In this document: piece by piece, positions 1 through 28,561 of the stretch | How the letters are laid out: every line of letters begins with the position of its first letter | Numbering within the stretch: the stretch's first letter is position 1 | From: a virus | Virus record (IMG/VR): IMGVR_UViG_3300027763_000187 | Coordinates: 1 to 28,561 of that record | Strand: one strand, 5' to 3' | DNA: 28,561 nt | The notes under the pieces: generated by a model | Databases searched by the model: none | What the model saw: only the letters and a program-made list of their open reading frames with translations | What the model was told of the DNA's origin: nothing | Position numbers and translations under genes: made by a program

Positions 1-1
1 T

Positions 2-52
2 TTGATGAAATTAGTCCCAGGCGGTCAGGGCTATACTTTTATTATAGGTTGA
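2..52 (+). CDS. 3' end of an unidentified gene (partial)
   Basis: Frame 2 reads from the window edge to a TGA at 50-52 and ends in a protein-like C-terminus with the motif PGGQGYTFIIG. The other frames look less natural: frame 3 stops at once and frame 1 runs on into the next gene out of frame. The stop codon lies inside the -35 box of the promoter for the following kinase gene. Only 16 residues are visible, so no function can be given. Confidence 0.4.
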   Translation: MMKLVPGGQGYTFIIG

Positions 53-77
53 CCACAATCGTATTCTCCTGTATACT
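49..77 (+). promoter_or_regulatory. sigma70 promoter for the dNMP kinase gene
   Basis: TTGACC at 49-54 and TATACT at 72-77 are separated by exactly 17 nt, five of six matches to consensus in each box. Start of transcription is expected near 84. The ATG at 98 follows a GGAG Shine-Dalgarno at 88-91. This is a host-RNA-polymerase type (early) promoter, unlike the TAAATA late elements of the following structural genes. Confidence 0.75.
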
Positions 78-97
78 TTATACAGTTGGAGAATATT

Positions 98-754
98 ATG
101 ATTATTGGAATTTGCGGTTTTATTGGCTCAGGCAAAGACACAGTTGCGGACTATCTAGTGAATTTTCACGAGTTCCGTAGAGAAAGTTTTGCATCAACAC
201 TAAAAGATGCAGTGGCAGCGGTATTTGGTTGGGATAGAACCATGCTTGAAGGCCGTACTAAAGAAGCTAGAGAGTGGCGAGAACAAGTTGATCCATGGTG
301 GGCCGCTAGACTTGATATGCCCACACTGACCCCAAGATGGGTGTTACAATACTGGGGTACTGAAGTTTGTCGTAAGGCATTTCACGATGACATATGGATT
401 GCCAGCCTAGAAAACAAACTGCGTAACAGTCGAGATAATATTGTAATTTCAGATTGCAGATTCCCTAATGAAATTGAATCTCTAAAACAGGCAGGCGGCA
501 GCATTGTTTGGGTACAAAGGGGCACACTGCCCACCTGGTATGCAGAGGCAGTCAGCGCAAATCAAGGCAACAACGTGGGATTGAATGCAATGAAAATGCG
601 CAAGATACACGCCAGCGAGTGGGCTTGGTTAGGCAGTGACTTTGATGTTGTAATCGACAACAACGGTTCTATTGATGACCTTTATAGGCAGTCGGCCAGC
701 CTAGTAGTCAGCGACAAGATCGCCCTGTCGCCAAGTGATTCCTTCTTTGCCTAG
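98..754 (+). CDS. gp1: Deoxynucleoside monophosphate kinase (T4 gp1-like)
   Basis: This 218-residue protein is a P-loop kinase that probably phosphorylates dNMPs to dNDPs for phage DNA synthesis in the cytoplasm. The Walker A motif GFIGSGKD lies at residues 7-14, followed by the LID-like Arg/Glu-rich stretch (EGRTKEAREWRE) and an ISDCRFPNE segment typical of the T4 gp1 family (T4 gp1 is 241 residues). The ATG at 98 is chosen over an in-frame TTG at 86 because GGAG at 88-91 is well spaced from it and would lie inside the longer reading frame. It is transcribed from the sigma70 promoter at 49-77. Its last 54 nt overlap the 3' end of the convergent HNH-like gene, so the C-terminus may have been altered when that gene arrived. 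Confidence 0.85.
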   Translation: MIIGICGFIGSGKDTVADYLVNFHEFRRESFASTLKDAVAAVFGWDRTMLEGRTKEAREWREQVDPWWAARLDMPTLTPRWVLQYWGTEVCRKAFHDDIWIASLENKLRNSRDNIVISDCRFPNEIESLKQAGGSIVWVQRGTLPTWYAEAVSANQGNNVGLNAMKMRKIHASEWAWLGSDFDVVIDNNGSIDDLYRQSASLVVSDKIALSPSDSFFA

Positions 755-1036
755 TATTTGAGCACAGTTCGAACACACAGTTTTTAAATTGCTGTGGCGA
801 CAGTGATCTAGATTACCGTCTATGTGAAATACTCTAAAAACTTCTTTGTGGGCTGAGCGAAACCCACACTTGTCACATTGATTTTTTATTCGATACCCGG
901 AGCGATGCCATCTAGGAATACCAAAACTTAGACCGTTAGCCATACATATTTCACAAAGGCTACGATAGTAGATTCTATCGTTCTTTTTATAGTTTATCGC
1001 ACGGGGTCTAGAACCGCATTTACACAAAGGTCTCAT
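701..1036 (-). CDS. HNH-like endonuclease with two zinc-binding cysteine sets
   Basis: This 111-residue protein has two paired-cysteine sets, C5xC7...C28xxC31 and C54xxC57...C88xxC91, with the HNH-type core FHIDGN (H71) and SNL (N83) between the second pair. This is the layout of small free-standing phage HNH nucleases. The residue before H71 is Phe and the residue after C91 is Ala, where His or Asp metal ligands are usual, so catalysis may be weakened. The gene is the only minus-strand gene in the left 21 kb. It is convergent with the dNMP kinase gene (54-nt overlap) and divergent from the sheath gene. Its ATG has no Shine-Dalgarno but sits 5 nt downstream of a TAAATA late-type element. It may be a homing-type or selfish gene; this is inference. 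Confidence 0.7.
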   Translation of the reverse strand: MRPLCKCGSRPRAINYKKNDRIYYRSLCEICMANGLSFGIPRWHRSGYRIKNQCDKCGFRSAHKEVFRVFHIDGNLDHCRHSNLKTVCSNCAQILGKEGITWRQGDLVADY

Positions 1037-1041
1037 ACAGT

Positions 1042-1049
1042 TATTTAAA
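1042..1049 (-). promoter_or_regulatory. Late-type promoter TTTAAATA, 5 nt from the HNH start codon
   Basis: On the minus strand the sequence reads TTTAAATA, then ACTGT, then the ATG at 1036-1034. No Shine-Dalgarno is present upstream. The element has the same 5-nt spacing as six plus-strand genes in this window. Confidence 0.55.
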
Positions 1050-1112
1050 AGAAGTAAGCCTTTTCATCCCCTTTTTCCACCTTGCATATCCTGGGGTTTT
1101 TTTGTGATGCCG

Positions 1113-1119
1113 CTAAATA
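1113..1119 (+). promoter_or_regulatory. Late promoter CTAAATA for the tail sheath gene
   Basis: CTAAATA matches the late-promoter core of T4-like phages (TATAAATA in T4, CTAAATA in cyanophages). It lies 34 nt before the sheath ATG. The message would have a leader of about 28 nt with a strong AGGAGA Shine-Dalgarno at 1141-1146, so this gene belongs to the leadered class. Confidence 0.65.
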
Positions 1120-1153
1120 ATAGTACATTGATTTAACCCTAGGAGACAGTCGA

Positions 1154-4100
1154 ATGGCACTAACATCACCAGGCGTACAAGTTACGGTAATTGACGAGAG
1201 TTTTTATACTCCAGCTGAACCAGGAACGGTTCCGTTAATTGTTGTAGCCACTGCTGAAAACAAAATAAACGGAGCTGGCACAGGCACAGCTTCGGGTACC
1301 ACTGCAGCCAATGCAGGCAAGGTATTCAAAATGACCAGTCAACGAGAACTTGTTGACACATTTGGTTCACCGTTCTTTGAAAAGACAGTATCGGCTAGTC
1401 CTATACACGGTGGCGAAAGAAACGAATACGGTCTACTAGCTGCCTACAGCTTGTTAGGCGTTTCGAATTCTGCATTTATCCTACGTGCAGATATCAACCT
1501 AAATGAACTAGAAGGTCAAACAGATGCACCGGGAGCGGACCCAGCTGATGGCAAGTGGTGGGTAGACACACAAACTACTACTTGGGGTATCAACGAATGG
1601 AACGGTTTGGCATTAACCGATAGCGGTCAAAAATTCACTGCTAAAACTCCATTAGTACTCACAGATGCCGATCTTGACAACATCAACAGCAATGCTCCTA
1701 AAACATCAGTAGGCACCATCGGTGACTATGCTGTGGTGTTTCAAACAGCAGCAGGCGACGGAACATTTTTAGCTGAAGATGAGCTGGTAAGAATATACTA
1801 CAAGAGTGCAGGCAATGCCACCGCTGGTATCACAGCCGGTACGTGGGTACTGGTTGGTAGTCCTAATTGGACAGCCAGTCATCCCACAGTATTCAGCTCA
1901 GCAGCGGTAGGAGCATTATCAGGCACATTTACAATTAATGATACTAGTATTACAACAGGAGCAAATTTAACTGCTTGTGTTTCGGATATTAATACAAAGA
2001 TGAACGGCAGTGGTATTACAGCTGTTGCCAGCAACAGTAGATTGTATCTATACAGTGACGGCACTTCTACAGCTACAGGTGGTGACTCCACTGCAACTGC
2101 AGGCGGAACTGGTGGTATTGTACTTGCCAATACATCTGGTACCCCGTTGGCTTCATTGAACATTACAGCCGGCACATACATGTGCCCAGTATTGGCTCAA
2201 CAGCCACATACCAGTGTTCCGCTGTTTAAAAGATCAGATTTTGGATCTACTGTAAATGCTCGTCCTACAGGTTCTGTATGGCTGAAAACAACTGAGCCAA
2301 ACAACGGAGCTCGTTGGAGAGTTAAAAAATACAATGCAAGCACTGATGCTTGGATGGCTAATGAAGCACCCCTGTATGCAACTCCGCACTCTGCACTATA
2401 CTATCTTGATAAATCCGGTGGTGGTGCAAATCTTCCCAAAGGTGCATTGTTTGTTCAAACAAATGCCAGAGAAGATATAGGATCATATTCTGCAAGCGGC
2501 GGCGGCATTCCTCCTTTTGGTGCCCTAGATGCAACACTAGCTACTACCACTTTTAGAATATTTAAAAGAGCTGCCAGCGGTGAAACTGCTATCAAATCTA
2601 AAATTATTACCACAGGAACAATTAGTGTATCTACAGCAAGTATAGCAGCTACCGCATTAGTAGTTGGAACATATTACATAATTCAATCCCTTGGAAATAC
2701 TAATTGGAACACAGTGGCAGGTACAAGCGGGGTAACATATGCTGTTGGTGATACAGTTGTTCCTGCAGTAGCTGGCACTGGCACTGGCACTGCGTATCTT
2801 GCTAAAACATTTACTATTAAACAATCAATAGTGGGAGATGCAAACATAAGCGCAGCAGCAACTATTGCGTTTGCAGCAATCAATGCTGATGACTCTTTTA
2901 GAATCGCTGGAGCAATAAATGCTGCTAACTATGTTGACTCAACAGGTGCTGCTATTACAAATAACGTAGTGGCCAGTGTTACTACCAGTAACGAATTAGT
3001 GATCACACACAAGACCGGTGGCGATATCAGACTGACTGATGTTGCAGGTACTGCCGTTGGTACATTGTTCACTGTTTACAACCTAGAAACAGGTGCTGGC
3101 ACCAGTAATTTCTACGCATTGTCAAGTGGTTTGGCCACAGGAGCACAAGAAGGTTATTTGGCTTCCTTATGGATGCCATTGGTTGGTGATGTGTTTGCTG
3201 CTACTCCAGATGCTCCATTAGAAGAGCCAGCAGATGGACAACTATGGTATAATCCTGCATTTGGCGAGGTGGATCTAATGATACACAATGGCACAACCTG
3301 GGTAGGCTATCAAAACTTTACAGGATATACTACAACTGATCCCGAAGGTCCCATTGTATCCGCAAGTATGCCAATATTACAAACTGACGGTGGTGCTTTG
3401 GTCAACGGTGACATTTGGATCAGCACAGCTGATTTAGAAAACTTCCCCAGTATATATAAATTCAACACCGATGCAGGCAATCAAATTGCACTAAAATGGG
3501 TATTAGTTGACAAGACCGATCAAACCACAGAAGAAGGTGTATTGTTTGCAGATGCTCGTGCAGGTACAAGCGGAGGCTCAGCCACTGCTGCGCCTACTGG
3601 ATCAATCAAAGATTTATTAACCAGTAATTTCTTAGATCCAGATGCACCGGATCCAGATCTATATCCCAAAGGAATGTTGCTGTGGAATCTACGTAGAAGC
3701 GGTGGAAACGTTAAGAAATACAACAATGGCTATATTGACACCACAGCAGATAACGAAAGACAATCCGGATCACCAAGTATGGAATTATACTGGCCAGATC
3801 GTTGGACCACTGCTAGTCCCAACAATGAAGACGGTTCAGGATCATTTGGTCGCAAGGCACAGCGATCAGCTGTGGTTGCTGCATTGAAGAGCGCCATTGA
3901 CACCAGCGAAGAAGCACGTGACGAAGAACGCAGAAACTTCAATCTAATTGCTTGCCCCGGATATCCAGAAGCACTTAGCAATCTAATCAACTTGAATCTG
4001 GATCGCAAGGTCACAGCTTTTGTGGTTGGTGATACACCACTGCGTCTAAAGAGTGATGCAACAAGCCTAACAACCTGGGGTACCAATGCTAATCTAGCAC

Positions 4101-4783
4101 TGGACAACGGAGACAACGGCATTGTTACCTATGACGAATATGCAGCGGTTTACTATCCAAATGGATTTACCACTGACCTTACAGGTGCCAATGCTGTGGT
4201 TCCAGCCAGTCACATGATGCTGAGAACTATTGCTCTAAGCGATCAAGTGAGTTTTCCTTGGTTTGCTCCAGCAGGCACACGTCGTGGCGGGATTACCAAT
4301 GCCACAGCAGTGGGATATATTGATTCGTTGACAGGTGAATTCCAAAGCGTTGCTTTAAACAACGGTCAAAGAGACACCCTGTATGATCTAAAGGTTAATC
4401 CAATTCCGTTCTTTGTAGGTACAGGATTGGTAGCTTATGGTCAAAAGACTCGTGCAAGAAATGCCAGTTCTCTAGATAGAATTAACGTGGCACGCCTTGT
4501 GGTATATCTACGCAGTCAGTTGACAAAACTAGCTCGCCCATATATCTTTGAGCCAAATGATCAAATCACTCGTGATGAAATCAAACAAGCTGTGGAAAGT
4601 CTGTTGCTGGAACTAGTGGGTCTAAGAGCTATCTATGACTTTGCAGTAGTGTGTGACGAAACCAACAACACACCAAGTAGAATTGATCGTAATGAATTAT
4701 ATGTAGATGTTGCCATTGAGCCAACCAAGGCCGTTGAATTTATTTACATACCATTGCGTCTCAAGAACACAGGTGAGATCTAA
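1154..4783 (+). CDS. gp18: Contractile tail sheath protein with a very large insertion (T4 gp18-like)
   Basis: This 1209-residue protein forms the outer contractile sheath of the tail around the gp19 tube. The N-terminal sheath core (about residues 1-120, starting MALTSPGVQVTVID) and the C-terminal core (about 890-1209, with SFGRKAQR, FNLIACPGYPEAL and the LLLELVGLRAIYDF end) match the gp18 family. T4 gp18 has 659 residues. The extra length is an insertion of roughly 770 residues made of Gly/Thr/Ser/Ala-rich beta-type repeats, described separately. The start ATG has AGGAGA 8 nt upstream and follows a CTAAATA late promoter. The tube gene follows after 30 nt. The insertion presumably projects from the sheath surface, by analogy with the variable outer domains of T4 gp18. 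Confidence 0.9.
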   Translation: MALTSPGVQVTVIDESFYTPAEPGTVPLIVVATAENKINGAGTGTASGTTAANAGKVFKMTSQRELVDTFGSPFFEKTVSASPIHGGERNEYGLLAAYSLLGVSNSAFILRADINLNELEGQTDAPGADPADGKWWVDTQTTTWGINEWNGLALTDSGQKFTAKTPLVLTDADLDNINSNAPKTSVGTIGDYAVVFQTAAGDGTFLAEDELVRIYYKSAGNATAGITAGTWVLVGSPNWTASHPTVFSSAAVGALSGTFTINDTSITTGANLTACVSDINTKMNGSGITAVASNSRLYLYSDGTSTATGGDSTATAGGTGGIVLANTSGTPLASLNITAGTYMCPVLAQQPHTSVPLFKRSDFGSTVNARPTGSVWLKTTEPNNGARWRVKKYNASTDAWMANEAPLYATPHSALYYLDKSGGGANLPKGALFVQTNAREDIGSYSASGGGIPPFGALDATLATTTFRIFKRAASGETAIKSKIITTGTISVSTASIAATALVVGTYYIIQSLGNTNWNTVAGTSGVTYAVGDTVVPAVAGTGTGTAYLAKTFTIKQSIVGDANISAAATIAFAAINADDSFRIAGAINAANYVDSTGAAITNNVVASVTTSNELVITHKTGGDIRLTDVAGTAVGTLFTVYNLETGAGTSNFYALSSGLATGAQEGYLASLWMPLVGDVFAATPDAPLEEPADGQLWYNPAFGEVDLMIHNGTTWVGYQNFTGYTTTDPEGPIVSASMPILQTDGGALVNGDIWISTADLENFPSIYKFNTDAGNQIALKWVLVDKTDQTTEEGVLFADARAGTSGGSATAAPTGSIKDLLTSNFLDPDAPDPDLYPKGMLLWNLRRSGGNVKKYNNGYIDTTADNERQSGSPSMELYWPDRWTTASPNNEDGSGSFGRKAQRSAVVAALKSAIDTSEEARDEERRNFNLIACPGYPEALSNLINLNLDRKVTAFVVGDTPLRLKSDATSLTTWGTNANLALDNGDNGIVTYDEYAAVYYPNGFTTDLTGANAVVPASHMMLRTIALSDQVSFPWFAPAGTRRGGITNATAVGYIDSLTGEFQSVALNNGQRDTLYDLKVNPIPFFVGTGLVAYGQKTRARNASSLDRINVARLVVYLRSQLTKLARPYIFEPNDQITRDEIKQAVESLLLELVGLRAIYDFAVVCDETNNTPSRIDRNELYVDVAIEPTKAVEFIYIPLRLKNTGEI
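1510..3820 (+). repeat. Fibre-like repeat region inserted in the tail sheath
   Basis: Between the two sheath core parts, a loose motif of the type GxLW-x(n)-W recurs: DGKWW near residue 131, TGSVWLK near 372, KGALFVQ near 429, DGQLWYN near 694, NGDIWIS near 750 and KGMLLWN near 838. In several copies a short strand ending in Trp (such as NGTTW or ALKW) follows 15-25 residues later. Two copies of a flagellin/hook-like 'IN' type segment occur near residues 249-305 (GTFTIND ... SRLYLYSDG) and 578-628 (DSFRIAG ... NELVITH). A segment near 503-549 resembles the VGTYYIIQSLG...GTGTGTAY module often seen in marine phage tail-fibre proteins. Family assignments of the modules are from memory. Confidence 0.6.
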
Positions 4784-4785
4784 TG

Positions 4786-4793
4786 AATAAATA
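4786..4793 (+). promoter_or_regulatory. Late promoter AATAAATA for the tail tube gene
   Basis: AATAAATA starts just after the sheath stop codon and ends 20 nt before the tube ATG at 4814. GGAG at 4801-4804 serves as Shine-Dalgarno, so a short leader is retained. Confidence 0.5.
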
Positions 4794-4813
4794 CAATATC
4801 GGAGCATAAGACA

Positions 4814-5449
4814 ATGGCAATTACATCATTAACAAATTACTCGATTAACCCATCTGGTCCTGGTTCAAATACCGGTATGTTGATGCCAAAACTAAAGTAT
4901 CGCTTTCGTGTTACTTTACTAGGTTTTGGCACATCGTCTAGTACAGAACTTACCAAACAGGTCATGGACGTTTCTCGACCAAAGGTTTCCTTTGAAGAAA
5001 TTCCAATCGAAATTTACAATTCCAAGATCAAAATTGCAGGCAAATACACCTGGGAAAATATTACGCTGAACCTCAGAGATGATGCTAGCAGTAATATTAT
5101 CAAGTTGGTTGGCCAACAGATTCAGAAGCAGTTTGATTTCCATGAGCAGGCCAGTGCCCGCTCTGGTATTGACTACAAGTTTACCACACGTATCGAAATA
5201 CTAGACGGTGGCAACGGCGCTGCTGCTCCGGGAATTCTAGAAACCTGGGAATGCTATGGTTGCTTCTTGCAAAACACCGACTACGGTGATTTGAATTACA
5301 CAACCAACGAACCTGCCACAGTGGCGCTAACCATAGTTTATGACAATGCAATGCAGACTCCAGATTCAGTTGGTGTTGTTGGCATTGGTACAGCTGGCGC
5401 AGCTAGATCGGCCGCTAGTGCTCTAGCAGTAGGTAGCTCAGGTATTTAA
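4814..5449 (+). CDS. gp19: Tail tube protein (T4 gp19-like)
   Basis: This 211-residue protein is the building block of the inner tail tube through which DNA passes. It matches the gp19 family (T4 gp19 is 163 residues) with the segments MPKLKYRFRVTLLGFG, VSRPKVSFEEIPI and the closing EPATVALTIVYDNA. The extra length is mainly a C-terminal Gly/Ala/Ser-rich tail after about residue 183. It follows the sheath gene directly, as in T4 and most contractile tails. The ATG is supported by GGAG 9 nt upstream. A strong terminator follows at 5465-5494. Confidence 0.9.
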   Translation: MAITSLTNYSINPSGPGSNTGMLMPKLKYRFRVTLLGFGTSSSTELTKQVMDVSRPKVSFEEIPIEIYNSKIKIAGKYTWENITLNLRDDASSNIIKLVGQQIQKQFDFHEQASARSGIDYKFTTRIEILDGGNGAAAPGILETWECYGCFLQNTDYGDLNYTTNEPATVALTIVYDNAMQTPDSVGVVGIGTAGAARSAASALAVGSSGI

Positions 5450-5464
5450 TTAATACCGTAACAC

Positions 5465-5494
5465 AAAAAAGCCCGAATATTTCGGGCTTTTTTT
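5465..5494 (+). terminator. Rho-independent terminator after the tail tube gene
   Basis: GCCCGAA (5471-5477), loop TAT and TTCGGGC (5481-5487) form a perfect 7-bp stem, flanked by six A residues upstream and a run of seven T residues at 5488-5494. The A/T flanks can extend the stem, so it could also work on the opposite strand. Confidence 0.9.
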
Positions 5495-5498
5495 ATGA

Positions 5499-5505
5499 CT
5501 AAATA
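5499..5505 (+). promoter_or_regulatory. Late promoter CTAAATA, 5 nt from the start codon at 5511
   Basis: CTAAATA, then ATTAT, then ATG at 5511. It lies immediately downstream of the terminator at 5465-5494, so the following gene must start its own transcript. No Shine-Dalgarno is present. Confidence 0.65.
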
Positions 5506-5510
5506 ATTAT

Positions 5511-6590
5511 ATGGATAAGTTTACACGATTTTTAAATAGTGCTCTCAGAGGACCCAAGGGAGTGGTTGGTAATTTTCAGCATGCCACACGAATATTTGTT
5601 GACAACAACTATAGACTAGCACCTAGAACAAAATTTCTTTACTACGCTGTGTTTTCAGGAGCAGAAAGAGAAGTTTCATTATTGATCAAATCCACTGATT
5701 TGCCTAAATTTAATTTTGATATGGCTAATAAGAATGTGTATAATCGTACCAAACAGATATACAAGAAAATAAATTACGAACCTATTAGTCTTACATTTCA
5801 CGACGATAATGCTGGGCTCATGCATTCGATGTATTCGGCCTACTATTCACATTACGCCTATGACGGCGGAAACGATCAAGGCAATCATCCCATGAGTCTG
5901 TTTAATTATTCCGGAGCATATGGAATGGGTTTTACCACGCCAACAAACTTTTTTAAAAAAATATCATTATACACTCTAAGTAGGCATAGATTTAATGGGT
6001 ATGAATTGCTGGCACCAAGAATCAAATCTTGGTCACACGGACAGGTAGACTATGCATCAAATGAACCGTTGGATAACACAATGACCGTTGAGTACGAAGG
6101 TGTAAAGTATCTTTCAGGCAGTGTGTCATATGGACAGCCTGACGGTTTTGCAAGTCTATCTTACGATGTTGTGCAAAGTCCCAATGTGTTAGGCGGCTCA
6201 CTGGGACTAGGTAACGTTCTGGGATCCGTTGGGGATGTACTAGGTGGTATTGAATCTGTATTTGGGGACGTAACCAAAAAGAACATATTAAAAAACCCAG
6301 GCGGATTTATAAGCACAGCAATTTCTCAAATCAATACCTACAAAAACAATGGAGGACAATTCCCCACAGTGGACGGAGTTATTGGAGAATTAAAAAATCC
6401 TGCAAATATTTTAACTGCTGCCAATACCGTCGGAGGAATAGTAGGAGCCAGTTTTCCTAAAATAGGTGCAGCATTGGGATCTATTGCAGCCACAACTGCC
6501 ACTAGAAAAGTTTTGCAGACGCAGGCAGCCAATAACACATTCCCACTGTCATCGGGCAGTACCAATGAAAGTCCTGTAGAATTTCCATGA
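5511..6590 (+). CDS. Tail-tube-fold protein, probable tube initiator or baseplate-tube junction protein
   Basis: This 359-residue protein carries in its N-terminal half a segment, IKSTDLPKFNFDM ... INYEPISLTFHDD (about residues 60-100), that parallels VSRPKVSFEEIPI ... WENITLNLRDD in the neighbouring tube protein. This points to the tube fold shared by T4 gp19, gp48 and gp54. A closing SNEPLDNTMTVEYEGVKY also parallels the tube protein's NEPATVALTIVYDNA. The C-terminal 140 residues are Gly/Ala/Asn-rich (LGGSLGLGNVLGSVGDVLGG). I infer a role at the baseplate-tube junction, but a minor tube component is equally possible. The stop overlaps the next start (ATGA). Confidence 0.6.
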   Translation: MDKFTRFLNSALRGPKGVVGNFQHATRIFVDNNYRLAPRTKFLYYAVFSGAEREVSLLIKSTDLPKFNFDMANKNVYNRTKQIYKKINYEPISLTFHDDNAGLMHSMYSAYYSHYAYDGGNDQGNHPMSLFNYSGAYGMGFTTPTNFFKKISLYTLSRHRFNGYELLAPRIKSWSHGQVDYASNEPLDNTMTVEYEGVKYLSGSVSYGQPDGFASLSYDVVQSPNVLGGSLGLGNVLGSVGDVLGGIESVFGDVTKKNILKNPGGFISTAISQINTYKNNGGQFPTVDGVIGELKNPANILTAANTVGGIVGASFPKIGAALGSIAATTATRKVLQTQAANNTFPLSSGSTNESPVEFP

Positions 6591-6958
6591 GCACAATTAA
6601 TTTACCAGCAGTGACAAAAACAGACAGTGCTGCAAGTACAAAATTATTTTTTGATACCTACGGTCGGCGTCCTTTAGAATTTGGTGCCAATGAAGTTACT
6701 GCCAGTATAGGATTTTTTACAGGTAGAGGATTTGAAGAAGAAGCCGCCTTGACCACAGCTATGACCATACTACGTCAGGCCAAAATAGATGGCGTCCAAG
6801 TTTTTGAAATATTAGACACCTTGAAAGAACTCAACGGTACACAACTCAGTGCAGTAGTTGCACAGATTCTCAACAAGTATCGTCCCAACACATCTTCATT
6901 GGGATTTAGATCTGTGAATGTTATCAAGATAAATCAAACTAGAAATATTTTACCATAA
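6587..6958 (+). CDS. Conserved T4-like phage protein, probably virion-related
   Basis: This 123-residue protein is not recognised with certainty. It looks globular and mostly helical, with FFDTYGRRPLEFGANEV, GFFTGRGFEEEAA and a helix-rich ILRQAKIDG ... ILDTLKEL stretch. Small proteins of this kind sit among tail and head genes in aquatic T4-like phages (from memory). It is coupled by overlap on both sides: its ATG overlaps the upstream stop (ATGA), and its TAA overlaps the gp4 ATG. This places it in the same transcript as a tail protein and a head-completion protein. No signal peptide or membrane segment is visible. Confidence 0.6.
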   Translation: MSTINLPAVTKTDSAASTKLFFDTYGRRPLEFGANEVTASIGFFTGRGFEEEAALTTAMTILRQAKIDGVQVFEILDTLKELNGTQLSAVVAQILNKYRPNTSSLGFRSVNVIKINQTRNILP

Positions 6959-7395
6959 TGGCCAAATTTGCTCAAGGAAGATTCGAAATGAAAAATCCTG
7001 GAAAATATGTTGGGACCAAAACACCATTGGCAAGATCAAGTTGGGAATTTGTGTTCATGCGTATGCTGGATGAACATCAAGGCGTAGAAAAATGGGCCAG
7101 CGAAAGCATACAAATACCCTACAGGGATCCCCTAACAGGAAAATATACCATATATGTACCTGATTTTTTTATTACCTATGTTGACAAAAATGGAGCCAAA
7201 CATGCGGAAGTTGTTGAAGTAAAACCAGCCAGTCAAACGCTGCTGGCCAATGTTGGCAAGAGTGTTTATAACCAACAACAATATATAAAAAATATGGCCA
7301 AATGGGAAGCTGCTACTAAATGGTGCAGGCAGAAAGGCATTAAATTCCGTGTGGTCAACGAAGAACATATTTTTCATCAAGGTTCAAAACGCTGA
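6958..7395 (+). CDS. gp4: Head completion nuclease (T4 gp4-like)
   Basis: This 145-residue protein corresponds in size and sequence to T4 gp4 (150 residues), which is needed to finish DNA-filled heads before tail joining. It shows a TnsA/PD-(D/E)xK nuclease signature: E30 in SSWEF, PD at 68-69 in VPDFFI, and E87-V-K89 in EVVEVKP. The likely role is trimming or protecting the packaged DNA end. It starts within the upstream stop codon (TAATG), and its own stop (TGA at 7393-7395) lies inside the late element of the next gene. Confidence 0.85.
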   Translation: MAKFAQGRFEMKNPGKYVGTKTPLARSSWEFVFMRMLDEHQGVEKWASESIQIPYRDPLTGKYTIYVPDFFITYVDKNGAKHAEVVEVKPASQTLLANVGKSVYNQQQYIKNMAKWEAATKWCRQKGIKFRVVNEEHIFHQGSKR

Positions 7396-7401
7396 TAAGT
7401 A
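7394..7401 (+). promoter_or_regulatory. Late-type promoter variant GATAAGTA, 5 nt from the gp16 start codon
   Basis: GATAAGTA, then TTGCT, then ATG at 7407. One base differs from TAAATA, but the spacing is the same as at the other loci. It overlaps the gp4 stop codon. No Shine-Dalgarno is visible. Confidence 0.45.
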
Positions 7402-7406
7402 TTGCT

Positions 7407-7895
7407 ATGACAAAGAAACTTGAAGAATTATTTAATTTAGACGACAAACAGATAAACCCTGTTCCTAAATCTATCAACGAAGAATTAGTAGAAAAAGCAA
7501 CAGAAGTAAAAACACTAGATGAAAGCATTGAAGCTGTTAATCAAATTACTAGAAATCTGCCGCAGATAATTGAATTAAATGATTTAAACGATAATGAGTT
7601 AGACAATCTTGCTAGTAAAGCAGAAAAGGCTTACGACGATCTAATGGATCTAGGTATGAATGTTGAAGTTCGTTACAGTGGACGCATATTTGAAGTAGCA
7701 AGTTCTATGATGGGCAATGCTATTACAGCAAAGGCCGCAAAGATTGATAAAAAGCTCAAAGCCATAGATCTACAGCTTAAAAAATACAAGATTGATAAAG
7801 ACAATAACGAAGACCCCAATGACGTGATCAACGGACAGGGTTATGTGATCACCGATCGCAACGAGCTCATCAAGAAATTGAGCGGCAAAGCATAA
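7407..7895 (+). CDS. gp16: Terminase small subunit (T4 gp16-like)
   Basis: This 162-residue protein matches T4 gp16 (164 residues) in length and layout: an N-terminal linker starting LEELFNLDD, a central helical pair (about residues 50-130, IIELNDLNDNELDNL ... AKIDKKLKAIDLQLKKYK) that would form the oligomeric coiled coil, and a short C-terminal tail. It recognises phage DNA and stimulates the gp17 ATPase in packaging. It lies directly downstream of gp4 and is separated from gp17 by three genes, whereas in T4 genes 16 and 17 are adjacent. The start codon has a TAAGTA element 5 nt upstream and no Shine-Dalgarno. Confidence 0.8.
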   Translation: MTKKLEELFNLDDKQINPVPKSINEELVEKATEVKTLDESIEAVNQITRNLPQIIELNDLNDNELDNLASKAEKAYDDLMDLGMNVEVRYSGRIFEVASSMMGNAITAKAAKIDKKLKAIDLQLKKYKIDKDNNEDPNDVINGQGYVITDRNELIKKLSGKA

Positions 7896-7898
7896 ATA
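7891..7898 (+). promoter_or_regulatory. Late promoter CATAAATA, 5 nt from the start codon at 7904
   Basis: CATAAATA, then CTAAC, then ATG at 7904. The element overlaps the gp16 stop codon. No Shine-Dalgarno is present. Confidence 0.65.
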
Positions 7899-7903
7899 CT
7901 AAC

Positions 7904-8473
7904 ATGAAACCATTTACAGAATATCTTGCTGAAAGCAAAAAAATCTATAACTTCAAAGTCAAAGTGGCTGGAGAATTGCCCGAAGCTTTTCAAGAAAACT
8001 TGAAGACAGCACTAGATCGTTGCAAATGTATCAAGTTAGAAAAAATCAAGACCACTCCAATACAGGCATTGCCTTTGGACTTCCCCACAATGAAAAATTG
8101 TGAAGTAACTGTGTTTGAAGTGATATGTGAATATCCTATCACAGGACCAGAAATAACCAGTGATGTTAAGGCCCTGGGACTCGACGAAGCCAGTTTTCGT
8201 GTACGAGGCGGCAGTGAACCCACAGAAGCTGATCAAGTTCTGCTAGACAATGAACCAACGGGGCAGTCACTGTTGACAGATTCTGCCTACAAAGAAAACA
8301 CAAATGTCAAACACAAAGATTATTTTGGTGATGACTTCAACAAAGGTTTTTTAAAAGACCTTGAAAAAACTGCAAAACAACGTAAAAAAGATCAAACTGG
8401 GCCAACAGAATACAAGCTGCCCAAAGGCAAGACTGACAAGTTAGGCCTTAAAAGCGCAATGGGGAGTAAATAA
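7904..8473 (+). CDS. Probable internal head protein with a gp21-type capsid-targeting leader
   Basis: This 189-residue protein begins MKPFTEYLAES. The pattern follows the T4 capsid-targeting sequence of internal proteins such as IPIII (MKTYQEFIAEA), which the prohead protease gp21 cleaves after an (L/I)xE motif followed by a small residue. Here cleavage would fall after E10 of YLAE, leaving S11. The middle (about residues 15-105) looks like a small alpha/beta domain, and the C-terminal 60 residues are strongly basic and probably disordered (KTAKQRKKDQ). It could be packaged and then injected with the DNA. The function of the mature protein is unknown. The ATG is 5 nt after a CATAAATA element. 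Confidence 0.65.
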   Translation: MKPFTEYLAESKKIYNFKVKVAGELPEAFQENLKTALDRCKCIKLEKIKTTPIQALPLDFPTMKNCEVTVFEVICEYPITGPEITSDVKALGLDEASFRVRGGSEPTEADQVLLDNEPTGQSLLTDSAYKENTNVKHKDYFGDDFNKGFLKDLEKTAKQRKKDQTGPTEYKLPKGKTDKLGLKSAMGSK

Positions 8474-9345
8474 TGGATTTTAATCAACTGTTAGCCAAGA
8501 TGAGAGACTTGGATCAACCTACCACAGAAGCCTGTGGTGATGCACCTATGCCTATGAGCATGCCACCTACAATGGATAGTCAACCGCCACCGAGTCATCC
8601 TAGTATGAGTGTTAATCTCAATGCACAAGGCATGGATAACATTGAAAGTTTGATGAAACTCATGACCAAGGTTAACCCGGATATGATTAACCAGCCAGCT
8701 AAGATGATGCCGATGCCAGCTATGACTGCAATGCCATCATTGACTCCTCCGGGACCTAGCATATCTGCCATCGGTGATCTTGGTAACTTGGATGCTGGCC
8801 CTTTAAAGATGTTGCCGGACCTAGACATGGATGAACCACACGACGAGCCAGATGCAGATAATATGGGCGGCCCCAGCGACATGGACTCTGATAATATGCC
8901 TAGTGACCACGTCGACAAAGCTCACGGTGATCAAGATGGTGACGGTGATCACGACATGGATGATCACAACATGGAAAAAGATGACGACAAGAAAAATGAG
9001 TATGCCAACGAGCCAGAAGAAGAATACAAAGACATTGACTATATGGTGAACAAACTTGCTGGTGGTATGAATGGCCCTAAAGGCACATACCCCAAAGTAG
9101 CAGGCGGTGATAATCCCATGCAACGGGTTGAAGCTGTGGATTTAAGAACTTCTATTAGAAACGAACTACATAGTCGTTTAGCAGAAGTTAAATCTCACCA
9201 ATCTGCCACCACAATGAAGCACATTAAGAACCCAACTGCTGGCGAAAAGAAAGCTGCTAAAGACATCAAGCCAGGCGTAGCTGGATATAAAGATCGTATG
9301 GATATGTTAAAGTCGGCTGAAGCTGATGGTAGATTAAAAGATTAA
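8473..9345 (+). CDS. Met/Pro- and Asp-rich low-complexity protein, probably structural or scaffolding
   Basis: This 290-residue protein has three parts. A short N-terminal helix (MDFNQLLAKMRDL) leads into a Met/Pro-rich stretch (to about residue 115), then an extremely acidic stretch (about 115-190), then a more ordered C-terminus that includes RNELHSRLAEVKS and ends DMLKSAEADGRLKD. The acidic part contains DQDGDGDHD, which fits the DxDxDG pattern of EF-hand or dockerin calcium loops, although no flanking helix is obvious. Its start overlaps the previous stop (TAATG) with GGGGAG just upstream. Position between terminase genes suggests a head or scaffold role; this is inference. Confidence 0.6.
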   Translation: MDFNQLLAKMRDLDQPTTEACGDAPMPMSMPPTMDSQPPPSHPSMSVNLNAQGMDNIESLMKLMTKVNPDMINQPAKMMPMPAMTAMPSLTPPGPSISAIGDLGNLDAGPLKMLPDLDMDEPHDEPDADNMGGPSDMDSDNMPSDHVDKAHGDQDGDGDHDMDDHNMEKDDDKKNEYANEPEEEYKDIDYMVNKLAGGMNGPKGTYPKVAGGDNPMQRVEAVDLRTSIRNELHSRLAEVKSHQSATTMKHIKNPTAGEKKAAKDIKPGVAGYKDRMDMLKSAEADGRLKD

Positions 9346-9355
9346 GGAACTATAA

Positions 9356-9736
9356 ATGGGAACAGTAACTAGAACCAACGGACTCAACTGTACAGCAGCA
9401 ACACTGTATAGTTTAAATGCCAATGCATTTTTAATCACGGTGAAAAATGCAGGTGCAAGTGCTATCGATCTAAGAGCAGAAGATGATGCTGTAGATGAAG
9501 CTGTGGAACAAATTGTTAAAGAAATTAATCCTTTGATGTTTTTTGTTACCAACAGTAGTGCAGGCACAATTCACGTGATCATGGATAGTTCGACCAGCAG
9601 CGCGGCCGAGCTTCAAGTACGGATTAGAAGAATTGGCATAGACGGTGGCGGCGCAACTACTACCAGTATTGGCCCTAACGACGTTGATATCAGCGGTACC
9701 ACAGTGGCTGCAGGCGCCAGCATTACTGTAGCATAA
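9356..9736 (+). CDS. Small beta-rich protein, possible virion decoration protein
   Basis: This 126-residue protein is not recognised. It is rich in Thr, Ser, Ala and Gly, with predicted short strands (AFLITVKNAGASAIDL, GTIHVIMDSS, ELQVRIRRIG) and a Gly/Thr-rich C-terminal tail ending TTVAAGASITVA. It looks like a compact beta protein such as a capsid decoration or fibre-tip domain, but nothing proves this. The ATG follows an AGGAAC Shine-Dalgarno. The gene ends 16 nt before a strong terminator and is thus the last gene of the unit that starts near 7407. Confidence 0.55.
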   Translation: MGTVTRTNGLNCTAATLYSLNANAFLITVKNAGASAIDLRAEDDAVDEAVEQIVKEINPLMFFVTNSSAGTIHVIMDSSTSSAAELQVRIRRIGIDGGGATTTSIGPNDVDISGTTVAAGASITVA

Positions 9737-9752
9737 AAAAAATATAAAAACC

Positions 9753-9780
9753 AAATAGGCTCTTAGGAGCCTATTTTTTT
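9753..9780 (+). terminator. Rho-independent terminator upstream of gp17
   Basis: AAATAGGCTC (9753-9762) pairs with GAGCCTATTT (9767-9776) around a TTAG loop, followed by a T run to 9780. The loop TTAG is the same as in the terminator at 13411-13434. Confidence 0.9.
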
Positions 9781-9781
9781 C

Positions 9782-9789
9782 AGTAAATA
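9782..9789 (+). promoter_or_regulatory. Late promoter AGTAAATA, 5 nt from the gp17 start codon
   Basis: AGTAAATA, then ACAGT, then ATG at 9795. It directly follows the T run of the upstream terminator, so gp17 must be transcribed from here or by read-through. No Shine-Dalgarno is present. Confidence 0.65.
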
Positions 9790-9794
9790 ACAGT

Positions 9795-11384
9795 ATGGCA
9801 AAAAGTCTCGACGGTAATTTAATCAAAAAAGCTCACGCACCTCAACGGTACACGTTGGAGGAAGTCAAACATCTAGAAGCCTGTATGGATCCTGTTGACG
9901 GTCCATTATATTTCTGTAAAAACTTTTTAAAGATTCAGCATCCTGTACGTGGATCAATTCCGTTTGTGCCTTACGAGTATCAAGAAAGATTGATTCAATC
10001 ATACCACAACTACAAACAGTCTATTGGTATGTTACCTCGTCAGATGGGCAAAACCACTTGTGCCACAGGATACTTGTTATGGTATACACAATTTGTGCCG
10101 GAAGCACAGGTGTTAATTGCTGCTCACAAGTATGAAGGTGCGCAGGATATTATGAATCGTTATCGATTTGGCTACGAAAATCTTCCCGATTTTATTCGTG
10201 CAGGCGTTTATTCATATAACAGAAATACCATCGAATATGACAACGGTGCTCGTATACAGGCAGTGACCACAACAGAAAATACGGGTCGTGGTAAATCTCT
10301 TTCACTGATCTATTGCGATGAGTTTGCATTTGTGCAACCACCAGAGAAAGCCAAAGAGTTTTGGACTGCGTTATCACCTACTCTGTCAACGGGTGGTAAA
10401 TGTATTATTACATCAACTCCAAACTCAGACGAAGATCAGTTTGCGTTAATTTGGACAGAAGCTCAAAATCGTTTTGATGAATTTGGCAATGAAACTGAAT
10501 TGGGGAAAAACGGATTTCACAGCTTTTTTGCACATTGGAATGAACACCCTGATCGCGACGAAGCATGGGCTCAAACAGAAAGAGCCAAAATAGGAGACGA
10601 ACGATTTCGTAGAGAATTTGATTGCGAGTTTTTGATTTTTGATGAAACACTAATCAATTCTGTTAAACTTGCAGAACTCAAAGGCATTGATCCCATAATG
10701 ACCATGGGGCAAACACGTTGGTATAAAGAAATTGATTCTAGATGCACCTATCTAGTGTCATTGGATCCCAGCCTTGGCACTGGTGGTGACTATGCTGCCA
10801 TCCAGGTGTTTGAAATGCCTAACATGATCCAAGTTGCTGAGTGGCGTCACAATCTAACTCCTATACAGACGCAGGTAAAACACCTAAGAGAAGTCTGCAA
10901 ATACATTCAAGACAGAAGCACAGAACTAGGCGGCACTAGTTCGCAGATCTACTACAGTGTAGAAAATAATACTCTAGGCGAAGCTGCATTGATTGTGATT
11001 AACAATATAGGCGAAGAAAACTTTCCCGGACTGTTTCTAAGTGAACCCATACGCAAGGGCCACGTTAGAAAATTCCGCAAGGGATTCAACACCACACACC
11101 GTACAAAAATAACCACCTGCAGTCAGCTCAAACATATGCTAGAAACACAAAAAATGAAGATCAATAGCAAGCCTTTGATTTCTGAGTTAAAAACTTTTGT
11201 AGCTCACGGAGTAGGATTTGGAGCCAAGACCGGAGAACACGACGATCTTGTGAGTGCAACATTATTAATACTGCGTATGGCCACTATTCTCAGCGACTGG
11301 GATCCTAAAATCTACGAAAAAATGACTGAAAAACTCACAGAAGATCAAATGCCAATGCCGATCTTTGTCAGCAGCGGTTATTGA
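9795..11384 (+). CDS. gp17: Terminase large subunit (T4 gp17-like)
   Basis: This 529-residue protein is the packaging motor ATPase and headful nuclease. Walker A is PRQMGKTT at residues 81-88, Walker B with the catalytic Glu is LIYCDE at 171-176, and a coupling-type STPNS motif follows. The RNase H-like nuclease domain shows the acidic triad D324 (SLDPSLGTGGDYA), E390 (VENN) and D484 (HDDLVSA), corresponding to D401, E458 and D542 of T4 gp17. It is shorter than T4 gp17 (610 residues) mainly at the ends. The start ATG lacks a Shine-Dalgarno and lies 5 nt behind AGTAAATA. Confidence 0.95.
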   Translation: MAKSLDGNLIKKAHAPQRYTLEEVKHLEACMDPVDGPLYFCKNFLKIQHPVRGSIPFVPYEYQERLIQSYHNYKQSIGMLPRQMGKTTCATGYLLWYTQFVPEAQVLIAAHKYEGAQDIMNRYRFGYENLPDFIRAGVYSYNRNTIEYDNGARIQAVTTTENTGRGKSLSLIYCDEFAFVQPPEKAKEFWTALSPTLSTGGKCIITSTPNSDEDQFALIWTEAQNRFDEFGNETELGKNGFHSFFAHWNEHPDRDEAWAQTERAKIGDERFRREFDCEFLIFDETLINSVKLAELKGIDPIMTMGQTRWYKEIDSRCTYLVSLDPSLGTGGDYAAIQVFEMPNMIQVAEWRHNLTPIQTQVKHLREVCKYIQDRSTELGGTSSQIYYSVENNTLGEAALIVINNIGEENFPGLFLSEPIRKGHVRKFRKGFNTTHRTKITTCSQLKHMLETQKMKINSKPLISELKTFVAHGVGFGAKTGEHDDLVSATLLILRMATILSDWDPKIYEKMTEKLTEDQMPMPIFVSSGY

Positions 11385-11390
11385 TAAATA
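11383..11390 (+). promoter_or_regulatory. Late promoter GATAAATA, 5 nt from the start codon at 11396
   Basis: GATAAATA, then TAACT, then ATG at 11396. The element overlaps the gp17 stop codon. No Shine-Dalgarno is present. Confidence 0.65.
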
Positions 11391-11395
11391 TAACT

Positions 11396-13390
11396 ATGGA
11401 TGCAACAAACAACATTGCCACTGATCTATTCTACAAAATACGTAGTAGATTTTCTGGCCTAAAATTAGGCAACGACACAGGTGCTATCACTATCAATCCC
11501 GAAGAAGCAAGATTCTTTGATTTTGATTACAAAGACGGTGAAGCAGCTATTGGTCATGTAAGTATCAGTCTTGCTGAAGATAATTCTATCAAAGTTTATT
11601 TCAGTACAGGAATAACAGAAAGTATGGATACCTTACAGAAAGAAGGCTGGTATGGATTCTTAAAAGAATTACGTTTGTTTGCCAAAAGAAGATTAATGAG
11701 TTTTGATACTAGAGATATCGCCAAAGACAATCTAGATCGTAGAGACTTTGCATTTCTAAGTCAGTACAATGCACCCAAGCAATCACAACCAAATACACCC
11801 CCCACTGTTGGAGAATCAATTATGAGCGAAAGCGCAATGTATGGCAGCAAGAACGTCAGCTTCCAAAAATTAATGGATACACGTTTAATCATTAAACACA
11901 GTAAGGCAGTCATGGACGACACTACTCCTGGTAGTAGAACAAGAAATATTGGTGCGTTATTTGTGGAAAATCAAGACGGCGAAAGATTCAAGTATCCCTT
12001 TATTCACCTAGCCGGTGCTCGAGCCATGCAACGTCATGTGGCCAATGGTGGATTGCCCTATGATGAACTTGGAAAAAGCATTGTGGGCATGAGTGAAGAA
12101 ATTGCGCAATTAAAAAGTTTTGAAAGTTATGTTGTGCGCAATGATCTAATGAATTCAATGAACAACTCCATTGTAGAACGATCATCACAGTATCTAAATG
12201 GCCTAAGAGAACAAATCAAAGCACTATCTAAACAAGGTCATTACGAGGCATACAAAGAAAATTTTCAGGCAATGGAACCTGTAGAGATTCCACAGGACGT
12301 GGTAGAACAGTACACAGATCAATTCACAGTAAGAAATTTCAAAGAAGATATTAAATCAGTATTTCCTGTTCTATATAGACTAATGAAAGAAAGCGAAATA
12401 GGCTATGACGACATAGTCGAAATGACGCAACCAGACGTAGTAGAAAACGAGGTTAGTGTAAATTACAACGATCCATTTGCTAGATTTGAAACTTGGGCCA
12501 TGGGACTAGGCGAGGCTTCGGCTATTTCCAGCGAAGATCCAGAAGAAAAATCTGCAGCCACAAAAGAATTACAAGAGCTAGTAGGCCAAGCATTTCCAGC
12601 AGGAGTAGATGGTACAAATGCCATCGAAAGCCTAAAGGGTATAATTGAAGATTCACAATTATTTCAGGCAATAAAAGAACAATCAAAACAAGATTCGGAA
12701 ATAGATGCAAGAGGTCTAGTTAAAGAATGGTTAGAACAAAATGCACCAGATACTCTAGAACAACTAGACTTTGGAGATTTTGTTCCACCAGAAGGTGAAG
12801 CGCCGGCGACTGACCAAGGGGGTGATATAACAGCGCCAGAAGCACCACAACAAGAATCCGATGGTCCAAATAAAAGCGATGTTCCTGCTTTTATGAGAAA
12901 AGCCAAAGGTGACGATGATTGGAAAATGAGCACCAAGGATATGGATGACGAGAAAACAAAATCGCCAACCAGTTCCGCTGGTCTAGCACGTAGAAAACAA
13001 GAACTAGGTATGGGAGAAGCTGACTCTGAACCGTCTAAAAAAGATGATGATGACCGTTCTCCTCCGTGGGATACAGATGATGAAAAGTCAAATTTTAAAA
13101 AGCCCAACAATCCAAACCGTACAGGTCAGGATAGTGCTAGAGCATTAGCACAAAGAGGCATGCAGTCTAAAATGAATGTTCAAGAACTAGCAGAATTTGT
13201 TCATACATTTTATGACCGTGATTCAGGCACATTCCCCAAAGGCCCAGAAGGCGTTGCTATTATGGTAGGCAAGAAGTTTGGTGAACAGGCAGAAATGGTT
13301 GCTCGCAAAATGGTAGAAAGAATGGCTCCACAACAGCAAGATCCGCAGATTGCAGAACTTGCTCGTATTAGAGAACTTGCAGGCTATTAA
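11396..13390 (+). CDS. Large conserved phage protein of unknown function, probably virion-associated
   Basis: This 664-residue protein was not matched to a T4 gene. The N-terminal 120 residues look folded (DLFYKIRSRFSGLKLG, GWYGFLKELRLFAKRRLM). A central domain (about 155-360) contains GALFVENQDGERFKYPFIHLAGARAM and a long helical stretch. Residues about 470-600 are a highly charged, Asp/Lys/Pro/Ser-rich disordered linker. The C-terminal 60 residues are helical again, ending AELARIRELAGY. The ATG at 11396 is preferred to an in-frame TTG at 11381 because the late element ends exactly 5 nt before it. It follows gp17 and is followed by a terminator, which suggests a late structural or head role. 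Confidence 0.65.
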   Translation: MDATNNIATDLFYKIRSRFSGLKLGNDTGAITINPEEARFFDFDYKDGEAAIGHVSISLAEDNSIKVYFSTGITESMDTLQKEGWYGFLKELRLFAKRRLMSFDTRDIAKDNLDRRDFAFLSQYNAPKQSQPNTPPTVGESIMSESAMYGSKNVSFQKLMDTRLIIKHSKAVMDDTTPGSRTRNIGALFVENQDGERFKYPFIHLAGARAMQRHVANGGLPYDELGKSIVGMSEEIAQLKSFESYVVRNDLMNSMNNSIVERSSQYLNGLREQIKALSKQGHYEAYKENFQAMEPVEIPQDVVEQYTDQFTVRNFKEDIKSVFPVLYRLMKESEIGYDDIVEMTQPDVVENEVSVNYNDPFARFETWAMGLGEASAISSEDPEEKSAATKELQELVGQAFPAGVDGTNAIESLKGIIEDSQLFQAIKEQSKQDSEIDARGLVKEWLEQNAPDTLEQLDFGDFVPPEGEAPATDQGGDITAPEAPQQESDGPNKSDVPAFMRKAKGDDDWKMSTKDMDDEKTKSPTSSAGLARRKQELGMGEADSEPSKKDDDDRSPPWDTDDEKSNFKKPNNPNRTGQDSARALAQRGMQSKMNVQELAEFVHTFYDRDSGTFPKGPEGVAIMVGKKFGEQAEMVARKMVERMAPQQQDPQIAELARIRELAGY

Positions 13391-13410
13391 AATTCAATAT
13401 CAACCAGATC

Positions 13411-13434
13411 GGGCACTTAGGTGCCCTTTCTTTT
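13411..13434 (+). terminator. Rho-independent terminator ending the virion block
   Basis: GGGCAC (13411-13416), loop TTAG and GTGCCC (13421-13426) form a perfect 6-bp stem, followed by TTTCTTTT. It lies 20 nt after the stop codon of the 664-residue protein gene. Confidence 0.85.
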
Positions 13435-13524
13435 GGCTAAATTGATTGTCAACGAGATCATTGGCTACAGCGTTATATATATGTAGGGGTAGAAATTCCT
13501 ACTTAACCAAAAGGAAACTTTAAA

Positions 13525-13755
13525 ATGAAATCAGCAATCGCAATCCTCGCTACCGTGTTCGCCGTATCAGCATTTGCACAAGCACCTGCTAAGAAAGAAG
13601 AAGCCAAACCAGCAGCACCAGCTGCCGCAGCAAGTGCTCCAGCACCAGCTAAAGCTGAAGCCAAAAAGGAAGAGAAAAAGCCTGCAAAAAGTGACAGTGC
13701 TAAGAAAGACGCACCTAAAGCAGACGCAAAGCCAGCCGCTGCTCCAGCAAAGTAA
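13525..13755 (+). CDS. Small secreted Ala/Lys/Pro-rich protein
   Basis: This 76-residue protein begins with a clear Sec signal peptide (MKSAIAILATVFAVSAFA, cleavage expected after A18 before QAPAKK). The mature part, about 58 residues, consists almost only of Ala, Lys, Pro, Glu, Asp and Ser and is surely disordered, so it would act in the periplasm or at the envelope. Its make-up resembles small host proteins frequent in Burkholderiales, so it may be host-derived. The ATG is supported by an AAGGAAA Shine-Dalgarno. The gene has its own intergenic leader after the terminator at 13411-13434, including an AT-rich TATATATA stretch near 13474-13481 that could be a -10 region, although no good -35 box is visible. 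Function is unknown. Confidence 0.7.
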   Translation: MKSAIAILATVFAVSAFAQAPAKKEEAKPAAPAAAASAPAPAKAEAKKEEKKPAKSDSAKKDAPKADAKPAAAPAK

Positions 13756-13942
13756 ATTTGAAGCAGAAGACAGTGAACTCATTATTGATGATGAGGTCAA
13801 ACTTGGCCGTAATCTAAAAAGCAGAGATTTTGGTAAATTAATTGACTCTGATGGAGACTTTGAATTATCAAATCATGTCAAATTTAGATTATGGCTAGCT
13901 AGACAAATGGCCATGGCCAAGTTCAAAGAAGCCCACGGTTAA
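13697..13942 (+). CDS. Small acidic protein with unresolved start, overlapping the secreted protein gene
   Basis: From about 13757 to the stop at 13940-13942 the +2 frame reads like a real protein (EDSELIIDDEVKLG, NRDFGKLIDSDGD-like KSRDFGKLIDSDGD, HVKFRLWLARQMAMAKF). Upstream in this frame the sequence is only the shadow of the Ala/Lys-rich gene, and no ATG lies near 13757. The GTG at 13697 (59-nt overlap with the upstream gene) is given as a conservative start, without a convincing Shine-Dalgarno. Other readings are a +1 frameshift near 13750-13756 that fuses this domain to the secreted protein, a rare start codon, or a sequencing indel. The terminator hairpin begins inside the last codons. 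Function is unknown. Confidence 0.5.
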   Translation: MLRKTHLKQTQSQPLLQQSKFEAEDSELIIDDEVKLGRNLKSRDFGKLIDSDGDFELSNHVKFRLWLARQMAMAKFKEAHG

Positions 13943-13957
13943 GCCCTGGGCTTTTTT
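13929..13957 (+). terminator. Rho-independent terminator overlapping the stop codon at 13942
   Basis: AAGCCCA (13929-13935) pairs with TGGGCTT (13947-13953) around an 11-nt loop, followed by a T run to 13957. The left arm is coding sequence of the small gene before it. Confidence 0.75.
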
Positions 13958-13993
13958 ATTGGCAAAATAAAATTAAAAACTAACAGATAATCA

Positions 13994-14022
13994 TTGACCT
14001 TGCTAAATAAAAAGCGCATAAT
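13994..14022 (+). promoter_or_regulatory. sigma70 promoter for gp32
   Basis: TTGACC at 13994-13999 and CATAAT at 14017-14022 are separated by 17 nt. The -35 box is identical to that of the kinase promoter at 49-77. Start of transcription is expected near 14029, giving a leader of about 50 nt before the gp32 ATG. Confidence 0.65.
14003..14009 (+). promoter_or_regulatory. Late promoter CTAAATA inside the gp32 sigma70 promoter
   Basis: CTAAATA lies in the spacer between the -35 and -10 boxes of the sigma70 promoter at 13994-14022, so the same region could serve early and late transcription of gp32. Confidence 0.5.
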
Positions 14023-14078
14023 AACATATGTGCATAAGGCATATAAACATTTTAGGCATAACATAGGAGGCATTTAAA

Positions 14079-15068
14079 ATGGCAACATTAGCAGAAATTC
14101 GTGCGAAACTTCAAGAAGCACAATCAAAGTCCACAGGACAATCCACCGGCGGTGGAGACAACGCAATTTACCCACATTGGAATATGCAGGAAGGCAAGGA
14201 AGCAGTAATTCGCTTGCTACCCGATGGTAACTCTGCCAATACTTTTTTCTGGGTAGAACGTGCAATGATCAAATTGCCGTTTGCAGGCATCAAGGGTGAA
14301 ACAGATTCACGAGCTGTTCAGGTACAGGTTCCTTGTGTAGAAATGTACAACGACGGTACAGCTTGCCCAATTCTTACAGAAGTTCGTGGCTGGTTTAAAG
14401 ACAAGGCTCTGGAAGAAATGGGTCGCAAGTATTGGAAAAAACGTTCATACATTTTCCAAGGCTTTGTGGTAGAAGATCCTATTAAGGAAGATAGAATTCC
14501 AGAGAATCCCATCCGTAGATTCATCATTGGTCCTCAGATCTATCAAATCATCCGTTCAGCACTAATGGATCCAGAGTTGGAAGAATTGCCAACTGACTAT
14601 ATGCGTGGCGTTGACTTCCGTATTGCTAAGACTAGCAAAGGTGGTTTTGCTGACTATTCTACATCAAAGTGGAGTCGTCGTGAACGTGCAATTGCTGATG
14701 CAGACAAGGCAGCCATTGAGCAGTTTGGCTTACACAATCTTAGCGACTTCTTGCCCAAGAAGCCCACTGACGTTGAACTTAAGGTCATGAAAGAAATGTT
14801 TGAAGCGTCAGTTGACGGTGAAGCATATGACATGGATCGTTGGGGTCAATACTTCAAACCAGCAGGCATGGGTCAGGCCACAGGCGATCCCAACAAAGCT
14901 GCCGCACCACGTGCTGTAGTGGCCGCGCCAGTGGCGGCAGCCGAAGAAGATGCTCCTTGGGAAGAACCTGCTACGCCGGCAGTCAAGCCAGCACCAGCAG
15001 CACCCGCTGGTGAAAGTGCAAGTCGTGCGCAAGACATCCTTGCCATGATTCGCAATCGTCAAAAGTAA
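14079..15068 (+). CDS. gp32: Single-stranded DNA-binding protein (T4 gp32-like)
   Basis: This 329-residue protein binds ssDNA cooperatively in replication, recombination and repair. The family segments are visible: a basic N-terminal helix (ATLAEIRAKLQEAQSK), then YPHWNMQEGKEAVIRLLPDG, and the aromatic/basic core WFKDKALEEMGRKYWKKRSYIFQGF. Only two of the zinc-site cysteines are seen (C86 and C96 in CVEMYNDGTACPIL). The third T4 Cys of CPVC is Leu here, so the zinc site is altered. The C-terminal tail (from about 265) is Ala/Pro/Glu-rich and ends basic (IRNRQK) rather than acidic as in T4. A strong AGGAGG Shine-Dalgarno precedes the ATG. The AT-rich leader with repeated GGCAT words could be an autoregulatory target as in T4, but no pseudoknot was identified. 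Confidence 0.9.
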   Translation: MATLAEIRAKLQEAQSKSTGQSTGGGDNAIYPHWNMQEGKEAVIRLLPDGNSANTFFWVERAMIKLPFAGIKGETDSRAVQVQVPCVEMYNDGTACPILTEVRGWFKDKALEEMGRKYWKKRSYIFQGFVVEDPIKEDRIPENPIRRFIIGPQIYQIIRSALMDPELEELPTDYMRGVDFRIAKTSKGGFADYSTSKWSRRERAIADADKAAIEQFGLHNLSDFLPKKPTDVELKVMKEMFEASVDGEAYDMDRWGQYFKPAGMGQATGDPNKAAAPRAVVAAPVAAAEEDAPWEEPATPAVKPAPAAPAGESASRAQDILAMIRNRQK

Positions 15069-15079
15069 TTAGACTAAAC

Positions 15080-15109
15080 ATAGAGTGTGGGGCAACTCAC
15101 ACTCTATTT
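15080..15109 (+). terminator. Hairpin between gp32 and uvsX, possible weak terminator
   Basis: ATAGAGTGTG (15080-15089) pairs perfectly with CACACTCTAT (15098-15107) around an 8-nt loop. The T tract is short (TTTCT), so it may attenuate transcription or protect the gp32 mRNA 3' end rather than stop transcription fully. Confidence 0.55.
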
Positions 15110-15129
15110 CTCAACAGGGCAAAAATAAT

Positions 15130-16209
15130 ATGGCAAAAGCATTTGATATTTCTAAATTTAGAAAGTCAATCACTAAATCTATTGACGGTTTAAGTATTGG
15201 CTTTAACGACCCAACAGACTGGGTCAGTACAAACAACTACGCATTAAACTATCTTATCAGTGGATACTTTGATCGTGGTATTCCCCTAGGCAAGGTCACT
15301 GTGTTTGCAGGTGAAAGTGGTGCAGGTAAATCATTTATCTGTTCAGGCAACCTAGTTAAAAACGCACAGGCACAGGGCATTTATCCTATCTTGATTGATA
15401 CAGAAAATGCGCTTGATGAAAAATGGTTACACGCTCTTGGAGTTGATACAAGTCCAGACAAGTTGTTGAAACTTAACATGGCCATGATTGACGATGTGGC
15501 AAAAACTATTACAGAGTTTATTGCAGAATACAAAACAATGGATGAGGCAGAGCGTCCTAAGATCTTGTTTATTATTGACAGCTTGGGTATGTTGTTGACT
15601 CCCACAGACGTTAATCAATTCCAAGCAGGTGATATGAAAGGTGACATGGGCCGTAAGCCTAAAGCACTAACAGCACTTGTTCGCAATTGTGTCAATATGT
15701 TTGGCGCCTACAACATTGGTATGGTATGTACCAATCACACATACGCAAGTCAAGATATGTTTGATCCAGATGACAAAATTTCAGGTGGTCAAGGTTTTAT
15801 CTACGCAAGTTCAATCGTGGTTGCCATGCGCAAATTAAAATTGAAACTTGATGCAGACGGCAATAAAACTACAACTGTACAAGGTATTCGTGCAGCCTGT
15901 AAGATTATGAAAACTCGTTATGCTAAGCCGTTTGAAAGTGTACAGGTTGAGATTCCCTATGAAACAGGTATGAGTCCATACAGTGGATTGGTTGACTTGT
16001 TCGAAGCCAAAGGCATGCTCAAGAAAGAAGGTAACAGTCTTGTGTACACTACTAAGGACGGCGAAATTATCAAACAATTCCGCAAGGCCTGGGAACGTAA
16101 TGAAAAAGATGGTCTAGACATTGCAATGGCAGATATTTCCAAACACGGTGAAATTTCCACTTCTGAGATAACTAATACAGTTGAACCAGACTTGGAGGTC
16201 ACTGAATGA
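15130..16209 (+). CDS. uvsX: RecA-like recombinase UvsX
   Basis: This 359-residue protein carries out strand exchange for recombination-dependent replication and repair. Walker A is GESGAGKS at residues 61-68 and Walker B is ILFIID at 145-150. Further RecA/UvsX features are LIDTENALDE, CTNHTY and SGGQGFIYASS (L2 region). The length is close to T4 UvsX (391). The ATG at 15130 is preferred because an upstream in-frame ATG at 15085 would place the start inside the hairpin at 15080-15109. The Shine-Dalgarno (CAGGG) is weak. The gene overlaps the next start by 4 nt and forms a block with gp32 and the UvsY-like gene. Confidence 0.93.
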   Translation: MAKAFDISKFRKSITKSIDGLSIGFNDPTDWVSTNNYALNYLISGYFDRGIPLGKVTVFAGESGAGKSFICSGNLVKNAQAQGIYPILIDTENALDEKWLHALGVDTSPDKLLKLNMAMIDDVAKTITEFIAEYKTMDEAERPKILFIIDSLGMLLTPTDVNQFQAGDMKGDMGRKPKALTALVRNCVNMFGAYNIGMVCTNHTYASQDMFDPDDKISGGQGFIYASSIVVAMRKLKLKLDADGNKTTTVQGIRAACKIMKTRYAKPFESVQVEIPYETGMSPYSGLVDLFEAKGMLKKEGNSLVYTTKDGEIIKQFRKAWERNEKDGLDIAMADISKHGEISTSEITNTVEPDLEVTE

Positions 16210-16436
16210 AAGAAGATTTAATTGCAGATATTTGGACATTGGTACTGGAACATATTCCTGAAAAACATCGCAAAGATGTTGCAGCGGATTTTGTTAATAC
16301 ATTAATAGATTATGGTATCAAAGAAAGTGTACTTGAACACCTCAAAGGTGTTGACCCGTATCTTGATACTGCAATTGATTATGCCATTGACGGAGAAGAC
16401 ATCGAGGATGAAGACAGCTACGAAGATGAGGAATAA
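16206..16436 (+). CDS. Small acidic conserved protein between uvsX and uvsY
   Basis: This 76-residue protein has a helical N-terminal part (LIADIWTLVLEHIPEKHRKDVAADFVNTLIDYGI) and a very acidic C-terminal tail (EDIEDEDSYEDEE). It starts within the uvsX stop region (ATGA) with GGAGGT just upstream. It is followed directly by the UvsY-like gene, whose Shine-Dalgarno (GAGGAA) is encoded in its own last codons. The function is unknown. Strict coupling to uvsX and uvsY suggests a small accessory factor in recombination, which is an inference from position only. Confidence 0.7.
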   Translation: MKEDLIADIWTLVLEHIPEKHRKDVAADFVNTLIDYGIKESVLEHLKGVDPYLDTAIDYAIDGEDIEDEDSYEDEE

Positions 16437-16892
16437 ATGAATTGGTATGATCGTGTTTCTAAAGATATTTCAAATATTCCAGATGCCGTGGCCTATTATG
16501 AAGCTGAATTAATTCATGCAAAACAAGATGTCCGTGTAGCAGGCAACATTGAAAAAGCCTCTGCGCAGATGCCTGGCATTGTAGAAAATCGATTTAACCA
16601 ACTGCAAGAAATTGAAGGTATTTTAGAATATCTCAATATCGAACTTCGTAGACTTCGTAGTCAACACTTTCGCAAGTATCTCGAAACCTATCAACGTCAG
16701 TTAAGCAGTAGAGACTGTGAAAAGTTTGTCGAAGGCGAAGCTGACGTTGTAGATTTTGAAAAGATCATTAACGATTTTGCACTGCTACGTAACAAATGGT
16801 TGGGTATTATCAAAGCTCTAGACATAAAGCAGTGGCAATTAAGCAATATTGTAAAACTACGTACAGCTGGGCTAGAAGACGCCACTCTTTGA
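16437..16892 (+). CDS. uvsY: Recombination mediator, UvsY-like
   Basis: This 151-residue all-helical protein has the size of T4 UvsY (137 residues). The C-terminal stretch, RNKWLGIIKALDIKQWQLSNIVKLRTAGLED, follows the pattern of the T4 UvsY end (a YWGILLDFCSGALDAIKSRGF-like helix followed by IKHIQDMRAFEA). The middle carries a basic helix (LRRLRSQHFRKYLETYQRQLSSRD) suited to ssDNA binding. UvsY helps load UvsX on gp32-coated ssDNA, and the location two genes after uvsX fits. Similarity is weak by eye, so the call rests partly on context. Confidence 0.65.
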   Translation: MNWYDRVSKDISNIPDAVAYYEAELIHAKQDVRVAGNIEKASAQMPGIVENRFNQLQEIEGILEYLNIELRRLRSQHFRKYLETYQRQLSSRDCEKFVEGEADVVDFEKIINDFALLRNKWLGIIKALDIKQWQLSNIVKLRTAGLEDATL

Positions 16893-16909
16893 ACTATCTC
16901 ATTATATAC

Positions 16910-16925
16910 GCAGATAAATATCTGC
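16910..16925 (+). repeat. Perfect inverted repeat around the late element of the glycan cassette
   Basis: GCAGATAAATATCTGC is a 7-bp inverted repeat (GCAGATA / TATCTGC) with a 2-nt centre, ending one base before the ATG at 16926. The GATAAATA late element lies within it. Confidence 0.6.
16913..16920 (+). promoter_or_regulatory. Late promoter GATAAATA, 5 nt from the start codon at 16926
   Basis: GATAAATA, then TCTGC, then ATG at 16926. It is the likely start point for the plus-strand glycan cassette. No Shine-Dalgarno is present. It is embedded in a palindrome, unlike the other late elements. Confidence 0.65.
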
Positions 16926-17687
16926 ATGAAAATAGTATTAGTCACAGGCGGGTTTGATCCCGTACATAGTGGGCACATTGCCTACTTTAAAGCAGCTCGT
17001 ACACTGGGAGACAGTCTCATAGTAGGGCTGAACAGCGATGAATGGTTGACTCGTAAAAAGGGTAGAAGTTTTATGCCTTGGAATGAGAGATTGTGTGTGA
17101 TCAACAATCTTTCGATGGTAGATGAAGTCTATACCTTTGATGACGAAGATGGCTCGGCTAGACGTTTTATTCATCAGGTCAGAGCACATTACCCAGATGC
17201 TGAACTGATATTTGCCAATGGCGGCGATCGTACTGCAAAAAACATTCCAGAGATGGATGTGGTTGATCCAAATCTCAAATTTGCGTTTGGAGTTGGAGGT
17301 GAAAACAAGGCCAACAGCAGTTCTTGGATACTCGACGAATGGCGAGCTCCTAAGACTGGTAGAGCTTGGGGATACTATCGAGTGTTACATGAAGTTGGCA
17401 ATCATGTCAAAGTTAAAGAACTCACAGTTAATCCCAAGACCTGTCTTAGTATGCAACGTCATCAAGACCGTGCAGAACATTGGTTTGTGGCCGAAGGTAC
17501 AGCCACAGTCTATAGTATAGATCACAGCTCAGACATGGATCTGTTAGGTGAATATACACAGCACCAACACATACATATCAATAAAACTCAATGGCATAAG
17601 TTATGCAATGAAACTGATCAACCCTTGCGAGTTATTGAAATACAGTACGGCGAAAATTGTGTAGAAGAAGATATAGAACGAAAATGA
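16926..17687 (+). CDS. Cytidylyltransferase fused to a type II phosphomannose-isomerase cupin
   Basis: This 253-residue protein has two domains. Residues 1-135 form a TagD/RfaE2-type nucleotidyltransferase with GGFDPVHSGH (HxGH at 14-17) and the late motif NSSSW. Such enzymes join CTP or ATP to a phospho-alcohol or sugar phosphate. Residues about 145-253 are a cupin like the C-terminal half of type II mannose-6-phosphate isomerases, with WGYYRVL, VKELTVNP, SLQ-like SMQRHQDRAEHWFVAEGTA and WHKLCNETDQPLRVIEIQYG; H and E residues of the metal site are present. The fusion would couple activation with isomerisation or epimerisation of the same precursor. It starts at the leaderless-type element at 16913 and overlaps the next gene by 4 nt. 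Confidence 0.75.
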   Translation: MKIVLVTGGFDPVHSGHIAYFKAARTLGDSLIVGLNSDEWLTRKKGRSFMPWNERLCVINNLSMVDEVYTFDDEDGSARRFIHQVRAHYPDAELIFANGGDRTAKNIPEMDVVDPNLKFAFGVGGENKANSSSWILDEWRAPKTGRAWGYYRVLHEVGNHVKVKELTVNPKTCLSMQRHQDRAEHWFVAEGTATVYSIDHSSDMDLLGEYTQHQHIHINKTQWHKLCNETDQPLRVIEIQYGENCVEEDIERK

Positions 17688-18487
17688 AAAATTGGATCTT
17701 CTTGAGCAAAGATGGACAAGATCAATACATTGCTAAACTTGCAACATCCTGTGGTGGAAAGATTGTTTCAACTGACGATTTTGTCTACAGTGATTCCTAT
17801 GAACCCATAATACTCAGAGGAATTTTAAAACACAAAATTATGAAACAATGCTGGGACGACAATAGAAATTTCTTTTATATGGACACTGGATATTTCGGAA
17901 ATGATGCAACATCAACTAATCCCAATGGGTGGAAATACTGGCATCGAATAGTAAAAAATGATTTACAACACGGAGAAATTATTCCAAGACCAGACGATCG
18001 ATGGAAGAAATTCAACAAGACTATTGAGCCTTGGAAGAAAGACGGAAGGAAAATTATTGTTGCAAAGCCAGACGAAAAACCGTGCAAATTTTACGGCATT
18101 GATCTTGATCAATGGACTGTTGATACTGTAAACACAATTAAAAAGTACACAGACAGACCTGTAGAAGTTAGAGAACGAGCACCGAAGAGAGAAGATAGAA
18201 TATTAAGCAGGCCTTTAAAAGAAGCATTAAAAGATGATGTATTTGCACTGGTAACATACAATTCAGTAGCAGCCACTGAAGCCATAATGAATGGGATTCC
18301 AGCATTCACACTTGCCCCTTGCAATGCTGCAAGTCCAGTGGCTGGTCAAGATTTATCCAAAATTGATACACCATACTATCCAGATGCGGATAAATTATAT
18401 GCTTGGGCTTGCCATTTAGCCTACGGGCAATTTCATAATTCAGAATTGATATCCGGTGCCGCATTAACAGCATTAACAGAATTATAA
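17684..18487 (+). CDS. Capsule-type glycosyltransferase, first of three related copies
   Basis: This 267-residue protein is closely related to the C-terminal half of the next gene product: both have DTGYFG, HRI(V/T)KN, GIDLDQW or GLDLDKW, IKK(Y/H)(T/S)DRP, LVT(Y/F)NSVAATEA and QDLS(K/E)I(D/E)xPY in the same order. The NSxAATEAxxxGxPAxTL segment resembles the GT-B-like capsule polysaccharide transferases (KpsC/KpsS-type), and I infer transfer of an activated sugar to a surface glycan. The ATG at 17684 overlaps the upstream stop (ATGA) and is preferred to an in-frame TTG at 17657. There is no signal peptide or membrane segment. Confidence 0.65.
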   Translation: MKNWIFLSKDGQDQYIAKLATSCGGKIVSTDDFVYSDSYEPIILRGILKHKIMKQCWDDNRNFFYMDTGYFGNDATSTNPNGWKYWHRIVKNDLQHGEIIPRPDDRWKKFNKTIEPWKKDGRKIIVAKPDEKPCKFYGIDLDQWTVDTVNTIKKYTDRPVEVRERAPKREDRILSRPLKEALKDDVFALVTYNSVAATEAIMNGIPAFTLAPCNAASPVAGQDLSKIDTPYYPDADKLYAWACHLAYGQFHNSELISGAALTALTEL

Positions 18488-18499
18488 CTAAGGAACTAT

Positions 18500-20164
18500 A
18501 TGAAGATTTTTGTCGGATACGACCCAAGAGAAGACATTGCATATCAAGTCTGTGAATTTAGCATTAAATCTAGACAGCCAGATGCAGAGGTAATTCCGTT
18601 GAAACAAAATCAACTTAGAGAAAAAGGATTATATGCTCGAGAACATGATGTGCAAAGTTCTACCGAATTTACCTTTACACGATTCTTAGTACCACATCTA
18701 ATGGATTATCAAGGATGGGCTATATTTTGTGATTGCGATTTTCTTTTTACTATTGACGTTGCTGAAATTTTTAAATGCGTTGATGAAAAATATGCAATTA
18801 TGGTTGTCAAGCACGATTATACTCCAGAAGAAGGTGTAAAGATGGATGGACAACGTCAGGTGCCCTATCCAAGAAAAAATTGGAGTTCTTTGGTTTTGTG
18901 GAATTGCGGACATCCTTCAAACAAAAAACTACATCCGGATATTGTTAATTCAGAAACTGGTCAATTTTTACATAGATTTCAATGGCTCGAAGACAACGAA
19001 ATTGGAGAACTATCGTATGCCTATAATTGGTTAGTTAATTGGTATAAAGAACCACAAGACGGTACGCCAAAAGTAATACATTATACAGAAGGTGGACCTT
19101 GGTTTGAGAATTACAGACATTGTGAGTACGGGTACCAATGGGCTGTTGAACACGCAGCAATGGAAGAATCGCTGAAGAAGGCTCCAGAGTCTGCGTTTGG
19201 TCCGTTTGACCACATACCGAAAGATATTGAAACTGTTTTTAAAAAAATATTAAAGTATAGAGTCGACCCGTCCGGAAAAATTTATAACACTACCGTTGAC
19301 AGTGTAATTGAGGATATTAAAATGTTAGACAACAATGCAGCAGTGGCCGTCGATGGTGGTAGAGATCCCAATGATGCCAAGGGACTTGGCTGGGATCCAT
19401 ATATGGAATCTTTTATTCTTGGCTGCGGCGGCACAATTACCAACTACGATAAAATTGAAAATTCTATGACTCCAGTAGTGTTTAGAGGCATCACCAAGGC
19501 CAAACATATGACAGCCTGTGCAGAAAAAGGTAGAGATTACTATTATATAGACACTGGCTATTTTGGTAATGTAAGAAAAAAATTCTATCACAGAATTACA
19601 AAAAATGCCATGCAGAATTTAGGTCCTATTATAGAACGTCCTTTTGACAGACTCGAAGACACAGGATGGCGGAGAAGTAAATTTAGAACAGGCAGAAACA
19701 TATTGATATGTCCGCCCAGTGCTAAAGCTATGTCGTGCTTTGGATTAGATCTAGATAAATGGATGGAAGAGACTCTTGATATTATTAAGAAACACAGCGA
19801 TCGTCCTATTGTTATAAGATTAAAAGGCAGTAGACGAGATAGAACAGCTGGTGATACAATGGAAATGGCGTTGTCTAAAGATGTACATTGTCTTGTAACT
19901 TTTAATAGTATTGCCGCCACAGAAGCACTGTTATTAGGAAAACCTGCAATTACCCTAGGCCCTAACGCTGCTCAACCATTGTGCAAACAAGACCTATCTG
20001 AAATTGAAAATCCCTATATGCCAACTGCTGACGAAGTTGAAGCCTGGGCTGCGCATCTGGCATATGCACAATTTAGTGAAGCTGAAATGAAAGATGGCAC
20101 TGCTTGGCATATTCTCAATAGTGACGGCAAAATTTGGATCCCACCGGTAAAAGATGACCAATGA
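18500..20164 (+). CDS. Bifunctional glycosyltransferase: GT8-like domain fused to a capsule-type domain
   Basis: This 554-residue protein contains two transferase domains. Residues 1-235 form a GT-A, GT8-like domain with the metal-binding DxD motif D78-C-D80 (IFCDCDFLF) and a C-terminal His motif H194 (IHYTEGGPW). Residues about 275-554 are a paralogue of the preceding gene product, sharing DTGYFG, HRITKN, FGLDLDKW and FNSIAATEALLLGKPA. The start has an AGGAAC Shine-Dalgarno. An in-frame ATG at 19322, preceded by a promoter-like sequence, begins just where the second domain begins. The protein could add two sugars in sequence. Its 3' end overlaps the next gene by 11 nt. Confidence 0.75.
   Translation: MKIFVGYDPREDIAYQVCEFSIKSRQPDAEVIPLKQNQLREKGLYAREHDVQSSTEFTFTRFLVPHLMDYQGWAIFCDCDFLFTIDVAEIFKCVDEKYAIMVVKHDYTPEEGVKMDGQRQVPYPRKNWSSLVLWNCGHPSNKKLHPDIVNSETGQFLHRFQWLEDNEIGELSYAYNWLVNWYKEPQDGTPKVIHYTEGGPWFENYRHCEYGYQWAVEHAAMEESLKKAPESAFGPFDHIPKDIETVFKKILKYRVDPSGKIYNTTVDSVIEDIKMLDNNAAVAVDGGRDPNDAKGLGWDPYMESFILGCGGTITNYDKIENSMTPVVFRGITKAKHMTACAEKGRDYYYIDTGYFGNVRKKFYHRITKNAMQNLGPIIERPFDRLEDTGWRRSKFRTGRNILICPPSAKAMSCFGLDLDKWMEETLDIIKKHSDRPIVIRLKGSRRDRTAGDTMEMALSKDVHCLVTFNSIAATEALLLGKPAITLGPNAAQPLCKQDLSEIENPYMPTADEVEAWAAHLAYAQFSEAEMKDGTAWHILNSDGKIWIPPVKDDQ
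19296..19323 (+). promoter_or_regulatory. Possible internal promoter before the second domain of the fused transferase
   Basis: TTGACA (19296-19301) and TAAAAT (19318-19323) are separated by 16 nt. They lie inside the coding region, immediately before an in-frame ATG at 19322 at the domain junction. The -10 box overlaps that ATG, so a message from here would start downstream of it. Chance occurrence in AT-rich coding DNA is likely. Confidence 0.2.
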
Positions 20165-21056
20165 TGTTGTTGTTTACCTGAGTTCTCTAAACAAGCAGGA
20201 ACCAGGAAGAAAAGTTGATACGTTGACTGCATTTGCACAAGGAGCACGAGCTGCTGGTGCAAGAGTACACGTTGAAACAAAATATGTACATAGTCCTGCT
20301 AAATTGGCAGTTATCCTGGGTTGGCCTAGTCCTATTCAACACGCCGTGAATATTAAATTTAGGCAAGAAGTAGTAAACAAGCAGAAAGAACAAGGCAATC
20401 ATATAATGGCCATAGATGCAAATTGTTTTAAATTTGCAGATCAAGAAAGCAGATATCTAAGATACAGCATCAACGGAGTATTTTATGATATCAGTGAGTA
20501 TGCCAATAAAAATTCAAACGCTGCCAGATGGAATCAGTTATCTCATGATACTGGGTTAAGTTTAAAAGACTGGAATCAAACCGGTGAGTATATTTTATTC
20601 TTAATTCAACGAGATGGCGGCTGGGGAATGAAAGGATTAGATCCTGCGCAATGGGCTGCAAATAAAATTAAAGAAGTAAGAAAATATTCTAATTTACCTA
20701 TTGTTCTAAGACCACATCCGGGAAAAGTTGCCGATCTACGACAATTAGTAGGTCCTGGAATTAGTATCAGTGATAGCACAAAAATTTCATTACTTGATGA
20801 TCTTGGAAGATCAAAAGCTGCTTTTGTCTTTAACAGCAGCAGTGGCGTTGCCAGTGTCCTATCTGGCGTACCGTTATGGGTTGACGATTCCAGCAGCGTC
20901 TGTTGGGATGTTGCTAACAAGGATACATCGATGATAAATCAGCCTCAATTGTTCAGTAGACAACAATGGTTAAATGATCTAGCTGCCTGTCATTGGACTG
21001 ACAACGAAAGTCGTCAAGGTCTTGTTTACAATAAATTTTTACCTTATATTAAATGA
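20154..21056 (+). CDS. Capsule-type glycosyltransferase, third and most divergent copy
   Basis: This 300-residue protein has the layout of capsule polysaccharide (KpsC/KpsS-like) GT-B transferases: a first domain with NHIMAIDANCFKF, then PIVLRPHPGK, then the C-terminal donor-site motif FVFNSSSGVASVLSGVPLWVDD, which parallels the NSxAATEAxxxGxPA segment of the two preceding gene products. The general order of segments is the same, so it is probably a more distant paralogue. It overlaps the preceding gene by 11 nt and ends the plus-strand cassette, 25 nt from the convergent methyltransferase gene. No classical terminator lies between them. Confidence 0.65.
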   Translation: MTNDVVVYLSSLNKQEPGRKVDTLTAFAQGARAAGARVHVETKYVHSPAKLAVILGWPSPIQHAVNIKFRQEVVNKQKEQGNHIMAIDANCFKFADQESRYLRYSINGVFYDISEYANKNSNAARWNQLSHDTGLSLKDWNQTGEYILFLIQRDGGWGMKGLDPAQWAANKIKEVRKYSNLPIVLRPHPGKVADLRQLVGPGISISDSTKISLLDDLGRSKAAFVFNSSSGVASVLSGVPLWVDDSSSVCWDVANKDTSMINQPQLFSRQQWLNDLAACHWTDNESRQGLVYNKFLPYIK

Positions 21057-21081
21057 TGTCAAAAAATATAAATGTTTATTT

Positions 21082-21702
21082 TCATTTTGCAAGTCCTCCT
21101 AGGGAAATTGAATACCAATCATTAACTGGATGGTCGGTGTCTCTAAACCACCAATACAAATCTGGACCCGTCCAATCTTTGAATTGTTCTTGATACCACT
21201 CAATACTACGGGGATATGTTATCCAATTGGGATCATACATTCTTTTTTTAGACTTTACAGGTTTGTCTGGTTTGTGTAATCCTATGAATACAAACTTAGT
21301 AGCATAGTTCATTAATTTATCTTTCAACCAGGGCATATCAACATCAGGAATACTGCCTAGTACCTGTGTACAACTAACAGCATCAAATGTTTGTCCAACA
21401 GGTTCTATTTCAAATTCTTTTACACAAGGATCAAACTTATAAACACTTTCCGCATTTATTCTAGTCTGAAATGTCATTGGTTCTGTTACTCGATCGTGCG
21501 GCATTCCGTATGAAACTAAATTTTCATACTGTCTACCTTTACCGCATCCATAGTCTAGCACAGTTTTAGCAGCATACTTATCCATAAGAACACGGATTTG
21601 ATTGTGATAATTTTTACAATCGTCACCGCCCCAACTGCTGTTATTCAATTGAAATTGTTTTCCTAATTCTACACTTTGTAAATAATATTCGCTTGGCATC
21701 AT
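21082..21702 (-). CDS. Class I SAM-dependent methyltransferase
   Basis: This 206-residue protein carries the SAM-binding motif I VLDYGCGKGRQYE (about residues 48-60) and a later TFDAVSCTQVLGSIPD segment of the class I Rossmann fold. The substrate is not evident; its place at the end of a glycan cassette suggests O-methylation of a sugar or a nearby small group. The start (ATGATG at 21702) overlaps the upstream stop in an ATGA junction. It is the last gene of the minus-strand operon and converges with the plus-strand cassette. Confidence 0.75.
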   Translation of the reverse strand: MMPSEYYLQSVELGKQFQLNNSSWGGDDCKNYHNQIRVLMDKYAAKTVLDYGCGKGRQYENLVSYGMPHDRVTEPMTFQTRINAESVYKFDPCVKEFEIEPVGQTFDAVSCTQVLGSIPDVDMPWLKDKLMNYATKFVFIGLHKPDKPVKSKKRMYDPNWITYPRSIEWYQEQFKDWTGPDLYWWFRDTDHPVNDWYSISLGGLAK

Positions 21703-22418
21703 AATTTTCCTATAAACTTTTTATTTTCCGCGACCCACTTTTGTGATTCTACAGATTTATTATATTGACTGGTCCATTCACTGTATATTTGCCAGTTATT
21801 GGGTTCGGCATATTCATGTCTAATTAGATACATTTGACAACTAACTTTAACTGCTCGTGCACCTTCACCTAAAATATACTTAAACATTACATTACCACTT
21901 TTTTGTTTTGAGGGTGCATTTACTTTTGCTAATACAGTTTCTGCAGAAGCAAGCATAGACTTTCGAGCTATGATTAAAAAATCAGGAACTTTTTTTTCTA
22001 TGGCTTCTGCTCTTTCGTATAACTTATCACAGCAATTTAAAAAGTCTAGCCCCATAAAAGAAACATCGGTATTGCCAGCTACAATCTCATCAATTTCTTT
22101 CAATACAACCTGCATAGAATTTTTTGTAAACCAAATGTCAGTGCGTATTTTAATAATGATATCTTCAGTGACTTGTTTATTGGCCTGTACAAAATCCCAT
22201 AACTGAATAGCACCACTGGAATCATACGGACAAGTTGTATCACTAGAGTTTGATCTGAATCTATCAGTGAACTCTCCCATATTTAATCTTTTACCTTTTG
22301 CAAAATCATAAATTGTTAATTCATATTTTGTTCTTAACAGATTAAAAAGTTCTTCGTGATTAGCTTGAGAAGTCTGATGAAACCTTCGTTCGCCAATATA
22401 TGCTATTCCGATTGCCAT
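21699..22418 (-). CDS. WavE-like glycan biosynthesis protein, copy 2
   Basis: This 239-residue protein is a tandem paralogue of the gene product encoded just upstream. Both start with (M)x-I-A-(I/C)-x-Y-(I/T)-G-(E/D)-(K/R)-R, and both have a GxIQ(L/V)WDF motif, an (I/L)RTD(I/V)WFT motif and a C-terminal CQ(M/T)(Y/W)LIR motif. WavE-type proteins are linked to lipopolysaccharide core synthesis in Vibrio and are thought to be glycosyltransferases, but the reaction is not established here. The ATG at 22418 overlaps the upstream coding region by 16 nt. An in-frame TTG at 22478 would add an N-terminus not shared with the paralogue. Confidence 0.65.
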   Translation of the reverse strand: MAIGIAYIGERRFHQTSQANHEELFNLLRTKYELTIYDFAKGKRLNMGEFTDRFRSNSSDTTCPYDSSGAIQLWDFVQANKQVTEDIIIKIRTDIWFTKNSMQVVLKEIDEIVAGNTDVSFMGLDFLNCCDKLYERAEAIEKKVPDFLIIARKSMLASAETVLAKVNAPSKQKSGNVMFKYILGEGARAVKVSCQMYLIRHEYAEPNNWQIYSEWTSQYNKSVESQKWVAENKKFIGKL

Positions 22419-23254
22419 CTTTTGAAATCCTCGATATTTAAATCCTGCGCTTCCCATCCTTGGCGACTTCTCCACCAATTAACTGCATCTTGCATAGGAT
22501 GAGGAATAACAAATGTCTTTTTACTTATTTCTGATTTATCATCTAATATATAGCTTTGTATGTAGTCCTTGCAAACTTCATTGTCTGTGGGATATGAAGT
22601 ATATGTTTTTCTAATTAACCATGTTTGGCACAATATCCTAAAAGCATTGACGTCTTGAAAATGAAAATATTCGGTCTTTGACATAGGAATTAAAAGTTTA
22701 AAAAGATTGTTACCACTGCGGCGTTTTTTAGCAGCAAGGCCGGTGATATAGTCTATAACTTCTTTACCTGGCTTTAGTTGCGATCTATTAGCAACAATTA
22801 CAAAATCTTGTACGCGGCAAGGAACTCCGTCTATGACAACCATTTTATGATAAATCTTTCCAGAATTTGCATGTATCCAATCGCTGCCAAAAAACGCTAT
22901 ATCTGTTTTACCTGCAAGTATTTTTTTAATCTCTTCGCATACGATAGAAATACTAGAGTCAGTGAACCAAACGTCTGTGCGTAATCTCATAACATAAGGC
23001 TCTGTGGTACGCTCACAACTTCTATAAAAGTCCCAGACCTGTATTCCTCCGCCTTGTCCTCGACGATACACATTATCAAGTGCTGGGTCTCCTTCTTCGA
23101 AAGGACAGACTCCTCGACCGGGGTCATCTTTGGTAAACCAATAGACATTAACATCTATAATTTCTTTAAGGCAATCAAACAGACGTTGGTGATTTTGTTT
23201 GACAATTTCTAAATTATGTCTCTTATCGCCGGTATAGCATATTGCTATTTTCAT
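22403..23254 (-). CDS. WavE-like glycan biosynthesis protein, copy 1
   Basis: This 283-residue protein begins MKIAICYTGDKRHN and contains GGGIQVWDF, the acidic motif MRLRTDVWFTD (a possible metal- or donor-binding DxD-like site), DIAFFGSDW and CQTWLIRKTY. The same motifs occur in order in the next gene product, so the two arose by tandem duplication, with this copy longer at the C-terminus (WWRSRQGWEAQDL). The ATG overlaps the upstream stop in an ATGA junction. A glycosyltransferase role is inferred from family resemblance and neighbours. Confidence 0.65.
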   Translation of the reverse strand: MKIAICYTGDKRHNLEIVKQNHQRLFDCLKEIIDVNVYWFTKDDPGRGVCPFEEGDPALDNVYRRGQGGGIQVWDFYRSCERTTEPYVMRLRTDVWFTDSSISIVCEEIKKILAGKTDIAFFGSDWIHANSGKIYHKMVVIDGVPCRVQDFVIVANRSQLKPGKEVIDYITGLAAKKRRSGNNLFKLLIPMSKTEYFHFQDVNAFRILCQTWLIRKTYTSYPTDNEVCKDYIQSYILDDKSEISKKTFVIPHPMQDAVNWWRSRQGWEAQDLNIEDFKRWQSE

Positions 23255-24276
23255 AGATAGTCTCTTAAATTATCTGTATCTCTTTTTAAATTAATAGCAA
23301 TTGCTCTTGGAAATGGGTTAGCTTCATTATAGTCATTTATTAAAATTCGTTTGGTGTTAGGCAACCCTGTGATCAATTTAAAATTTACAAACCCTAATCC
23401 TTTTAACATTTTTTCTATACGGTTATGTATTTTTTCAGGGCGAGCTGTTGTAAAGATTATTAAGCTACCTTCTTTTTGCAGTTCCAACAATCTAGAAACA
23501 TTCTGTTCTAAAGGCGTTGGGTCTTCTTGGTATTCATGTCTAGCCTGTGCTTTAACCAATGTTCCGTCGATGTCACAGAAAATAACAGCTTTATTATTAT
23601 ATTCAAACCACTCCTCTGCAGTTCCCACGTCGGCATAGTTCCAAACAATACTTTCTTTAAAAATATGATGTTCATTAAGGCATTCTTCAATAATATGACT
23701 AACAAATATTTCATTAACATGAGCTTCGATTAATTTTTCATAGATAGAGATAAACATGTTTGCTGATTCAAATTTATAACCTCCTACGCAAAATTTATCG
23801 GATACAACTTGTTTTTCAATTATAGAATTGATGATTCCCTGATCATTAGTAATTACAAAACTTTTCGAACCTAATCGTTTTAATATTTCATGATTCTTAA
23901 TACTAGAAACACAAACATAGTTACCTTCTTGGTATTCGTGTTCAAAGAAACTATCACAATCTTTAATTAATATATCTTCATCTTCTGGAAGTTCTATTTG
24001 TTTTAATATTTGATACACGGTGTCGGCAGGACCGGCTGTTCTTTCTTTTAATATAACTACCGTAATATTGTTGCCGTACTCTTGTTCAATGTATTTTGAA
24101 ATATTATGTTTGTCTTCGTGCTCTTGCAATAATCCGATAGTAACATGATGTTTACCAATAAACGGACTTAACGATTTTTCAAACATCATTTTACCCGAAT
24201 AATCAGTCAATGAATATTTAGGGCGCATATTAGGAAATCTTGTAGATAATCCTGCTGCTGGCATTATTATTTCCAT
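23251..24276 (-). CDS. Sugar-phosphate or phospho-alcohol nucleotidyltransferase fused to a HAD phosphatase
   Basis: This 341-residue protein has an N-terminal nucleotidyltransferase domain (residues 1-225) with the signature IMPAAGLSTRF...PKYSL, ERTAGPADTV and the metal-site KDCDSFF. A C-terminal HAD domain begins at the motif IFCDIDGTLV and has TTARPE as its second motif and a late LINDYNE acidic motif. Such fusions occur in capsule clusters. The enzyme would activate a phosphorylated precursor with an NTP and also hydrolyse a phosphate. It lies directly after an APH-type kinase with a 10-nt overlap, so kinase and nucleotidyltransferase may act in sequence on one substrate. Confidence 0.75.
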   Translation of the reverse strand: MEIIMPAAGLSTRFPNMRPKYSLTDYSGKMMFEKSLSPFIGKHHVTIGLLQEHEDKHNISKYIEQEYGNNITVVILKERTAGPADTVYQILKQIELPEDEDILIKDCDSFFEHEYQEGNYVCVSSIKNHEILKRLGSKSFVITNDQGIINSIIEKQVVSDKFCVGGYKFESANMFISIYEKLIEAHVNEIFVSHIIEECLNEHHIFKESIVWNYADVGTAEEWFEYNNKAVIFCDIDGTLVKAQARHEYQEDPTPLEQNVSRLLELQKEGSLIIFTTARPEKIHNRIEKMLKGLGFVNFKLITGLPNTKRILINDYNEANPFPRAIAINLKRDTDNLRDYL

Positions 24277-25010
24277 AATAAATTAATTCCTTCTAATAAA
24301 AAGTTTCGTTCGAGCGTGTTAGGTTTACTGTGCCTATATACTCTCAACAACATTAGAATCAATAGATAGTTGTTGCTTGCTTCTGAATATTGGTGCAATA
24401 TTCGTTGTTGTATGTGTTTGGTTTTTACATCTAGCATAGTATTGTCTTTTCGAGTAAACCATCCAAGCTCAAGATCTTGTCTAAGTTTTGCAATGTCAAA
24501 AATATAGGAATCGTATTCTGTTGTGACACAATCAATAAGAAAAAATCCGCGATCGGTAGTAAAAATAATATTTTCTAATGTTAAGTCGCCATGATAATTT
24601 GAACTCGGTAATACTTTAGGAAGACGTTCTAAAAGTTGTTCACGAGTAAATGGCAATTCGTCAAAACTAACTTCTTGTAATTTTTTAATATATGTTTCTG
24701 TATAGTCTTTGTCCACAGCATTACTAGAAAGTTTATCTAGGATAGACAAAATAAAGTCCAATAACTTTTCGTAGTTGTTAGTTTTAAGATATGTTTTAAT
24801 ATCTAGCCCGTGTAGGTATTCCATATCAATTATTTTCTTTGACACAGTGTACAGTTGAGGAAGAGGATAATCTATAGCTAATGCCTGCATACGCTCAATG
24901 TTTCTAGATATGTTTCCTATCTTTCGTACAAAGAGTTTGTCGTGCTTTTGCATTAGCAATATTTGATTTCCAGAAAATCCATAAAGTTCTTTAACTACCT
25001 TAGCGGCCAT
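24267..25010 (-). CDS. APH/choline-kinase-type phosphotransferase
   Basis: This 247-residue protein shows the small-molecule kinase signature YHGDLTLENI (catalytic Asp in HGD, metal-binding Asn in ENI) followed by FFLIDCVTTE, where the second metal-binding Asp occurs. This is the aminoglycoside phosphotransferase/choline kinase (LicA) superfamily. The neighbouring nucleotidyltransferase-HAD fusion makes phosphorylation of an alcohol, amine or sugar before nucleotide activation likely. Antibiotic resistance is not implied. The ATG lies 3 nt after the stop of the oxygenase gene. Confidence 0.7.
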   Translation of the reverse strand: MAAKVVKELYGFSGNQILLMQKHDKLFVRKIGNISRNIERMQALAIDYPLPQLYTVSKKIIDMEYLHGLDIKTYLKTNNYEKLLDFILSILDKLSSNAVDKDYTETYIKKLQEVSFDELPFTREQLLERLPKVLPSSNYHGDLTLENIIFTTDRGFFLIDCVTTEYDSYIFDIAKLRQDLELGWFTRKDNTMLDVKTKHIQQRILHQYSEASNNYLLILMLLRVYRHSKPNTLERNFLLEGINLLWK

Positions 25011-25012
25011 AA

Positions 25013-25735
25013 TTAAAAATTGTCTTGTTGCCTTGCCTTATATATAGTTGAATGTCGGCTTCGTTCTATTCCTTCTTTGGGAGTTGTATAATAATAAAAT
25101 GCAAGACTTCTTCTTACCCTATTATCAGGGCAATTTAAAGGATCAGGGTGTCCGTGCCATGAAGTGTCTGTAGTATTAAAAATCACCGTAGTGTTTTTTC
25201 TCGGCGACACTGTTTTTTTCAGAGCGCCCATTGCAGTATCCCACAAATCTAAATTTCCACCGTAGTTATCCTGCCAATCATCATTCAAATATATTAAAAC
25301 ATTAATCCTTCTATCTAAACTTGTTATAGGGTGTATATTAAAATCTACATGCATCTTTAAAAATCCGCCTTTACGAATTTCATGAGGGCCACCACCTTCG
25401 AGATAGGGATCCGATTGTATGTAGTTAATTCCTGTTAATTTTTCTAAGAACACACAAAATTCTTTGCTATTGAGTTCTTGACTAAATTCTTTTGTAATCG
25501 GTTCAAATAGTTTTAATTTTTCTGGTTGTCTAAAACTTAATTTTTGTAATGTGGTCTTGTTAGCCTTGCCCTTCATATGTTTTTCCATGGCAGGAAATTC
25601 ATCGTGCATTTTTTGTAACATATTATTATCAAACAAATCAAATAACACTATATGGGCAAACGGCGAAGCATTTACGTATTCATTGTGCCGTTCTTCGGCT
25701 AATTTATTAAACTTTTCTGGATCAAAATATTTCAT
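25013..25735 (-). CDS. 2-oxoglutarate/Fe(II)-dependent oxygenase
   Basis: This 240-residue protein is a prolyl-4-hydroxylase-type 2OG-Fe(II) oxygenase. The iron facial triad is visible as HVD in FLKMHVDFNIHP and the distal His in TSWHGHPDP, and the 2OG-binding Arg follows in RVRRSLAFYYYT. The family hydroxylates proteins, sugars or small molecules. In this cluster it may hydroxylate a glycan precursor or a virion protein residue that is then glycosylated. The gene begins 9 nt after the upstream methyltransferase gene and ends 2 nt before the kinase gene. Confidence 0.8.
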   Translation of the reverse strand: MKYFDPEKFNKLAEERHNEYVNASPFAHIVLFDLFDNNMLQKMHDEFPAMEKHMKGKANKTTLQKLSFRQPEKLKLFEPITKEFSQELNSKEFCVFLEKLTGINYIQSDPYLEGGGPHEIRKGGFLKMHVDFNIHPITSLDRRINVLIYLNDDWQDNYGGNLDLWDTAMGALKKTVSPRKNTTVIFNTTDTSWHGHPDPLNCPDNRVRRSLAFYYYTTPKEGIERSRHSTIYKARQQDNF

Positions 25736-25744
25736 AATATTTTC

Positions 25745-26296
25745 TCATTTCATAGCAACAATTCTACTGTCATTGGGTGATTTTGCAAATTGATTTGCCT
25801 CCGAAGTCCATCCTGAAAACCCATTTTCTACAAATGCCTGACCTAAACTTTCTACACTATATCCCCAGCGATGAATCATAGATGGATGGTCGTATCTTAA
25901 ATCATCATAAAAAAATACAAATAAGGTGCGTTTCATATCTTTTCGATCTTTTGATGTTAAAATTTTTGGATTGTTTACAATTTCTCTGCATGCCTTTAGC
26001 GTGTCTGGCCATTCAGTTACCACTCGTCCTCCTGGTTTAAGGATACGCAACCATTCTTTAAGCATCTTTGGGATATCTTTTCTTGAAATATGTTCAATCA
26101 CATGGATAGATATTATTTCATCAACTGTGTTATCTGGGATTGGGAATGTTCCGGTGATATCTTGAACACACACTTCCGGAGTTGCCTGACTTCCGTCAAC
26201 ATTAATGTAACCGTCAAGCATAACTGGGCCGCATCCAAGATGCAATTTGACTGGCAAATTATTTTTGTTTTTTTCTTGTATTTTTTCATTAAGCAT
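25745..26296 (-). CDS. SAM-dependent methyltransferase
   Basis: This 183-residue protein has a class I methyltransferase core with LHLGCGPVMLDGYINVD (motif I and the acidic residue for ribose), ISIHVIEHI and WLRILKPGGRVVTEWPD. It is of the predicted SAM-methyltransferase type common in sugar and exopolysaccharide clusters (GCGxxxxxGYxNVD type). The start overlaps the upstream stop by 8 nt. The substrate is unknown. Confidence 0.75.
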   Translation of the reverse strand: MLNEKIQEKNKNNLPVKLHLGCGPVMLDGYINVDGSQATPEVCVQDITGTFPIPDNTVDEIISIHVIEHISRKDIPKMLKEWLRILKPGGRVVTEWPDTLKACREIVNNPKILTSKDRKDMKRTLFVFFYDDLRYDHPSMIHRWGYSVESLGQAFVENGFSGWTSEANQFAKSPNDSRIVAMK

Positions 26297-26891
26297 TTTT
26301 TGTTCCTAGCATATTAATAGATAGATATTTAATATATTTCTTCGTTTTTCGTCCAGCTTCATTGTAATCAGCAATTATCATTTTGCGTTCACTAATTCGA
26401 TCCATCTCCTGAAATTCAATATCATTTTCAGAGGTACTTGACCAAGCAAAATTACCCCATGTAAAATTTGGATACAGATATTCTATAGCACTATGAGTAA
26501 ATCTATAATAGTCTTTGGGATACCCGTGATATTTCCAAACCCACGGAACTGCAATATATAGTTTGCCACCAGGCTTTACCAGCTCTGATATTTTTTCAGC
26601 CATGACCCAAGGATTTGGCACATGCTCCATCACGCTGCAACAGATCACAAGATCAAAATGATTTTTGGGCAACGGATTTTCAGGAGCTGTTAAATCACAT
26701 ATAACATCAACGTCTATTCCGGGCTCTATATCAGTGCCAACGTATTCTGTAGCAATACGTAGCTGACCTTTAGTAGGAGCAAAGTATCCTCGAAACCCAG
26801 TAGAGTTTTCTCTGGCTCCTATTTCTAATACTGAACCTGTGAATGTCGGATATACTGTTTTAATGTAAATTAAATCGTTAGGACTTCCCAT
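26289..26891 (-). CDS. SAM-dependent methyltransferase
   Basis: This 200-residue protein has the class I methyltransferase motifs VLEIGARENS, DLVICCSVMEHVPNP and ISELVKPGGKLYIAVPWVWKY. The sequence between the first and second motifs is longer than usual and has a conserved-looking GTDIEPGIDVDVICDL stretch. A Shine-Dalgarno-like AAAGG occurs 10 nt upstream of the ATG, and the upstream stop lies 1 nt before it. It is not a close copy of the neighbouring methyltransferase, so the two probably act on different positions. Confidence 0.75.
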   Translation of the reverse strand: MGSPNDLIYIKTVYPTFTGSVLEIGARENSTGFRGYFAPTKGQLRIATEYVGTDIEPGIDVDVICDLTAPENPLPKNHFDLVICCSVMEHVPNPWVMAEKISELVKPGGKLYIAVPWVWKYHGYPKDYYRFTHSAIEYLYPNFTWGNFAWSSTSENDIEFQEMDRISERKMIIADYNEAGRKTKKYIKYLSINMLGTKNA

Positions 26892-26892
26892 A

Positions 26893-27858
26893 TTATTCTA
26901 CCTTTAATTGCTTAATGACTTCATCTATGAATTTTTTCGATAATACGCGAGCAGAATAGTTTTGTTCTGTATACTCTTGTCCTAGACGAATACGTTCTTT
27001 TACTTCTGCTGGATTTTTCAAAGCCCATTTTATACCTTCAATATAATCATCTTGCCAAGTGTAAGGTGCAAATTCTTCATAGCTGGCCAATGCTGTGGTA
27101 ATTACAAATTTTCCAGAGATTAGGCTGTCAATTAATCTATTTGCGCTTTTGGTATCGGTTCTAGGATTATCGGTCATTACAGGCATTAACACAATATCAC
27201 ATTCTGTCAACAATTTTCCCTGGTGTTCCCAAGTCCATTCTTGCATATCTAATTTACTAAAATTAATTCCGGATATTTGACCCTTGTTTTGTCGTTGGGT
27301 CATTTTACTAAGCACTCTATCAGTTTTTGCGCTGACCATAGTGAACTTATAATCCACAATTTCTTTTTCTAACCTCTGCCAACATTCAACTATAGGAAAG
27401 AATTTAAAACTACTTTGACTTCCAAACCATAATAATTTTAATTCTTTACTAGGATCAAATTTAGGCGTTAATTTTGGCCGTTCGTAGGGATCAGGCATTA
27501 CTATGCTGTCTTTTCCGGTATGGTGCTTGGTACTAATTCCCATATTAACGCTGTTAACTGAAACTAAATCTGCCAGTTGACAACAAGGCTCGTATTCTTC
27601 TTTTTCTTCGAATTTATTATCACATAGATCATAGATAGTTTTAGCACCTAGGTCTTTAGCACGTTGAATACTGTGAGGCTGACTACGTTTTAAAAATACA
27701 ATAATGGTATTTGCATCAACCTCACTCCAATCTGTCAATACTTTTGAATCATATCCTTGGTCAGCTAGTGCCTGACAGGTTACATCGCCTCGAAGTCTGT
27801 GACTGGCTCTTTTACTTTTATAAGCATCGCTGAAAAACCTAATTTTTATGTTGTGCAT
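26893..27858 (-). CDS. GT-B family glycosyltransferase
   Basis: This 321-residue protein has a GT4/GT1-like layout. The N-terminal part has IKIRFFSD, SHRLRGDV and TIYDLCDNKFEE, the linker runs through VMPDPYERP, and the C-terminal donor domain has KLLWFGSQSSFKF, ECDIVLMPVMTDNPRTDTKSANRL and the closing NRLIDSLISGKFVITT. The SANRLIDSL segment takes the place of the usual EAMA-type Glu motif. The ATG at 27858 (MHNIKIRFF) is preferred to an in-frame TTG at 27870; it overlaps the upstream gene by 13 nt. Confidence 0.75.
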   Translation of the reverse strand: MHNIKIRFFSDAYKSKRASHRLRGDVTCQALADQGYDSKVLTDWSEVDANTIIVFLKRSQPHSIQRAKDLGAKTIYDLCDNKFEEKEEYEPCCQLADLVSVNSVNMGISTKHHTGKDSIVMPDPYERPKLTPKFDPSKELKLLWFGSQSSFKFFPIVECWQRLEKEIVDYKFTMVSAKTDRVLSKMTQRQNKGQISGINFSKLDMQEWTWEHQGKLLTECDIVLMPVMTDNPRTDTKSANRLIDSLISGKFVITTALASYEEFAPYTWQDDYIEGIKWALKNPAEVKERIRLGQEYTEQNYSARVLSKKFIDEVIKQLKVE

Positions 27859-28496
27859 TTTAAAATCCAATCTTTTTTATGTTGATCTACTACTCGATAA
27901 CCCCAAGACTCTAAAATTTTAATAGATGGCTTGTCGGTCATTGCGTCTTTGTATTCGTGCTTCTGTTGTTCAACAACAATTACTGGTTTATTTCTAAGAA
28001 TGGTCTGCATTGCGCCTGCAAGTATTTCTTCTTCAAATCCTTCTACATCAATCTTTATCAAATCAATATTTTCATAGTTGTAACTGTCTAGAGTTCTTAA
28101 CGGAATAGAACCCTTGCCTACTGATGTAGGATCAATATGACTGTGTCCGGTATTTCCCTGAACAATATTCATTTCTATCAGTGATTCAGTACGCCCAAGT
28201 GCCACTGGTTCAATTACATAGTTGCTGCTTGTTACGTTTTTCTTAAAACATTCTCTAAATTCAGCAACTGGTTCAAAAGCAATAACTTTTTCAAATTGTT
28301 TTACAAGATCGCAAGACCATAGGCCTACATTTGCACCAATGTCAATGCAAATTCTTTTGTTATCACAAGATGCAATTGCAGAATCTCTAGCCCTCCATTG
28401 ATATCGAACTACTCCGTCATTCTTAAGGCTTTTTGCAAGCATTCTAGGAAAATGATCATCATAATCTGGAAACCAAAATCCGTGGCTTTCTATCAT
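27846..28496 (-). CDS. FkbM family methyltransferase
   Basis: This 216-residue protein has the FkbM-type SAM-binding motif CIDIGANVGLWS followed by VIAFEPVAEFRECFKKN, then the typical IPLRTLDSYN and IDLIKIDVEGFEEEILAG. FkbM proteins O-methylate sugars and polyketides. It is the first complete gene of the minus-strand cassette in this window, and its ATG overlaps the stop of the upstream partial gene (ATGA). Confidence 0.85.
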   Translation of the reverse strand: MIESHGFWFPDYDDHFPRMLAKSLKNDGVVRYQWRARDSAIASCDNKRICIDIGANVGLWSCDLVKQFEKVIAFEPVAEFRECFKKNVTSSNYVIEPVALGRTESLIEMNIVQGNTGHSHIDPTSVGKGSIPLRTLDSYNYENIDLIKIDVEGFEEEILAGAMQTILRNKPVIVVEQQKHEYKDAMTDKPSIKILESWGYRVVDQHKKDWILKCTT

Positions 28497-28561
28497 TTAA
28501 ATGTACTCCAATATTTCTCTTGTCTATCTACTTTCAAATCAGTACGTAGACTATGTCCCTG
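28493..28561 (-). CDS. 3' end of the next minus-strand cassette gene (partial)
   Basis: Reading from the window edge, 22 codons run to a TGA at 28495-28493 and end in a natural-looking C-terminus (SLRTDLKVDRQEKYWSTFK). The stop overlaps the FkbM-type gene start in an ATGA junction, exactly as in other junctions of this cassette. The protein family cannot be told from this fragment. Confidence 0.65.
   Translation of the reverse strand, partial: QGHSLRTDLKVDRQEKYWSTFK

Follow-up and report, generated by a model that had tools for sequence, protein, structure and literature searches.

A leader of the T4 capsid-targeting type, with a predicted gp21-type cleavage site, on a member of a virion protein family conserved among T4-like giant myoviruses

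The N-terminus of ORF X resembles the leader of the T4 internal proteins, and the locus raises the question of whether its product is carried into the phage head and trimmed there by a gp21-type protease. The window, that is, the whole stretch of DNA analyzed here (28,561 nucleotides), is a viral fragment of 28.5 kb that comes from a T4-like giant myovirus. Its gene order, as in the relatives, runs from a dNMP kinase through tail sheath, tail tube proteins, a gp4-like protein, a small-terminase-like ORF, X, ORF Y and the large terminase to a further virion protein. ORF X (7904–8473, + strand) encodes a 189-aa member of a conserved virion protein family (phrog_14802), which begins MKPFTEYLAESKKIYNF... 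(also quoted as MKPFTEYLAESKKIYNFKVKVAGE...). Translation of this ORF gives MKPFTEYLAE/S at the N-terminus, the slash marking the predicted cut here and below. The start at 7904 is sound, since this ATG is the first start codon after a stop and about 10 codons are open upstream of it in near-identical relatives.

For T4 IPIII, a review (PMC9026906) assigns targeting to residues 4 and 7 and processing to residues 8 and 10, and states that an Asp at position 10 stops processing but leaves targeting intact. In the leader of X (MKPFTEYLAE, residues 1–10; 7904–7933, +), F4 and Y7 would fall to targeting and L8 and E10 to processing. A helix is predicted over residues 4–10, and a gp21-type cleavage site between E10 and S11 (7931–7936, +). 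When IMG/VR was first searched with X, 72 loci were recovered, and those that were read carry the leader at their start. We then gathered 95 distinct X homologues from IMG/VR by a DNA pattern for the mid-protein motif PLDFPxxxNxEV, which makes no use of the leader and thus avoids selecting on it. Position 4 is F, L, Y or I in 95/95 of these, position 7 is Y, I, F, H, L or V in 95/95, and position 8 is L or I in all 95 (L8 in 98%). Glu occupies position 10 in 91/95 (96%) and a small residue (S, A, N, T or G) position 11 in 94/95, while positions 2, 3, 5, 6 and 9 vary. The conserved columns 4, 7, 8 and 10 are in register with the mutational map of T4 IPIII (PMC9026906).

The motif [LIVM]-x-E-[SAGNT] lies within the first 17 residues of 91/95 homologues, compared to 8.3% of similar-sized windows elsewhere in the same proteins. 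As controls, a permuted leader pattern matched 0 stretches in IMG/VR and a pattern with K2 and E6 swapped matched 12. The leader is thus beyond chance, both within the homologues and against these near-empty controls. An earlier IMG/VR leader scan demanded Ser/Thr-Lys after the site and was for that reason biased to X (111/115 classifiable matches were X when Ser/Thr-Lys follows the site), and all conservation figures quoted here come from the leader-free scan. For two distant homologues, the start that aligns was used instead of the annotated one, which looks 29 codons late in Atu_ph07 and 4 codons early in Phosso.

A leader of this type calls for a matching protease. The initial annotation had proposed a search for gp21, and this was borne out in the relatives, 10/10 of whose genomes encode a gp21 (Pfam Peptidase_S77) above the curated cut-off; the window's own record, a 28.5 kb fragment, is without gp21. 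The major capsid protein offers a comparison for the site itself. Its propeptide ends in L-x-E/[SNT] in all 8 relatives read, with sites inferred by alignment to T4 gp23 (FLTE/AEIGG): YLAE/S in two long relatives (G001 and G002), FLVE/N in PA5oct, MLTE/S in 121Q, ALFE/S in K64-1, QLME/S in a Vibrio phage, PLME/T in Phosso and PLME/N in Atu_ph07. The five letters YLAES thus stand both in the window's X and in the capsid proteins that G001 and G002 encode. The gp23-type propeptide of the relatives shares the L-x-E junction with X but has about 40 residues or more, compared to 10 in the leader of X, and the mature parts are unrelated. Our results leave the first claim made for this locus, a T4-like leader with a gp21-type site, well supported at the sequence level: columns 4, 7, 8, 10 and 11 are conserved in 95 homologues gathered blind to the leader, the columns match the IPIII map, the relatives searched encode gp21, and the junction recurs as YLAE/S in the capsid protein of two relatives.

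Do virions contain proteins of the X family? X had been described as unknown, but a profile search matches it to phrog_14802, annotated "virion structural protein" in the head and packaging category (E 7.4e-7, residues 4–151 against 4–154 of 179), and its homologues match this family down to 1e-106. X is homologous to phrog_14802 over most of its length and shares its gene neighborhood. Cultured members include CBB_210, 121Q gp557, K64-1 gp53 and PA5oct gp282. MS of CBB virions detected CBB_210 (13 unique peptides, 60.5% coverage; PMC5259590), and PA5oct gp282 is marked ESI-MS/MS in its record, both data sets coming from whole virions. MS of MIJ3 named four proteins, X not being one of them (PMC6892783). 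The phAPEC6 MS data (PMC7247149) were not used for X, because the gene predicted from gene order is listed at 16.2 kDa, which is too small and makes the mapping unsafe. The Pfam search gave no match for X or Y, and a profile search of solved structures with X gave one weak, unrelated match.

The gene neighborhood is conserved as well. In the window, X follows a gp4-like head closure protein (6958–7395, +; phrog_218, 1e-37) and the small-terminase-like ORF (7407–7895, +; phrog_16202, with phrog_445 weak), and precedes ORF Y (8473–9345, +; 290 aa, without a family match, in the position of the MS-detected PA5oct gp281) and the large terminase (gp17-like; 9795–11384, +). The succession of gp4, small-terminase-like ORF and X is common to PA5oct, 121Q, K64-1, PBECO4, CBB and Vibrio 2.275.O. 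X sits between the small and large terminase genes or their neighbors, and this place is kept in RaK2-like and PA5oct-like phages, Atu_ph07, Phosso and a Vibrio phage.

According to our analysis, X belongs to the conserved virion proteins of T4-like giant myoviruses and is most likely part of the head, which it would enter by means of its N-terminal helix and where gp21 would trim it at E10/S11 in this lineage, a reading to which we give a probability of about 0.68. The N-terminal helix would recruit X to the prohead scaffold core, as in the T4 internal proteins, and a gp21-type protease would then cleave it after E10 in this lineage. The mature protein, of about 20.0 kDa, would start at S11-KKIYNF and would comprise a small domain, for which a ferredoxin-like fold is suggested, followed by a linker and, at the C-terminus, a helix and tail. 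Targeting by the leader, the cut and the stay of X in the head are all steps that we infer.

The predicted site is the point on which the family divides. The branch of the window has the complete T4-type leader with E10/S11, whereas several cultured phrog_14802 members are without the Glu. LTE is retained in X of 121Q, CBB (where the site, LTE/L in CBB_210, has an unusual P1'), GAP32, a Vibrio phage and Atu_ph07. The Glu at position 10 is gone in Munch (LTS), XaC1 (LTA), BF and Hallingskeid (both LID), K64-1 (LTD), PA5oct (YDA) and Phosso (LSS), and the X family can thus do without the cut. K64-1, PA5oct and Phosso retain the Glu at the capsid junction though their X has lost it, and the specificity of the protease is therefore not obviously changed in these phages. 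Moreover, the PA5oct homologue is found in virions although it has no such site, so X does not need a cut at E10 to be present in the particle. X probably retains its leader as an uncut docking helix in PA5oct, in Phosso and in several of the RaK2-like phages.

These same observations could be extended to the window, where the leader would then be a permanent helix docking X to the scaffold, the portal vertex or the neck, and L-x-E-S a helix cap that resembles a gp21 site. The conservation of X also shows no break at the site, since it extends beyond it to K13 (92%) and Y15 (95%), which is also what an N-terminus that is simply conserved would show. However, in the branch of the window the Glu is kept at 96% and a small residue at position 11 in 94/95, as gp21-type preference would have it, and the junction has the same letters as in the capsid protein of two relatives; we consider a permanently uncut helix unlikely here. 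A role in the neck or tail, with a leader unrelated to head entry, would agree with the position of X, whose gene stands in one block with those for sheath, tube and gp4, and with MS studies made on whole virions. This is the least probable of the readings, a very slim prospect, as the leader is conserved far above chance and turns up on further proteins that T4-like contigs encode.

The initial annotation had suggested that X may be a new injected effector or a nucleoid-type head protein with a basic tail. Injection has a precedent in T4, where the leader bearers IPI–III and Alt are encapsidated and injected (PMC3012670, PMC5694885), and X could by analogy be an anti-defense effector in the host or a coat on the DNA. 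The basic tail is real in the window's copy, with a net charge of +7 over residues 134–189 and +1 overall, but it is not a family trait, the X family having a median net charge of −9.5 overall and −2 over the last 45 aa. A basic DNA-binding role is thus not a trait of the family. The T4 internal proteins are highly diverse outside the leader (PMC3012670), unlike X, which is a syntenic virion protein conserved across distant giant phages; MS has detected it in two of these, and it has no relative in T4. This conservation and synteny make a structural role likelier than an effector role, and injection or DNA coating appears to us improbable.

X shares with the T4 capsid-targeting sequence of IPII, IPIII and Alt a ten-residue leader with hydrophobic or aromatic residues at 4 and 7, I or L at 8, E at 10 and a small residue at 11; in contrast to the T4 bearers, X is conserved and non-basic, and in each of the two scanned relatives it is the sole bearer. 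IPI–III have this leader type in common with X but are small, basic and fast-evolving apart from it, while the domain and gene order of X are conserved across giant phages. The statement that the rest of X is unlike IPI–IPIII holds, since its profile finds no homologue in T4. A structure model of X (pLDDT 66) has helix 4–10, a ferredoxin-like domain at residues 15–102 (7946–8209, +), helix 143–164 and a disordered tail. The order of elements in 15–102 fits beta-alpha-beta-beta-alpha-beta (Foldseek E about 1e-3, Z about 7), and the structural neighbors listed are ribosomal S6 and other common ferredoxin-like folds, which indicate no function; a fold outside that list may also fit. At this low model confidence, the mature domain is suggested to be ferredoxin/S6-like. 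The C-terminal helix and the disordered basic tail (166–189) occupy 8330–8470 (+), with a charge that varies across the family.

The initial annotation had also proposed a search for further proteins with the same leader. The broad leader pattern found no bearer besides X in either G001 or G002, the two long relatives scanned. Elsewhere the leader is more widespread. T4 has MKTYQEFIAE at two loci (the ipII and ipIII positions) with the same DNA pattern, and the leader pattern with Ala at P1' occurs in at least 120 IMG/VR stretches. Among the matches listed, the full-length leader bearers fall into 37 BLAST clusters, X being one of them; the up to 36 non-X clusters are separated at the level of BLAST, and remote kinship between them is possible. 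gp21 is encoded on 7/20 leader-bearing contigs, which are mostly fragments. A proposal to which we give slightly less than even odds is that MKxFxE[FY][LI]xE/[AS] serves environmental T4-like viruses as a general and exchangeable tag for head loading, present on dozens of unrelated families, and that X is a fixed structural cargo which keeps the docking helix everywhere, while some branches have retained the cut and others have lost it.

The DUF6267/phrog_455 domain of cultured phages (L628–L632) is preceded by FLAE/S, FITE/Q, YITE/D, LLVE/D or no leader. The leaders read MMKFTQFLAE/SKDV in Stenotrophomonas phage DLP_6 and MYNDLLVE/DKN in HTVC008M, and no leader stands at the start annotated for Synechococcus phage S-8S53. 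It looks as if the DUF6267 leader had been gained and lost.

In a separate family of small, strongly basic proteins (net charge about +3 to +10), the N-terminus MKIxEI[FLIM]E/[STND]A[TS]AGATS reproduces the capsid junction together with the mature N-arm. These capsid-arm mimics were found on 113 IMG/VR contigs (L514–L626) as 55 distinct proteins of 54–87 aa, save one run-on frame, and TAAATA lies at most 20 nt from the ATG in 43/55. The mimic of G001 (G001:C1:172840, −; L575) reads MKIREIVE/SATAGATSAGNVAIGAV... compared to YLAE/SATAGATSAGNVATLN in the capsid protein of the same genome, with which it has 13 identical residues; 121Q carries one mimic (phrog_17311). PA5oct gp281 (L074:12633-14126), which is MS-detected and adjoins X, has an internal capsid-junction motif, KVEE/TASAGASSAGGIASV, at about residue 42. 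In T4 itself (NC_000866), the hypothetical protein gp61.1 (L387:18966-19130, −; 54 aa) starts with MKTFKEFIKE followed by NPENISIGTTSGAVVNKGP, near the mature N-arm of gp23, NATNIAAGQTSGAVTQIGP. The best ungapped window between gp61.1 and the gp23 arm has 9/14 identical residues, and 300 shuffles peaked at 8. By its sequence, gp61.1 reads as a leader plus a capsid-arm mimic; a literature search on it found nothing. The mimics and gp61.1 are better internal-protein candidates than X.

Upstream of X, a T4-late-promoter-like CATAAATA (also NATAAATA; 7891–7898, +) lies 5 nt before the ATG and overlaps the stop codon of the upstream ORF. T4 spacing from this site would place the transcript start on the ATG of X. 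Late-promoter-like sites 4–6 nt from the ATG of long ORFs number 9/30 and 6/22 in G001 and G002, compared to permuted-motif means of 1.0 and 0.6, and there is a hint here that late mRNAs may be leaderless. Elsewhere in the window, the tail-sheath-position ORF (1154–4783, +) is unusually long at 1209 aa, and a short ORF (13525–13755, +) has a signal-peptide-like start and then a Lys/Ala/Pro-rich, repeat-like chain. Read by eye, the ORFs of the block at 21082–28496 (−) resemble methyltransferases, a nucleotidyltransferase/HAD fusion, a kinase-like protein, a 2OG-Fe oxygenase-like protein and glycosyltransferases, and the block may serve to modify surface glycans or the virion.

The T4 capsid-targeting rule, defined on few T-even internal proteins, is extended here to giant and environmental phages, and the leader becomes a sequence handle for spotting proteins that enter phage heads. 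One family annotated as "virion structural protein, function unknown" is thereby made testable: X should enter via the scaffold core and should be trimmed in some branches only.
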